Below are positions 1 through 64,000 of a stretch of 64,000 nucleotides of DNA, in pieces. Numbering within the stretch: position 1 is the stretch's first letter; every line of letters begins with the position of its first letter. Source of the stretch: Azotobacter vinelandii CA (GTDB lineage Bacteria; Pseudomonadota; Gammaproteobacteria; Pseudomonadales; Pseudomonadaceae). Made by a program: the position numbers and the translations under genes. The DNA is taken from NCBI RefSeq assembly GCF_000380335.1, contig NC_021149.1, forward strand, positions 1,054,001 through 1,118,000, given 5' to 3'. The notes below the pieces were generated by a model. That model saw nothing but the letters and a program-made list of their open reading frames with translations. It made no database searches and had not been told where the DNA came from.

Positions 1-350
1 ATCAGTTCGCGGACCCGCTGGCCGCCTTTGTGGCCGAGTTCGGAGTAGCCTTCCGGGCCGAGTTGCTCCTTGCGGGCCTCGCCGCCCTTCTTGCCGAGTT
101 CGGAGTAGCCTTCCGGGCCGAGCTGCTCCTTGCGGGCCTCGCCACCCTTGTGGCCGAGTTCGGAGTAGCCTTCCGGGCCGAGCTGCTCCTTGCGGGCCTC
201 GCCACCCTTGTGGCCGAGTTCGGAGTAGCCTTCCGGGCCGAGCTGCTCCTTGCGGATCTCGCCGCCTTTCTGGCCGGCCTCCCGTACGCTCATGGAGCCT
301 TTGTCCTTGCCTTGACCGGAACCAGAGCCGCCTTGACGTGAAGTTGCCAT
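1..350 (-). CDS. KGG-repeat general stress protein (partial, 3' end beyond window)
   Basis: The product is a small, very hydrophilic protein of the KGG (YciG/Con-10-like) stress family. After a short Gly/Ser/Gln-rich start ([12 protein letters not shown]) it carries tandem 20-residue units of the form [20 protein letters not shown], each with the Lys-Gly-Gly signature. The DNA repeats with an exact 60-bp period over roughly positions 25-265 with few differences. The start at 350 is chosen because AGGAGAG lies just upstream on the minus strand. The frame is still open at position 1, so the C-terminus is missing. A second, shorter KGG gene follows upstream on the same strand. Family members are stress-induced and probably disordered; the molecular role is unknown. 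Confidence 0.85.
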
Positions 351-457
351 GATAATGCTCTCCTGATTGTTTCGGACTTGCATACAGGGCCTGGTTGTCT
401 ACCGCTCCCTGTCCAACCGATCCAGTTCCGTTGGTGTGCCGTTCGTGTATTTACCGC

Positions 458-625
458 CTATTTTTCGCCCCTGGCTTTTTTTCCTTCCTGGATGAGTTCA
501 CGAACGCGTTGCCCACCTTTATGGCCGAGTTCGGAATAGCCTTTCGGGCCGAGTTGTTCCTTGCGCGCCTCGCCGCCCTTGCGGCCGGCCTCGCTTACAC
601 TGATCGAACCTTTTTCGTTAGCCAT
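458..625 (-). CDS. Small KGG-repeat stress-induced protein
   Basis: A 55-residue, highly charged protein beginning [14 protein letters not shown]. It contains two KGG motifs (around residues 16-18 and 36-38) separated by the same [13 protein letters not shown] linker seen in the neighbouring gene at 1-350, so the two are paralogues. The start is supported by AGGTGAGG a few bases upstream. It ends in a Lys-rich tail (ARGEK) before TAG. General stress proteins of this family are abundant in stationary or desiccated cells; no catalytic residues are present and the role is unknown. It lies about 110 bp upstream of the larger paralogue and could be co-transcribed with it. Confidence 0.85.
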
Positions 626-1250
626 GACCTCACCTCTTGGTTCAGCGACTTCCTGGGAATTTCCTTCGCTCTTCTTTTATGTATGGCGTCACGTATGTGC
701 GCGCCATCCTGCGGGCCACCCCTATGGCCCAGTTGCTGATAGAACTCGTGTCCATGAGATACGGAACTTCCTTTCCTGCCAGCCCGGCTGGCGCCCGGGC
801 CGCTTTCGGCTTTACGCATGGCCCATCTCCCATTCGATACGGCCCATCCGCGGCCACAACCGTTCTCCGGGGCAGAAGGTGCGCTTGTCGGAGCCGGCCA
901 CCGTGCGGAAGAAGTTCCGCTTGTGTGCATGCGAAGTCTGGCAGCCGGAAAATACCTGCTCGGGAAACAGTTGCTAGTTTCGATGGCGGATGACCACCAA
1001 GGTTTCCCTATGCCGACGAATGGCCGTCGATGTCCTCCCGATTGCACGGTTATTGGCGAAGAGTTGCCAAAAGTTGTAGAACGCCTGCCCGGGAAAGTTG
1101 CCGGAAGTTAACTTCCGCAGTATGGGGGACAGGCACTCAGGCGTGTGACCGCTAGTTTTCGAAAGAGCGACTGCGGGGCAGGCCGGATGGAATGACTTGG
1201 CGCGCGGAAGTTGCTTCGGTCGTTCTCCGGCGAGATGTGGCGTGGCGAAA
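626..1250. other. Intergenic region, no convincing gene
   Basis: About 620 bp between the KGG gene and the cioAB terminator. Open frames here overlap one another on both strands and show no recognisable protein, no good ribosome binding site and no conserved motif, so none is called. A perfect 16-bp palindrome, CGGAAGTTAACTTCCG, lies at 1102-1117 and could be a regulator site. Confidence 0.5.
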
Positions 1251-1274
1251 AGGCGGAGCCGTTTCGCTCCGCCT
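1251..1274 (-). terminator. Probable terminator of cioAB
   Basis: AGGCGGAG (1251-1258) and CTCCGCCT (1267-1274) form a perfect 8-bp stem with an 8-nt loop. Read on the minus strand the stem is followed by TTTCG. It lies 15 bp beyond the cioB stop. Confidence 0.6.
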
Positions 1275-1288
1275 GCCGCCCGCGGCTG

Positions 1289-2296
1289 TCAGTGATAGCC
1301 TTCGCCGTGCCGCACCTTGCCGCGGAACACGTAGTAGCTCCAGGCGGTGTAGCCGAGGATGACGGGGATGATCAGCAGCGCGCCGACCAGCGCGAAGCCC
1401 TGGCTCTGCGGCGGCGCGGCGGCGTCGCGGAGGCTGATCGAGGGCGGGATGATGTTCGGCCACAGGCTGATGATCAGGCCGCTGTAGCCGAGGAAGACCA
1501 GCGCCAGGGTGAGCAGGAAGGGCCGTACCTGATCGTCGTTCGCCACCGAACGCAGCAGGGCCCGGATGCTCAGCAGCACCAGCAGCGGCACCGGCAGGAA
1601 CCAGATCAGGTTGGGCAGGCTGAACCAGCGCCGGGCGATGGCCTCGTGGGCCAGCGGCGTCCACAGGCTGAGGATGCCGATCACCGCCAGCAACGCCAGG
1701 GCCAGCGGCCTGGCCAGAGTGTGCATGCGTCGCTGCAGGGGACCCTCGGTCTTCATGATCAGCCAGGTGCAGCCGAGCAGGCTGTAGGCGACGACCAGGC
1801 CCAGGCCGCAGAACAGCGGGAAGGGCGCCAGCCAGTCGAGCGCAGCGCCGGCGAAGCGGCCGTCGACGACCGGGATGCCCTCGATGAAGGCGCCGAGGAC
1901 CACCCCCTGGAAGAAGGTGGCGGCCAGCGAACCGCCGATGAACGCCTTGTCCCAGATATGCCGCCGCTCCTCGCGGGCCTTGAAGCGGAACTCGAAGGCC
2001 ACGCCGCGGAACACCAGGCCGATCAGCATGAACACCAGGGGCAGGTAGAGCGCCGAGAGGACCACCGCATAGGCCAGCGGGAAGGCCGCGAACAGCCCGG
2101 CGCCGCCGAGCACCAGCCAGGTTTCGTTGCCGTCCCAGACCGGCGCCACGGTGTTCATCATCACGTCGCGGTCGCCGGCGTCCTTGAAGAACGGATAGAG
2201 CATGCCGATGCCCAGGTCGAAGCCGTCCATCACCACGTACATCATCACGCCGAAGCTGATGATCACCGCCCAGATCAGGGGAAGATCGATGCCCAT
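1289..2296 (-). CDS. cioB: Cyanide-insensitive quinol oxidase (bd-type) subunit II
   Basis: Subunit II of a cytochrome bd-type ubiquinol oxidase in the inner membrane, partner of CioA in reducing O2 with quinol. The 335-residue protein starts MGIDLPLIWAVII and has multiple hydrophobic segments of CydB type. It shows the family motifs GFDLGIGMLYPF near the N-terminus and a WDGNETWLV stretch around residue 57. The start at 2296 has GAGGAGC upstream and lies 4 bp after the cioA stop, so the two are translated from one mRNA. In pseudomonads the CIO branch is low-affinity and cyanide-resistant; in Azotobacter bd-type oxidases contribute to respiratory protection of nitrogenase (family knowledge). 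No cydX-like small gene was seen after it. Confidence 0.95.
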   Translation of the reverse strand: MGIDLPLIWAVIISFGVMMYVVMDGFDLGIGMLYPFFKDAGDRDVMMNTVAPVWDGNETWLVLGGAGLFAAFPLAYAVVLSALYLPLVFMLIGLVFRGVAFEFRFKAREERRHIWDKAFIGGSLAATFFQGVVLGAFIEGIPVVDGRFAGAALDWLAPFPLFCGLGLVVAYSLLGCTWLIMKTEGPLQRRMHTLARPLALALLAVIGILSLWTPLAHEAIARRWFSLPNLIWFLPVPLLVLLSIRALLRSVANDDQVRPFLLTLALVFLGYSGLIISLWPNIIPPSISLRDAAAPPQSQGFALVGALLIIPVILGYTAWSYYVFRGKVRHGEGYH

Positions 2297-2300
2297 TTGC

Positions 2301-3731
2301 TCAGCTCCTCGCGCTCGGTGCGCCTTCGTCCAGGCCTTCCTCGGGGGCGGATAGCGGCCGCGCCGGCGTGCGCGGCCGGCCCGCCCCGCCATGGGCGGGC
2401 TCGCGGCCCTCGTCGGTTTGCGGCCCCTTGTGCACCAGGTGCAGCACATAGCCGAAGCCGACGCCGAACACCGCCAGGTAGACCACCACGAACAGCGCCA
2501 GGCTGATGCTCATCTCGGTCACGCCGTGCGCCGAGACCGCGTCGCGGGTGCGCAGCAGGCCGTGGACCACCCAGGGCTGGCGGCCGATCTCGGTGGTGAA
2601 CCAGCCGGCGAGGATGGCGAGCAGCCCGGACGGCCCCATCAGCAGCGCCATGCGCAGGAAGCGCCGCGACTGGTAGAGCCCGCCGCTCCGGCGCAGCCAC
2701 AGGCTCCACAGGCCGGTGGCGATCATCAGCAGGCCGAGGCCGACCATGATGCGGAAGGTCCAGAACACGACGGTCGAGTTGGGCCGGTCCTGCGGGGCGA
2801 ACTCCTTCAGCGCCGGGATCGGCTCGCTCAGGCTGTGCTTGAGGATCAGGCTGCCGAGTACCGGAATCTCCACTGCGAAGCGGGTTTCCTCGCGCTGCAT
2901 GTCCGGCCAGCCGACCAGGATCAGGGGCGTCGGCTCGCCCGCGCGGTTCTCCCAGTGGCCCTCGATGGCGGCGATCTTCGCCGGCTGGTGCTTCAGGGTG
3001 TTGAGGCCGTGGAAGTCGCCGATCACCGCCTGCAGCGGGGCGACCAGCAGGGCCATCCACATGGCCATGGAGAGCATCTTGCGCAGCGCCGGGTTGTCGT
3101 GGCCGTGCAGCAGGTGCCAGGCGGCCGAGGCGCCGACGAAGAAGGCGGTGGCCAGGTAGGCGGCGACCGCCATGTGCAGCAGGCGATAGGGGAAGGAGGG
3201 GTTGAAGATCACCGCCAGCCAGTCCACCGGGATGACCTTGCCGTCGACGATCGCGTGGCCCTGCGGGGTGTGCATCCAACTGTTGGAGGCGAGGATCCAG
3301 AAGGTCGAGATCAGGGTGCCGATCGCCACCATCAGCGTGGCGAAGAAGTGCAGGCCGGGGCCGACCCGGTTCAGGCCGAACAGCATGACGCCGAGAAAGC
3401 CCGCTTCGAGGAAGAAGGCGGTGAGCACCTCGTAGGCGAGCAGCGGGCCGGTGACGCTGCCGGCGAAGGTGGAGAAGTTGCTCCAGTTGGTGCCGAACTG
3501 GTAGGCCATGACGATGCCGGAAACCACCCCCATGCCGAAGTTCACCGCGAAGATCTTCAGCCAGAAGTGGTACAGGTCGAGGTAGACCTGCTCGCGGGTC
3601 TTCAGCCAGAGCCCTTCGAGCACCGCCAGGTAGCTGGCCAGGCCGATGGTGATCGCCGGGAAGAGAATGTGGAAGGACACGGTGAAGGCGAACTGGATGC
3701 GGGCCAGGTCGAGTGCTTCCCATCCGAACAT
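2301..3731 (-). CDS. cioA: Cyanide-insensitive quinol oxidase (bd-type) subunit I
   Basis: The heme-bearing subunit I of the CIO/bd quinol oxidase, 476 residues from MFGWEALDLARIQF. The opening TVSFHILFPAITIG stretch carries the conserved heme b595 His (residue 21). A second His lies in SFPYRLLHMAVAAY, and the Met of TEMSISLALF fits the heme b558 ligand. The quinol loop is short, as expected for CIO rather than E. coli-type CydA. An upstream in-frame ATG exists, but the start at 3731 is preferred because GGGAGGAC precedes it and homologues start at MFG. It is first in a two-gene operon with cioB. No clear Anr box was found upstream. Confidence 0.95.
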   Translation of the reverse strand: MFGWEALDLARIQFAFTVSFHILFPAITIGLASYLAVLEGLWLKTREQVYLDLYHFWLKIFAVNFGMGVVSGIVMAYQFGTNWSNFSTFAGSVTGPLLAYEVLTAFFLEAGFLGVMLFGLNRVGPGLHFFATLMVAIGTLISTFWILASNSWMHTPQGHAIVDGKVIPVDWLAVIFNPSFPYRLLHMAVAAYLATAFFVGASAAWHLLHGHDNPALRKMLSMAMWMALLVAPLQAVIGDFHGLNTLKHQPAKIAAIEGHWENRAGEPTPLILVGWPDMQREETRFAVEIPVLGSLILKHSLSEPIPALKEFAPQDRPNSTVVFWTFRIMVGLGLLMIATGLWSLWLRRSGGLYQSRRFLRMALLMGPSGLLAILAGWFTTEIGRQPWVVHGLLRTRDAVSAHGVTEMSISLALFVVVYLAVFGVGFGYVLHLVHKGPQTDEGREPAHGGAGRPRTPARPLSAPEEGLDEGAPSARS

Positions 3732-3849
3732 GACAAGTCCTCCCGGAGCGGCGGCAAGGGGGTCATGCTGTTTGGAGAGGCTCGGCGCCGCGACGTTCAA
3801 TGGTTTTTTCCGTTCCCGGCAAACGGGCAGGGGGCGGCTGCCGGGCCGC

Positions 3850-4299
3850 TCACCCGGACGGGTAGGGGATGATCGAGATCTTGCCGTTCTTCTCGAGAAT
3901 CGCGTACTTGATCTGCGCCATCCGCTCCAGCCCCTGGGTCTGGCGCGCCACTAGGAGAATGTCCTCCTCACGCAGCCGGGCCTCGCGCAGGCGTTTCCTC
4001 AGGGGGCGGCCATCCTCGACGATCAGCGTCGAGGTGCCCTCGATCAGCGTGTCGAGCCGGGCGAACCTGAGCTTGAGAAAGGACAGGCCGACATCGATGA
4101 CGATCAGGGTGACGATCACCAGGATCGCCTTGGTGAGCGAGAAATCGTCGCCCAGCAGGGCCTGCTGCGTCGCCTCGCCGATGATCAGCAACAGCAGCAG
4201 GTCGAAGTTGCTGATGTCCGCCAGGGTGCGCCGGCCGGCGATCTTGAACAGGACCAGGAGGAGCGCATAGACCGCGGCGGCTCGCAGAACGGCGTCCAT
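3850..4299 (-). CDS. DUF421/YetF-like membrane protein
   Basis: A 149-residue protein with three N-terminal membrane segments (about residues 4-21, 32-48 and 58-77) and a soluble C-terminal domain. The GRRTLADISNFDLLLLLIIGE stretch, read in two parts, is typical of the DUF421/YetF family. These proteins are usually about 150-240 residues and their function is unknown. ATG at 4299 is preferred over an in-frame GTG at 4305 because AGAGG is correctly spaced only for the ATG. The gene follows a single-pass membrane protein gene by 10 bp on the same strand, so they are probably one operon. Confidence 0.8.
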   Translation of the reverse strand: MDAVLRAAAVYALLLVLFKIAGRRTLADISNFDLLLLLIIGEATQQALLGDDFSLTKAILVIVTLIVIDVGLSFLKLRFARLDTLIEGTSTLIVEDGRPLRKRLREARLREEDILLVARQTQGLERMAQIKYAILEKNGKISIIPYPSG

Positions 4300-4309
4300 C
4301 GTCACCTCT

Positions 4310-4864
4310 TCAGGGGTAGATGAATTGGCTGAAGATCACCCGTTCGCCCTCGAACCAGGCCGAGTTGGTCACCAGCCCCGGGCTCTCCGGGCGGATGGTC
4401 AGGTAGAGGGTCAGGCGACCCCGTTCGTCGGCCTGGCCGACGAGTTCCAGCCCGCCTTCGTGGCTGCGTGCGAACAGGGGCTGCGGCTGCAGGCTTTCGA
4501 TCGTATGAGTGCGCAGGAGGGCCCGGTCGATGCGCAGGGTCGCCAGGGCCGAGGGGCGGGTCCGGGCCGTGAGGACGATCCGGCTGCTGGCGCCATTGCG
4601 CAGAAAACGCTCGTATTCCACGCTCAGCCGCTGTCCGGGGCCGCTGCTGCTGTGCCGGCTGAGCGGACCGTCGGAGAACAGGCCGGTCAGGGCCAGGAGC
4701 ACGAGGACGAGCAGGACGCCGAAGCCGATCCGCTCGAACCTCCAGGTCTTGCGCTGGTAGGCGATCCGGTCGGCGATCGGCTGGCTGCGCGGGGCGAAGT
4801 CGTCCCGCTGCGCGGCGTCCGCTGGTGTGCGTGGCTTGCGGGCGTCTGGCGAGGCGTCGGTCAT
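4310..4864 (-). CDS. Single-pass membrane protein of unknown function
   Basis: A 184-residue protein with a polar N-terminus, a Lys/Arg-rich stretch (RKTWRFERIGFG), one membrane segment (GVLLVLVLLALTGLF, about residues 48-62) and a predicted periplasmic domain ending FSQFIYP. I recognise no family. Similar proteins sit upstream of yetF-type genes in pseudomonads, and here the stop is 10 bp before the DUF421 gene, which suggests a functional pair. The start is uncertain: ATG at 4864 (MTDASPD) is favoured, but the upstream ribosome site is weak and an in-frame ATG at 4945 is possible. Confidence 0.65.
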   Translation of the reverse strand: MTDASPDARKPRTPADAAQRDDFAPRSQPIADRIAYQRKTWRFERIGFGVLLVLVLLALTGLFSDGPLSRHSSSGPGQRLSVEYERFLRNGASSRIVLTARTRPSALATLRIDRALLRTHTIESLQPQPLFARSHEGGLELVGQADERGRLTLYLTIRPESPGLVTNSAWFEGERVIFSQFIYP

Positions 4865-4996
4865 GGCGGTGGCCCGTATTGCTGCTTGATGAGTCCGACC
4901 GTCGTTTCCCGGTTTTGTCCCGCCGGGCGGCCGCGGCATCCGCACCGGGCGGGAGTTCCGCCGGGCCGCACGGCGGTGGAATCCGACGCTGCGCTA

Positions 4997-5023
4997 GAAC
5001 TCGAAAAAACGGGTCGAGTCTGC
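4997..5023 (+). promoter_or_regulatory. Candidate AlgU (sigma-22/sigma-E type) promoter
   Basis: GAACTC, a 16-bp spacer and TCTGC. This is close to the pseudomonad AlgU pattern GAACTT-N16/17-TCTGA. It lies about 90 bp upstream of the stress-type dehydrogenase start. Confidence 0.4.
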
Positions 5024-5115
5024 TGAGGGGAGGGTACGCGAGAGGGAGGTTTCCCCCGCGCGTCCGTTCGGGTCGCATTCCATCCACCTGTTATTCCCGA
5101 TGCAAGGTGAACGTC

Positions 5116-5976
5116 ATGACCGAAAACGAACAAACCCTGCCGCCGCAGCATCAGGACCGACGTCCAGGCAAGGAAAGCGCGATGCATCCGCGGCCGGCAT
5201 ACAGGGCCGAGGATTACAAGGCCGCCGGCAAGCTGGAAGGCAAGGTCGCGGTGATCTCCGGCGCCGACAGCGGCATCGGCCGCGCCGTGGCGGTGGTCTT
5301 CGCCAAGGAGGGGGCCGATGTCGTCGTGCTGTATCTGGATCAGCCGGAAGACGCCGAGGAAACCCGCCGCGAGGTCGAGAAGCTCGGCCGGCGCTGCCTG
5401 ACCCTAGCCGGCGACGTGGCCGATGCCGACTTCTGCCGCCAGGTGGTCGAGAAGACCATGCAGCAGTGGGGATGTCTGGATGTGCTGGTCAACAACGCCG
5501 GGGAGCAGCATCCGCAGGAACGGCTCGAGGACATCGGCGAGGAACAGTGGGAGAAGACCTTCCGCACCAATATCTTCGGCATGTTCCAACTGACCAAGGC
5601 GGCGCTGCCCTCGATGCGGGAGGGCGGCGCCATCATCAACACCACCTCGGTCACCGCCTACAAGGGCCATCCCAAGCTGATCGATTACTCCTCCACCAAG
5701 GGAGCGATCACCGCCTTCACCCGTTCCCTGTCGGCCAATCTGGCGCCGCTGGGCATTCGCGTCAATGCAGTGGCGCCGGGGCCGATCTGGACCCCGCTGA
5801 TTCCTTCCACTTTTAGTGAGGAGGAGGTGGCGCACTTCGGCGCCTCCACGCCGATGAAACGTCCCGGGCAGCCGGAGGAAGTGGCACCGGCCTACGTGTA
5901 TCTCGCCTGCAACGATTCGTCCTACGTGACCGGACAGGTGCTGCACGTGAACGGCGGAACGGTGGTCAATGGCTGA
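5116..5976 (+). CDS. General stress-type short-chain dehydrogenase/reductase
   Basis: A 286-residue NAD(P)-dependent oxidoreductase of the SDR family, of the long-N-terminus type (YghA/GSP39-like). A polar leader of about 40 residues precedes the Rossmann fold. The cofactor motif GADSGIGRA lies near residue 50, NNAG near residue 127, and the catalytic Tyr-x3-Lys is seen as YSSTKGA with the Ser in NTTSV. The C-terminal GQVLHVNGG is typical. The start is chosen for AAGGTGA upstream. The substrate cannot be deduced. Relatives are induced by general or osmotic stress, which agrees with the AlgU-like promoter at 4997. It is monocistronic, followed by a hairpin. Confidence 0.9.
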   Translation: MTENEQTLPPQHQDRRPGKESAMHPRPAYRAEDYKAAGKLEGKVAVISGADSGIGRAVAVVFAKEGADVVVLYLDQPEDAEETRREVEKLGRRCLTLAGDVADADFCRQVVEKTMQQWGCLDVLVNNAGEQHPQERLEDIGEEQWEKTFRTNIFGMFQLTKAALPSMREGGAIINTTSVTAYKGHPKLIDYSSTKGAITAFTRSLSANLAPLGIRVNAVAPGPIWTPLIPSTFSEEEVAHFGASTPMKRPGQPEEVAPAYVYLACNDSSYVTGQVLHVNGGTVVNG

Positions 5977-5988
5977 AGCGGGGCCGGG

Positions 5989-6016
5989 CAAGTGCCGGGT
6001 AGCCGCTCGGCACTTG
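5989..6016 (+). terminator. Possible terminator hairpin after the SDR gene
   Basis: CAAGTGCCG (5989-5997) pairs perfectly with CGGCACTTG (6008-6016) across a 10-nt loop, 12 bp after the stop. There is no T-run, so termination is only likely. Confidence 0.4.
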
Positions 6017-6179
6017 TGTCCCGTGTCGGGAGCGTTGCCTGGCTTTTGCTGGCGGGGGAGGCGCTGGCGCTGGGGCCGCATCAGCGTGGCCGTGGCCGAT
6101 ACCCACGTGCGTGCCGACAGGCATCGGCTTGGCCGAGAGCCCATCGCCCTCGGCCCTGCGTCGCGTACTGCCGGCAGCC

Positions 6180-6689
6180 TTAGCGCTTGGCGGCCACGTC
6201 GGGGGTTTCGGAACGGCTCAGGAACTGAGTGGTGAGTTCCGGCAGGTGGTTCAGCAGCCAGTCGGCCATGGCCTGTTCCTGCATCAGGATTTCCTGGGCG
6301 ATCCGCTTGGTTTCCGCGTCGCCGGCCATTTCGGCGGCGGCGATGATGATCCGGTAGGAGGCGATCTCCATGTTCTCGAAGATATAGGAGCCCATCGCGC
6401 CCTTGACCACTTCATCGCTCATGGCCACACCGCCGAGACCCTGTCCGAAGGCCACGATCCTGGCGGCCATGTCCTTGAAGGCCGAAGGGCTGCTCCCCAG
6501 GCGATTGATACAACTTTCTATCTGGGTCTTCTGCCAGCGGGTTTCTTCGATGTGCTGATCGATACGTACCTTGAGTTGGGGATAATTCTCGATGCGATCC
6601 GACATGGACGTCAGCATACTTTCCGCTTGTTGTTCCATGGCGTGGGCATCGCGAAGCCAGTCAAGCAGATTTTCGTGAACGGTTGCCAT
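6180..6689 (-). CDS. Ferritin-like DUF892 (YciF-type) stress protein
   Basis: A 169-residue, mostly helical protein of the DUF892/YciF ferritin-like family. The opening ATVHENLLDWLRDAHAMEQQ carries the first Glu/His-rich helix, followed by further helices with Glu and His positions (HIEETRWQ, YIFENMEIASY, EILMQEQAMADW) that fit a four-helix bundle able to bind a di-metal site. Such proteins are induced by osmotic and general stress; the exact activity is unknown. The start at 6689 has AAGGAGA upstream; an in-frame ATG at 6758 lacks a ribosome site and would lie upstream of the predicted transcript start. It is divergent from the DUF4142 gene. Confidence 0.85.
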   Translation of the reverse strand: MATVHENLLDWLRDAHAMEQQAESMLTSMSDRIENYPQLKVRIDQHIEETRWQKTQIESCINRLGSSPSAFKDMAARIVAFGQGLGGVAMSDEVVKGAMGSYIFENMEIASYRIIIAAAEMAGDAETKRIAQEILMQEQAMADWLLNHLPELTTQFLSRSETPDVAAKR

Positions 6690-6728
6690 TTGAGAATCTC
6701 CTTGCCAAGGGAACGGAGTGTTCACTGG

Positions 6729-6756
6729 GTAGAATCCGCCCGATCTTTGAAAGTTC
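6729..6756 (-). promoter_or_regulatory. Candidate AlgU-type promoter of the DUF892 gene
   Basis: On the minus strand GAACTT (6756-6751), a 17-bp spacer and TCTAC (6733-6729). Transcription would start around 6722, about 33 nt before the ATG. Confidence 0.45.
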
Positions 6757-6848
6757 ATCCCGGCTGACGGGTGGAAAAGCAGTAGGCGTTCATCGAGTTG
6801 GCGTAATGCCCTGTATTGCAGGGGCTCGGCTGGCTATCTGCAAACCCA

Positions 6849-6875
6849 GAACTCTATCCGGCCATGCAAGTCGTA
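6849..6875 (+). promoter_or_regulatory. Candidate AlgU-type promoter of the DUF4142 gene
   Basis: GAACTC, a 16-bp spacer and TCGTA, about 70 bp upstream of the DUF4142 start. The -10 part is a weaker match (TCNNA form). Confidence 0.3.
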
Positions 6876-6946
6876 TTATTGCCGGCGCATGCCGTTCTTT
6901 GTCTGGCGACCTCATATATGAAACATTTCTCAAGAGGTAAGATGCC

Positions 6947-7459
6947 ATGATGGGAATATATAAAGCCTTCGTTGCCAGTATATTGCTCGCTGTATTCGGC
7001 AGCTTGTATGCCGCCGATACGATGGAGGCCGATGATTTCGTCGACGAGGCTTCGGCGAAGGGAATAGCGGAAATAGAGAGCGGCAAACTTGCCCTGGAAA
7101 AGAGCACTTCCTCGGATATCAAGGCCTTTGCCCAGCAGATGGTCGACGAACATACCGCGACGAACGAACGACTGGCGCAGATCGCCCGGAGCAAGAATCT
7201 GGAGGTGGCCGACGAGGCCGAACTGATGAGCAAGGCCAAGAAATGGATTCTGCAGTTGCGCGAAGGCGAATCCTTCGATGAGGCCTATGCCAAGAACCAG
7301 GTCGCCTCGCACGAAAATACCGTCCAGTTGTACCGCAGAGCCGCGCAGGACCTGGAGGACCCGGAACTCAAGGCTTTCGCCGGCAAGACCCTGCCGGTGC
7401 TGGAACATCATTGGGAGGAGGCCAGGCAACTGGCGGCCAGCCACGGCAAGCGCGACTGA
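6947..7459 (+). CDS. Secreted DUF4142 protein
   Basis: A 170-residue protein with a signal peptide (MMGIYKAFVASILLAVFGSLYAAD, shown here as start MMGIYKAF and cleavage near YAAD) and a helical DUF4142 domain. The family pattern FVDEASAKGIAEIESGKLAL starts at about residue 31, followed by IKAFAQQMVDEHTATNERL and a C-terminal LPVLEHHWEEARQLA helix. DUF4142 proteins are periplasmic or exported ferritin-like helical bundles of unknown function, often present in several stress-inducible copies. AGAGGTAAG precedes the start; the second Met at 6950 is equally usable. It sits between the DUF892 and AlgB-like genes in the stress block. Confidence 0.85.
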   Translation: MMGIYKAFVASILLAVFGSLYAADTMEADDFVDEASAKGIAEIESGKLALEKSTSSDIKAFAQQMVDEHTATNERLAQIARSKNLEVADEAELMSKAKKWILQLREGESFDEAYAKNQVASHENTVQLYRRAAQDLEDPELKAFAGKTLPVLEHHWEEARQLAASHGKRD

Positions 7460-7928
7460 GCGGGTTCGCGGCCGTACCGGGAGTCCGCCCGTTTCCGTGG
7501 CCGGCCGGTCGTTTCGCGGCAAGGATGGCGTCGGACGGGCAGATTACCTGTACGGCCGCTTCGGCGGCGCCCGCGCTGTCTCGCCGTTCGTCCCCGGTCG
7601 TTCCGCCGTCCGTCGGCCCACCCCTGTCCTCCGGCCTGCCGGGCAAGCGCCTGGAGATGATCCGCTTTCCATAAAATCCGATACTTGCGTGCCGTCGGTC
7701 GGTACCCCGGGGCGCATCCCGGTTCGTGTACGGATGTTCGGATAGAGGCAAATACCACGGCATTTGTTGTAATTTTCCTGACAGATTGCTGCTTCGTCCC
7801 CGAGCTTTGCTTCCGTTCCCCGCCTCCGACACGGCCTGTCCGGCCGCCCTCCAGGAAAAACGCTACCGGGCGTTTGCAACTACGCTGAAGGCCTGACCTT
7901 GGCACCATGAACACACGTGAGGGGGAGA
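7460..7928 (+). other. Long leader region upstream of the AlgB-like gene
   Basis: About 470 bp without a supportable gene. The last 200 bp are less GC-rich and presumably hold the regulator's promoter. I could not identify a convincing -35/-10 or -24/-12 pair. Confidence 0.4.
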
Positions 7929-9275
<1,347 letters not shown>

Positions 9276-9396
9276 AGTGCGGCGCGGCGCCTTGCAGGCC
9301 GCATTGGCGACATCGGGCATGGTCTTGTCGGGCCGATCGTCCGCAGGGACGTCCGAAAGGCGCCCCGCCCGTCTCCGGGCGAGGCTCGCCTGGAGG

Positions 9397-9582
9397 TCAA
9401 CGGCCTTCCTTGCCGGCCTGTCCGCCGCCATGACTGCGCTGGCCGCCCTTGCGTCCGGCCTCGGAGGCTTTCTCGCGATCCTTGGCGAAGTTGCCGCCGC
9501 TGTTCCGACCTCCCTTGCGGCCGGCTTCCGAAGCTTTCTGGCGGTCGTTGGCGAAGTTGCCGGGGTTGCTGTTCCGGGTCAT
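9397..9582 (-). CDS. Small KGG-repeat stress-induced protein
   Basis: A 61-residue protein, MTRNSNPGNFANDRQKASEA at its start. It has two copies of an [17 protein letters not shown] unit and a Gly/Lys-rich tail ending GKEGR. This is the classic YciG/Con-10 arrangement and differs from the GPEGYSELG type found at 1-625. GGAGAAAG precedes the start. Members are small, disordered, stress-induced proteins of unknown mechanism. It is convergent with the AlgB-type gene and has an AlgU-like site upstream. Confidence 0.9.
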   Translation of the reverse strand: MTRNSNPGNFANDRQKASEAGRKGGRNSGGNFAKDREKASEAGRKGGQRSHGGGQAGKEGR

Positions 9583-9628
9583 GTTCTTTCTCCATCTGAG
9601 GCTGAAGTTTTACCCAGCTCGCATGGAT

Positions 9629-9655
9629 ACTGAAATCACTCCGTTGCAGGAGTTC
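9629..9655 (-). promoter_or_regulatory. Weak AlgU-like promoter candidate for KGG gene
   Basis: Minus strand GAACTC (9655-9650), a 16-bp spacer and TCAGT (9633-9629), placing the start about 40 nt before the ATG at 9582. The -10 match is partial. Confidence 0.25.
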
Positions 9656-9829
9656 CTCGGCTTCCAAGGCAATGGCGAATGATGGACAAACGGTAGGGAA
9701 TACGGAACTTCCGGCGTTCCGCCATATTCGAACTTACACTCATCCGGATATCGGGTGGCACGCTGTTTTCGGCCATGCCGGCAGCCTGGCATGGAACAGG
9801 GAGTCCGCAACGGATCGGGAAGCGCCGCC

Positions 9830-10243
9830 ATGCCCTGGCTTCTGGTTGTGCATATCGTTTTCCTGTTGGTCTGGTGCGGGACCCTGCTCTATCTCCCGGC
9901 CCTGATCGCGGACAGCTACGGCGCCGACTTCGATCCCTCCCGCGAGCCCGGCGTCCTGCCGCCCCGGCGGCTGTTCAATCTGCTGGCGACTCCGGCGGCG
10001 CTTCTCACCATCGCCAGCGGCACGCTGCTGTTTCTCGTGCAGGGCATCTTCGGCGTCTGGCTGGTGCTCAAGCTGACCGCCGTGGCGGTCATGGCGATTT
10101 GTCATGTGGTGTGCGGTGCGCTGATCCTGCGCCTGGAGAGCGAGCCGCGCAGCGGGGTGGCATTCCCCTGCGTGGTCCTGGCGGCGACGTCCGCGCTGGC
10201 CGTGCTCTGCGCTGTCTGGCTGGTGCTGGCCAAGCCTGACTGA
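9830..10243 (+). CDS. CopD/HemJ-like small membrane protein
   Basis: A 137-residue protein with four predicted membrane segments, starting MPWLLVVHIVFLLVWCGTLL. An early His in a membrane helix, WCGTLLYLPALIA and the later CHVVCGALILRL give a CopD/HemJ-like pattern. Related proteins are linked to copper handling or heme synthesis, and small CopD-like genes often accompany caa3-type oxidase clusters. The role here is inferred from the oxidase genes that follow at 10776-15392. The start at 9830 matches homologues; the upstream ribosome site (GGGAAG) is modest. Confidence 0.65.
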   Translation: MPWLLVVHIVFLLVWCGTLLYLPALIADSYGADFDPSREPGVLPPRRLFNLLATPAALLTIASGTLLFLVQGIFGVWLVLKLTAVAVMAICHVVCGALILRLESEPRSGVAFPCVVLAATSALAVLCAVWLVLAKPD

Positions 10244-10277
10244 GGAGGTTTCCGCCATGCTGGATTCCGGCCTGCGC

Positions 10278-10730
10278 TCAACTTTCCACATCGACCCCCA
10301 CCGCGTGCTCGTAGACCAGGCGCCCGCCCAGCCAGGCGGCCAGCACGATCAGCAGCGCGGTCAGCGCGGACAGGTACAGGCCCCAGGGGAAGATGTGCTC
10401 CACGGCGAGATGGCGCTGCAGCCAGTTCAGCGAAGCCAGCGAGAGCATCATCACGGCGAGGAGGGCATGGCACCAGCCGGTGACCAGGCGGCGGATCCGG
10501 CGCACGCCGAACAGGTCGATCATCCCGGCGATGCTGGCGATCCAGCCGCCGAAGGCGCCGATCCCCGACAGCCACAGGCTGGCCCGCGCCCAGAAGGGGT
10601 CGCCGCTCAGCAGGTAGCCGAGGTCGCTGGCGAGCAGTCCGACCAGGGCGGCGACCGGAAAGTGGATCATCATCGGATGCAGCGGATGGCCGCCCAGGGC
10701 GGCGCGGCTGCGGATGGTCTGCTCGGGCAT
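10278..10730 (-). CDS. DUF2231 family membrane protein
   Basis: A 150-residue protein with four membrane segments. The opening ALGGHPLHPMMIHFPVA is the diagnostic DUF2231 motif, with paired His residues that may bind heme or metal. GLYLSALTALLIVLAAWLGG forms the last helix. Function is unknown; members are often found near cytochrome oxidase or copper genes, as here. The start at 10730 has AGGAGGTTT upstream. It is convergent with the CopD-like gene and divergent from the oxidase subunit II gene, so this promoter region (10731-10775) is very short. Confidence 0.85.
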   Translation of the reverse strand: MPEQTIRSRAALGGHPLHPMMIHFPVAALVGLLASDLGYLLSGDPFWARASLWLSGIGAFGGWIASIAGMIDLFGVRRIRRLVTGWCHALLAVMMLSLASLNWLQRHLAVEHIFPWGLYLSALTALLIVLAAWLGGRLVYEHAVGVDVES

Positions 10731-10775
10731 CGAAACCTCCTGGGCGGAAAAGGGCGGCGGGCCGCATGCGTTCAT

Positions 10776-11744
10776 TTGACCGCCATCAGCCCGGCAATGC
10801 TCCTGGCCGGCTGCGGCGGGCCGCAGTCCACGCTCGCCCCGGACGGGCCGGCGGCACAGGCGGCGGCCTGGCTGTGGTGGGGCATGTTCGTCTGGTTCGG
10901 CCTGGTGCTGCTGCTGGTCGCGAGCCTCTGGCTGGTGGCCTGGCGCCGCCGGCCGCGTAGCTACGACGCCGAGCAGGCCCGCCAGGTGGGGCTGCGCTGG
11001 ATTCTCGCCGGCGGCGTGCTGCTGCCGGGGCTCAGCATCCTGGTACTGCTGGCCTTCGGCATTCCCCTCGGCCTGCGCATGCTGCCCCTGCCGCTGGGCG
11101 GACCGCCGCCGTTGCGGATCGAGGTGACCGGGCATCAGTGGTGGTGGGAGGTGCGCTACCCCGAGACCGGCGTGGTCACCGCCAATCAACTGATCCTGCC
11201 GGTCGGCCAGCCGGTGGACCTGGAGCTGGCCAGCGCCGACGTGATCCACGCTTTCTGGGTGCCGCGCCTGGGCGGCAAGCTGGACATGCTGCCGGGGCGC
11301 CGCCTGACCATGCGCCTGCGGGCCGACCGGGCGGGCCCCTACCGCGGGCAGTGCGCGGAGTTCTGCGGCTCCCAGCACGCGCACATGGTCCTGGCGGTCG
11401 AGGCCCTGGAAATGGCGGACTTCAACGCCTGGCAGGCGGCGCGCCGGGTCGAGCCGGCGGTCGCCCGGGAGCATGCCGCGGCGGTGCGGGCCTTCCGCCC
11501 CTATTGCGGCGAATGCCACCGGGTGGCCGGGATCAGCGACGGCCGCCGGGCCCCGGACCTCAGCGACGTCGGCGCGCGGCCCGGCCTCGGCGCCGGCACC
11601 CTGGAGATGGAGCAGGGCGCCATGCGCCGCTGGCTGCGCGAGCACCAGCGGCTCAAGCCGTACAACGGCATGCCGCGGCACGACCGGTTGCCCGAGGACA
11701 CCCTGGATGCCATCGCCGCCTGGCTGGAGACCCTCGTCCCATGA
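10776..11744 (+). CDS. coxB: Cytochrome c oxidase subunit II, caa3 type with C-terminal cytochrome c domain
   Basis: Electron-entry subunit of a proton-pumping heme-copper oxidase. It has a lipobox (LLAGC), two membrane helices, then the CuA domain with GHQWWWEVRYP and the CuA ligands in CAEFCGSQHAHM. A fused C-terminal mono-heme cytochrome c domain follows, with CGECH and the axial Met in YNGMPRHD, as in caa3 enzymes. The start is uncertain. There is no good ATG before the lipobox: TTG at 10776 is used here, ATG at 10797 would leave almost no signal peptide, and a Lys/Arg-rich in-frame stretch just upstream (KGRRA) suggests the true start may be a rare codon further left. The stop overlaps the next start (ATGA). 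Confidence 0.85.
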   Translation: MTAISPAMLLAGCGGPQSTLAPDGPAAQAAAWLWWGMFVWFGLVLLLVASLWLVAWRRRPRSYDAEQARQVGLRWILAGGVLLPGLSILVLLAFGIPLGLRMLPLPLGGPPPLRIEVTGHQWWWEVRYPETGVVTANQLILPVGQPVDLELASADVIHAFWVPRLGGKLDMLPGRRLTMRLRADRAGPYRGQCAEFCGSQHAHMVLAVEALEMADFNAWQAARRVEPAVAREHAAAVRAFRPYCGECHRVAGISDGRRAPDLSDVGARPGLGAGTLEMEQGAMRRWLREHQRLKPYNGMPRHDRLPEDTLDAIAAWLETLVP

Positions 11745-14248
11745 ACGACACCCGGAATCCCGAGCGACTGCACCAGGACTTCGAGGCCGTGTGGGGCAAT
11801 CCGCGCGGCTGGCGGGCGCTGTCCGCCGTCAACCACAGCAGCATCGGCCTGCGCTTCATGGTCACGGGGACGCTGTTCTTCCTCATCGGCGGGCTGCTGG
11901 CGATGCTGCTGCGCGTCCAACTGGCGCGCCCCGATCTGCCGCTGATCGACCCCCGGACCTACAGCCAACTGTTCACCATGCACGGCTCGGTGATGATGTT
12001 TCTCTTCGCCGTGCCGATGGTCGAGGGGCTGGCCGTCTACCTGATCCCGAAGATGCTCGGCGCCCGCGACCTGGTGTTTCCGCGGCTCAGCGCCTTCGGC
12101 TACTGGTGCTACCTGTTCGGTGGCGTCATCCTGGTTTCCAGCCTGGCCCTGGGGCTGGCGCCGGCGGGTGGCTGGTTCATGTACGTGCCGTTGAGCGGCG
12201 ATGCCCATTCGCCGGGGGTGAACCCGGATTTCTGGCTGCTCGGCATCACCTTCGTGGAGATTTCCTCGGTGGCTGGCGGCATCGAGCTGGTGGTGTCGAT
12301 CCTGCGCAGCCGCGCGCCCGGCATGAGCCTCGACAGGATGCCGCTGTTCGCCTGGTACATCCTGGTGACGGGACTGATGATCGTGTTCGGTTTCCCGCCG
12401 CTGATCCTCGGCAGCATCCTCCTGGAACTGGAGCGCGCCGCGGGCTTCGCCTTCTTCGACGTCGCCCGCGGCGGCGACCCGTTGCTCTGGCAGCACCTGT
12501 TCTGGCTGTTCGGCCACCCGGAGGTCTACATCATCTTCCTGCCGGCGGCGGGCATCGTCAGCACCCTGCTGCCGGTGTTCGCCCGCCGCCCGGCGGTGGG
12601 CTACCGCTGGCTGGTGCTGGCGGTGATCGGCACCGGCTTTCTCAGTTTCGGCCTGTGGGTGCACCACATGTTCACCGTGGGCATTCCGCTGCTGGGACAG
12701 GCCTTCTTCTCCGCGGCCAGCATGCTGGTGGCGGTGCCCACCGGCATCCAGGTGTTCGCCTGGCTGGCGACCCTGTGGACCGGCCGACCGCTGTTCAACG
12801 TACCGATGCTCTGGCTGGCCGGTTTCCTGGTGATCTTCGTCGCCGGCGGCCTGACCGGGGTGATGCTGGCGCTGGTGCCCTTCGACTGGCAGGTGCACGA
12901 CACCCACTTCGTGGTGGCGCACATGCACTACGTGCTGGTCGGCGGCATGCTCTTCCCGCTGGTCGCCGGGCTCTACTACTGGCTACCGCACTTCTCCGGG
13001 CGGCTGCCGTCCGCGCAACTGGGACGCTGGGGCTTCTGGCTGACCTTCGTCGGCTTCAACGCGACCTTCCTGGTGATGCACTGGACCGGCCTGCTCGGCA
13101 TGCCACGGCGGGTCTACACCTACCAGGCCGGTCTCGGCTGGGACCTGCCCAACCTGGTTTCCTCGGTGGGCAGCTTCGTGATGGCCATGGGCGTGGTCAT
13201 GGTGTTGCTGGACATCGGCCTGCATTTCCGCTTCGGCCGCCGCGCCGGCGACAATCCTTGGCGGGCCGACAGCCTGGAATGGGCCACCGCGCTGCCGCCG
13301 GCTTCCTACAATTTCGTCAGCCTGCCGGCCTGTACCGGCCGCCATCCGCTGTGGGAGAACCCGGCCCTCGGCCGGGGCATCGCCGAGGGGCGCCACGGCC
13401 TGTCGATCGTCGACCACGGTCGCCGCGAGACCTGGGGCAGCGACCCGCTGACCGGGCAGGTGCGCGAGATCATCCACCTGCCGGGCAATAGCTGGCTGCC
13501 GCTGTACGCGGCGCTGGTCCTGACGCTGGTCTGCCTGTCCCTGCTCAACGGCGCCTATGCCCTGGCCGGCGTGGCGGCGCTGGCGACCCTGGGCATCCTG
13601 TTGCGCTGGTCCTGGGTCAACGGCGCGCATCCCCTGGCGGCGCCGGACGAGCGTACCCAGCCGGGCGACCCGCCGCTGCATTCGCGCACCTTCGACGGGC
13701 CCGGCCTGTGGGGCATGGGCACCGCCCTGCTGGCCAACGGCGTGCTGTTCTTCTCGCTGATCTTCGCCTGGTTCTACCTGTGGACCGTGGCGCCGAAGTG
13801 GCGGCCGCCGGCGCAGTCGCCGCTGCCCGAATTGCCGCTGCTGCTCGACGGGCTGCTGCTCACCGCTATTGTGCTGGGCTTCCACCGACTGGTGCGGCGC
13901 CTGCGCCGGGGCGAGCAGCGCCGGCTGGAGGCGGGGCTCTGGACGCTCGCCGGACTGGGCCTGCTGCAGGCGGCGTGGCTCGCCCGGATACTCGTCGCGA
14001 TGCCGCTGGCGCCCGCTGCCAGCGCCCACGACGCGCTGATCGCCACGACCCTCGGCTATCTGCTGCTGCACTGCGCGCTGGCGCCGCTGTTCAGCGCGCT
14101 GCAGGCCTGGCGGGTATGCCTGGGGCTGGTCGGCGAGCGGGCGCCCTACGAGCCGGCGGTGGTCCTGCAGTGGTGGGATTACTGCCTGCTGGTCTTCTGG
14201 GTGAGTTACTTCGCCCTGGTGCTGTTTCCCCGCGGGATCGGCGCATGA
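11741..14248 (+). CDS. coxA: Cytochrome c oxidase subunit I-III fusion
   Basis: An 835-residue fusion of the catalytic subunit I with a subunit III-like domain. Residues 1 to about 540 are CtaD-like: TMHGSVMMF holds a heme a His, WLFGHPEVYI the CuB His and cross-linked Tyr, WVHHMFTVG the two further CuB His, and THFVVAHMHYVLVGG the heme a3 and heme a His. From about residue 640, after SRTFDGPGLWGMGTALLA, there are further helices of CoxC/CtaE type. Such I+III fusions occur in some caa3/caa3-like oxidases. It is translationally coupled at both ends by ATGA overlaps with subunit II and the following membrane protein. Confidence 0.93.
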   Translation: MNDTRNPERLHQDFEAVWGNPRGWRALSAVNHSSIGLRFMVTGTLFFLIGGLLAMLLRVQLARPDLPLIDPRTYSQLFTMHGSVMMFLFAVPMVEGLAVYLIPKMLGARDLVFPRLSAFGYWCYLFGGVILVSSLALGLAPAGGWFMYVPLSGDAHSPGVNPDFWLLGITFVEISSVAGGIELVVSILRSRAPGMSLDRMPLFAWYILVTGLMIVFGFPPLILGSILLELERAAGFAFFDVARGGDPLLWQHLFWLFGHPEVYIIFLPAAGIVSTLLPVFARRPAVGYRWLVLAVIGTGFLSFGLWVHHMFTVGIPLLGQAFFSAASMLVAVPTGIQVFAWLATLWTGRPLFNVPMLWLAGFLVIFVAGGLTGVMLALVPFDWQVHDTHFVVAHMHYVLVGGMLFPLVAGLYYWLPHFSGRLPSAQLGRWGFWLTFVGFNATFLVMHWTGLLGMPRRVYTYQAGLGWDLPNLVSSVGSFVMAMGVVMVLLDIGLHFRFGRRAGDNPWRADSLEWATALPPASYNFVSLPACTGRHPLWENPALGRGIAEGRHGLSIVDHGRRETWGSDPLTGQVREIIHLPGNSWLPLYAALVLTLVCLSLLNGAYALAGVAALATLGILLRWSWVNGAHPLAAPDERTQPGDPPLHSRTFDGPGLWGMGTALLANGVLFFSLIFAWFYLWTVAPKWRPPAQSPLPELPLLLDGLLLTAIVLGFHRLVRRLRRGEQRRLEAGLWTLAGLGLLQAAWLARILVAMPLAPAASAHDALIATTLGYLLLHCALAPLFSALQAWRVCLGLVGERAPYEPAVVLQWWDYCLLVFWVSYFALVLFPRGIGA

Positions 14249-14580
14249 GGCCGGGGCATCCGCTGCAACTGGCGCTCGGGCTGATCGTCTGGAGTCTGTG
14301 GCTGGTCGCCGTGTACGCCGGATTGTCGCTGGGCTGCCTGTCGGTCCGGCCGGACGCCGGGCTGGGCGTGGGCTCCTGGCTCAACGAACTGCTCGGTTTG
14401 CTCACCCTGCTCACCGCGGCCTGGCTGTTCGGCTGCGCCTGGCGGCTGTGGCGCACGCCGCCGCCGGTGCTGGCGGCGCGGCGCTTCGTGGTGCGGGTCG
14501 GTGCCTGGGTCCACCTCCTGGCGGCCGTGGCCACGCTGTTCGTCGGCCTGCCGATCATGGCGCTGCCGCCATGCCTCTGA
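14245..14580 (+). CDS. Small membrane protein of the caa3 oxidase operon
   Basis: A 111-residue, very hydrophobic protein with three predicted membrane helices (about residues 8-30, 45-65 and 85-107). It starts MRPGHPLQLALGLIVWSLWL and overlaps the stop of the oxidase I-III gene by ATGA. Its own end overlaps the ctaG start. I do not recognise a family. The position between the oxidase and its assembly factor suggests an accessory or assembly role, possibly replacing a subunit IV; this is inference from context only. Confidence 0.75.
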   Translation: MRPGHPLQLALGLIVWSLWLVAVYAGLSLGCLSVRPDAGLGVGSWLNELLGLLTLLTAAWLFGCAWRLWRTPPPVLAARRFVVRVGAWVHLLAAVATLFVGLPIMALPPCL

Positions 14581-15392
14581 GCGGCCTGCTGCTCCTGCTG
14601 CTGCCGGCCGGCGCGCAGGCCCACGGACTGTTCGACGAAGGCCTCGGCCAATTGCTGGGCGAGCGCCTGCCGGTGCTGCTCGGCGCCGGGCTGCTGGCCG
14701 CCGCCTGGATCGGCTACGAAGGCGGCTGTCGACACCGTCCGGCGGCGCGGCGCCGGCGTGCGCTGCTGCACGGGGGCTTGCTGCTCGCCGCCCTCAGTCT
14801 TTTCGGCCCCCTGGACGAGGCCGCGGAAAGCAGTGCCGCCGCGCACATGGCGCAGCACATGCTGTTGATGCTGGCCGTCGCCCCGTTGCTCGCGCTGGCC
14901 CGGCCACTGCCGCAGTGGCACGCCCTGTGCGGCCCACGCCTGAAGAGCCTGTGGCACGGCCCGCTGCGCCTGGCCCGCCGGCCGCTGGCCTGCGCGGTGC
15001 TGCACGGCGCGCTGATCTGGATCTGGCATGCGCCGGGAGCCTACCGGCTGGCGCTGGACAACCTCTGGTGGCACTTCTTCGAGCATGCCTGCTTCCTGTT
15101 CAGCGCCTGGCTGTTCTGGTGGTCGGTGCTGCACGCCGGGCCGCGACAGCAGGGCCAGGCGCTGCTGGCCCTGCTGCTGACCAGCATGCACACCGGCCTG
15201 CTCGGCGCCTTGCTGAGCTTCGCCCGGGTGCCGCTCTACCGCGAGGCCGGCGATCTGGGCGACCAGCAACTGGCCGGCTTGCTGATGTGGGTGCCGGGCG
15301 GCCTGGTCTACCTGTGCGCCGCCCTCTGGTGCGGGCAGCGCTGGTGGCGACGCCTGCTGCGCCGGCTGCCCGGCCATGACCGGCAGGCTTAG
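14571..15392 (+). CDS. ctaG: caa3-type oxidase assembly protein CtaG
   Basis: A 273-residue protein of the caa3_CtaG family, with a signal-like start (MPLSGLLLLLLPAGAQAHG) and about six further membrane helices. Family features include the His-rich AHMAQHMLLMLAVAPLLALA stretch around residues 90-110, IWIWHAPGAY, and SMHTGLLGALLSFA. CtaG proteins are needed for assembly of caa3 oxidase, probably at the copper centres. The start overlaps the preceding gene by 10 bp. The stop overlaps the stop of the convergent amidohydrolase gene, leaving no intergenic DNA for a terminator. Confidence 0.9.
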   Translation: MPLSGLLLLLLPAGAQAHGLFDEGLGQLLGERLPVLLGAGLLAAAWIGYEGGCRHRPAARRRRALLHGGLLLAALSLFGPLDEAAESSAAAHMAQHMLLMLAVAPLLALARPLPQWHALCGPRLKSLWHGPLRLARRPLACAVLHGALIWIWHAPGAYRLALDNLWWHFFEHACFLFSAWLFWWSVLHAGPRQQGQALLALLLTSMHTGLLGALLSFARVPLYREAGDLGDQQLAGLLMWVPGGLVYLCAALWCGQRWWRRLLRRLPGHDRQA

Positions 15393-16759
15393 GGCACGAC
15401 GGGGCCGGACACCTCGCGCCCTTGCTGCCAGACCGCTTCGATCTTCTCGCTGTCGGCGATCGTCTGCGAAGGATCGCCGGCGACCACCAGCAGGTCGGCA
15501 CGCTTGCCGGGCGCGATCACGCCGCGGTCGTCCAGCCCGAGCAGGGCGGCGGCATTGCCCGTCGCCAGGGCGATCGCCTGCAGCGGCGTCAGGCCGGCGT
15601 CCACCGCCAGTTGCAGTTCGCGATGCTCGGCGAAGCCGGGGATGCGCAGCGGCGTGGCGCCGGAATCGGTACCGAAGCCCACCTTCGCTCCGGCCTCGAC
15701 CAGGCGCTTGAGATTGGCCTGGTTGGTCTTCACGCCCTGTTCCCAGATCGCCAGCTTCTTTGGGTCGGCCAGCGTCTGCCGCCGCCAGGCCGGATCGTCC
15801 AATTGCGCCGCCAGCGCCGGTTGCAGTGCCTGGCGGAAGAAAGGTGTCCGGGTCCATTCCGGTTGGGTGGCGAAAATGTAGAAGGCTTCGTCCAGATCCA
15901 GGGTGGAGATATACCAGGCGTCCCTGGCCTTGATCGCCTCGATCAGTTCGTCGTCCAGCGGCAGGTCGCGCACGCCGTGGGCGAGGATGTCGGCGCCGGC
16001 GGCGATCAGTTTCTTGGCGTCGTCCAGGTAGTAGACGTGGGCGGCCACGCGCAGTCCGTGCGCGTGCGCCTCGTCGATGACCGCCGTGTAGATTTCCGGC
16101 TTCATCTTGTAGGCGAGGGTGTGGTTGAAGTCGTCCACCCAGATCTTGATGAGGTCGGGCTTGCGGGCGGCCATCTCGCGCACCGCCGCGCGCGCCTCTT
16201 CCACGGTGGCCGGCCGGTACAACTGGTCGGGCGCCACGTTCATCGGCGGTGCGCCCTCCGGCACGCCGATGCCGCGGTCGGCGCCGAACAGGTCCGCGCC
16301 GACGCCGATGCCCGCGCGCGCCTCGTCGCGCAGTCGCTGGAACAGCGGGCCGTTCAGGCCCAGCGAGGTCACCGTGGTCACCCCGTAGCGCTGGAACTGG
16401 CGCAGTTGCCGCTCGATGTTGCCGCGGTTGTAGTTCTGCGGTCCGGCGCCGGTACCGTCGGTCATGCCCAGGTGCGAGTGGTTGGAGATCAGCCCCGGCA
16501 GGACGCTCCTGCCCGACAGGTCCAGCTCGCGGGCGCCTTCCGGCAGCGTCACCTGCGCGTCCGGCCCGACGGCGGCGATGCGCTCGTCCTCGATCAGGAT
16601 CGTGCTGTTCTCGCGCGGAGCGCTGCCGGTGCCGTCGATCACCCGCACATGGCGCAGTGCGACGCTGTCGGCGGCCGCGCCGAAGCTGGCCGCCAGCCCG
16701 GCGGCGAGAAGCGCGCCGGCGAGGCGGCGACGGGAGGTTCGCTTGGGGGGAGTCGTCAT
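15389..16759 (-). CDS. Exported metal-dependent amidohydrolase
   Basis: A 456-residue amidohydrolase-superfamily enzyme, imidazolonepropionase-like. The N-terminus has a Tat-type signal, SRRRLAGALLAAG, with Ala-rich cleavage near FGAAAD. The TIM-barrel metal site starts at SNHSHLGM (HxH). A Lys in DLIKIWVDD, a His in GLRVAAHVYY, a His in ILAHGVRD and the Asp in GFGTDSG follow in the expected order. The C-terminus has GNAAALLGLDDRG and GKRADLLVV. The substrate is unknown; relatives hydrolyse dipeptides, lactones or organophosphates. AAGGAAAG precedes the start. It is transcribed towards ctaG and the genes overlap at their stop codons. Confidence 0.88.
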   Translation of the reverse strand: MTTPPKRTSRRRLAGALLAAGLAASFGAAADSVALRHVRVIDGTGSAPRENSTILIEDERIAAVGPDAQVTLPEGARELDLSGRSVLPGLISNHSHLGMTDGTGAGPQNYNRGNIERQLRQFQRYGVTTVTSLGLNGPLFQRLRDEARAGIGVGADLFGADRGIGVPEGAPPMNVAPDQLYRPATVEEARAAVREMAARKPDLIKIWVDDFNHTLAYKMKPEIYTAVIDEAHAHGLRVAAHVYYLDDAKKLIAAGADILAHGVRDLPLDDELIEAIKARDAWYISTLDLDEAFYIFATQPEWTRTPFFRQALQPALAAQLDDPAWRRQTLADPKKLAIWEQGVKTNQANLKRLVEAGAKVGFGTDSGATPLRIPGFAEHRELQLAVDAGLTPLQAIALATGNAAALLGLDDRGVIAPGKRADLLVVAGDPSQTIADSEKIEAVWQQGREVSGPVVP

Positions 16760-17074
16760 GTGTCTTTCCTTGTTGTCGGCGGTCCTGATGCTCGGGCATT
16801 CATTTCGTGTCCGGCGCCTCGTTACCATTCGCCGGTAGCGCTTCGCCGGGGGATTCGACCGCCGGGGCGATCGGGAAGTTGCCGCCGGGCCTGGCGGGGC
16901 GCGGCAGCGGAGAAGGGCTTCGGGACGAGCGCCCCGGGCGGCGGAGGGCTTGGCTGCGGACAGAGAGGGGCTCGATGCGCTTCCATGACGCGGCACGAAG
17001 CTTGTCGCAGTGCCCCATGCCCTGTATCGCGACGTGAAAAGCCGGGCGCCCGAGCCCCGTTCTGTCGGACGCTC
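16760..17074. other. Intergenic region between two minus-strand genes
   Basis: 315 bp between the yaaA stop and the amidohydrolase start. It must hold the amidohydrolase promoter reading left and any yaaA terminator, but the DNA is uniformly GC-rich and I see no convincing hairpin, promoter or small gene. Confidence 0.4.
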
Positions 17075-17854
17075 TCAGTCCATCGGCCGGTCGCGCAGGA
17101 ATACGAGGCGCTCGGGCGTGGAGTGGCTGATGGAGAAGCGGTAGCCACGTTCGTCGAAGTCCTTGAGGCCTTCCGGGTCGCGCAGTCGCTCCTTGATCAC
17201 GTAGCGGGCCATGCGGCCGCGGGCCTGCTTGGCGTAGAAGCTGACGATCTTGTACTGGTCGTTCTTCAGGTCCCTGAACTCGGTGTCGATGACCCGGCCG
17301 CGCAGGAGCGGGCGCCTGACCGCCGAGAAGTATTCGTTGGAAGCCAGGTTGAGCAGGATATCGTCGCCCTGTTCGGCCAGCGCTTCGTTCAGCCACAGGC
17401 TGATGCGCTCGCCCCAGAAGGCGTAGAGGTCCTTGCCGCGGGCGTTGGCCAGTTTGGTGCCCATCTCCAGGCGATAGGGCTGCATCAGGTCGAGCGGGCG
17501 CAGCACGCCGTAGAGGCCGGAGAGCATGCGCAGGTGCGCCTGGGCGAAGTCGAAATCGGCCTCGTCGAAGTCCTCGGCGTCGAGCCCGGTGTAGACATCG
17601 CCCTTGAAGGCGAGCAGGGCCTGCTTGGCGTTGGCCGGGGTGAAGTCGGGCGTCCATTCGGCGTAGCGCGCGGCGTTGAGCCCGGCGAGCTTGTCGGACA
17701 AGCTCATCAGCTCGGCGATCGCCTGCGGGGTCAGCTCGCGCAGCCGGACCATGAGTTCGGCGGCGTGGTCCAGGTAGCGGGGCAGGGTATGGCGCGCAGT
17801 GACCGGCGGGGTCCGGTAATCGAGGGTCTTGGCCGGGGAAATCACCATCAGCAT
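17075..17854 (-). CDS. yaaA: Peroxide stress protein YaaA (DUF328)
   Basis: A 259-residue cytoplasmic protein that starts [13 protein letters not shown], the YaaA signature. Other family motifs are [17 protein letters not shown] (about residues 74-90), [21 protein letters not shown] (given here as LSGLYGVL and [11 protein letters not shown]) and NLASNEY. In E. coli YaaA lowers free iron during peroxide stress and binds DNA. Length is that of the family. The gene is divergent from dmeF with a gap of only 62 bp, so the two share a short promoter region; both relate to transition-metal stress. Confidence 0.93.
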
Positions 17855-17916
17855 CGTTGCTCTCCTTCGAAACTGCGGCGATTCTAGCCCGTGCCCACGT
17901 TTTCCCGGAGCTAGCG

Positions 17917-18987
17917 ATGATCGAATGCAACCATGAACACTGGCGGTCTTCCCACGACTACCGCCCGCTGGAGGCCGGCAGCGAGCGCCAGGCCTGGCTG
18001 GTGGTGGCCCTGACCGGGGTCACCATGCTGCTGGAGATCGCCGCCGGTTACGGATTCAACTCCATGGCGCTGCTGGCCGACGGCTGGCACATGGCTTCGC
18101 ACATGGTGGCGATCGGCCTGACCGCCGTGGCCTATCTGCTCGCCCGGCGCTACCTGCGGGACCCGCGCTTCGCCTTCGGCACCTGGAAGATCGAGGTGCT
18201 GGCCGGCTTCGCCAGCGCGCTGCTGCTGGTAGTGGTGGCGTTCCTGATGCTCGTCGAGTCGTTCTGGCGGCTCTGGGAGCCCCGCGAGATCGCCTTCGAT
18301 CTGGCGCTCTGGGTGGCGGCGCTCGGCCTGGCGGTCAACCTGCTGTCGGCCTGGCTGCTGCGCGACCAGCACGATCACCATGGACATGCCCACGGGCACC
18401 ATCAGCATGCCGACCATGACCATGACCATGACCATGACCATGACCATGACCATGACCATGACCATGACCATGACCATGACCATGACCATGACCATGACCA
18501 TGACCATGACCATGACCATGACCATCACGGTCACGGCCACCGCGATCTCAACCGCCACGCCGCTTACCTGCACGTGCTGACCGATGCGCTCACCTCGGTG
18601 GCGGCCATCGTCGCGCTGCTCGGCGGCAAGCTCTTCGGCTGGAACTGGCTGGACCCGCTGATGGGCATCGTCGGCGCGCTGGTGATCGGCGTCTGGGCCA
18701 GAGGCCTGCTGGTCGAGACCGGCAAGGTGCTGCTCGACCGGGAGATGGACAGCCCGCTGGTGGCGCGGGTGCGCGCCACGCTGGAACGCGAGCCGGACAC
18801 CGAGGTGGCCGACTTGCACCTGTGGCGCGTCGGCCGCGCCCAGTACGCCTGCATCCTCAGTGTGGTGACCCATGGCGACAACAGCGCGGACCGCTACAAG
18901 GCCTGTCTGACGGGCATTTCCGGGCTGGTTCACGTGACCGTGGAGGTGAATCGCTGCGAGGTGGGACAGGCAGGCGGGCGAGGGTGA
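17917..18987 (+). CDS. dmeF: Co/Ni efflux cation diffusion facilitator DmeF
   Basis: A 356-residue inner-membrane H+/divalent metal antiporter of the CDF family. The cytosolic start CNHEHW is metal-binding. [16 protein letters not shown] holds the transport-site Asp/His in helix 2, and the matching site in helix 5 is [10 protein letters not shown]. Between helices 4 and 5 is a very long His loop: [11 protein letters not shown] followed by 19 Asp-His pairs. The C-terminal domain is the usual ferredoxin-like CDF dimerisation domain. The overall pattern matches DmeF, which exports Co2+ and Ni2+. GGAG precedes the start. No metalloregulator gene is adjacent. Confidence 0.9.
18412..18525 (+). repeat. 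Hexanucleotide tandem repeat (GACCAT)19 inside dmeF
   Basis: Nineteen uninterrupted copies of GACCAT, encoding (Asp-His)19 in the metal-binding loop. A 6-bp unit can expand or contract without changing the frame, so the loop length is probably variable between strains. Confidence 0.97.
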
Positions 18988-19314
18988 TCCCTCTCACTCT
19001 AGCGACCGCGAGCGGAGCCGCCAAGGTCATTCGGCGGAGGTATAAAAAAAGCCCGGCAGGCGCTGAAAAGTACTTTTTTCTGTCATCCGTTTTGCTGTAT
19101 CAACGAAACCAGACCGTCTGACAGACCAAGGAGGATGCCCTGCGCGTCACGAGCGTCGCCACGGTCTGTCGATTGCGCGCACGTCCGGCGGCTTCCGGCC
19201 GGCGGCGTGCCCGGACTCTCCCGCCCGGTGCCGGAGAGGATGGCGGTTCCCCGCGGCGGAGCGCTGTATCCGGCATTCCGTCGCCTGCCCCCGGCCAGAA
19301 AAAGGTGACCGAAT
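18988..19314 (+). other. Intergenic region upstream of the PhoH-like gene
   Basis: 327 bp. A less GC-rich stretch at 19038-19110 (runs of A and T around GTATAAAAAAAG and ACTTTTTTCTG) probably contains the phoH promoter or the end of dmeF. A 57-codon frame at 19135 was judged not to be a gene. No clear terminator was found. Confidence 0.4.
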
Positions 19315-20709
19315 ATGGATGAACACGGATGCGCCCACCCCACCCAGGCGACCCTCTACGTCCTCGACACCAACATCCTGATTCACGATCCCAACGCCTT
19401 GCTGAACTTCCAGGAGCACCACGTCGGTATCCCGATGACGGTGCTTGAGGAACTCGACAAGCTGAAGACCGGCAAGCACACCGTGGCCGCCGAGTGCCGC
19501 CAGGCGATCCGGCTGATCGATCAGGTGCTCGGTGAGGCGACGCCCGAGGAGGTCGAGCAGGGCGTACCCATCCAGCGCGGCAAGAGCGGCCCCTGCGGCC
19601 TGCTGTCGATCCTCATGAGCCGCCGCGCCGAGGCCGAAGAGCGGTTGCCGGATGACGAAAGCAACGACAACCGCATCATCAACCTGGTGGTGGACCTGAA
19701 GAAGCGCCGGCCGGACGTGCCGGTGGTGCTGGTCACCAAGGACATCAACATGCGCCTGAAGGCGCGCGCCTGCGGAGTGGCGGCCGAGGACTACCACACC
19801 GACCAGTTGATCGACGACGTCAGCCTGCTGCCGCGCGGCTACCACAGCCTGAGCGGCTCCTTCTGGGACCGGGTGAGCAAGGTGGAGACCCGCCAGGACC
19901 ACGGCCGCGCCTGGCACCGGGTACAGCTCACCGACAACCTGCCGTCGCTGCACCTCAACGAATTCATCCTCGACGAGCAGGGCTTCGTCGGCTGGGTCAA
20001 GGGCATCAAGGGCGACGAGCTCCTGATCCTCGACCTGCACCAGGAGCCCTTGCTGCACCAGGAGGCCTGGGGGCTGCGGCCGCGCGACATCTACCAGGCC
20101 CTGGCGCTGTTCGCCCTGCTCGATCCGGATATTCACCTGGTCAACCTGACCGGCGCCGCCGGCTCGGGCAAGACCATCCTCGCCCTGGCCGCGGCCATCG
20201 AGCAGACCATGGTCAGCAAGCGCTACCGGCGGATCATCGCCACCCGCAGCGTGCAGGGGCTGGACGAGGACATCGGCTTTCTGCCCGGCACCGAGGCGGA
20301 GAAGATGGAACCCTGGCTCGGCGCCATCACCGACAACCTGGAGGCGCTGCACATGGATGACGAGAACACCCACGGCAGCGTCGACTACATCCTGCAGAAG
20401 GTGCCGTTGCAGTTCAAATCGCTGAACTACATCCGCGGACGCAGCTTCCAGCAGAGCCTGATCCTCATCGACGAGTGCCAGAACCTCACCCCGCACCAGA
20501 TGAAGACCATCATCACCCGTGCCGGCAGCGGCTCCAAGGTGGTCTGCCTGGGCAACTTGGCGCAGATCGATACGCCCTATCTGTCGGCCACCAGTTCCGG
20601 GCTGACCTATCTCACCGAGCGTTTCAAGGACTTCCGCCACGGCGTGCACATCACCCTGCAGGGGGTGCCGCGCTCGGCCCTGGCGGAGTATGCCGAGGCG
20701 CACCTGTAG
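19315..20709 (+). CDS. phoH: PIN-PhoH family ATPase/ribonuclease
   Basis: A 464-residue protein joining an N-terminal PIN nuclease domain to a C-terminal PhoH ATPase domain (PhoH2/YlaK type). The PIN part opens with [12 protein letters not shown] (acidic active-site Asp) and contains [12 protein letters not shown]. The ATPase has Walker [12 protein letters not shown] around residue 281, [16 protein letters not shown] as Walker B, and GDLAQID-like GNLAQID. Related PhoH2 proteins act as RNA helicase/ribonucleases. AGGTGA precedes the ATG. It is followed by a GC-rich hairpin and then moaC; this PhoH-moaC order is familiar from pseudomonads. Confidence 0.9.
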
Positions 20710-20716
20710 CCGTCGC

Positions 20717-20741
20717 GGCCGCGGGGGTTATTCCCGCGGCC
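20717..20741 (+). terminator. Hairpin terminator after the PhoH-like gene
   Basis: GGCCGCGGG (20717-20725) and CCCGCGGCC (20733-20741) form a perfect 9-bp stem with a 7-nt loop, 7 bp after the stop. The following bases are only weakly T-rich (TTCC). Confidence 0.55.
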
Positions 20742-20798
20742 TTCCGGCCTCCACGGGGGTATACAATTGGCCCCCTTTCGCTGAAGGAGGCATTGCCC

Positions 20799-21275
20799 AT
20801 GCTCACCCATCTCGATTCCCGGGGCCATGCCCACATGGTCGACGTCACCGACAAGGCCAGCACCGCCCGCGAAGCCGAGGCCGAGGCCTGGGTGCGCATG
20901 CGCCCGGAAACCCTCGAACTGATCCAGAAGGGCGGCCATCCCAAGGGCGACGTCTTCGCCGTGGCGCGCATCGCCGGGATCATGGCGGCGAAGAAGACCC
21001 ACGAACTGATTCCGCTCTGCCATCCGCTGCTGCTGACCGGCATCAAGGTCGAGTTGAGCGCCGAGGGCGAGGACCGTGTACGCATCGTCGCCCGCTGCAA
21101 ACTGGCCGGGCAGACCGGCGTGGAGATGGAGGCGCTGACCGCGGCCAGCGTCGCCGCGTTGACCCTCTACGACATGTGCAAGGCGGTCGATCGCGGCCTG
21201 CTCATCGAGCAGGTCCGCCTGCTGGAGAAGAAAGGCGGCAAGAGTGGCCACTACCAAGCCGGCCAGGCCATGTGA
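20799..21275 (+). CDS. moaC: Cyclic pyranopterin monophosphate synthase MoaC
   Basis: Second step of molybdopterin synthesis: with MoaA it converts GTP via 3',8-cyclo-H2GTP to cyclic pyranopterin monophosphate. The 158-residue protein has family motifs [35 protein letters not shown] (shown as [16 protein letters not shown], about residues 60-75, with active-site Lys and His), [12 protein letters not shown] and [18 protein letters not shown] precedes the ATG. moaD follows after 173 bp instead of directly, because a MITE-like repeat separates them; the moaC stop codon lies inside the left end of that repeat. Confidence 0.97.
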
Positions 21276-21421
21276 AAGGCCAAATCGAGCTCGGCGGCCG
21301 CTTGCGGCTGACGCACTTCAAGTGCGGTCCCGAAGGGGCGAGCGGAGCGAGTCACGCAAACTCCGCTTCTTCGCTCGATTCGCCTTGCCCGACCTTCGCT
21401 CGCTACGTTTTCACACGGCCT
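21265..21421. repeat. MITE-like element between moaC and moaD
   Basis: AGGCCATGTGAAA at 21265-21277 and its near-perfect inverse TTTCACACGGCCT at 21409-21421 (12 of 13 bases) bound a 157-bp non-coding segment. The left end overlaps the last codons and stop of moaC. The interior contains AAACTCCGCTTC, also found in the element at 29662-29804. Confidence 0.6.
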
Positions 21422-21448
21422 GCAACGCCTGCTTTCCGGAGTATCCCC

Positions 21449-21697
21449 ATGATTCACGTGCAGTATTTCGCCCGCTACCGCGAGACGCTCGGCGTCGATT
21501 CCGAACGCCTCGCCTGGGAAGAGGGCTTCGCCCGCCTGGACGACCTGCGCCGCCACCTGCTGGCGCGCGGCGGCGACTGGGCGGTGCTCGGCGAGCGCAA
21601 CCTGATGTGCGCCCGCAACCAGGAGCTCTGCGGCCTGGACGAGCCCCTGGCCGACGGCGACGAGGTCGCCTTCTTCCCCACCGTCACCGGAGGCTGA
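21449..21697 (+). CDS. moaD: Molybdopterin synthase sulfur-carrier subunit MoaD
   Basis: An 82-residue ubiquitin-fold protein, MIHVQYFARYRETLG at its start. It ends in FFPTVTGG: the C-terminal Gly-Gly is thiocarboxylated and donates sulfur to precursor Z. GGAG lies upstream of the ATG. It is directly followed by moaE with one base between stop and start, so MoaD and MoaE are translationally coupled as the two halves of molybdopterin synthase. Confidence 0.95.
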   Translation: MIHVQYFARYRETLGVDSERLAWEEGFARLDDLRRHLLARGGDWAVLGERNLMCARNQELCGLDEPLADGDEVAFFPTVTGG

Positions 21698-21698
21698 G

Positions 21699-22145
21699 AT
21701 GGGTATTCGGGTACAGGTCGGAACCTTCGAGCCGGGGCGCGAACTCGATGCGTTGCACGCGGCCAACGCCGGGGTCGGCGCGGTGGTCGGCTTCGTCGGC
21801 TACGTGCGCGATTTCAACGAGGGCCGCGAGGTCGGCGGGATGTTCCTGGAGCACTATCCGGGGATGACCGAGAAGGCCCTGGCGAAGATCGCCGACGAGG
21901 CCGCGCGGCGCTGGCCGCTGCTCCGGGTGGAGGTGCTGCACCGCATCGGCCGCCTGGAGCCGGGCGAGCCGATCGTTTTCGTCGGCACCGCCAGCGCCCA
22001 CCGGCAGGCGGCCTTCGACGCCTGCGCGTTCATCATGGATTACCTGAAGATCCGCGCACCGTTCTGGAAGAAGGAAGATACCGGTGAGGGACCGCGCTGG
22101 GTCGAGGGCCGCGATAGCGACCAGGAAGCGGCGCGGCGCTGGTAG
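21699..22145 (+). CDS. moaE: Molybdopterin synthase catalytic subunit MoaE
   Basis: A 148-residue catalytic subunit that, with thiocarboxylated MoaD, inserts two sulfurs into cyclic pyranopterin to give molybdopterin. Family motifs are GAVVGFVGYVRDFNEG, the central LEHYPGMTEKAL, VLHRIGRLEPGEPIVFVGTA (shown as HRIGRLEPGEPIVFVG), HRQAAFDAC and the substrate-binding KIRAPFWKKE near the C-terminus. The start follows the moaD stop by one base. It is convergent with rhlB, 54 bp away. In an Azotobacter-type organism the cofactor would serve nitrate reductase and similar enzymes (inference). Confidence 0.96.
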   Translation: MGIRVQVGTFEPGRELDALHAANAGVGAVVGFVGYVRDFNEGREVGGMFLEHYPGMTEKALAKIADEAARRWPLLRVEVLHRIGRLEPGEPIVFVGTASAHRQAAFDACAFIMDYLKIRAPFWKKEDTGEGPRWVEGRDSDQEAARRW

Positions 22146-22199
22146 GGGGATGGGCCGGAGTCACCCGCCAGGTGGGCAAGCCTGCGGGCTGGCCGGGCT

Positions 22200-23681
<1,482 letters not shown>

Positions 23682-23848
23682 GGTTATCTCGTCGATGGAT
23701 GAGGAATGGATTGCCGCCAGTGTAAAGCAAGAGGCCAGGCGGGCGAAGGGCTGCGCAGCCGGGATGCAACGATGCGCCGGCCATTTCGGCGGCGTTCCCG
23801 CCAGCGCGGACCGTTCCCGGGACATCGGCGCCCCGGGAGCGCGCTGCG

Positions 23849-24574
<726 letters not shown>

Positions 24575-24600
24575 TTACACAGTTTCGCCGGCCGTGCCGT

Positions 24601-25227
24601 ATGCGATTGTCCCGGACGGGGGAGACAGGGCAATCGCATGAAATGCCCGCTCCATACCGGACTGGAAAGATTGTGTACCTGGTCCGTTCCGGCGTGGTCT
24701 CCAGATCCGGTGCATCGGCTGCTTGCCGAGGGGCCGGACAGTCCCTGTTTCGGCCCCCCGGCCGAGTCACTTTCTCTTTGCTCGCGCGAAAGAGAAAGTA
24801 ACCAAAGAGAAAGCGCGCCCGATCATTCGGCCCCGGCTGCGCCGGGGCTCCCTCGCTCCGGCGCCGCTCCGGGGGCACGTCGCGAAGGGACGTCCCTGTC
24901 CCTTCGCGACTCGCTCGGCGTCCTGCCTCGCGTCCCCCTCCGCGACACCTGCGCTCGGCCTCCTGAACGGGAGTCGGTTCCGAGCTGCCTGAAAGCGCTT
25001 TTGCCCTTCTTGCGGCACGGCCTGTCAGGCCGCGCCGGATACCCCCTTCAGGAGGCCGAGCGGAATCGTCGTGGAAGGGGGCGAGCGGCAAGGATGCCGC
25101 GAGAGCCGCGATGGGCCATGGATGGCCCTTCGCGGCGGGCCCCTGGAACGGCGATGTAGGGAGGGAACCCGGAGCGAAGCGCAGGGCCGGATGAGGGGGT
25201 GGCCTTCTTTTGGGTTACTTTTTCTTG
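24601..25227. repeat. Left part of a composite palindromic repeat with nested hairpins
   Basis: The outer arm (24601-24775) recurs inverted at 26522-26660. Shared blocks include CAGGGCAATCGCATGAA, GGACTGGAAAGA, CTGCTTGCCGAG and a GC-rich block ending GGCCGAGTCACTTT. Inside are stem-loops: 24766-24802 (14-bp arms, one mismatch), CGCGAAGGGA/TCCCTTCGCG at 24881-24908, GCTCGGCCTCCTGAA at 24953 with its perfect inverse at 25047-25061, and 25106-25135 (13-bp arms, one mismatch). The final half-hairpin at 25214-25227 pairs with 26517-26530 across the IS. No gene is supported here. Confidence 0.75.
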
Positions 25228-25233
25228 GCCAGA
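25228..25233. repeat. Left target-site duplication GCCAGA
   Basis: GCCAGA directly precedes the IS left end and is repeated exactly at 26511-26516 after the right end. Confidence 0.85.
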
Positions 25234-26510
25234 TGTACAGACCGGAGACCTAGGTGACAGGTGTGCGGGGACATGGTTGACACTTTCGGCAGTGACCTGC
25301 CGAGCCAACGACCATGCCCTGGAACATTCAAGACACCATGAACCTACGAGAAGAATTTGTCCTGCTGGCCCAGCAGGAAGGCAGCAACCGCCGTGAGTTG
25401 TGCCGACGCTTCGGGATCAGCCCGCAGACTGCGTACAAGTGGCTGGTCCGATATGAACAGCAAGGGCGTGCCGGCCTGGCCGACCTTTCCAGGCGCCCCA
25501 AGACCAGCCCACACCTGACATCGCCCAGTCTGGAAGCCCGGGTGGTGGAGCTGCGCCAGGCCCATCCGTGCTGGGGTGGACGTAAGCTGAGTCGGCGCTT
25601 GCAAGACCTGGGGCATCCAGCCTTGGCGCCAAGCACCATCACCTCTATCCTGCACCGTCACGGACTGATCGATCCCCTGGCCTCAGAAGCGGCCGTGCCC
25701 TGGAAACGCTTCGAGCACGCGGCACCCAACGATCTGTGGCAAATGGATTTCAAAGGGTATTTCCAGACATCCGAAGGCCCCTGTCATCCACTGACCGTGC
25801 TGGACGACCACTCGCGTTTCAACCTGGGCCTGCGGGCCTGCGCCTGTCAGCGCCATGGCACCGTGCAGGGTGAACTGATCGGCATCTTCGAGCGCTATGG
25901 CTTGCCGGTACGGATCAACACGGACAACGGCGCCCCTTGGGGTGCCTCGCGCCAACCGGGGCAATTGACCGAACTTGCCATCTGGCTGATCCGGTTGGGC
26001 ATCCGCCTGAGCTTCAGCCGTCCTCGTCACCCGCAAACCAACGGCAAGGATGAACGCTTTCACCGCTCACTCAAGGCCGAAGTCCTCAATGGCCGCAGCT
26101 TCCACACCCTGCACCAGGCCCAGGAAGCCTTCGACAACTGGCGTGTGGTCTACAACCACCAGCGACCCCACGAAGCCCTTCGGATGGTCACGCCTGTCAC
26201 ACGCTACCGAGTCAGCCCACGGACTTATCCTGTACAACTGCCCACCATTGAATACGGGCCGGACGATACCGTGGTGACAGTGAAGGCGCTTGGGGCGATC
26301 AGGTTCAAAGGACGCAGCTACAAACTCTCCAATCCACTGCGCGACCAGCCGGTGGCCATCCGTCCGAGCGGCGATACCGACGGCTTATACGACGTGTACT
26401 TCGTCCATCACAAGCTGGTGCAGATTGACCTGCGGGAGTTAGCCAAAACTGACGCATAATCCGTCAACCATGTCCCCGCACATGTGTCCACCATGTCTCC
26501 GGTCCGTACA
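25234..26510 (+). mobile_element. IS481-family insertion sequence, complete
   Basis: A 1277-bp element. The left end TGTACAGACCGGAGAC matches the inverse of the right end, TGTACGGACCGGAGAC. The similarity continues inwards to GTGCGGGGACATGGTTGAC on both sides, giving imperfect terminal inverted repeats of nearly 50 bp. One transposase gene fills the interior and exact 6-bp duplications flank it, so it looks recent and intact. Confidence 0.92.
25314..26459 (+). CDS. IS481-family DDE transposase
   Basis: A 381-residue transposase. The N-terminal helix-turn-helix (about residues 12-60) contains RRELCRRFGISPQTAYKWL. The integrase-like catalytic core has Asp145 in LWQMDFKG, Asp204 in INTDNGAPWG and Glu247 in TNGKDERFHRS, a complete DDE triad. 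A C-terminal domain follows (about 290-381). Starting at 25314 gives MPWNIQD, matching the MPW start common in this family; MNLREEF at 25338 is an alternative. The frame is uninterrupted and all catalytic residues are present, so the element is probably active. Confidence 0.95.
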   Translation: MPWNIQDTMNLREEFVLLAQQEGSNRRELCRRFGISPQTAYKWLVRYEQQGRAGLADLSRRPKTSPHLTSPSLEARVVELRQAHPCWGGRKLSRRLQDLGHPALAPSTITSILHRHGLIDPLASEAAVPWKRFEHAAPNDLWQMDFKGYFQTSEGPCHPLTVLDDHSRFNLGLRACACQRHGTVQGELIGIFERYGLPVRINTDNGAPWGASRQPGQLTELAIWLIRLGIRLSFSRPRHPQTNGKDERFHRSLKAEVLNGRSFHTLHQAQEAFDNWRVVYNHQRPHEALRMVTPVTRYRVSPRTYPVQLPTIEYGPDDTVVTVKALGAIRFKGRSYKLSNPLRDQPVAIRPSGDTDGLYDVYFVHHKLVQIDLRELAKTDA

Positions 26511-26516
26511 GCCAGA
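26511..26516. repeat. Right target-site duplication GCCAGA
   Basis: Exact copy of 25228-25233 at the right end of the IS. Confidence 0.85.
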
Positions 26517-26660
26517 CAAGAAAAAGTGACTCGGCCGGGGGGCCGAAACAGGGAGTGTCGGAGCACTCGGCAAGCAGCCATGCCAAGGCTCACACAATCT
26601 TTCTTTCCAGTCCGATATCAGGCGAGCGCTTCATGCGATTGCCCTGACGGGGGAGACGGG
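26517..26660. repeat. Right inverted arm of the composite palindromic repeat
   Basis: CAAGAAAAAGTGAC (26517-26530) is the inverse of 25214-25227 with one mismatch. The rest (ACTCGGCCGGGGGGCC onward to about 26660) is the inverse of the left arm at 24601-24775, with small insertions and deletions. Confidence 0.75.
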
Positions 26661-26706
26661 CCCGTGCATCGTAGCCGGAAGCTGGTGTCTAATGGCCCGG
26701 CGCCAT

Positions 26707-26739
26707 GCGGTCGATTTTCCGCGTCGGACAATCGACCGC
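26707..26739. promoter_or_regulatory. Inverted repeat upstream of the OprD-type porin
   Basis: GCGGTCGATT (26707-26716) and AATCGACCGC (26730-26739) are perfect 10-bp inverted arms around 13 bp, ending 47 bp before the porin ATG. It could be an operator or a leader hairpin. Confidence 0.4.
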
Positions 26740-26786
26740 CCGGTTTCCATCTTTCTCCATGATCCTGCGAAGAGTAGTTCCTTCCC

Positions 26787-28073
26787 ATGAAGAAGAGTCG
26801 TTCGCGTATTTCCCGCCTCATCCCGTCCATCGCCGCAGCCGCTTTCCTGCCTTCGGTCCACGCCGCCGAACCCGGTTTCCTCGAAGGCTCCTCGGCCACC
26901 CTGCAACTGCGCAACTATTATTTCAGCCGCGATTTCTCCGACATCGTCGGGGCCAGCAAGAAGTCGAAGTCGAAGGCGGAGGAGTGGGCCCAGGGCTTCA
27001 TCTTCAACTACCGTTCGGGTTACACGACCGGACCGGTCGGCCTTGGCCTCGACGCCCTCGCCGTGCTGGGCGTCCGGCTCGACAGCAGCCCCGAGCGGAG
27101 CGGGACCGGCCTGCTGCCGGTACATGACGATGGCAAGGCCGCCGGCGAGTTCGGGCGGATCATGCCGGCGCTCAAGGTCCTGGCCTCCAACAGCGAGGTC
27201 AGGATCGGCGGGCTGCAGCCGGAGCTGCCGGTGCTCATGTACAGCGACATCCGCCTGCTGCCGCCGACCTACCAGGGCGCATCGCTGGTCTCCAACGAGA
27301 TTCCCGGACTGACCCTGCAGGCCGGCCGACTGCGCTCCTTCAGCCGGCGCGACTCCGGCGACAGCCAGCCGCTGTACGCGACCCTCACCGAGTCCGCCAA
27401 TCCGTCGCGGATCGCCGGCATCACCTCGCACCGCTTCGACTACGTCGGCCTCGACTACAGTTTCAACCACGACCACAGCCTGGCCCGCGTCTGGCAGGGC
27501 GAACTCAAGGACATCTACCGGCAGCGCTTCTACGGTTTCAAGGAGACCCATCCGCTGGGCGACTGGGTGCTCAGCGCCACCGTCGGCTACTACGACACCG
27601 AGGAAAGCGGCCGGGCGCGGGCCGGCAACATCGACAACCGGGCGCTGTACACGCTGCTGTCGGCCAGGTACAAGGCGGATACCCTGACCCTGGGCTACCA
27701 GTCCATGTCCGGCGCCGACGGCTTCGTGGAGATCGGCGACACCCTGGCTCCGCTCGGCAACACGCTGCCCACCTACGATTTCTCCCAGCCCGGCGAGCGC
27801 TCCTGGCAAGTACGCGACGATCTCGATTTCGCCTTCCTCGGCCTGCCCGGGCTGAGTGCCACCCTGCGTTACGTCGAGGGCGGCGACGTGCGTACCGGGC
27901 GTGGCTTCGAAGGGGAGGACAGCGAGCGCGACATCGACCTGTCCTACACGATGCACGACGGCCCCCTGAAGGACGTCAGCCTCCGTCTGCGCCATGCCAT
28001 GGCCCGTGCCAACTACCGCTCCGACATCGACGAGAACCGGGTGATCGTCAGCTACACCATGAAACTGATCTGA
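26787..28073 (+). CDS. OprD-family outer-membrane porin
   Basis: A 428-residue outer-membrane beta-barrel for uptake of small organic solutes. It has a signal peptide (MKKSRSRISRLIPSIAAAAF, cleavage near VHAAEPG) and then the OprD-family start GFLEGSSATLQLRNYYFSRDF (shown here as SSATLQLRNYYFSRDF). Family features are WAQGFIFNYRSGYTTGPVGLGLD (as FNYRSGYTTGPVGLG), the NEIPGLTLQAGRLRSFSRRD region, and a strand-forming end ENRVIVSYTMKLI. The substrate cannot be read off. Because a ketone/aromatic carboxylase operon lies close by, uptake of an aromatic acid or related compound is possible but unproven. The composite repeat lies directly upstream. Confidence 0.9.
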   Translation: MKKSRSRISRLIPSIAAAAFLPSVHAAEPGFLEGSSATLQLRNYYFSRDFSDIVGASKKSKSKAEEWAQGFIFNYRSGYTTGPVGLGLDALAVLGVRLDSSPERSGTGLLPVHDDGKAAGEFGRIMPALKVLASNSEVRIGGLQPELPVLMYSDIRLLPPTYQGASLVSNEIPGLTLQAGRLRSFSRRDSGDSQPLYATLTESANPSRIAGITSHRFDYVGLDYSFNHDHSLARVWQGELKDIYRQRFYGFKETHPLGDWVLSATVGYYDTEESGRARAGNIDNRALYTLLSARYKADTLTLGYQSMSGADGFVEIGDTLAPLGNTLPTYDFSQPGERSWQVRDDLDFAFLGLPGLSATLRYVEGGDVRTGRGFEGEDSERDIDLSYTMHDGPLKDVSLRLRHAMARANYRSDIDENRVIVSYTMKLI

Positions 28074-28180
28074 GCCATGCTCCGCTGGCCCGACCGACGG
28101 GAATTGCCTAAGCTCGGCAGCCCGTTCCCGCGCCGGAGAGCCGTCTTGCCGTCATTCCCCGCCAGCGGCGCGCAGCCCGC

Positions 28181-28444
28181 ATGAGCGCGCCGTCCAAGCC
28201 CTGGTTCGTCTACCTGGTGAGGGCTGCCAACGGTGCGCTCTACTGTGGCATCAGCGACGATCCGCAGCGACGCTTCGCCATGCATCGGAGCGGTCGCGGC
28301 GCCCGTTTCTTCCATACCAGTCCGGCGCAGGCGCTAGTCTATGTCGAATCCTGCGCCGACAAGGGAGCAGCCTTGCGCCGCGAGCGGGCGCTCAAGCGCC
28401 TGTCGAAGCCCGCCAAGGAAGCCCTGGTGGCCGCCGCCCCGTAG
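28181..28444 (+). CDS. GIY-YIG nuclease-superfamily protein (YhbQ-like)
   Basis: An 87-residue protein made up of a single GIY-YIG domain. [20 protein letters not shown] shows the degenerate GIY (VYL) and YIG (YCGI) motifs. [18 protein letters not shown] supplies the conserved Arg and His, and [17 protein letters not shown] carries the Glu-containing helix. Stand-alone bacterial members such as YhbQ have DNA-related roles that are poorly defined. It starts 107 bp after the porin stop and 30 bp before the GST-like gene, so it may be co-transcribed with the latter. Confidence 0.88.
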
Positions 28445-28474
28445 CCCACCGATCCGCCTGCGGAGAAAGCCGCG

Positions 28475-29410
28475 ATGCACGAGCCCGTCCTGCACCATTA
28501 CCCGAGTTCGCCGTTCGCCGAGAAGGTGCGCCTGATCCTCGGCTTCAAGCAGTTGTCCTGGCGCTCGGTGATCGTTCCACGGGTGATGCCCAAGCCCGAT
28601 CTCCTGGCCTTGACCGGCGGCTACCGGCGTACGCCGGTGCTGCAGATCGGTGCCGACGTCTACTGCGACAGCGCGCTGATCGCCCGCCGCCTGGAGGCGG
28701 AAAAGGTTTTCCCGACGCTGTTTCCCGAGGAGCAGGCATTCAATGTCGCCGGTCTCGCCGCCTGGGCCGACGAGTTCTTCTTCCTGCATGCGGCGGCCCT
28801 GGCCTTCCAGCCCGAGGCGGTCGCTCAGCGTTTCGCCCAGTCGCCGCCGGGCGAACTCAAGGCCTTCGTCGAGGACCGGGCGGCGCTGTTCAGTGGCGGC
28901 ACCTTCGAGCGCCTGCCGCTGGAGCAGGCCCGCCAGCAGTGGCCGACCCTGATGGCCCGCCTGCAGCGGCAACTGGAGCACGCGGACGGCGACTACCTGT
29001 TCGGCGAGCCTTCGCTGGCCGATTTCGCCGTGGCCCATCCCCTCTGGCTGCTGCGCGCCATGCCGCTGACCACCGCCCTGGTCGACGCCTGGCCGGCGGT
29101 GGCCGCCTGGCTCGACCGGGTGCTCGGCTTCGGCCACGGCTCCTCCAGCGGACTGTCCGCCGCGGATGCCATCGATATCGCCCGCGCGGCGATTCCCGCG
29201 TCGTTGCCGAACGAGCCTTCCATCGAGGGCGGCGACTGGCACGTCGGCCAGCGGGTGGCCGTCGCCGCCACCGATTACGGCGTCGAGCCGCTGGAGGGCG
29301 AATTGCTGCACGCCGGGTTCGAGGAACTGATCCTGCGTCGCGAGGACCCGCGGGCCGGGGTGCTGCACGTGCACCTGCCGCGCCTGGGGTTTCGCGTCGT
29401 CGGGCGCTGA
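28475..29410 (+). CDS. Glutathione S-transferase family protein with extra C-terminal domain
   Basis: A 311-residue protein. The N-terminal thioredoxin-like GST domain (about residues 1-80) has the opening LHHYPSSPFAEKVRLILGFK, with Ser-Pro-Phe in the active-site position, and TPVLQIG with the cis-Pro. A helical C-terminal GST domain follows to about residue 215 (YLFGEPSLADFAVAHPLW). A further ~90 residues (GGDWHVGQRVAVAATDYGVE) form an additional small domain not seen in ordinary GSTs of about 210 residues. GGAGAAAG precedes the start. The substrate is unknown. Confidence 0.85.
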   Translation: MHEPVLHHYPSSPFAEKVRLILGFKQLSWRSVIVPRVMPKPDLLALTGGYRRTPVLQIGADVYCDSALIARRLEAEKVFPTLFPEEQAFNVAGLAAWADEFFFLHAAALAFQPEAVAQRFAQSPPGELKAFVEDRAALFSGGTFERLPLEQARQQWPTLMARLQRQLEHADGDYLFGEPSLADFAVAHPLWLLRAMPLTTALVDAWPAVAAWLDRVLGFGHGSSSGLSAADAIDIARAAIPASLPNEPSIEGGDWHVGQRVAVAATDYGVEPLEGELLHAGFEELILRREDPRAGVLHVHLPRLGFRVVGR

Positions 29411-29661
29411 GTTCGATCGGGCAGGGCGAGGAGGTATCGACGATACACGGGAAACCCGCTGTTTCGGGTCCGTGAATGAGGCGGTGGCGGGTAAAAAATC
29501 CGTCCCGCGGCATCGGGCGCCCGCATTTGCGGGGCCCTCACAGGCTCGCTGCCTGTCCGGGCAACGGTGGCGGAGCCTGTGGGAAGCCGGGGACGGCAAG
29601 GGCGACAAGACGATCGGCCGGGCCGTCCGTGGCCCACCGAGACGCTTGTCCGACGGCTCTC

Positions 29662-29804
29662 AGAGCCTGTTCACGATCTGCTGCGCGTTGGCCCTGCTGC
29701 GTTAAAAACAGGCTCGAAATGCTCATTTACCCTACGTAAACTCCGCTTCCTCGCCTGTTTTTGCCTTGCATGGCTCTAGCTCGCTGGATCGTGAACAGGG
29801 CTCT
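29662..29804. repeat. MITE-like element at the end of the carboxylase operon
   Basis: AGAGCCTGTTCACGATC at 29662-29678 is matched by the inverse GATCGTGAACAGGGCTCT at 29787-29804 (one extra G). The roughly 143-bp interior includes GTAAACTCCGCTTCCTCGCC. Its right end touches the stop codon (29804-29806) of the minus-strand gene beside it. The 250 bp between the GST-like gene and this repeat hold no recognisable gene. Confidence 0.65.
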
Positions 29805-30670
29805 CAGCCGCGCAGCCGGGCGAGACTGTCCAGGACGAACTCCGGCTGCTGATCGGCGGGAATCTCGACGAAGTAGAACTGCCCCTGATCGAGGGTCGGC
29901 AAGTCGCCGCCTTGCCACAGGACGGCGCCCACATCCACGCCGCTCGATGCCGGCCGCTGCAGCCGGAGATCCGCCGAGATCAGCGCATCGAACTCGGCCA
30001 GCGCCGGCGACCCCAGGTCGGCGTCGCCGCGCGGCCGCCAGGCCAGCGACCAGCGGTAGTGCCTGGCCACGTTGATCAGCGGGCGGTAGTGTTCGAGGTC
30101 GGTCGTTCCCGGGCGGTCATCGGCGGGATGCTCCTCCAGCAGCACCCCGCCCACCGGCTGGGCGGACAGGGCGCGCAGCAGGTCCGCCATGTACATGGCG
30201 GCATCCTCGATCGCGTCCGGGTTGGTTTCGATCCCGGAGCGTCCGGCCAGCGCGTTGGCGTGCAGCAGCCAGTGCCTGGGCGACGGCATGGCCAGCACCA
30301 GCGGCGTCCGCCCGCGCAGGTTGGCGACCACCGCCTCGACGACCTCGGCGAGCAGCCGGCGCGGCTCATCCTGCTCCAGCAGCTTGCGCAGCGGGAAGGA
30401 CGCGCGCCGTTTCGAGCCCAGCTCCGCCACCGCTTCCGGGTGGCGGGACAGCCAGGAGTCGAATAGCTCGCCGACCTCCAGCACCGCCGCGTCCGGGCGC
30501 AGCAGGCCCTGGGCCTGGCTGAAATAGGCCAGGTATTGCGCCGCGCCCGTCCAGGGATCGCCGTCCGCGCCCAACAGCAGCCGTCGGGTGTAGGCCGAAG
30601 CCTTCAGCCACACCCGCAGGCCTCCGCCGCCCGTGCCGCCGGGCAGATCCTCGGCGAGATGCCGGCTCAT
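29804..30670 (-). CDS. Fifth protein of the carboxylase operon (Apc5/epsilon-like)
   Basis: A 288-residue soluble protein with no recognised catalytic motif. It starts MSRHLAEDLPGGTGGGGLRV, continues with a helical region (SFPLRKLLEQDEPRRLLAEV) and ends PEFVLDSLARLRG. The start overlaps the HyuB-like stop by ATGA and has GGGAGGCGAG upstream, so it is translationally coupled to the carboxylase subunit gene. In the acetophenone carboxylase operon a fifth gene of about this size encodes the loosely attached epsilon subunit needed for activity. By position and size this is its likely counterpart. The terminal codon abuts a MITE-like repeat. Confidence 0.7.
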   Translation of the reverse strand: MSRHLAEDLPGGTGGGGLRVWLKASAYTRRLLLGADGDPWTGAAQYLAYFSQAQGLLRPDAAVLEVGELFDSWLSRHPEAVAELGSKRRASFPLRKLLEQDEPRRLLAEVVEAVVANLRGRTPLVLAMPSPRHWLLHANALAGRSGIETNPDAIEDAAMYMADLLRALSAQPVGGVLLEEHPADDRPGTTDLEHYRPLINVARHYRWSLAWRPRGDADLGSPALAEFDALISADLRLQRPASSGVDVGAVLWQGGDLPTLDQGQFYFVEIPADQQPEFVLDSLARLRG

Positions 30671-32943
30671 TGCTTCTCGCCTCCCAGCGCGTCGAGTGCC
30701 GCCAGGCGCGCTTCGAGTTCGGCGATGCGCACGTCCTTCGGGTTGGGCATGTAGTTGGGCTTGGGCTCGCTGCCCGTGCGGAACCGCTCGGCGCTGCCCA
30801 TGTAGAGCTTGTCGATATCCTCGCCCCAACAGCCGAAGTACTGCAGATGGGCGGGTGGCGTCGGCTTGTTCCAGGTCTTGACGAACTCGGCGTAGGGCAC
30901 GCCACGGGCCAGGCGCGCCTTGCGCTCGGCATCGCGGGCGGTGGCGGTGGCCTGGTGATCGATCGCCAGCGTCGCCGGGTCGAACTTGACCTTGTACAGG
31001 CGCTCGGCGACGCCCGGCGAGATCAGCCCCTCCTCGATGTCGCGGACGACGCCCGCCGGATCGCGCTCCAGCAGGTCGCCGTAACCGGCGCCGGCACCCT
31101 GCGAAATCATGAACAGCTCGCCGCGTTTGGAAATCTCGAAGCCCATGCCCATGTGGTGGGTGGTGTAGCTCGCCCCTTCGAAGGGACGTTCGTTCATGAG
31201 TTCCTCGATCGAGTGGCGGAATTTTTCCGGCGTTTCGAGCAGCACGTCGTACACGTCCACGCCCCTGATCTTGGCGAGCGGGTAGGTGCCGCAGGCGTAG
31301 CCGCCGAACAGGCCCTGCATCGGCGGGATCTTGGCGCCCTGGCAGGTGGTCATGAAGCCCCACTGATCGCTGTCCTTGGTCGCCACCATCATGGTGTAGC
31401 CCTGGCCGCCGCGATACTTGCCCGGCGCGATGGCGTCGCGGGTCATCTTCTTCGACACCAGTTGCAGGAAGGGCACGTCCTCCTCGTTCAGCTCCTGCTC
31501 GCCGATGTCCGCCATGGTGGCGAAGATTGGTGCCAGGGCGTGCTCGCCGTCGCGGTCCACCGTGGCGCCGGCGCCCATGCCGTTCAGGTCGGCGCAGAGG
31601 TTGCCGAGGGTTTCGCCGTGCTGGCTCACCCCGCCCCAGATGAAGGTGTTGATCATGTTGAAGGTCGGCGCATGCACCTTCGTGTACTTCTCCGGGCAGC
31701 TGTAGAGGAACTTCGCCACCGCGTGCTGGCCGGCGGTGAAGCCGGTGAAGATCGACATCAGGCTCTGCGAGTTCGGCGCGTCGTAGGAGCAGTTCATGAT
31801 CGAGTGCGGGTCGGTGATCACCTCGATCGGCGCGAAGGCCGCCTGGCCGCGCGGCAGGTCCGGCCACACGTAGCACAGGAAGAGTTGCGAGAGCATGCCC
31901 TTGAGGCCGGCGACTATGGTGTTGGTCGGCCGGTTGGTGAATTCCGGGGCCGAGCCGCGGAAGTCGAAGATCAGCCGGTCGCCGGTCTTGGTGAGCTTGC
32001 AGTTGACCTTCACCACGCAGTTCTCGCGCAGGGTCGAGTCCTGGATGACGTAGGTGCGCACCGTCATGTCCGGCCATTCGCTGACGCGGCGCTTCACTTC
32101 GGTGCGGACGTTTTCCATGGTCAGGCGCAGGGTCGAGACCAGCGCGTCCGGGCCGTCGGTCCCGAGCGTCTCCACGATGCGCTGCTTGATGCGCAGGCAG
32201 GCGTAGAGTTTGACCTTCATGTCCTCGTACTGCAGCTTGGGTTCACGCACCGAGTTCTGCAGGAAGGTCAGCAGGTCGCGCTTGATCTCGTAGTTCTCGA
32301 CGACCTTGAAGGGGCACATCTTCAGCCCTTCGTCGCTCGGGCTCTCGGCCATGGACGGCATGCCGCCCGGCTCGATCGCGCCGTTCTCGCCCTCGTGCAC
32401 CGTCGAGGCCACCCAGCACACCAGTTTCCCGTCGTGGAAGATCGGCAGGATCATGCTCTGGTCGGTGTTGTGCACGTTGCCGTAGCGGGAGTCGTTGTGG
32501 ATGAAGCCGTCGCCCTCGCGCACCCCCACGGTGGGGTCGTTCAGCCAGTTCTTGATGATGAACTTGATGGGGTGGTGCACCAGGGCGGAGAACAGCAGCA
32601 CGCCGCCGGCGCTGGCGATGGCGAGGTCGCCCGAGGCCGAGTACACCCCGGTGATGACGTCGCCCCACTTGGCGCCGGGCGCCGCGCCCATCTGCTCGAC
32701 CATTTCGTAGCCTTCGTCGCAGCCGGCCTGGATGCGGTCGCGGATCTTGGCGATGGTGTGGGCGTCGCTCATCCTGCCGATGGCTTCGTCCTCGACCGCG
32801 CTGCGCGGCATCAGGTCGTGGTTCTGCATGATCTCCGGGTCCGGCCCGAGGAACAGCGTGGTGTCGTTGAGGAACTTCTCGATCAGTGCCAGTTCTTCGC
32901 TGCTCGGCGTCTTTGTCTTCGCGGGGGTGGCGATCTTGTTCAT
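30667..32943 (-). CDS. HyuB-like (hydantoinase B/oxoprolinase) subunit of an ATP-dependent ketone carboxylase
   Basis: A 758-residue subunit of the HyuB/AcxB family, which carries the carboxylation site in acetone and acetophenone carboxylases. Typical features are GDVITGVYSASGDLAIASAGG near residue 95 (as GDVITGVYSASGDLAIASA), DGFIHNDSRYGNVHNTDQ, FDFRGSAPEFTNRPTNT and DLNGMGAGATVDRDGEHA. The HN/HNTD residues could bind metal. The C-terminus has a short helical tail (RIAELEARLAALDALGG). It follows the second HyuA-like gene by 43 bp and overlaps the next gene. The substrate (acetone, butanone, acetophenone or other ketone) is not shown by sequence alone. Confidence 0.88.
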   Translation of the reverse strand: MNKIATPAKTKTPSSEELALIEKFLNDTTLFLGPDPEIMQNHDLMPRSAVEDEAIGRMSDAHTIAKIRDRIQAGCDEGYEMVEQMGAAPGAKWGDVITGVYSASGDLAIASAGGVLLFSALVHHPIKFIIKNWLNDPTVGVREGDGFIHNDSRYGNVHNTDQSMILPIFHDGKLVCWVASTVHEGENGAIEPGGMPSMAESPSDEGLKMCPFKVVENYEIKRDLLTFLQNSVREPKLQYEDMKVKLYACLRIKQRIVETLGTDGPDALVSTLRLTMENVRTEVKRRVSEWPDMTVRTYVIQDSTLRENCVVKVNCKLTKTGDRLIFDFRGSAPEFTNRPTNTIVAGLKGMLSQLFLCYVWPDLPRGQAAFAPIEVITDPHSIMNCSYDAPNSQSLMSIFTGFTAGQHAVAKFLYSCPEKYTKVHAPTFNMINTFIWGGVSQHGETLGNLCADLNGMGAGATVDRDGEHALAPIFATMADIGEQELNEEDVPFLQLVSKKMTRDAIAPGKYRGGQGYTMMVATKDSDQWGFMTTCQGAKIPPMQGLFGGYACGTYPLAKIRGVDVYDVLLETPEKFRHSIEELMNERPFEGASYTTHHMGMGFEISKRGELFMISQGAGAGYGDLLERDPAGVVRDIEEGLISPGVAERLYKVKFDPATLAIDHQATATARDAERKARLARGVPYAEFVKTWNKPTPPAHLQYFGCWGEDIDKLYMGSAERFRTGSEPKPNYMPNPKDVRIAELEARLAALDALGGEKQ

Positions 32944-32986
32944 GTCCGATCCTGTCTGAAAGTGAAAGAGGGTCGTGGCGCGCCGT

Positions 32987-35122
32987 TCAGGCGCGCAGGA
33001 ACCAGGAGGCGCCCTGGCGGGCGGCGACGAAGTTCCAGCCCGGATTGACCAGGAAGGTGGTCACTTCGGAGGCGATGATCGCGGGGCCGGCGATCTGCAT
33101 CCCCGGCTCGATCGCCGCCCGGCTCCATACCGGCGTCTCGAAGGCGCCCGCGTGGCCGACGAAGTGGCAGGTGCGGGTGGACGACGGCGGTGGCGGCGAC
33201 TTGCGCCGTTCGGCCGGCAGCGGCTTGATGTCCTCGAACTGCACCGTCTCGTGGCGGACGAACGCGGCGACCCGGATGGTGTTGATGCGGATGCCGGCCT
33301 CCGGCGCCTGCGAACCCTTGCCGAAGCGCTTGCCGTAGTCCTCGGAGAACTGCTCGATGATCGCCAGCACGTCCGCCGGTCCCCGCACCTCGTGCCGGGG
33401 GATGACCGCGGTGGTCTGCACCAACTGGTTGCCGTAGCGCATGTCCAGTTCGAGGCTGTGGTGGATGTCTTCGCGGGCCATGCCCTGGCGCAGCAGGTCC
33501 TGGGTGCCGCGCTCCTTCAGGTCGGCGACGATGTCGTTGAAGCGCACGTAGTCGTCGAACAGGCGGCGGCTGTTCGAGTCGTACAACACCATGTACAGCG
33601 AGGTTTCGTGGATGTGGAGCTGGTGCAGGTTGCCGGCGCCGACCGCCGAGAACACCGAGCTGAACGGCGGCGCGAGGATCTTGTCGATGCTCAGGTTCTG
33701 CGCGATGCCGCAGCAGTGCAGCGGTCCGTTGCCGCCGTAGGCCAGCATGGTGAAATCCTTGGGATCGTAGCCGCGGGCGCGCAGCTCGGTGAACAGCCCG
33801 TTGGCCATGTTGTCGTCCACCTTCTCGCGGATCAGCAGCGCGGCCTCGATGACCGAGCAGTCGAGCTCGTCGCACAGCGTGTCCTCGACCGCCGCCGCCG
33901 CCCGGCGCGGATTCAGCGGGATCGATCCGCCGGCGTAGTTCTGCGGGTCCAGGTAGCCCAGCAGCAGGTCGGCGTCGGTCACCGTCGGGCGCATGCCGCC
34001 GCGGTCGTAGCAGGCCGGGCCGGGGTCGGAGCCGGCGGATTCGGGGCCGCATTTCACCGTGTCGTACATGCGGTCGTAGCTGGCGATGGAGCCGCCGCCG
34101 GAACCCAGGGTCACCAAGTGCACCATGGGCACCGACACCAGCCAGCGGTCGATCACCGGGTTGAAGTCGTAGTGCTTGATGCCGCCCTCGACGACGATGC
34201 CGATGTCGTAGCTGGTGCCGCCCATGTCGGTCGCCACCACGTTGCCCAGGCCGCACTGCATGGCCAGGTGCTCGGAGGCGCCGATGCCGGAAACCGGTCC
34301 GGAGTGGATGGTCTGCAGGGCATCCGTCGAGTTGAGCTGGGCCATGCCGCCGGAGTTGTGGATGACCAGCATCGGCTGCTCGTAGCGGTGGGCGCGCAGG
34401 TTCTGCTCCAGCGCGGACAGGGCGTGGTACATGGTCGAGTGCAGGTAGCCGTCGACGATCGCCGAACTCGCCCGCACGTACTCGCCCTTGCGGCCCGCCA
34501 CCTGGTGGGACAGCACCACCGGAATCGCCCCCAGCAGATGGGATGGGTACTCTTCGAGGAGGATTTCCTCGATGCGCTGCTCGTGCGCCGGATTGACCAC
34601 CGAGTTGACCAGCGCCACCACGATGATTTCGGCGCCGCGGTCCACCAGTTCGCGGATCTGGGCGCGCACGTCGTTTTCGTCGAGCGGCATGACCAGGTCG
34701 CCCTGGAAGTCCACGCGCTCGCGCACCCCGCGGATCATGTGCGGCAGCACCAGCGGGTCGGGGCGCTGGGCGTTGGGCAGGTCCTGCTGGCCGAGGATGT
34801 CCAGCCCTTCGCCGTAGCCGCGGGCCCGCGACAGCGGCACCGTGGCCTCGTAGCCGGCGGTGACCAGCATGCCGATCCGCGGGCCCTTGTGTTCGATCAG
34901 GGCATTGGTGCCCAGCGTGGTGGCGTAGCGGACGGAGTCCACCTGCGCAAGGATTTCCTCGAGCTCCAGGCCGAGGTCGCGGTAGGCTTTGCCCAGCGCC
35001 TCGTTGAAGCCCAGGGCGAGGTTGTGATGGGTGGTCAGGGCCTTGGCCTCGATGTACTTGCCATCCCAGACCACGAAACAATCGGTGAAGGTGCCACCGA
35101 TATCGACTGAAACGCGCCTCAT
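32987..35122 (-). CDS. HyuA-like ATPase subunit (larger paralogue) of the ketone carboxylase
   Basis: A 711-residue protein of the hydantoinase A/AcxA family that uses ATP to activate substrate or bicarbonate. The N-terminal ASKHA motif is RVSVDIGGTFTDCFVVWDG, the second phosphate loop is VVATDMGGTSYDIGIV, and GGGSIASYD plus GPESAGSDPGPACYDRGG complete the nucleotide site. YGGNGPLHCCGIAQ is the usual C-terminal motif. CGAGGAGACA precedes the ATG. This is the paralogue closer in length to AcxA of acetone carboxylase (about 715 residues by recollection). The operon has a second, shorter HyuA-like gene at 35602. Confidence 0.9.
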   Translation of the reverse strand: MRRVSVDIGGTFTDCFVVWDGKYIEAKALTTHHNLALGFNEALGKAYRDLGLELEEILAQVDSVRYATTLGTNALIEHKGPRIGMLVTAGYEATVPLSRARGYGEGLDILGQQDLPNAQRPDPLVLPHMIRGVRERVDFQGDLVMPLDENDVRAQIRELVDRGAEIIVVALVNSVVNPAHEQRIEEILLEEYPSHLLGAIPVVLSHQVAGRKGEYVRASSAIVDGYLHSTMYHALSALEQNLRAHRYEQPMLVIHNSGGMAQLNSTDALQTIHSGPVSGIGASEHLAMQCGLGNVVATDMGGTSYDIGIVVEGGIKHYDFNPVIDRWLVSVPMVHLVTLGSGGGSIASYDRMYDTVKCGPESAGSDPGPACYDRGGMRPTVTDADLLLGYLDPQNYAGGSIPLNPRRAAAAVEDTLCDELDCSVIEAALLIREKVDDNMANGLFTELRARGYDPKDFTMLAYGGNGPLHCCGIAQNLSIDKILAPPFSSVFSAVGAGNLHQLHIHETSLYMVLYDSNSRRLFDDYVRFNDIVADLKERGTQDLLRQGMAREDIHHSLELDMRYGNQLVQTTAVIPRHEVRGPADVLAIIEQFSEDYGKRFGKGSQAPEAGIRINTIRVAAFVRHETVQFEDIKPLPAERRKSPPPPSSTRTCHFVGHAGAFETPVWSRAAIEPGMQIAGPAIIASEVTTFLVNPGWNFVAARQGASWFLRA

Positions 35123-35199
35123 TTGTTGTCTCCTCGTTGTTCTCGGCGCCGGCGCCACCCGGAACGTGGCGGCGTTGGGAACCGGCGGTCGACGGTGGT

Positions 35200-35598
35200 T
35201 CAGTGGCTGTGGCCCTGGTCGGCCAGCACTTCGGGGCCGACGACCGGCTCCGCGAGTTGTCCGCGTCCGGCCCACTGCGCGCGCAGGACCGGCAGGTCCG
35301 GCTGCATGTCGTGCAGCGGCGGATGGCCGGGGATGGCGTATTCGGTCTCGACCATGGTTCCGCAGTGCGGGCAGTAGTATTCGAGGATGCGCACCCACTC
35401 CGGGTCGGGGCAGAAGGTGTAGCGGTATTTGTCGGGGTCGAGGATCGGCGGGTGGATCTCGCGCGGATCGCGGTCGTGGACGAGCATGCCCTCCTTGTAG
35501 CCCTTGGTCGCCGGGCCGATCTCGTGGTCGCACACCCGGCACTCCCACTTTTCCGAATCGAGATCGATGCGCAGGTATTCGGTCATCGGAACTTTCAT
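35200..35598 (-). CDS. Small CxxC (zinc-type) carboxylase subunit, acetone carboxylase gamma family
   Basis: A 132-residue protein with two Cys pairs, WECRVCDHE (about residues 19-27) and YYCPHCGTMVE (about 74-84). They are placed to bind one zinc ion, and the C-terminus ends in a His-rich QGHSH. PGHPPLHDMQPDLP and the spacing fit the acetone carboxylase gamma/acetophenone carboxylase beta family, whose small subunit contacts the large catalytic subunits. It starts 3 bp after the first HyuA-like stop. Apc2-type subunits are about this length, while AcxC of acetone carboxylase is nearer 165 residues (from memory). Confidence 0.85.
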   Translation of the reverse strand: MKVPMTEYLRIDLDSEKWECRVCDHEIGPATKGYKEGMLVHDRDPREIHPPILDPDKYRYTFCPDPEWVRILEYYCPHCGTMVETEYAIPGHPPLHDMQPDLPVLRAQWAGRGQLAEPVVGPEVLADQGHSH

Positions 35599-35601
35599 TT
35601 T

Positions 35602-37539
35602 TCAGCCCTTCCTGTTCAGCATGATGTCGCCCGCGTCACTGATGACGAAGGTCCAGCCATCGAGCACGTGGCACGTGAAGAAGTCTTCTTCGAGAATCGC
35701 GGGCCCGGCCGCGTGGTCGCCCGGCGCCAGTTCGGCCAGGCGATAGACCGGGATGTCGATGCGTCCCTGGCAGCGGGTCAGCACCTGGCGCATGCCGGCG
35801 GCGCCGGCGGCCTGGCTTGCGGCGAAGCGCGCGGTCCTGCCGGCTTCGCTGCGCAGCGGCTTGACGGCGCGCAGGCCCAGCTCCACCGCCCTGGCCCGCG
35901 CCAGTTCGGCCGGGAAAGCGGCGCCGTCGGCGACCGGGAAGCGCAGTTCGCGGCCGTCTTCCAGCTCGCCCGCCAGCCAGGCCTGCACTTCGTACTGACC
36001 TTCGGCGAAGCCCTCGGCGAACATGTCGCGCGCCGCCTTGCGGCCGAGTTCGGCCAACGCCTCGTCCACGCCCCTGGCGCTGCGCTCGTCGAGCGCGACC
36101 GCGTAACGCTGCGAGATATCGCAGGCGCCGATGCCGAAGGCGCTGAACACCGCCGCCAGCTTGGGCACGGCGACCCGGCCGATGCCGGCCTTCTCCGCCA
36201 CGCCGCAGGCGTTGAGCGGCCCCGCGCCGCCGAAGGCGAGCATCACCGTGTCCTTCGATATCCGGGTGAAGCGGTGCAACTCGGCGGCGATCTTCTCTTC
36301 GTAGGCGTTCGCCATCTGCAGCAGCGCCTCGTCGAGCGCGAGGCCCAGCGGCTCGGCGATGTTGACGCTGACCGCGCTGGCGGCGCGGTCCAGGTCCAGC
36401 GCCATGCCGCCGCCGAAGTAGGACGCGGGGTCGAAGATGCCGCGCAGCAGGCTGGCGTCGGTGATCGTCGCCTCCTTGCCGCCACGCCCGAAGGCGGCCG
36501 GTCCCGGCACCGCGCCCACGCTTTCCGGGCCGATCGCGATGCGCTTGTCGACCACCTTGAAGATCGAACTGCCGCCCGCGCCGGCGCTGACGATCTCGCA
36601 CAGCGGGAAGGACACGCTGATGCCCTCGACGTGGCCGCGCTGCACCTCGGCGACCACGCCGTCGAGGCACTGGGCGATGTCGGTGGTGGTGCCGCCGACG
36701 TCGATGGCGACCATGTCGGACAGGCCGTAGAGCCTGGAGAAGGACTTCATGCCCTCCATGCCGCCGCGCGGGCCTGAGCTGTAGGTCTTGATCGCCACCG
36801 TCTTGGCGACGCGCGAGGCGTCGCCGTCGTTGCGGAAGATCAGCAGCGGATTCTTGGTGCGATAGGCGCGCAGGCGATTCTCGGCGTTGAACAGGAATGC
36901 CTCGGTCGCCGGATGCAGGAAGGAATTGATCAGCGCCGTCCAGGTACGCCGCAGCGGATCGCGATCCGTCGTCAGGTCGCTGCCGTAGAGCACCGGCACC
37001 GCGCCCAGCAGGTGCCGCGGGTACTTGCGCAGCACCACCTTGCGGAAAGCCTCCTCGATCTCGCGGAAGGCGCTGCCGCCGAAGCTCACCACCAGGCGGT
37101 TGGCGCCGGTGGCGGTGAGCCGGTTGATCGCCCTCACCACCTCGACGTCGGCATCCGCGCCGCGCACGGCGACGGCGTCGAGGAACTCCACGCGGTCGCC
37201 GACCAGCGCTTCGTATACCTCCGGGTCGTGTTCGGCCAGGCGCGCCGGCAGTTCGCGGTCGCCGGCGTCGACGATGAGGCCGAGCCGTGGTCCCTTGCGT
37301 TCGCAGATGGCGTTGGTGCCCTGCGTCGTCGAATAGCGGATGAGGTCGACCTCTTCGAGCAGCCGCGCTACGTCCGGCTTGTCGTAGAGCACGCCGGACG
37401 CCTTCTGCAGGCCTTCGAAGAAACACTTGCTCAGGTCGTAAGGCGTGGTCAGCACCTTGGTTTTCCTGATTCCGTCATCGGTCATGATGCATATATCGGT
37501 GAGCGTGCCACCGTTATCGATGTTTATCTGTAATGTCAT
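35602..37539 (-). CDS. HyuA-like ATPase subunit (shorter paralogue) of the ketone carboxylase
   Basis: A 645-residue hydantoinase A-family protein, first gene of the five-gene operon. The phosphate loop reads INIDNGGTLTDICIM, with Asn in place of the usual Ile before GG. The second is MVAIDVGGTTTDIAQ. GAGGSSIFKVVD, GPESVGAVPGPAAFGRGG and FGGAGPLNACGVAE follow in family order. GGAGGAAA precedes the start at 37539. Two different HyuA subunits in one operon is the acetophenone-carboxylase arrangement, whereas acetone carboxylases have only one. A sigma-54 promoter lies about 150 bp upstream. Confidence 0.9.
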   Translation of the reverse strand: MTLQINIDNGGTLTDICIMTDDGIRKTKVLTTPYDLSKCFFEGLQKASGVLYDKPDVARLLEEVDLIRYSTTQGTNAICERKGPRLGLIVDAGDRELPARLAEHDPEVYEALVGDRVEFLDAVAVRGADADVEVVRAINRLTATGANRLVVSFGGSAFREIEEAFRKVVLRKYPRHLLGAVPVLYGSDLTTDRDPLRRTWTALINSFLHPATEAFLFNAENRLRAYRTKNPLLIFRNDGDASRVAKTVAIKTYSSGPRGGMEGMKSFSRLYGLSDMVAIDVGGTTTDIAQCLDGVVAEVQRGHVEGISVSFPLCEIVSAGAGGSSIFKVVDKRIAIGPESVGAVPGPAAFGRGGKEATITDASLLRGIFDPASYFGGGMALDLDRAASAVSVNIAEPLGLALDEALLQMANAYEEKIAAELHRFTRISKDTVMLAFGGAGPLNACGVAEKAGIGRVAVPKLAAVFSAFGIGACDISQRYAVALDERSARGVDEALAELGRKAARDMFAEGFAEGQYEVQAWLAGELEDGRELRFPVADGAAFPAELARARAVELGLRAVKPLRSEAGRTARFAASQAAGAAGMRQVLTRCQGRIDIPVYRLAELAPGDHAAGPAILEEDFFTCHVLDGWTFVISDAGDIMLNRKG

Positions 37540-37690
37540 GCCGCATTTCCTCCGCCATCTGTTCTTGGATTGGAATGTCGTCAATGTCGGTCGTCGGTAT
37601 GTATGTTTCCCGGCTCGCCGAGTCCGCTCGCGTCGGTGGATGTTCGGTGTTTCCGAAACAGCGTGAGCGGACTCTTCATCGATACTTATC

Positions 37691-37705
37691 GCAACGGCTG
37701 TGCCA
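37691..37705 (-). promoter_or_regulatory. Sigma-54 (-24/-12) promoter of the carboxylase operon
   Basis: On the minus strand TGGCAC-AGCCG-TTGC, an exact match to the sigma-54 consensus TGGCAC-N5-TTGC. Transcription would start near 37679, giving a leader of about 140 nt. The activator gene encoded just upstream is of the sigma-54-dependent class. Confidence 0.85.
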
Positions 37706-37806
37706 GTTTTGTAATCTTCTTTTTGTTTTCTTAATTTGTTGTTTTTCAAGTAAAAAATTAATTGTTTTCGATTTCGGTGGAGTCGTCGGCGTCTGCTTTC
37801 GCGAAT

Positions 37807-37829
37807 ATCCGTTCGAATTCCGGTTGGAT
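37807..37829 (-). promoter_or_regulatory. Candidate upstream activator site
   Basis: An imperfect palindrome: ATCCGTTCGA and CCGGTTGGAT around ATT (arms match at 7 of 10). It is centred about 114 bp from the -24 element and resembles the palindromes at 40333-40376. Confidence 0.4.
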
Positions 37830-38020
37830 TTGTGCGACGCAAGATGAGGAGTTGCCGTATATCCGGGAGAGCGCTTTTCGATGCGCTGTCGAATATATGA
37901 ATGGCGACGGCGAAGTCGCTCGGAGAAGTTCCACGGGCGAGTGGCTCGAGTTCGGCGAAGAGGCTAGGGAAGTTGCGTGTCGCCGATATCGAGGCATGGC
38001 GGGCGGACACTTCGGCGACA

Positions 38021-38040
38021 GGGCCGGAAGCCTCCGGCCC
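38021..38040 (-). terminator. Hairpin after the activator gene
   Basis: GGGCCGGA and TCCGGCCC form a perfect 8-bp stem with a 4-nt loop, about 42 bp beyond the activator stop. No T-run follows. Confidence 0.35.
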
Positions 38041-38081
38041 CGGGCGGGGACGGAGGCGGGGCGAGCGGGGAGGGGGTGGGC

Positions 38082-40100
<2,019 letters not shown>

Positions 40101-40332
40101 GTTCGTCTCCTTTGACCGCGTCGCCGCCTCGGTGAGCGCGGCGCTCGGTTCTCTCTTGTATTTTTTATGACCCGCCGCGAAGCCGTTCCCGAGTCCGGCG
40201 CCGGGTTTGCCGGTCGCTCGGCCGGGTGCGTTTGCAAGCCGGTTCCGGACATGGAGCAATATGTGCGCCAACGCCCGTCGCCGGCCTGCGTGGCGGCCGA
40301 AGCGGAGCGGCCGGCCGTTCGCGTCCGGAACG

Positions 40333-40376
40333 GGCGTTCGATTGTCGGGCGCCGCTGCGTTCGAAAATCGAACGCA
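40333..40376. promoter_or_regulatory. Two tandem activator-type palindromes
   Basis: At 40356-40376, TGCGTTCGA and TCGAACGCA form perfect 9-bp arms around AAA. At 40333-40353, GGCGTTCGA and TCGGGCGCC form a related palindrome around TTG. Centres are 23 bp apart, about two DNA turns. The perfect site is about 119 bp upstream of the G3E -24 element, as expected for an enhancer-binding protein. Confidence 0.6.
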
Positions 40377-40483
40377 CGTCGGTACGAATTCCCGCTGGGC
40401 GCGGGGTCTTTCGCACGGGCCGGGAGGCGCGGTGCGACCGCCTGCCGGCGTGCCGGGGGTTTTTGCCGGCGGTCGCCGGGGCC

Positions 40484-40498
40484 TGGCCCGGCCTTTGC
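40484..40498 (+). promoter_or_regulatory. Sigma-54 (-24/-12) promoter of the G3E gene
   Basis: TGGCCC-GGCCT-TTGC, one mismatch from TGGCAC-N5-TTGC, with the required GG-N10-GC spacing. The ATG lies 52 bp downstream. Confidence 0.65.
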
Positions 40499-40549
40499 TG
40501 TCGGTTCCAGGCGCCAAGCTCGGAAACCACCCACGACACCGGAGGCACC

Positions 40550-41803
40550 ATGCCCAGTCCCGTTGCGGAGCGCCCCGTCGGGCGCATTCCGGTCAGCCTG
40601 CTCACCGGCTTTCTCGGCGCAGGCAAGACGACCCTGTTGAAGCAGTTGATGAAGGACCCCGCGATGGCGGGCAGCGTGCTGTTGATCAACGAGTTCGGCG
40701 AGGTCGGTATCGACCATCACCTGGTCGACAGGCTCGACGAGCACACCCTGCTGCTCGACTCCGGGTGCATCTGCTGCAGCGTGCAGGGCGATCTGGTGCG
40801 GGCCCTGCGGGAACTCCACCAGCGCTTTTCCCGGCGGGAAATCCCCGCGCTTTCCCGCGTGCTCATCGAGACGACCGGGCTCGCCGACCCGGTTCCCCTC
40901 GTCGGTACGCTGATGGAGGAGCGCTTCGTCGCGGCGCGCTACCTGTGCGACGGCGTGCTGACGGTCGTCGACGCGGAACACGGTCTCGATCAGTTGGGCC
41001 GCTATCGCGAGGCCGTGCGCCAGGTAGCCATGGCCGACCGCCTGCTGATCGGCAAGGGCGACCTTTGCGATGCCGCGACCCGGACGCGGCTGGAGGCGAA
41101 ACTCGCCGCTCTCAACCCCACGGCGCTCCGTCTGGAGGTGCGCCACGGCAAGGTGCCGGCGGATCGGCTGTTCGGCGGCGGCATCTACGCCGCCGCCGGA
41201 AAGTCGCCCGACGTCGCCCGCTGGCTGATGGACGAGCGCGGACGCTATCGGCCGCTGGCGGCGCCGGCCGGCCTGGCGCATGGAGCGGCCGTGCAGCGGC
41301 GCCTGCACGTCGAGCGGCATGGCGACGGCGTCTCGTCCTTCGTCGTGCGCTTCGAGGCGCCGGTCCCGTGGCCGGGTTTCGCGGTGTCGCTCGGGCGCAT
41401 CCTGGCGGCGCACGGGCAACGGCTGCTGCGGGTGAAGGGCTTGATGGCGGTGGCCGGCGATCCACAGCCGCATGTCATCCAGTGCGTGCAGGACGCGGCC
41501 TATCCGCCCGTACGGCTCCCGGCCTGGCCCGCCGATGGCGCTTTCGCCGACCGCTGCGGGCGATTGGTGTTCATCGCGCGGGATCTCGAGCCGGCGGCGG
41601 TCGAGAGCATCCGCGAGGCGCTGACTGACCTTCCCGGCACGGCAGCGGCCATGCGCATGGCCGCTGCCCGGCCCCTGCTGCCCACGCGCTGCTGGCTCGG
41701 CCGGCACATGCCGGTCGGCTCCGAGCGGGACATCGAACTCGATGCCTGGTTCGTCCGCCCGAAGCGTTTCGCGAAACGCCCCGTCATCGGCACGTGCGAC
41801 TGA
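40550..41803 (+). CDS. G3E-family GTPase metallochaperone (CobW/YjiA-like)
   Basis: A 417-residue GTPase of the COG0523/G3E family that binds and delivers transition metals. Walker A is [16 protein letters not shown] near residue 20. The family metal-binding motif GCICCSV (CxCC) is at about residue 75. ETTGLADPVPLV supplies the switch region, and IGKGDLCD replaces the usual NKxD guanine motif. The C-terminal CobW_C domain extends to the end. GGAGG precedes the ATG. Its position divergent from the activator and its sigma-54 promoter suggest it serves the carboxylase, whose relatives contain Zn, Mn or Fe; this is inference. Confidence 0.88.
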   Translation: MPSPVAERPVGRIPVSLLTGFLGAGKTTLLKQLMKDPAMAGSVLLINEFGEVGIDHHLVDRLDEHTLLLDSGCICCSVQGDLVRALRELHQRFSRREIPALSRVLIETTGLADPVPLVGTLMEERFVAARYLCDGVLTVVDAEHGLDQLGRYREAVRQVAMADRLLIGKGDLCDAATRTRLEAKLAALNPTALRLEVRHGKVPADRLFGGGIYAAAGKSPDVARWLMDERGRYRPLAAPAGLAHGAAVQRRLHVERHGDGVSSFVVRFEAPVPWPGFAVSLGRILAAHGQRLLRVKGLMAVAGDPQPHVIQCVQDAAYPPVRLPAWPADGAFADRCGRLVFIARDLEPAAVESIREALTDLPGTAAAMRMAAARPLLPTRCWLGRHMPVGSERDIELDAWFVRPKRFAKRPVIGTCD

Positions 41804-41830
41804 ATCTTGCCGTCGAGCCGCCGGAGGGGC

Positions 41831-42655
41831 TCAGGCGCGCTCCAGCTCCCCGGCAGCGAACGGCGGCGGGCGTCGTGGCCAGTCCAGCGCCAGTTTCTCG
41901 AACTCGCGCGCCAGCAGGCTGGCGACCAGCAGGTCGCGCAGCCAGCGGCGGTCGGCCGGGATCACGTACCAGGGCGCGGCGGGACTGTGGCTGGCGGCCA
42001 GCACCGCGGCCCAGCGCGCCTGGCGCTCGGCGAACCGGCGGTGCGCGGCGAGATCGCCGGCGGCCAGCTTCCAGCGCTTGTCCGGGCGCTCCAGGCGTCG
42101 GCGCAGGCGACGTTTCTGCTCGGCGCGGGATATCTGCAGGTAGCACTTGAGCGGCTGGATGCCGTGGGCGACGAGGCGCGCCTCGAACGCCTCGATCCGC
42201 GCCAGGCGGCCGGGCAGCTCGGCGTCGCCGCACAGGCCGTCCAGCGGGTCGCTGACCAGCGCCTCGTAATGGCTGCGGTCGAACACCCCGAGTTGGCCGG
42301 GCGCGGGCAGGCGCCGGCGGTAGCGCCAGAGGAAGTCGTGGCGGCGCTCGCCGGCATCCGGCGGCTGGAAGTCGTGGACCGCCAGGGCGAGCGGATCGAG
42401 GCCGGCCAGCACACGGCGGATCACGCCATCCTTGCCGGAACAGTCCGGTCCCTGCAGGACCAGCAGCAGGGCGCTGCGGCGGTTGGCGCGCAGCATAGTC
42501 GAGCGCCGGCGCAGCCAGTCCCGGAGCGCCGCCAGGCGGACGGCGGCATCGGCCTTGTCCAGTCCGAAGCGGCGTGCCGGATCGCCGTCCAGCGGCGCTT
42601 CCGGGGTGCACAGGCAGGCGTCGAGGAGCGCATCGGGCAGGCGCGGCACGGGCAT
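41831..42655 (-). CDS. PPK2-family polyphosphate kinase
   Basis: A 274-residue polyphosphate-dependent nucleotide kinase. Walker A is VLQGPDCSGKDGVIRRV (about residues 66-82), lid/Walker B features are GVFDRSHYEALV and the Arg-rich AEQKRRLRRRLERPDKRWKL. The helical HxxxxW/RxxR end is APWYVIPADRRWLRDLLVA. The PPK2 family transfers phosphate between polyphosphate and ADP, AMP or GDP; the sequence alone does not fix the nucleotide specificity. It begins 13 bp after the yejK stop, so the two are probably one operon. GAGGA lies directly against the ATG, an unusually short spacing. Confidence 0.88.
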   Translation of the reverse strand: MPVPRLPDALLDACLCTPEAPLDGDPARRFGLDKADAAVRLAALRDWLRRRSTMLRANRRSALLLVLQGPDCSGKDGVIRRVLAGLDPLALAVHDFQPPDAGERRHDFLWRYRRRLPAPGQLGVFDRSHYEALVSDPLDGLCGDAELPGRLARIEAFEARLVAHGIQPLKCYLQISRAEQKRRLRRRLERPDKRWKLAAGDLAAHRRFAERQARWAAVLAASHSPAAPWYVIPADRRWLRDLLVASLLAREFEKLALDWPRRPPPFAAGELERA

Positions 42656-42668
42656 TCCTCGCGCGGGC

Positions 42669-43682
42669 CTACTGGCCGTCCTTGCGGCGCTTGAGCTGGT
42701 CCTTCAACTGGCTCGGCACCTGGCGGATAGTCAGGGTGTCGTGCTCCTCGTCGTATTCGACCCGCGAACCCAGCAGGTGCGCCTCGAAGCTGATCGACAG
42801 GCCCTCGGCGCGGCCGGTGAAGCGGCGGAACTGGTTGAGGGTGCGCTTGTCCGGCGGAATTTCCGGCGACAGGCCGTAGTCCTTGTTGCGGATATGTTCG
42901 TAGAAGGCTCGCGGGCGCTCCTCGTCGATCAGCCCGGACAGCTCCTCCAGGGCGATCGGCGCACCGAGGCGGGCCTGGGTGCTGGCGTAGTCGACCAGTG
43001 CGCTGGTTTTCTCGCGGGCCTCTTCCTCGGCCAGGTCCTCGCTCTCGACGAAGTCGCTGAAGGCCTTGAGCAGGGTGCGCGTCTCGCCGGGCGCGTCGAC
43101 GCCCTCGCGACAGCCGATGAAGTCGCGGAAGTAGTCCGAGACCTTCTTGCCGTTCTTGCCCTTGATGAAGGAGATGTACTGCTTCGACTGCCGGTTATTG
43201 CGCCACTCGGAGAGATTGATCCGCGCCGCCAGGTGCAGTTGGGCGAGATCCAGGTGCTTGGCCGGCGCCACCTCCAGGGTCTCGGTGACGGTCACTCCCT
43301 CGCTGTGGTGGAGCAGGGCGATGGCCAGGTACTCGGTCATGCCCTGCTGGTAGTGGGCGAACAGTACGTGGCCGCCGCTGGACAGGTTGGACTCCTCCAT
43401 CAGCGTCTTCAGGTGCTCCACGGCCTGGCGGCTGAACGCGGCGAAGTCCCGGGCGCCCTCCAAGTAGGCGCCCAGCCAGCCGCTGAAGGGGTAGGCGCCG
43501 GATTCCTCCTGGAACAGTCCCCAGGCCTTGCCCTGCTTGGCGTTGTAGCTGTCGTTGAGGTCGACGAGCAGGTTCTCCAGCGCCTGCGACTCGGCCAGCT
43601 CGGAATCGCGGGCGTGCAGCACGGCGGGGCTGCCGTCGGGTTTCTTCTCGATCAGATGAACGATGCAGTGGCGTATCGGCAC
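42669..43682 (-). CDS. yejK: Nucleoid-associated protein YejK/NdpA
   Basis: A 337-residue nucleoid-associated protein of the 37-kDa NdpA family. It starts [16 protein letters not shown] after a GTG codon at 43682. The family signature continues through [39 protein letters not shown] (shown as [11 protein letters not shown]) and [20 protein letters not shown]. Length and sequence match the pseudomonad protein closely. The start codon is GTG; no ATG is near. The gene is upstream of the PPK2 gene in the same orientation. Confidence 0.95.
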
Positions 43683-43830
43683 GGCGGTCTCGGGCAGTGA
43701 GAAAAGGATGCGGCAGTTTACCCGAGGCGGTGGGAAGAGGGCGGGGCGCCGTTCCGGCGAAGATGCGTGGAAGCGGAAGAGGCGTGCGGTCCGGCCAGCG
43801 CTGGCGCCGGGGCGGACGGTTCGCGGTGTG

Positions 43831-43851
43831 GAGCCCGCGTCCTGCGGGCTC
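43831..43851. terminator. Hairpin terminator candidate
   Basis: GAGCCCGC (43831-43838) and GCGGGCTC (43844-43851) form a perfect 8-bp stem with a 5-nt loop, 12 bp beyond the stop of the small membrane protein gene (minus strand). Confidence 0.45.
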
Positions 43852-43863
43852 TAGCGAGTATGT

Positions 43864-44079
43864 CTAGCGTCTTCTTCTCTTCGTGGCGCGCTCCAGCCGC
43901 TGCAGGTGCTCCCAGGCCTGCTGCTGCGCGGCGAATTCTTGACGGGCCCACAGATCGTCCTGCGAGCCGTCGAGTCGATATGGCGCCCTCGCTCGCGTCC
44001 AGCGATTCAGATACAGCCTCCGGCCAAGCAGGGCGCAACCCAGTAACGCAAGGATAAGAGTGGTGCTGATCGTGAACAT
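43864..44079 (-). CDS. Small single-pass membrane protein
   Basis: A 71-residue protein with one N-terminal membrane segment (FTISTTLILALLGCALLG) and a charged cytoplasmic tail ending LERATKRRRR. The tail includes SQDDLWARQEFAAQQQAWEH, likely a short coiled helix. Start ATG 44079 has GGAGAG upstream. I do not recognise a characterised family; similar small proteins occur in pseudomonads. It sits alone between yejK and a HAD phosphatase gene, followed by a hairpin. Confidence 0.7.
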   Translation of the reverse strand: MFTISTTLILALLGCALLGRRLYLNRWTRARAPYRLDGSQDDLWARQEFAAQQQAWEHLQRLERATKRRRR

Positions 44080-44199
44080 CGTTCGCTCTCCGTTGCGGGA
44101 TGTTCTGTAACTGTAGCAGGCGATCGCCGGGGCCACGGCGCAGCCGGCGGCTCGTCGGGCGGGTTCCACGCCGCCCGGATCGATTCTGCCGGGGCGGGT

Positions 44200-44901
44200 T
44201 CAGGCGGAGGTTTCGGTGGTGGCTGGATAGCGCAATCTTTCGACCAGCGCCGGCAGTTCGCGCATGTCGTGCAGCAGATGCTCGACTCCCAGTTCACGCA
44301 GGATCTCGCCCTGTTCCGGGGGAATGTGGCTGGCGCCGAGGAAGCCGATCACCCGCATGCCGGCGGTAAGGGCAGCGGTGGCTCCGGTAGCGCTGTCTTC
44401 GACGACCAGGCAGCGTTGCGGCTCCACGCCCGCCGTGCCGGCCGCCAGCAGGTAGAGGTCCGGCGCTGGCTTGGGGCGCTTGACCAGGTCGGCGCCGAAC
44501 ACGCCGACATCGACCCGCTCGGTCAGCCCGGTGCGTTGCAGGGCGTAGTGCACCGCCTCGCTCTGGCTGTTGGAGGCGACCGCCAGCGGCAGGTCGATCG
44601 CGCAGAGCGCCTCGCGCACGTGGGGAATGGCCTGCACCTCGGCGCGGATGATCGCCTCGGCGCGGCGGCGCACGTTGGGGTGGAAGTCGGCCGGCAGGTC
44701 GAGGCCGAAATGCGCGGCGACCCGGGCGATGATGTCGCGGCTCTGCAGGCCGAAGGTGCCGGCCAGCAGCACGTCCAGCTCGTGTTCCGGCACCAGCGCG
44801 GCGAGCGCCTCGCGGACCACGCGGCCGGTGATGATTTCACTGTCGATCAGCACGCCGTCGCAATCGCAGATCAGTAGGTCGATATGGCTGGTTCGGGTCA
44901 T
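44200..44901 (-). CDS. HAD-superfamily phosphatase (subfamily IA, YieH-like)
   Basis: A 233-residue hydrolase. Motif I is LICDCDGVLIDSEI (nucleophile Asp and acid Asp), motif II the Ser/Asn of LAVASNSQSEAV, motif III the Lys of KRPKPAPDLYLLAA, and motif IV the acidic VVEDSATGATAALTAGM. The cap insertion after motif I is helical (subclass C1). The closest recalled type is the YieH/phosphoglycolate phosphatase-like group acting on sugar phosphates; the substrate is not determined. An in-frame ATG at 44955 exists, but 44901 has AGAGG upstream and fits the usual length. Confidence 0.85.
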   Translation of the reverse strand: MTRTSHIDLLICDCDGVLIDSEIITGRVVREALAALVPEHELDVLLAGTFGLQSRDIIARVAAHFGLDLPADFHPNVRRRAEAIIRAEVQAIPHVREALCAIDLPLAVASNSQSEAVHYALQRTGLTERVDVGVFGADLVKRPKPAPDLYLLAAGTAGVEPQRCLVVEDSATGATAALTAGMRVIGFLGASHIPPEQGEILRELGVEHLLHDMRELPALVERLRYPATTETSA

Positions 44902-45001
44902 ACGCGGGCCTCTTTGGCGAGTTCGTTTTCCAGTATCCGAAGACGGTCCGTGCATATAACCCGGCCGGAGGGACAGTGCGCAAGGCTCCTTGGATGGCAG
45001 G

Positions 45002-46339
45002 CTAGTCCGCGCGTGGCGTTTCCTCGGGCGGCCGCTGTTCGCCGGCGATCCCGCGCAGCCGTTCGATCATGTAGCGCACGTGCAGGTGCAGGCTGTACAG
45101 CTCGTGGGAGTAGGACAGCGGCAGCTCGACCCGGCCGAGGCGCTTTTCCATCTCCTGGAGGCGGGCGATTTCCTCCGCCTCGTGGCCGCGGATGCTGCCG
45201 TCGTGGATGCGCGCGTCGATCTCGTGCAGATGCCGGTACCACTTGTAGGTCCTCGCGCGCATGCGCCATTCGTAGAGCGGCGAGACCAGTTTGCCGAGCG
45301 GCAGCAGGATGGCCAGGAAGGGGATCAGCAGCACGATGTAGCGGTCGACCAGCGAGGCGATGCGAAACGGCAAAAAGCGTTGCAGGTAGGGCAGGCCGCT
45401 GTGGTAGTAGCTGTCGGCCTCCTTGGTCAGGGGAAAGCCGCTCGGTTCGGGACGCGGGAAGCTGCCCGGCGGGTCGATCAGGCTGCCCGGCCGGAGAATC
45501 CGCCGCGAGCTTTCCAGCAGCAGCGGGGTCAGCGCCGGGTGCAGGCCATGGTTGGCGACCAGGGTGGCCACCGGCGACAGGGTGGTGAGCGGCCGGTCGG
45601 GGCTGTTGTGGGCCAGATCGAGCAGCCCTTCCGGCAGGGGCAGCGTCTTGAGGTAGGGCAGGTGCGCCTGGTAGGCCGCGGCGCGGCGCAGGTCGGCCAG
45701 GCGCAGCGCGGGATTGCGCGCCAGCGCCTGGATCAGGGCATTTTCCGGCGGTCCGACGAAGAAGGCCGCGTCCAGGCTGCCGTTTTCGAGCGCGGCGCTC
45801 GCCTGCCGGCCACCGAGGGCCAGCCAGTCCGGCTCCCGCGCGATATCGCTGGCCTCGAGGAGGCCGAGGACCACCGCCTGGGTACCGCTGCCGTCCTGGC
45901 CGAGGCCGATCCGCCTGCCGCGCAGTCCGGGCAGATCGCGGATGTCGAGGTCGCGGCGCTGGAACAGCCACAACGGTTCCTGGTAGAGCGCGCCGAGCCC
46001 GTGCAGGCGCTGGTGCTCCTCCGGCGTCAACTGCCGCTCGGTGCCGCTCTGCACCAGGGCGATCTGCACCGGGCCGTCCGCGGCGAGCAGGCGGCGGAGG
46101 TTGTCCGGCGAGCCGGCCGTGGCGATCAGTTCCAGTGCGATGCCTTCCTCGGCCAGGCGGGCTTTCAACTGTTCGCCGAAGGCCTGGTAGCCGCCGCCCT
46201 CGGGGCCGGTGGCCAGGCTCAGGCGGGTCGGCGGGGCCGGGTCGAGGGCCAGGACGAACAGGATGCCGATCAGCAGCAGGATGGGTACCAGCCAGAGGTT
46301 GGCCTTGAGGTAGATCTTCAGGTCGTGCAGGCGGGTCAT
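45002..46339 (-). CDS. TAXI-family TRAP solute-binding-like membrane protein
   Basis: A 445-residue protein anchored by an N-terminal membrane segment (LWLVPILLLIGILFVLAL). The periplasmic binding domain starts RLSLATGPEGGGYQAFGEQL and continues LIATAGSPDNLRRLLA and IALVQSGTER, the TAXI solute-receptor pattern. A second membrane segment follows at about residue 335 (YIVLLIPFLAILLPLG), and then a helical cytoplasmic tail (WRMRARTYKWYRHLHEIDAR). Free TAXI receptors lack this C-terminal membrane part, and no TRAP permease gene is adjacent, so it may act as a sensor rather than in transport. Confidence 0.82.
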   Translation of the reverse strand: MTRLHDLKIYLKANLWLVPILLLIGILFVLALDPAPPTRLSLATGPEGGGYQAFGEQLKARLAEEGIALELIATAGSPDNLRRLLAADGPVQIALVQSGTERQLTPEEHQRLHGLGALYQEPLWLFQRRDLDIRDLPGLRGRRIGLGQDGSGTQAVVLGLLEASDIAREPDWLALGGRQASAALENGSLDAAFFVGPPENALIQALARNPALRLADLRRAAAYQAHLPYLKTLPLPEGLLDLAHNSPDRPLTTLSPVATLVANHGLHPALTPLLLESSRRILRPGSLIDPPGSFPRPEPSGFPLTKEADSYYHSGLPYLQRFLPFRIASLVDRYIVLLIPFLAILLPLGKLVSPLYEWRMRARTYKWYRHLHEIDARIHDGSIRGHEAEEIARLQEMEKRLGRVELPLSYSHELYSLHLHVRYMIERLRGIAGEQRPPEETPRAD

Positions 46340-46546
46340 GGCTTTCGATCACCCACGGTGGCGAACGGTGCATGGGCTGGCCGGCGATGTTCTCGGGTTC
46401 GCCGACCATGCCCTGTGGGAGTGAACTCGTTCGCGATGCCGCGGGTTTTGCCGGCAGTCGAGCGCGGATGAATCCGCTCCTGCGGCGAGCTCGTTCACGT
46501 CGTCGTCGTAGCCAAGAAGATAGCCAAGCCGCCAGATGGATGCCGT

Positions 46547-47458
46547 TCAGCGCGCCCACGGCGGGCGGGCGGCGAAGGCTTCGACCAGGTAGTCGAGCAT
46601 CGCCCGGACCTTGGCCGGCGGGCGGCGCTCGGGCGGGTAGAGGGCATGGATGCCGCCCAAAGGATGCGGCGGGTGGTCGAGTTCCAGGGACACCAGCTCG
46701 CCGCGCTGCAAGGCGTCGGCGACGATGAACAGCGGCTGGTAGATCAGCCCCTGGCCATCGAGCGCGGCGGCCAGCAGGGCATCGCCGTTGTTCGCCGCCA
46801 GGTCGCCGGAAATCGCCACGCGCACGCTGCCGTCGCGGCCGAAGGCCCATTCCCGGCTGCCACCCCAGGACGACAGGCTGTAGCCCAGGCAGTTGTGCTG
46901 GCCCAGCTCGACGACCCGCCGCGGCACGCCGCGCCGGTCGAGATAGTCCGGCGCGGCGCAGACCAGCGTCGGGCAGTCGCCGAGGCGGCGCGCCTGCAGC
47001 GGGCTGTCGGCGAGCCGGCCGATGCGCACGGCCAGGTCCCAGCGGTCCTCGATGAGGTCGACCTGACTGTCGGTCAGGCCCAGTTCGATGCGCACCGCCG
47101 GATGACGGCGGGCGAAGGCCGGCAGCAGCGGAGCGATGAAGCGGTTGCCGAAGCTCAGCGGCACGTTCATGCGCAGCAGGCCGCTGGCCTCGACCCGCTG
47201 CGAGAGCAGCGCCGCCTCGGCCTCGTCGAGTTCGCCGAGGAGGCGCTGGCAGGTGTCCAGGTACTGGCTGCCGGCGTCGGTGAGGACCAGGCGCCGGGTG
47301 CTGCGCTGGAACAGCTTGAGGCCGAGACGCCGCTCCAGGGCGTCCACGTGCTTGGTCGCCATGGCCGGCGACATCTCCAGTTGACGGGCGGCGGCGGACA
47401 GGCTGCCGGCGCTGGCGGCGCGGACGAAGACGCGCATGCCGGTGATGCGATCGAGCAT
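46547..47458 (-). CDS. LysR-family transcriptional regulator
   Basis: A 303-residue regulator. The N-terminal winged helix-turn-helix (about residues 1-60) reads GMRVFVRAASAGSLSAAARQ, then MSPAMATKHVDALERRLGLK and LFQRSTRRLVLTDAG. The effector-binding domain follows from about residue 90. It belongs to the large CrgA/DhcR-like group. AGGAAA precedes the ATG. It is divergent from a dioxygenase/SDR/DUF2218/cytochrome b561 gene set, and a 22-bp palindrome lies between them, so it probably controls that set. The inducer is unknown. Confidence 0.92.
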   Translation of the reverse strand: MLDRITGMRVFVRAASAGSLSAAARQLEMSPAMATKHVDALERRLGLKLFQRSTRRLVLTDAGSQYLDTCQRLLGELDEAEAALLSQRVEASGLLRMNVPLSFGNRFIAPLLPAFARRHPAVRIELGLTDSQVDLIEDRWDLAVRIGRLADSPLQARRLGDCPTLVCAAPDYLDRRGVPRRVVELGQHNCLGYSLSSWGGSREWAFGRDGSVRVAISGDLAANNGDALLAAALDGQGLIYQPLFIVADALQRGELVSLELDHPPHPLGGIHALYPPERRPPAKVRAMLDYLVEAFAARPPWAR

Positions 47459-47496
47459 GGGGATTTCCTGCTGTCGGTAAGAACTGCTGCTGCGGA

Positions 47497-47518
47497 CTGG
47501 CAGATTATCCGTTGCCAG
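47497..47518. promoter_or_regulatory. Candidate LysR operator
   Basis: CTGGCA and TGCCAG form perfect 6-bp arms around GATTATCCGT, about 40 bp upstream of both divergent starts. Size and position suit a LysR-type regulator. Confidence 0.45.
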
Positions 47519-47563
47519 GCGCAGGTCCATACTCCCTGCATCCGCCGTCGATGGAGTCTGCCC

Positions 47564-48376
47564 ATGTCCGCCCGCGAAACCATCCAGCCGACCCTGTTCG
47601 TGCCCCATGGGGCCGGCCCCTGTTTCTTCATGGACTGGAATCCGCCGGATGCCTGGAGCGCCATGGCCGCGTTCCTGCGCGGCATCGCCGGCACGCTGGC
47701 GCGGCCGCCACGGGCGATCCTGATGGTCTCGGCGCACTGGCTGGAAGCGGAGTTCGCCGTTGGCGCCGGCCGCCAGCCGGAGCTGATCTACGATTACTAC
47801 GGCTTTCCGCCGCACACCTACGAGCTGCGCTATCCCGCGCCCGGCGATCCGGCGCTGGCCGCGGAAGTCGCCAGGCTGCTCGGCGCGGCCGGGTTGCCTT
47901 GCCGGGGGGATGCGCGGCGCGGCTTCGATCACGGCATGTTCATTCCGCTGAAGCTGATGTTTCCCGCCGCCGACATCCCGGTGGTGCAATTGTCGCTGCG
48001 TCAGGATCTCGACCCCCAGGCGCATTTCGACGCCGGCTGCGCGCTGGCGCCGTTGCGCGAGGAGGGCGTGCTGATCGTCGGCAGCGGCATGAGCTTCCAC
48101 AACATGCGCGGCTACGGCGACCCGCGCTTCGCGCCGGTGTCCGACGAGTTCGACCAGTGGCTGACCGCCACGGTCGAGGCCGGGCCCGCCGAGCGCGCGG
48201 CGCGTCTGGCGCGCTGGGAGGCGGCGCCGGCGGCGCGGCTGTGCCATCCGCCGCGCGCCGAGGAACACCTGCTGCCGCTCATGACGGTCGCCGGCGCGGC
48301 GGCCGAGGGGCGCGGCCGGCGGGTGTTCTCCGATCGGGTGATGGAAACCACCCTGTCCGCCTTCCGTTTCGACTGA
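47564..48376 (+). CDS. DODA-type extradiol dioxygenase (YgiD-like)
   Basis: A 270-residue LigB-superfamily extradiol ring-cleavage dioxygenase, 4,5-DOPA dioxygenase-like. Metal or catalytic His residues appear in VPHGAGPCFF (about residue 15), MVSAHWLE, FDHGMFIPLKLMFP and GSGMSFHNMRGYG. The C-terminal EEHLLPLMTVAGAA is also conserved in the family. GGAG precedes the ATG. It is first in a run of four plus-strand genes divergent from the LysR regulator. The natural substrate is unknown; pirin/quercetin or catechol-type compounds are possibilities. Confidence 0.9.
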   Translation: MSARETIQPTLFVPHGAGPCFFMDWNPPDAWSAMAAFLRGIAGTLARPPRAILMVSAHWLEAEFAVGAGRQPELIYDYYGFPPHTYELRYPAPGDPALAAEVARLLGAAGLPCRGDARRGFDHGMFIPLKLMFPAADIPVVQLSLRQDLDPQAHFDAGCALAPLREEGVLIVGSGMSFHNMRGYGDPRFAPVSDEFDQWLTATVEAGPAERAARLARWEAAPAARLCHPPRAEEHLLPLMTVAGAAAEGRGRRVFSDRVMETTLSAFRFD

Positions 48377-48402
48377 ACCATCGATAATTCAAGGAGATTC
48401 GC

Positions 48403-49197
48403 ATGCTCATCGATCTGTCCGGCAAGACCGCCCTGGTCACCGGCTCCACCGGCGGCATCGGTCTGGCCATCGCGCGCGGGCTGGCCGAGGCCGGCGCCAC
48501 CGTCATCGTCAACGGCCGCGAGCAGGCCAGGGTCGACGCGGCCCTGGCGCAGTTGCGCGATACCAAAGGCGGTGCTGCGGCTCGCGGGCTGGCCTGCGAC
48601 CTGGGGACGGCCGCCGGCTGCCAGGCGCTGATCGCCGCCGAGCCGGAGGCCGACATCCTGGTCAACAACCTGGGCATCTACGGCGCCCGCGAGTTCTTCG
48701 AGATAACCGACGAAGAGTGGGAAGAAATCTTCCAGGTCAACGTGCTCAGCGGTATCCGCCTGTCGCGGCATTACGCCAAAGGCATGCAGGCCCGTGGCTG
48801 GGGACGCATCCAGTTCATTTCCAGCGAGTCGGCGCTGAACATTCCTGCCGAGATGGTCCACTATGGAGTCAGCAAGACGGCGCTACAGGGTGTCTCGCGC
48901 GGCCTGGCCAAGGTGCTGGCCGGCAGCGGGGTGACGGTCAACAGCATACTGCCGGGGCCGACCCGCACCGAGGGGGTGATCGCCTTCATCGGCGAGATGG
49001 CTCGCCAGGAGGGCGTCAGCCCCGAGGAGATGGAGCGGCTGTTCATCCAGCGCCATCGGCCGTCGAGCCTGCTGCGGCGCTTCGCCGAGCCGGCGGAGGT
49101 CGCCAGTCTCTGCGTCTATGCCGCCTCGCCGCAGGCCAGCGCCACCACCGGCGCGGCGCTGCGGGTGGAGGGCGGGATCGTCGAGAGCATCGCCTGA
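48403..49197 (+). CDS. Short-chain dehydrogenase/reductase
   Basis: A 264-residue NAD(P)-dependent SDR. The cofactor motif is VTGSTGGIGLAIA (about residues 13-25) and ILVNNLGIYG replaces NNAG with NNLG. The catalytic Ser/Tyr/Lys appear as ISSESALN and YGVSKTAL, and PGPTRTEGV follows. The C-terminus has the family GAALRVEGG. AAGGAGA precedes the start, 26 bp after the dioxygenase stop, so they are probably co-transcribed. Substrate unknown. Confidence 0.92.
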   Translation: MLIDLSGKTALVTGSTGGIGLAIARGLAEAGATVIVNGREQARVDAALAQLRDTKGGAAARGLACDLGTAAGCQALIAAEPEADILVNNLGIYGAREFFEITDEEWEEIFQVNVLSGIRLSRHYAKGMQARGWGRIQFISSESALNIPAEMVHYGVSKTALQGVSRGLAKVLAGSGVTVNSILPGPTRTEGVIAFIGEMARQEGVSPEEMERLFIQRHRPSSLLRRFAEPAEVASLCVYAASPQASATTGAALRVEGGIVESIA

Positions 49198-49247
49198 CAT
49201 TCATCCACTGGCCGGTTTGTCCGGCCGACATGCCAAGGAGTGCCGCC

Positions 49248-49565
49248 ATGTCCGTTTCATCCGTGCGCATCGCCACGCAAGACCCGTCCCGCCTGATCCG
49301 GCGCCTGTGCAAGCACTGGGCGCACAAGTATCCGGTCAGCTTCGACGAGCGGCAGGGCGAGATCCAGCTCGCCCTGGGCCACTGCCTGCTGCAGGCGGGC
49401 GACGGGCTGCTGGATGTGCGCCTGCAGGCGAGCGACGCCGGGCAGGCCTCGTTCTTCCGCCAGGTGGTCGCCGAGCACCTGCAGCGCATGGCCGGTGGCG
49501 AAACGCTGGATTTCGCCTGGCGCGACGACGAGGCCGGGATCGCGTCCGGCGAGGGAAAGGATTGA
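49248..49565 (+). CDS. DUF2218 family protein
   Basis: A 105-residue soluble protein of DUF2218. The typical pattern is a Ser/Arg-rich start, the segment LCKHWAHKYPVSFDERQGEI with the conserved KHW, and LQRMAGGETLDFAWRD near the end. The function of the family is unknown; members are often next to siderophore-interacting or redox genes. AAGGAG precedes the ATG. It lies 50 bp after the SDR and 11 bp before a cytochrome b561 gene, so it is the third gene of the LysR-controlled set. Confidence 0.85.
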   Translation: MSVSSVRIATQDPSRLIRRLCKHWAHKYPVSFDERQGEIQLALGHCLLQAGDGLLDVRLQASDAGQASFFRQVVAEHLQRMAGGETLDFAWRDDEAGIASGEGKD

Positions 49566-49576
49566 GGAGCGAAGGC

Positions 49577-50101
49577 ATGTTCGATTCGAAGAGCCGTTAC
49601 GGCGCCATCACCCGGCTCCTGCACAGGTCCATGGCCGTCCTGATCCTCTGGCAGTTCCTCAAGCTGGGCGACCGGATCGCCGACGGCGAGCACTGGGTGG
49701 GCCGGACCCTGGTCCCCTGGCACATTTCCATCGGCGCGTTGCTGCTGGTGCTGGTCGTGTTACGCATGCTCTGGGCCCTGGGCCAGCGGCACCGGCGGCC
49801 GCCGCACCAGGGGCCCGGCGCGCCGCTGGTCAAGGGCGGCCACTTTCTGCTGTACGCCGGCATGCTTCTGATGCCGCTCAGCGGCCTGCTGCTGATGCTC
49901 GGCAAGGGTTACGGCCTGAAGGTCTTCGGCGTCCAACTGGTCGCCAGGAGCGGGCTGGAAACCGGCTGGCTCGCGGCCCTGGGCAGCCTGCATGCACCGC
50001 TCGCCTGGCTGCTGCTGGCGCTGATCCTCGGGCATGTCGGCGCCGCGCTGTTCCATCATTTGGTCAAGGACGACGACACCCTGCGACGCATGGCCGGTTG
50101 A
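49577..50101 (+). CDS. Cytochrome b561 family membrane protein
   Basis: A 174-residue di-heme b561 protein with four membrane helices. Candidate heme ligands are His in LLHRSMAVLI (helix 1), His in VPWHISIGALLL (helix 2), His in GGHFLLYAGMLL (helix 3) and His in LHAPLAWLLLALILGHVGAA (helix 4, shown as LHAPLAWLLL). Members move electrons between quinone and periplasmic acceptors or oxidise superoxide. GAGGAG precedes the ATG. It ends the dioxygenase gene set, 81 bp before sbcD. Confidence 0.9.
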   Translation: MFDSKSRYGAITRLLHRSMAVLILWQFLKLGDRIADGEHWVGRTLVPWHISIGALLLVLVVLRMLWALGQRHRRPPHQGPGAPLVKGGHFLLYAGMLLMPLSGLLLMLGKGYGLKVFGVQLVARSGLETGWLAALGSLHAPLAWLLLALILGHVGAALFHHLVKDDDTLRRMAG

Positions 50102-50182
50102 TTCCGGCAGGCGCCCACGGGCTTGCCAGCCGGGGCGCGGAGGTGCCAAGGTTCCCCGCCTTCTTTCGGACGACGGACCTCC

Positions 50183-51403
50183 ATGCGCCTCCTGCACACC
50201 TCCGACTGGCACCTCGGCCAGCACTTCATGGGCAAGACCCGCCAGGCCGAGCACCGGGCCTTCTGCGACTGGCTCGTCGAGCGGGTGCGCGAGCACGCGG
50301 TCGACGCGCTGATCGTCGCCGGCGACCTGTTCGACAGCGGCGCGCCGCCCAGTCATGCCCGCGAGCAGTACAACCGCTTCATCGTCGCGCTGCGCGCGAC
50401 CGGCGCCCGCCTGGTGGTGCTCGGTGGCAACCACGATTCGGTGGCCATGCTCGGCGAGTCGCGCGGTCTTCTGGCCTGCCTGGACACCTGGGTGATTCCG
50501 GGCGTGGCGGCGGACCCGGCCGAGCAGCTCCTGCTGTTGCCGCGGCGCGACGGTGCGCCGGGCGCGTTGCTCTGCGCCATCCCCTTCATCCGTCCGCGCG
50601 ACGTGCTGAAAAGCGAGGCCGGGCAGAGCGCGGACGCCAAGCTGCAGGCGCTGCAGGCGGCGATCCGCGAACACTACCGGGCGCTGTTCGCCCTCGCCGA
50701 GGCGCGTCGCCGCGAGCTGGGCGGCGCCCTGCCGATCGTCGCCACGGGGCACCTGACCACCGTCGGCGCCAGTGCCAGCGAATCGGTGCGGGAGATCTAC
50801 GTCGGCAGCCTGGAGGCTTTCCCGACCGATGCCTTCCCGCCGGCGGCCTATGTCGCCCTCGGCCATATCCATCGCCCGCAGCAGGTCGCCGGGCTGGAGC
50901 ACATCCGCTACAGCGGCTCGCCGATCCCGCTGTCCTTCGACGAGGCGCGCCAGTGCAAGGAGGTGTTGCTGGTCGACCTGGGCGAGGACGGCCTCGAGGC
51001 GGTGACGCCGCTGCCAGTGCCCTGTTTCCAGCCGCTGCTCACGCTGCGCGGCGATCTCGCCGAGCTGGCCGGCGCCGTTGTCGAGGCGGCCGCCGGGGGT
51101 AGCGCCGAGCGTCCGGTGTGGCTGGAGGTCCGGGTCGTCGCCGACGAGCACCTGCCCGACCTGCCGGCGCGCGTCGCCGCCCTTTGCGCGGGGCTGCCGG
51201 TGGAGGTGCTGCGCATCCGCCGCGAGCGCGGCGACGCAGTCGCCCGCCTGTGCCGCGAGGCACGGGAAACCCTCGACGAACTGAGCCCCGAGGAGGTGTT
51301 CGAACAGCGCCTGGCCGGCGCGGCACTGGACGAGGCGCTGGCCGGGCGCCTGCGCGGCCTGCACCGCCAGGTGCTCGACGAGCTGCGCGAGGAGCGGGCG
51401 TGA
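50183..51403 (+). CDS. sbcD: Exonuclease SbcCD nuclease subunit D
   Basis: A 406-residue Mre11-like Mn2+ nuclease that with SbcC cleaves DNA hairpins and double-strand ends. Phosphoesterase motifs are in order: [12 protein letters not shown] (I), [12 protein letters not shown] (II), VVLGGNHDS (III), [10 protein letters not shown] (IV) and [11 protein letters not shown] (V). The C-terminal SbcD domain follows. The stop overlaps the sbcC start (GTGA), coupling their translation. The upstream ribosome site is weak. Confidence 0.96.
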
Positions 51404-54400
51404 AGATCCTCAGCCTGCGCCTGAAGAACCTCAACTCGCTGAAGGGCGAGTGGAAGATCGATTTTCGCGAAGCGCCGTTCAGGGACAACGGCCTGTTCGC
51501 CATCACCGGGCCGACCGGCGCCGGCAAGACCACCCTGCTCGACGCCATCTGCCTGGCTCTCTATCACCGCACGCCGCGCATGGACCGTTTATCCAAGGAG
51601 TCCAACGAGCTGATGACCCGGCACACCGCCGAGTGCCTGGCCGAGGTGGAATTCGAGGTGAAGGGCCGGGGCTACCGCGCCTTCTGGAGCCAGCGCCGCG
51701 CCCGTGACCGGGCCGACGGCGCGCTGCAGATGCCCAGGGTCGAGCTGGCCGCGGCGGACGGCAGCATCCTCGCCGACAAGGTCGGCGACAAGCTGGCGCG
51801 GATCGAGGCGCTCACCGGCCTCGACTTCGCGCGTTTCACCCGCTCCATGCTGCTCGCCCAGGGCGGTTTCGCCGCCTTTCTCGAGGCCGATGCGAAGAGC
51901 CGCGCCGAACTTCTGGAGCAGCTCACCGGCACCGACATCTACGGGCGGATCTCCCAGCGGGTGTTCGAACATGCCCGCGAGGCGAAGGTGGCCCTCGAAC
52001 GGCTGCAGGAGCGGGCCGCCGGAGTCGAGCTGCTGGATGACGGGGAGCGCCGAGCCCTGGAAGAGCGGGCCGCCGTGCTGGCCGCCGAGGAGGCGCCGTT
52101 GCTGGCGCGCCAGGGCGAGCTGCAGGCCCGGCGCCAGTGGCGCGCGGAGCTGGAGCAGGCGGAGCTGCGCTGCCGGGAGGCGGGGGAGGCGAGTCGACGA
52201 GCCGGCTTGGCGCTGGCCGAAGCCGCGCCGCAACTGGCCCGGCTGGCGGCCGGCGAGCCGGCCGCCGCGTTGCTGCCTGCGCATCGGGACTGGCAGCAGG
52301 CGTGCCAGCAACTGGAGCAGGGCGAGCGCAATCTGACGCAGATCCGTGCCGAGCGGCGCCAGGCCGGCGAGGCGGTCGGCCTGCATCTGTGGCAGGCCGG
52401 CCAATTCGCCCGGCGGATCGCCGTGGCGGCGCAGGAGCAGGCCCGGCGGTTGCACTCGCAGCACCGGCAACTGGCCGAGCAATTGGCCGAACAGCCACGG
52501 TATGCCGAGCTGGGCGAGCGCCTCGGTGCCTGGCGCGAACGATTCGAATGCCACCGCCAGTGGCAGGAAGAGATCGCCGCGCTCCAGGACCGGCAGCGAA
52601 ACGAACAGGCCGCGCTCGCCGAGCTGGGCGAAAGGCAGCGGCAGGCGCAGGAGCATCTGCGGCGCCGGCAGGCCGAGCTGGACAGCGCCTGCGCGGCCGA
52701 ACGCCAGGCCCGCGAGAGTCTGGACACGCTGCTGCAGGGCGAGCCCGAAAGCGCGCTGCGCGAACACTGGCGGCAGGCGCAGTCCCGCCGCAACCTGCTG
52801 CAGCAACTGGAGCAGAATGCCCGCCAGCGCGGCAGCGGCGAAGCGCGTCTGGCCGCCATCGACGCCGAACTGGCCGACGGTCGGCGGCGGCATGGCGAGC
52901 AGCAGGCGCGTCTCGAATTGCTGCGCCAGCGTTACAGGGATTCGCAGGCGCTGGTCGCGGCGAGGAAAAAACTGCTGGAGCAGGAGCGGCGCATTCTCGA
53001 TCTGGAAGCCCAGCGGAGCCAGTTGCAGCCGGGCGAGCCCTGCCCGCTGTGCGGCTCCCGCGAGCATCCGGCCGTCGACACCTACCGGGCGCTGGACCTT
53101 TCCGCCGGCGAACGGGACTTGCAGGCCGCCGAGGCGGAGCTGGAGGCGCTACTCCGCGAAGGCGAGGCGGCACGGGACGCGCTGGCCGTGCTCGACGCCG
53201 AACTCGGGGCGCTGCGCCGGCGCCGCGAACAGGACGGGGACGAGTTGCGCCGGCAGCGTGAACAGTGGCGGCAACTGTGTGCGGAGCTGGGCACGGAGCC
53301 AATCGATCTGGCGGCCATCCGGGATGCGCTGGACGAACGGCTGGCGGCATTCGAAGGGCGTCTGCAACAGCTCGAACTCGGCCGGCAGGCCGTGGCGCAA
53401 TCCGCCGAGGCGCGCCAGCGGATGGAGCGCGCTTGCGAGCAGGATGGTCAGCAGGTGCGGTTGCTCGAAGAACGCCTGCTCGCCAGTCGCGGTCGCGCGC
53501 AGGAGCTGGACGAACGCTTGCGCCAGTGCAGGGAGCTGTTGAGTCGCGGCGAGCAGGCCCTGGCCGAGGAACTGGCCGCCTTCGGCCATCCGCTGCCGGA
53601 CGACGGCGCGGCCTGGCTCGCGCGGCGGCAGGGCGAGTGGCAGGACTGGCAGCGGCGGCAGAACCGTCTGCAGCAACTGGAGCGCGAGCGGCTGGAGCAG
53701 AGCGCCCTGGTCGAGGCCGCCGAGAAGCAGGCGGCGCTCTGGCAAGGACGCTGGAGCGAACTGGGCGAAGCCGGGCGGACCGCCCCGGCCGAATGCGTCG
53801 ATGCCCAGGACGCCCTCGCCGGGGCGGAAGCCGGACTGGACGCTGCCCGGCGCCGGGCCAACGAACTGGACGGGCGCCTGCTGTCGCTGGAAGAACAGGT
53901 ACGGCAGCAGCGCCGCCATCTGGAGGCCTGCGGCGCGCACTGGCGGGCGCAATTGGCGCGGAGTCCGTTCGCCGACGAGGCGGCATTCCGCGCGGCGCTG
54001 CTCGACGATGCCCAGCGTGCCGCCCTGCAGGACCTCAAGGCGCGTCTGGAACGGGCGCGGACCGAGGCACTGGCCCTGCTCGCCGCCGCCGAGGGGCGGT
54101 TGGCCGGCCTGCTGGCCGAACCCCGGACCACGGCCAGCGGCGAGGAACTGGAGCGACAGGCGCAGGAACTGGCCGGGCGGCTGCGGAGCCTGGCCGAGGA
54201 GCAGGGGGCGATCCGCGCCACGCTGTCCGCCGACGACGAGCGCCGGCAAGGCCGGCAGGCGCTGTTCGCGGAGATCGAGCGCTGCCGGGCCGAGTACGAT
54301 CTCTGGCAGCACCTCAACGGGCTGATCGGCTCGGCCGACGGCGCCAAGTACCGCAAGTTCGCCCAGGGCCTGACCCTCGACCATCTGGTCTGGCTGGCCA

Positions 54401-54813
54401 ACCGCCAACTGGCGCGTCTGCACGGCCGTTACCAACTGGCACGACGTTCCGACGGCGAACTGGAGCTGGAGGTCGTCGACACCTGGCAGGGCGACGCGAC
54501 CCGCGACACCCGCACCCTGTCCGGCGGCGAGAGCTTCCTGGTCAGCCTGGCCCTGGCCCTGGCGCTGTCCGACCTGGTCAGTCACAAGACCAGCATCGAC
54601 TCGCTGTTTCTCGACGAGGGCTTCGGCACCCTCGACGGCGAGACCCTGGAGGTGGCCCTGGACGCCCTGGACAGCCTCAACGCCAGCGGCAAGACCATCG
54701 GCGTGATCAGCCACGTCGAAGCGCTCAAGGAGCGCATCCCGGTGCAGCTCAGGGTGAGCAAGGGCGTGGGGATGGGCTACAGCGCCCTGGAAAGGCGCTT
54801 CGCCCTGTCCTGA
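51400..54813 (+). CDS. sbcC: Exonuclease SbcCD ATPase subunit C
   Basis: A 1137-residue Rad50-like ATPase. The N-terminal Walker A is [20 protein letters not shown] (about residues 36-55) and [14 protein letters not shown] contains the Q-loop. Long coiled coils rich in Gln, Glu, Arg and Ala (about 200-950) are interrupted by the zinc hook CPLCG near residue 548. The C-terminus has the ABC signature [17 protein letters not shown] and Walker [12 protein letters not shown]. It starts with GTG, after GAGGAG, inside the end of sbcD. Its low-complexity coding DNA gives long spurious frames on the other strand. Confidence 0.96.
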
Positions 54814-54851
54814 GTCGGCCTCTGCCGGGATGGCGCGGAATATGCCTGCAG

Positions 54852-54886
54852 CCGGCCCGTTCCCGCGAATCGGCGGGGCGGGCCGG
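54852..54886 (+). terminator. Hairpin after sbcC
   Basis: CCGGCCCG (54852-54859) and CGGGCCGG (54879-54886) form a perfect stem around 19 nt, about 40 bp after the sbcC stop. No strong T-run follows. Confidence 0.35.
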
Positions 54887-54980
54887 TTCGTCGCACCAGC
54901 GGCGTGCAGCGGTCGCCCTGTCGCGGAACGGTAACCAATCTTCTGTAAATAGCTGCCATCGCAAAGCGGAGCCCCGTGGT

Positions 54981-55211
54981 ATGTCCACCCTGACCGAACT
55001 CGTCGAACAGATCGCCCAACTCTATCCCCTCGAGGACAAGCGGGTCGGCAAACGCTATCGCGTGGTCGACGAACTGGCGGGGATGACCGAACTGGAGGAG
55101 GTCGGCGGCGCGCCGCGCTACATCCGCACCGCCGAGCTGCAGGACCGCCGGCTGTGGGCGCATGCCAACGACAGTTGGCTCGAGCGGCGCCAGCGCGGCG
55201 ATCGGCACTGA
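54981..55211 (+). CDS. Small hypothetical protein
   Basis: A 76-residue soluble, charged protein: MSTLTELVEQIAQLYPLEDK at the start, then RVGKRYRVVDELAGMTELEE and an Arg-rich end WLERRQRGDRH. I recognise no family. It has its own less GC-rich upstream DNA (around 54920-54960, GTAACCAATCTTCTGTAAAT) that looks like a promoter. The gene converges on the TerC-CBS gene with 4 bp between stops. Confidence 0.6.
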   Translation: MSTLTELVEQIAQLYPLEDKRVGKRYRVVDELAGMTELEEVGGAPRYIRTAELQDRRLWAHANDSWLERRQRGDRH

Positions 55212-55215
55212 CCGC

Positions 55216-56772
55216 TCAGGTCCGGAGCGGCTGCAGCAGCATGCGGGTGATCCGCCGCTCCTTCACTTCGCTGACCCGCAGCCGCCAACCGCGATAGGTC
55301 AGTTCGTCGCCGGGCGCCGGCAGGCGGTCGAGCAGACTCATGGCCAGCCCCGCCAGGGTCTGGTAGTCGTCGGTGGCCTGGGCCTGGAAGCCCAGGCGTC
55401 GACCGAGCTGCGTCAGGCTGATGGCGCCGCTGACCTCGTAGGCCCCTTCGCGCTCGATCACGTCCGGTCCCTCCATCTCGCTGGCGTCCGGCAGTTCGCC
55501 GGCGATCGCCTCGAGAATGTCGGTGAGGGTCAGCAGGCCCTCGAAATGGCCGAATTCGTTGACCACGAACGCCACATGGGTCGAGGCCTGGCGCATCTGT
55601 TCGAGGGCGTTGAGCACCGAGCAGCCGTCCGGCAGATTGAGCGGCTGGCGCACCAGCCGCTCGATGTCCGGGTGCTCGTCCTGCAGCAGCAGGCGCAGCA
55701 GTTCCTTCTTGTGCACGTAGCCCAGGGGCTCGTCGATGGCGGCGCCACGCGCCACCACCAGCCGCGAGTGGGGCGAGTCGAGCAGGCGTTGGCGGATCTG
55801 CGCCTCGTCGGCGTCGAGGGCGATGTGGTCGACCTGCATGCGGTCGGTCATCGCGCTGGCGATGGGCCGTTCGGCCAGGTGCAGCACGCCGCTGATCATC
55901 ACCCGTTCGCGGCGGCCGAAGAGCGCGGTGCCGGCCTCGTCGCCGCCGAGCATGTCGGCGATCTCCTCGCCGATCTCCTCGGCCTCCAGCCGCTGCCCGC
56001 CGAGCAGGCGCAGCACCGCGTGGGCGGTGCGCTCGCGCAGCGTGTGCCGGCCCTGCAACTGTTTCTTGCGGCGCCAGCGGGCCAACTGGTTGAACAGCTC
56101 GATGAGGATCGAGAAGCCGATCGCCGCGTACAGGTAGCCCTTGGGAATGTGGAAGCCGAGGCCTTCCGCGGTGAGGCTGAGGCCGATCATCAGCAGAAAG
56201 CCCAGGCACAGCATGATCACCGTGGGGTGGGCGTTGACGAAGGCGGTCAACGGCTTGCTGGCGACGATCATCAGGCCGATGGAGATCACCACGGCGAGCA
56301 TCATCACCTGCAACTGGTCGACCATGCCGACGGCGGTGATCACCGCGTCCAGGGAGAACACCGCGTCGAGCACGACGATCTGCGCCACCACCGGCCAGAA
56401 GCGGGCGTAGGTCCGGCTGCCGGACTGGATATGGGCATGGCCTTCGAGACGTTCGTGCAGTTCCATGGTGGCCTTGAACAGCAGGAACAGGCCGCCGAAC
56501 AGCATGATCAGGTCGCGCCCGGAAAAGCTCTTGCCGAGTAGCGAGAGCAGCGGCTCGGTCAGAGTCACCAGCCAGGAGATGCTGGCCAACAGGCCCAGGC
56601 GCATGAGCAGCGCCAGCGACAGGCCGATGATCCGCGCGCGGTCGCGCTGCTCGGGCGGCAGCTTGTCGGCGAGGATGGCGATGAATACCAGGTTGTCGAT
56701 GCCGAGCACGATCTCCAGCACGATCAGGGTCAGAAGACCCAGCCAGGCCGTGGGGTCAGCCAGCCATTCCAT
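55216..56772 (-). CDS. TerC-family membrane protein with CBS and CorC_HlyC domains
   Basis: A 518-residue protein (YegH/YoaE-like). Residues 1 to about 240 form a TerC domain of about seven membrane helices with acidic residues in the membrane: [19 protein letters not shown] and [17 protein letters not shown], the paired Asp motif of the family. A CBS pair follows (about 300-430, [20 protein letters not shown] and [20 protein letters not shown]), and then a CorC_HlyC-type C-terminus (about 440-518). TerC proteins handle Mn2+ or other metals during protein export. AAGGAAA precedes the start at 56772; an upstream Met at 56961 is not needed. Confidence 0.9.
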
Positions 56773-57307
56773 GAGCGGTTTCCTTTTGCGTTCGGATGCG
56801 GGGGAGGGGGAGCCTGCGGTCTTCCGGTAGCGGCGCGGGGGACGCGGACAGGGGGTGAGCGAGCGATGCCGGCTCGGCCGGGAAGTACGCTCCGGGCCGT
56901 CGGGGCGGCTGACTGCAAGTGTGGTCCATGTACGACCGATGGATGAGGAGAGGCGCGCCATGTTACGGCAGAGCCCCGGCGTCGCTAAGCGCGCAAACGT
57001 AACCGTTTTTTAGAGTCCGGCGGACCAGGGGCAGGCGTTTCGATGCGTGCTCGTCATGGGCGCGTCGGCCTGGAGAGGATTTGCGCTGCGCCGGGCACGG
57101 TCGTGCGGGCCGGCGGCTGGCGTTTTTCGATATGTGTGTATGTATGTCAGTTTTTCCAGGGCCCCGGCTAGAGTTGATGGAGATTGGCACTCGGGTACTC
57201 GGAGGCCGATCTCCGCAGTTCGCAAACAAGCTGTCAGGTTGACGAGTTCGCAGTCTTTTCAGCCCTTGAGTTGTGCCTTCAACATTTCGAAGCACGATGA
57301 GGCCATC
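56773..57307 (+). other. Intergenic region between divergent genes
   Basis: About 535 bp. It contains the promoters of the TerC-CBS gene and the GNAT-like gene; an A/T-richer patch at 57122-57160 (GTTTTTCGATATGTGTG) is the likeliest promoter. A 17-codon frame at 56960-57013 with GGAGAGG upstream is noted but not called. Confidence 0.4.
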
Positions 57308-58012
57308 ATGGAAAGCTTGCAACGGCATGACCATGTCGCTCGGACATGGCGCAGACTGCAGCAGTTGGGTCCCGCCCACAGCCTTCACCTGCTGCTGGTG
57401 AAAACCATCAATCGCCTGGCGTTGTTCAAGATCCTGCGCGGCATCCTGCTGCTCGAGGTCGATCCGGCGTTCCTCGACTGTCCGGCCGGCTACACGCCGG
57501 GCTTTCTGGACGAGAAGCGACTGCGTCACTTCGCCTGCGATCCACGGAGCGGGCTGGATGACGCTTTTCTCGACGAGGCCCTGGCCAAGGGCGATCGCTG
57601 CTATGCGATTCTCGACGGCGAGACGCTGGCCGCCTACGGCTGGTACTCGCGTCTGCCGACCCGCATCGACCCGCCGGACCTGCTGCTCGGTTTCGATCCG
57701 GAGTATGTCTACATGTACAAGGGGCTGACCGACCCTCGTTATCGCGGGCGGCGATTGCACGCCATCGGCATGAACCGGGCATTGCAGTGCTATCGGGAGG
57801 AGGGTGCGAAAGGGATCGTTTCCTACGTCGAATCGACCAACGGCGACTCGCTCAAATCCTGCTTCCGCCTGGGCTACCGGGCGTTCGGCTCGATCTACCT
57901 GCTGCGCCTCTTCGGCTACGACCTGCGCCTGTGCGGTCCCGGTTGTCGCCGCTACCGGTTCGCCCTGCACGACGACGAGTCGATGGAGGGCATGAGCGCT
58001 CGCAAGGCATGA
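57308..58012 (+). CDS. GNAT-like N-acetyltransferase
   Basis: A 234-residue protein with a GNAT-type core in its second half. YVYMYKGLTDPRYRGRRLHA (about residues 136-155) matches the acetyl-CoA pyrophosphate loop (R-x-x-G-x-G/R) with a preceding beta strand, and GIVSYVESTNGDSLKSCFRLGYRAFG (shown as NGDSLKSCFRLGY) is the usual late GNAT helix and strand. The N-terminal 60 residues are helical and basic. The substrate is unknown. GATGAGG lies upstream of the ATG. It is followed by rlmF on the opposite strand. Confidence 0.7.
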   Translation: MESLQRHDHVARTWRRLQQLGPAHSLHLLLVKTINRLALFKILRGILLLEVDPAFLDCPAGYTPGFLDEKRLRHFACDPRSGLDDAFLDEALAKGDRCYAILDGETLAAYGWYSRLPTRIDPPDLLLGFDPEYVYMYKGLTDPRYRGRRLHAIGMNRALQCYREEGAKGIVSYVESTNGDSLKSCFRLGYRAFGSIYLLRLFGYDLRLCGPGCRRYRFALHDDESMEGMSARKA

Positions 58013-58070
58013 GGGAGGGGCGTTTCCGCTCGCCGGATGCGGTTGGCGTCGCGTGCCGGTCGAGCGGGAC

Positions 58071-59120
58071 TCAGTCCCGGGCGGTTTCCCGACGCGGAGT
58101 TTTCCTGCGTTCTTCCCGCCAGTGGCGCCGGGCCGCGTCGTCGAGGAAGGTCCAGGCGACGAAGCGGCTCTGCTTCTGCCCCTGGGCCATGGGCACGACA
58201 CGCACCTCGCGGGCTCCGGCCCGCTGCAGCGCGGCCCGGGCGGCGGGCAGGTTGGCGGTCTTGGAGATCAGGCTGCTGAACCAGCACACCTGTCCGGCGA
58301 ACTGCGCGCTTTCCGCGATCATCCGGGCGACGAAGGCGGCTTCGCCGCCGGGACAGTAGAGTTCGGCGCCCTGGCCGCCGAAGTTCAGCAGCGGCAGTTT
58401 GCGCCGGGGATCGAGCTTGCCGAGGTTGCGCCACTTGCGCCGGCTGCCACGGACGGCCTCTTCCGGCGAGGCGTGGAAGGGTGGGTTGCAGAGGCTCAGG
58501 TCGAAGCGTTCGTCGCTTCGCAGCAGGCCCTGGAAGATGTGCGCGGGGTCGTTCTGGCGGCGCAGCCGGATGGCCGCGGCCAGGCCGGGGTTGGCGCGGA
58601 CGATGGCCTCGGCCGAGGCCAGCGCGATCGGGTCGATGTCGGCGCCGAGAAAGCGCCAGCCGTACTCGCGGTGGCCGATCAGGGGATAGATGCAGTTGGC
58701 GCCGACACCGATGTCCAGCACCCGCAGCGCGGCGCCGCGCGGGATGATGCCGCCGTGCTCGGCGGCCAGGAGGTCGGCCAGGCCGTGCAGGTAGTCGGCG
58801 CGGCCGGGGATCGGCGGGCACAGGTAGCCGGGCGGGATGTCCCACTGGCGGATGCCATAGTGCTCGGCGAGCAGGGCGCGGTTGAGGGCCTTCACCGCCT
58901 CGGGATCGGCGAAGTCGATGCTTCGCTTGCCGTAGGGGTTGAGGATGACGAAGGCGGCCAGTGCCGGATGGCGGCGGATCAGCGCGGGGAAGTCGTAGCG
59001 GCCCCGGTGGCGGTTGCGTGGATGCAGCGGGCTCGGGTCTTGCGCTGGCGACGTGGGGGGACGGGGTGTGCTCGGCATCGCGGAGGGCTGGCGGATAGGC
59101 TGGGCGGCGGATTGTCCCAT
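58071..59120 (-). CDS. rlmF: 23S rRNA (adenine1618-N6)-methyltransferase RlmF
   Basis: A 349-residue SAM-dependent enzyme that methylates A1618 of 23S r[20 protein letters not shown] near residue 32 is the family signature. The SAM motif is [15 protein letters not shown] (about 134-148) and the catalytic motif is NPPF in [19 protein letters not shown] completes the SAM site. The C-terminus is basic. Start 59120 (MGQSAAQ) and ATG 59078 (MPSTPRP) are both possible; neither has a strong ribosome site, and the first 30 residues are Pro-rich and poorly conserved. Confidence 0.92.
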
Positions 59121-59154
59121 AACTCGGGGCGGCGCGCTGCCCGGTGCTCGGCCG

Positions 59155-60915
59155 CTAGCGGTCGGGCCAGCGCCTGGCCAGCCACTCCGACAACTGGTCG
59201 GCGGACAGCGGCTGCGAGAGCAGGAAGCCCTGGACCACCTGATAGCCCCGGTTGGTGAGCAGCCGGCGTTGTTCCTCGTTTTCCACTCCCTCGGCGAACA
59301 CGGCGATGCGCAGGCTGTCGCCGATGTGCATGGCCACCTCGGTCAGGGCGCGGGTGGCCTCGTCGTGCTCCAGGTCGCGGACGAAGCTGCGGTCCAGTTT
59401 CAGGGCGCGGATCGGCAGGTGGCGCAGGTAACCGAGACAGGACTGGCCGGTACCGAAGTCGTCGACGGTCAGGCCGATGCCCATGGCCTGAACGGCATGC
59501 AGGGTCTTCAGCGTGCCGGGGTTGCCGCCGTGCAGCGCCTCCTGGGTGATTTCCAGGTTCAAGGCGGCCGGCGCCAGGGCGTGGCGGCGCAGGATGTCGG
59601 CGATCCGAGCGGGCAGTTCGGTGTCGTGGATGCTGAGCGGCGACAGATTCACCGAGACCGTCACCGGTTCGAGTCCGGCCTCGCGCCAGGCGGCGAGTTG
59701 CCGGCAGGCTTCCTCCAGCGCCCAGCGATCCAGCTCGCCGGCCAGCCCGCATTCCTCCGCCAGCGGAACGAAGCGGCTCGGCGGAATGTTGCCGAGTTGC
59801 GGGTGGAACCAGCGGGCCAGGGCTTCGATGCCGCACAGCCGGCCGCTGCTGAGGTCAATCTGCGGCTGGTAGTGGAGCTGCAACTGCCGCCGCCGCAGCG
59901 CTTCGCGCAGGTCCGTCTCGAGCGTCCGGCGCTCCTGGGCCTGACGGTTCATCTCCTCGCTGAAGAAGCTGAACTGGCCGCGTCCTTTGCTTTTGGCCTG
60001 ATACATGGCGAGGTCGGCGTAGTACAGCAGGGTTTCCATGTCCTCGCCGTCGTCGGGAAAGCGGCTGATACCGATGCTGGCCGAGGGGGCGAGGGTCGCT
60101 CCGGCGATCTGGCAGGATGCCGACAACTGCTTCTGGATGCGCCGGATGGTTTCGGTCGTCTGCCGGAGATCGCAGTCGGCGAGCACCACGACGAATTCGT
60201 CGCCGGCCAGGCGGCCGACGATGTCGGTGGTCCGCAGTTCGCTGCGCAGGCGCTGGGCGATGGTGCGCAGCATGAGGTCGCCGGCCGGATGGCCGAGGGT
60301 GTCGTTGATCAGCTTGAAACGGTCCAGGTCGAAGAACAGGACGTTCAAGGCCGTGCGCTCGCGCCTGGCCCGGGCGATCGCCTGGTCGGCCTGGATCAGC
60401 AGCAGGCCTCGATTGGGCAGGTCGGTGAGGGGGTCGTAGAAGGCCAGTTGGCGAATCCGGTCGTGACTTTCCTCGCGCTCCAGCATCAGTTGGCGGCAGC
60501 GCTGCCGTGCGACTTCCTCGCGTTCGGTCTGGACGCTGACGTCGATGGCGATCTGGACGATGCGCTTCAGGCGTCCGGCGTCGTCGCGAATGGGGACGTA
60601 GGTCGACTCCAGCCACAGACATCGGCCGTCGGCGCTCGCGTAGGGGTAGCGGCCGTTCGCCGGGCGGCCCATTTCCAGTCCGGCCCACAGACCGTCGAAA
60701 TCGTGCCGGTTGGTCGGGTCGGGCGCGCAGAGTTGCTGGTGACGGCGCTGGCCGATGGATTGCTCGCTGTAGCCGAAGATCTGCCGGTACTTGTCGTTGA
60801 CGCGCAGGACGCGGCCGTTCGGCGCGAATTCGGCGATGGCCATGGCGTGTTCGAGAACGGCGAGCAGTTCCAACTGTTCGGCGGACGGCTGGGGGGAGGG
60901 GGGCGGCTGCTTCAT
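59155..60915 (-). CDS. PAS-GGDEF-EAL cyclic-di-GMP protein
   Basis: A 586-residue cytoplasmic signalling protein. The PAS domain (about residues 15-135) includes [20 protein letters not shown] and a PAC end at IQIAIDVS-like [10 protein letters not shown]. The GGDEF domain (about 165-320) has active-site [11 protein letters not shown] (AGDEF variant). The EAL domain (about 335-580) has [17 protein letters not shown] and [13 protein letters not shown], with the metal-binding acids present. It may therefore act mainly as a c-di-GMP phosphodiesterase with a regulatory or weak cyclase domain. No membrane segment is present. A perfect hairpin lies just upstream of the start. The start at 60915 has only a weak ribosome site. 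Confidence 0.9.
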
Positions 60916-60938
60916 TCTTGTCTGCAATTGGCATCGGT

Positions 60939-60958
60939 CGACGGGAGAAGTCCCGTCG
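60939..60958 (-). other. Leader hairpin of the GGDEF-EAL gene
   Basis: CGACGGGA and TCCCGTCG form a perfect 8-bp stem with loop GAAG (CTTC on the minus strand), 23 bp upstream of the start codon. It could affect translation. The rest of the 453-bp gap to valS holds another stem-loop (ATGGCCGG/CCGGCCAT, 61179-61200) and no gene. Confidence 0.35.
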
Positions 60959-61292
60959 TGCGGCGCGCTAGGAAACAGCGCGCAGGCACGAACCGGGCGT
61001 GGCCTGGCAATCCTGCGACGGGACTGGCTTGGCGCGGCCATCGCGAGGCCGGCGGGGATGATGCCATGCCACAGGATAGATGCGTCATTTTCTGTGATGG
61101 CTATTTGATATCTCTGTATTGCAGTTTGCCAGAATGTGAAGCATGCACGCTTTTGGGACGGCTATTACGCGAAATGGCATGGCCGGCAATGCCCGGCCAT
61201 GGGCCGGGATCGACTGGGTTCCGGTCGCATCGTCCGCTTCGAGCCGCGTCTCGCCGGCTTTTCAGGCGCGGGCGGGCCGCGCGAACGAAAAA

Positions 61293-61324
61293 GGCCGTCC
61301 GCCGGGATTGACCGGCGGACGGCC
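61293..61324 (-). terminator. Rho-independent terminator of valS
   Basis: GGCCGTCCGCCGG (61293-61305) and CCGGCGGACGGCC (61312-61324) form a perfect 13-bp stem with a 6-nt loop. On the minus strand it is followed by TTTTTCG. It lies 44 bp after the valS stop. Confidence 0.9.
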
Positions 61325-61368
61325 TCGTCGAGAGCCGGCACGCCGCTCGCGTGCCGGGGGCGGGTGCC

Positions 61369-64000
61369 TCAGAGGCTGGCGATGCGCGCGCGCTGTTCGC
61401 CCAGCTTGCCCAAGGCCTGTTCGGCCTCGTTCAGTCTGGCGCGCTCCTTGGCGATCACCTCGGCCGGGGCCTTGTCGACGAAACTGGCGTTGCCCAGCTT
61501 GCCGCCGACGCGCTTGACCTCGCCTTCCAGGCGCTGGATCTCCTTGTCCAGACGGGCCAGTTCGGCGTCCTTGTCGATCAGCCCGGCCATCGGCACCAGC
61601 ACCTGCATCTCGCCGACCAGCGCGGTGGCGGCCAGCGGTGCTTCCTCGCCGGCTTCCAGCACGCGGATGGATTCCAGCTTGGCCAGTTTCGTCAGCAACG
61701 GCCGGTTTTCTTCGAGGCGCCGCCGGTCGCTGTCCGAGGCGTTGTTCAGCGCCACGTCAATGCGCTTGGCCATGGAGATGTTCATTTCGCCGCGGATCTG
61801 CCGTATGCCGAGCATCAGCGCCTTGACCCACTCGATGTCCTCCTCGGCGGCCGCGTCGATGCGCGCCTCGTCGGCCAGCGGCCAGGGTTGCAGCATCAGG
61901 GTCGGGCCGGACTTGCCGGCCAGCGGCGCGAGGCGCTGCCAGATTTCCTCGCTGATGAAAGGCATGAAGGGGTGCGCCAGGCGCAGGGCGGTTTCCAGCA
62001 CCCGCACCAGGGTGCGCCGAGTGCCGCGCTGGCGCTCGACGCTAGCAGTCTCGTCCCAGAGCACCGGCTTGACCAGCTCCAGGTACCAGGCGCAGTACTG
62101 GTCCCAGATGAACTCGTAGAGCGCCTGGGCAGCGAGGTCGAAGCGGAAGGCGTCGAGCTGGCGGGTCACCTCCTGCTCGGTGCGCTGCAGCGCCGAGACG
62201 ATCCAGCGGTCCACCGGGGACAGCTCGACGGGTTCGTCGGCGGCGCCGCAATCCTTGCCCTCGGTGTTCTCGAAGACGAAGTTGGCGGCGTTCCACAGCT
62301 TGTTGCAGAAGTTGCGGTAGCCCTCGACCCGGCCCATGTCGAACTTGATGTCGCGGCCGGTGGAGGCCAGCGAGCAGAAGGTGAAACGCAGCGCGTCGGT
62401 GCCGTAGCTGGCGATGCCCTCGGGGAATTCGGCGCGGGTCTGCTTGGCGATCTTCTCGGCGAGCTTGGGCTGCATCATGCCGCTGGTGCGCTTGGTCACC
62501 AGGCTTTCCAGGTCGATGCCGTCGACGATGTCCAGCGGGTCGAGCACGTTACCCTTGGACTTGGACATCTTGTGGCCTTGGCTGTCGCGTACCAGGCCAT
62601 GGACGTAGACGGTCCTGAAGGGGATCTGCCCGGTCAGGTGCAGGGACAGCATGATCATCCGGGCGACCCAGAAGAAGATGATGTCGAAGCCGGTGACCAG
62701 CACATCGGTGGGGTGGAAGGTCTTGAGGAACTCGGTCTGCTGCGGCCAGCCGAGGGTGGAGAAGGTCCACAGGCCGGAGCTGAACCAGGTGTCCAGCACG
62801 TCTTCGTCCTGGCGCAGCGGCTCGTCGTTGCGGATCGCGTACTTGCTGCGCACTTCCGCCTCGTCGCGGCCGACGTAGGCGTTGCCGGCCTCGTCGTACC
62901 AGGCCGGGATGCGGTGGCCCCACCAGAGCTGGCGGCTGATGCACCAGTCCTGGATGTCGCGCATCCAGGAGAAATACATGTTCTCGTACTGCCTGGGCAC
63001 GAACTGGATGGAACCGTCCTCGACGGCGGCGATGGCCTTCTCGGCCAGCGGTTTGGTGGAGACGTACCACTGGTCGGTCAGCCAGGGTTCGATGATGGTG
63101 CCGGAACGGTCGCCGCGCGGCACCTTCAGGGCATGGTCGTCGATCTTCTCGAGAAGGCCCATGCCCTCGAAGTCGGCGACGATGGCCTTGCGCGCGTCGA
63201 AGCGGTCCATGCCGGCGTAGCCGTCCGGCAGGCTGGGGGCGACGCGGGTGTTCGGCGTGCCGTCGATGTCGAACACCTGGGCCTGGGCCAGGATGCCGGC
63301 GTTCTTGTCGAAGATGTTGATCAGCGGCAGGTGGTGGCGCTTGCCGACCTCGTAGTCGTTGAAGTCGTGGGCCGGGGTGATCTTCACGCAGCCGGTGCCG
63401 AATTCGCGGTCGACGTACTCGTCGGCGACGATCGGGATCAGGCGGTTGACCAGCGGCAGCAGCACGTGGCGGCCGATCAGGTCCCGGTAGCGCTCGTCCT
63501 CCGGGTGTACGGCGACGGCGGCGTCGCCCAGCATGGTTTCCGGGCGGGTGGTTGCGACCACCAGGTAGTCCTTGCCTTCGGCGGTGCAGGCGTCGTCGGC
63601 CAGCGGGTAGCGCAGGTGCCAGAGGTGGCCCTTTTCGTCGTGGTTCTCCACTTCCAGGTCGGAGATCGCGGTGTGCAGCTTGGTGTCCCAGTTGACCAGG
63701 CGCTTGCCGCGGTAGATCAGGCCGTCCTCGTGGAGGCGGACGAAGGCTTCCTTGACCGCTTCGGAAAGGCCCTCGTCCATGGTGAAGCGTTCCCGCGACC
63801 AGTCCACCGAGCTGCCGAGGCGGCGAATCTGCCGGGTGATGGTGCCGCCGGACTGCTCCTTCCATTCCCAGACCTTGTCGAGAAACTTCTCGCGACCGAG
63901 CGCGTGGCGGTCGAGGCCCAGGGCCGCCAGTTGGCGCTCCACTACCATCTGGGTGGCGATGCCGGCGTGGTCGGTGCCCGGCTGCCACAGGGTATTGCGC
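61369..64000 (-). CDS. valS: Valyl-tRNA synthetase (partial, N-terminus beyond window)
   Basis: A class I aminoacyl-tRNA synthetase charging tRNA-Val. About 877 residues are present; the first part, including the HIGH motif, lies beyond position 64000. Visible are the early [17 protein letters not shown], the editing domain with [13 protein letters not shown] and [23 protein letters not shown], the KMSKS loop in [10 protein letters not shown], the anticodon-binding helical domain and a C-terminal coiled coil ([17 protein letters not shown]). The family is about 950 residues, so roughly 70 are missing. A strong terminator follows. Confidence 0.97.

Follow-up and report, generated by a model that had tools for sequence, protein, structure and literature searches.

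A five-gene operon of the soil bacterium Azotobacter vinelandii CA probably encodes a ketone carboxylase with the architecture of acetophenone carboxylase (Apc), which would act on a ketone other than acetone under sigma-54 control and with the aid of a CobW GTPase, its 3-oxoacid product then undergoing CoA activation and thiolysis. The operon occupies positions 29804–37539 of the window, the whole 64-kb stretch of DNA that was analysed. An adjacent sigma-54 activator gene and a divergent CobW gene belong to the same module, whose features are as follows.

35602..37539, minus strand: apcA-like gene, alpha' subunit, 645 aa, HyuA/ASKHA kinase-type (Pfam, PDB match, tree)
35200..35598, minus strand: apcB-like gene, gamma subunit, 132 aa, four-cysteine zinc site (Pfam, PDB match)
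32987..35122, minus strand: apcC-like gene, alpha subunit, 711 aa, HyuA/ASKHA kinase-type (Pfam, PDB match, tree)
30667..32943, minus strand: apcD-like gene, beta subunit, 758 aa, HyuB-like (Pfam, PDB match)
29804..30670, minus strand: apcE-like gene, epsilon subunit, 288 aa, uroporphyrinogen-decarboxylase-like barrel (AlphaFold model and Foldseek)
37691..37705, minus strand: strict sigma-54 promoter element TGGCAC-N5-TTGC upstream of the apcA-like gene (motif scan)
38082..about 40100, minus strand: GAF–sigma-54 activation–Fis activator of the AcoR/AcxR type, with an inferred start codon
40550..41803, plus strand: CobW-family GTPase, likely a metallochaperone, divergent from the activator (Pfam)

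A sequence-only reading of this DNA had described a five-gene, one-strand operon with overlaps or short gaps, and its sizes and extent were reproduced by the ORF coordinates; upstream, that reading ended before the activator and CobW genes of the module. The five frames (645, 132, 711, 758 and 288 aa in gene order) each run from ATG to TGA with no internal stop, and are separated by gaps of 3, 77 and 43 bp, followed by a 4-bp overlap. The starts of apcA and the regulator were taken from homologues together with an ORF check. Pfam assigned two Hydantoinase_A, one Acetone_carb_G and one Hydantoinase_B domains among the five proteins, which, with the cysteine positions, agrees with the two HyuA-like, one HyuB-like and one small double-CxxC subunits previously described. 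The operon order (alpha', gamma, alpha, beta, epsilon) and the subunit set match the published apcABCD(E) criterion that distinguishes Apc from acetone carboxylase (Acx) and hydantoinase.

In comparisons with PDB chains, Apc scored above Acx for all four core subunits: alpha' matched best to 5L9W_b, the Apc alpha' chain (292 bits versus 147 for Acx), alpha to 5L9W_B (550 versus 298), beta to 5L9W_A (290 versus 134) and gamma to 5L9W_C (103 versus 46 for Acx gamma). The ATP motifs of alpha' are invariant in 73/73 relatives. The published alpha fingerprint occurs in alpha as RERVDFQG at position 134 (its lower-case positions vary), and a search of alpha' for it gave no match. A tree of 66 sequences was constructed, including five hydantoinase-like rows and one Acx row, which lies on a long branch; the wrongly framed hydantoinase rows HYD_L007 and HYD_L012 and the hydantoinase locus L015, which had no usable ORF, were excluded. 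The alpha rows (the window, 5L9W_B and kin) were split from Acx and the hydantoinases with support of 96/95, and every alpha' row fell in one group (99/96), so that by sequence the HyuA-type pair falls with the two kinase subunits of 5L9W. The two halves branch as near-mirror images, which indicates that the alpha/alpha' duplication is older than this clade.

A placement of both HyuA proteins with hydantoinases or oxoprolinases, which the sequence-only reading had held against itself, did not occur in the tree. The least credible reading takes the operon for a hydantoinase, oxoprolinase or lactamase that has additional subunits, and it is rejected on the subunit set and the tree. In the public records examined, the large subunits do go by the name of hydantoinase/oxoprolinase family protein, the caprolactamase model gives alpha 425 bits of 1000, and ATP-dependent hydantoinase, 5-oxoprolinase and caprolactamase have a kinase-type alpha and a HyuB-type beta in common with the operon. 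However, these enzymes have only two subunits, lack gamma, alpha' and epsilon, and lie on another tree branch, and the hydantoinase clusters described in the literature consist of two genes without gamma. Each of the three large subunits scores higher with Apc chains than with those of hydantoinase and oxoprolinase, and the Pfam family of gamma is specific to acetone carboxylase gamma.

Gamma matched Acetone_carb_G with 134 bits and contains the pairs C20/C23 and C76/C79, invariant in 79/79 relatives, in addition to C63. At 132 aa, it lacks the N-terminal extension of the 168-aa Acx gamma. The Asp-His-Asp-His metal site of beta is formed by D95, H158, D161 and H183, all four positions being invariant in 70/70 relatives; by alignment, Acx carries Glu, not Asp, at the first ligand. 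The length of beta (758 aa) is nearer to that of Acx (776) than to that of Apc beta (684, 5L9W_A), a membership criterion that the source paper calls only "approximate".

Pfam gave no match for epsilon, and no convincing sequence-level relative was found among PDB chains. Its AlphaFold model (mean pLDDT 92.8, pTM 0.92) gave as top Foldseek match by E-value ApcE, 9FOU (E 3.2e-8, TM 0.62, 16% identity), followed by uroporphyrinogen decarboxylases (UROD), which by TM-score (0.67) are as close or closer. The predicted structure thus indicates that epsilon shares its fold with ApcE. A search of the open-access literature found nothing connecting ApcE with uroporphyrinogen decarboxylase, and the items found on ApcE and acetophenone all predate the release of 9FOU. 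With this fold, the gene order, both HyuA phylogenies and the zinc cysteines in agreement, the acetophenone-carboxylase-like architecture proposed earlier is borne out.

The operon shares with Apc of Aromatoleum aromaticum EbN1 (5L9W core, 9FOU ApcE) its order, two ASKHA kinases, four-cysteine gamma, beta Asp-His-Asp-His site and UROD-like fifth subunit. In spite of the common gene order, kinase pair and epsilon fold, a true acetophenone carboxylase is very unlikely, and an Apc proper is rejected on the equivalog cut-offs and the separate clade. Scores against the NCBIfam equivalogs NF042960, NF042974, NF042975 and NF042976 were 336.9/1250, 120.8/250, 587.8/1500 and 325.5/1500, all four far below the curated cut-off, with the large subunits reaching about a quarter to 40% of theirs; the cut-offs are strict on their own, since the nearer 5L9W relatives L063 and L065 also fall below them. 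The clade of the operon is separate from 5L9W with 100/100 support in the alpha and alpha' halves alike. Beta is about 70 aa longer than in A. aromaticum, and the operon is accompanied by a sigma-54 activator gene and CobW, whereas a two-component system is reported there. The operon has no benzoylacetate-CoA ligase gene, and no CoA-ligase gene was found among the annotated flanking genes between 25314 and 43682. The missed cut-offs and these ligase-free flanks make acetophenone unlikely as the substrate. The earlier placement in the ketone carboxylase family therefore holds for the Apc branch, although as a separate clade and not merely as one more member.

The same genome encodes a standard AcxABC with its regulator at C1:2.084–2.091 Mb (1159 bits to 5M45_B). 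The alpha, beta and gamma subunits of AcxABC (Xanthobacter 5SVB/5SVC, Aromatoleum 5M45 and the genome's own copy) are homologous to those of the operon, but Acx has three genes, acxABC, and a single kinase subunit. The operon has neither this gene set nor a grouping with Acx, so it is not an AcxABC. A second, isofunctional acetone carboxylase, suited to different acetone concentrations, oxygen levels or supplies of metal, is unlikely, though less so than the readings above. The activator of the operon is 51% identical to the AcoR-type sigma-54 regulator adjoining the genome's acxABC, and a 3-oxoacid CoA-transferase pair directly after epsilon in Azotobacter beijerinckii would fit acetoacetate. 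Among 27 isolate genomes with the operon, 15 lack an Acx-type gamma and could use the operon for acetone, which speaks for acetone as a possible substrate. Against this, canonical Acx is retained in the other 12 and in the window's genome, where the separate AcxABC makes acetone less likely, and the acyl-CoA ligases and SCP2-type thiolases that adjoin the operon in some relatives fit acids other than acetoacetate. The acetone, alkyl ketone or aromatic ketone proposed earlier can thus be narrowed: most likely, the substrate is an alkyl or other ketone that AcxABC does not serve.

The clade is widespread. Members include a Neorhizobium petrolearium plasmid, A. beijerinckii, Zoogloea, Xanthobacter and Porticoccus, and a more distant relative is found on pRHL2 of Rhodococcus jostii RHA1 (beta 53% identical). 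These named relatives keep the whole five-gene order, which in the Proteobacteria is usually accompanied by CobW and the sigma-54 activator. Among the 80 best named loci, A was present in 76, B in 79, C in 78, D in 76 and E in 66, and the epsilon gene follows in 63 of the 65 testable loci (those with an entire D gene followed by 1.2 kb or more of sequence). This recurrence in other bacteria indicates that the order is more than chance. The clade is apparently unstudied: searches of the open-access literature with its genera and "acetophenone carboxylase" gave none treating it among the matches listed, and nothing on-topic was found for acetone carboxylase in A. vinelandii.

CobW, sigma-54 activator, CoA-activation and thiolase genes recur near the relatives' operons. 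Of the 53 loci that span 18 kb or more, 24 have a thiolase, 22 a ligase or ScoAB, and 18 a thiolase with one of these, while 25 have none of the three adjacent. None adjoins the operon in the window itself; the genome encodes ScoAB-thiolase and thiolase-ligase pairs, both unlinked to it. A supposedly broken acyl-CoA ligase at C1:2222905–2224347 was rejected, as its lone TAG is the stop codon of a 502-aa ORF. The relatives' flanks differ, with CoA-transferase, ligase, thiolase, ZIP transporter, RpoN paralogue or RND/DUF1302 genes. Phenol_MetA_deg (outer membrane), RND and DUF1302/DUF1329 neighbours are inconstant and hint at uptake of hydrophobic compounds. The genes upstream of apcA at L088, L101, L102 and L112 (Burkholderiales and some alphaproteobacteria) gave no substrate clue; judged by eye from their first residues, they look housekeeping or unrelated.

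The promoter element at 37691–37705 is the sole strict sigma-54 site in the window. Such a site is found in the 400 bp that precede apcA in 22/73 relatives, versus 0.45 expected; of the 51 loci without one, nine have a TGGCAT variant. CobW is present in 33 of the relatives' 45 loci that are 20 kb or longer, and no pairing of "ketone carboxylase" with "CobW" was found in the open-access literature.

We infer the following scheme. The five-gene product would be an ATP-dependent, biotin-independent carboxylase, and the addition of CO2 would let the ketone serve as food. From the roles in the Apc structure paper, alpha would phosphorylate the enol form of the ketone and alpha' would phosphorylate bicarbonate to carboxyphosphate. 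Beta may act as the scaffold bearing the conserved metal site and gamma as a zinc clamp, with the epsilon barrel binding to the core when carboxylation takes place. The 3-oxoacid would be converted to its CoA ester by a 3-oxoacid CoA-transferase or acyl-CoA ligase and then split by thiolase, these enzymes being encoded elsewhere in A. vinelandii-like strains. The adjacent activator would turn on transcription, and the CobW GTPase may supply or guard the metal.

More tentatively, the clade may represent a distinct, widespread class of carboxylases, hitherto filed as hydantoinases, for a ketone that is served by no assigned carboxylase, in which the partners (CobW and, in some relatives, a ZIP transporter) point to a beta Asp-His-Asp-His site that is catalytic across the Apc branch, as in acetone carboxylase, and epsilon takes part in the C–C bond step. 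If true, this would contradict the Apc structure paper, which preferred to place the physiological zinc site at the gamma cysteines and to see its role as structural.

According to the 2017 structure paper, just one Apc-branch enzyme had been characterised by then. The clade adds many relatives to this branch, one of them in the easily grown genus Azotobacter, and corrects the labelling of parts called hydantoinase/oxoprolinase family protein, acetone carboxylase gamma or hypothetical protein in the public records examined. It connects this type of enzyme with a likely metallochaperone GTPase and with regulation through sigma-54, and makes the roles of the beta metal site and the UROD-like epsilon testable. 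Since the genome also codes for an ordinary acetone carboxylase, the cell offers a natural comparison of three-gene and five-gene ketone carboxylation.

The operon occupies 29804-37539 and has exactly the gene order apcABCDE of acetophenone carboxylase (Apc) from Aromatoleum aromaticum EbN1. The ORFs and their Pfam matches agree with the sequence-only reading, which had described five genes on one strand with the lengths listed below and short gaps or an overlap, and had recognized an apc-like order in the two HyuA-type proteins, small zinc subunit and fifth gene.

Features of the operon and its surroundings
Within 29804-37539, minus strand, first gene transcribed: apcA-like, alpha' subunit, 645 aa, Pfam Hydantoinase_A
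Second gene, minus strand, 3-bp gap after apcA: apcB-like, gamma subunit, 132 aa, Pfam Acetone_carb_G
Third gene, minus strand, 77-bp gap after apcB: apcC-like, alpha subunit, 711 aa, Pfam Hydantoinase_A
Fourth gene, minus strand, 43-bp gap after apcC: apcD-like, beta subunit, 758 aa, Pfam Hydantoinase_B
Last gene, minus strand, overlapping apcD by 4 bp: apcE-like, epsilon subunit, 288 aa, without Pfam family
38082 to about 40100, upstream of the operon: GAF/sigma-54/Fis activator (Pfam domains)
40550-41803, divergent, upstream of the operon: CobW GTPase (Pfam)
25314-26459, about 3.3 kb downstream of the operon: IS481-family transposase (301 bits, cut-off 224)

On one side of this module, the flanking genes encode a GST-like protein, an OprD porin and the transposase; on the other, they encode a nucleoid-associated protein and polyphosphate kinase 2, whose gene (41831-42496) runs convergently to that for CobW. 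Immediately 3' of the operon is a palindrome-flanked intergenic element (29663-29800), whose perfect inverted repeat has 13-nt arms at 29666-29678 and 29787-29799. The element has 11 more copies in the genome, partial to near-full, and resembles a small dispersed repeat.

In the 2017 Apc structure paper, the criteria for assignment are gene order, position in the tree, subunit lengths and a fingerprint. The best PDB matches of four subunits are Apc chains, scoring 550 bits versus 298 for acetone carboxylase (Acx) for alpha, 292 versus 147 for alpha', 290 versus 134 for beta, and 103 versus 46 for gamma. In a tree of 66 sequences, containing five hydantoinase-like rows and a single Acx row on a long branch, the window alpha, 5L9W_B (Apc core structure) and their kin split from the Acx and hydantoinase-like rows (support 96/95), and every alpha' row, including 5L9W_b, falls in one group (99/96). 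Both HyuA subunits, whose phylogeny had been proposed as a check, thus group with those of Apc. In each half, the window protein lies inside a 25-row clade (100/100), apart from the 5L9W lineage. Because the two halves branch nearly alike, the alpha/alpha' duplication is older than these clades. A third lineage of Apc-type operons (L060, 13374-18820; L068, 6601-12015) has the extra gene placed between gamma and alpha; its product passes Pfam URO-D in L060 and not in L068.

Identity with acetophenone carboxylase itself was rejected: four of four subunits tested missed the NCBIfam equivalog cut-offs, which are strict, L063 and L065, nearer kin of 5L9W, likewise falling below. At 758 aa, the beta subunit also departs from the length of Apc beta (684 aa) and is nearer to that of Acx (776 aa). 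A two-component system is reported for apc of A. aromaticum, whereas the window operon has a sigma-54 activator. A genuine acxABC with regulator lies elsewhere in the genome (about 2.084-2.091 Mb), its kinase subunit scoring 1159 bits to 5M45_B (Aromatoleum Acx).

Epsilon gave no Pfam or NCBIfam match, and no convincing PDB match by sequence. Of ten epsilon-type proteins scanned, three from other Apc-type operons (L060, L063 and L065) scored above the cut-off of Pfam URO-D, and the remaining seven, among them the window protein, did not. Foldseek with the AlphaFold model (mean pLDDT 92.8, pTM 0.92; alignment of 53 sequences) returned as its top three matches chains of 9FOU, the ApcE structure (best E 3.2e-8, TM 0.62, 16% identity), for which a search of open-access literature found no accompanying paper; next came 16 chains of uroporphyrinogen decarboxylases (best E 4.8e-7, TM 0.67). 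Because the 9FOU chains rank first, the fifth gene is, by predicted fold, an ApcE homologue. Invariant Y27 and P131 and nearly invariant E180 lie just after strands 1, 3 and 4 (DSSP string of the model), positions typical of active sites in barrel enzymes, which is no more than suggestive.

Scanning named genomes with a gamma alignment gave at least 593 stretches, of which at least 578 encode relatives; the best 80 of these loci, several ending at contig edges, provide the locus and motif counts that follow. Genes A to E occur in 76, 79, 78, 76 and 66 loci, CobW in 45 and the activator in 41 (E-value up to 1e-12). The E gene is present in 63/65 loci with complete beta and at least 1.2 kb beyond, and absent from L103 and L140. 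When only loci of 20 kb or more are counted (45), 33 have CobW and 25 the activator (above 250 bits), which is never present without CobW. Of the loci that span 18 kb or more (53), 24 have a thiolase, 17 a ligase, 8 the 3-oxoacid CoA-transferase pair ScoAB, 22 a ligase or ScoAB, 18 a thiolase plus one of these, and 28 at least one of the three; a ZIP transporter is present in 5, an RpoN paralogue in 10 and RND/DUF1302-type proteins in 10. A ZIP-family metal transporter directly follows or lies near the apcE-like gene in L078 (15915-16688) and seven more loci, mostly from Zoogloea, Hydrogenophaga and Acidovorax. In the Neorhizobium petrolearium record, ABCDE is followed in turn by genes for CoA-transferase B and A, a sigma-54 factor, a GTP-binding protein and a sigma-54 activator. 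All five operon genes are also present on pRHL2 of Rhodococcus jostii RHA1 (beta 53% identical).

The ATP motif positions are invariant in 73/73 alpha' relatives and kept in 76/76 alpha relatives (one position at 75/76), and the ERxDxxG fingerprint positions in 76/76, except D138 (67/76). The gamma cysteines, at which the Apc paper preferentially places zinc, are kept in 79/79 relatives, and the beta metal-ligand positions D95, H158, D161 and H183 in 70/70. In acetone carboxylase, the equivalent site (Glu89, His150, Asp153, His175) has been proposed to bind the catalytic manganese; the first ligand is Asp in the window operon, as in Apc, but Glu89 in acetone carboxylase.

The 64-kb window contains a single strict sigma-54 site (TGGCAC-N5-TTGC), which lies 166 bp upstream of apcA. 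Within the best-80 set, 22/73 loci have one at most 400 bp upstream of apcA, versus 0.45 expected from 42 strict sites in 1.37 Mb; of the other 51, nine have a TGGCAT variant and 42 neither form. A full-length RpoN (sigma-54) paralogue adjoins the activator and CobW in L102 (17241-18539) and nine more alphaproteobacterial loci; in those ten, the operon apparently comes with a sigma factor of its own.

In a 198-genome family sample, alpha' orthologues (88-100% identity) occur in three genomes, our own counted, all of the window's genus; a fourth genome of the genus lacks one, and the ten remaining matches are 28-32% identical. The nearest kin outside the genus, among the matches listed, are Rhodocyclaceae; this and the transposase close by suggest that the operon may have been acquired horizontally. 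The IS481 transposase would also fit a recent gain or a rearrangement.

By analogy with Apc, alpha would form the phosphoenol of the ketone and alpha' carboxyphosphate, and the complex with epsilon would couple the two; the resulting 3-oxoacid would then be activated and cleaved. The genome carries a ScoAB-thiolase set at 5.25 Mb, its ScoA 94% identical to the copy adjoining the operon in A. beijerinckii, and a thiolase-ligase pair at 2.22 Mb, 57-58% identical to an operon-linked Zoogloea pair. Because the genome has Acx, a ketone other than acetone is the more likely substrate. An Acx-type gamma is present in 12/27 isolate genomes with the operon and absent from 15/27, so that acetone is a possible substrate in the latter. 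Neither the public records examined nor the open-access literature searched assigned the clade, its partners or its substrate. The Apc-type architecture itself is already known.
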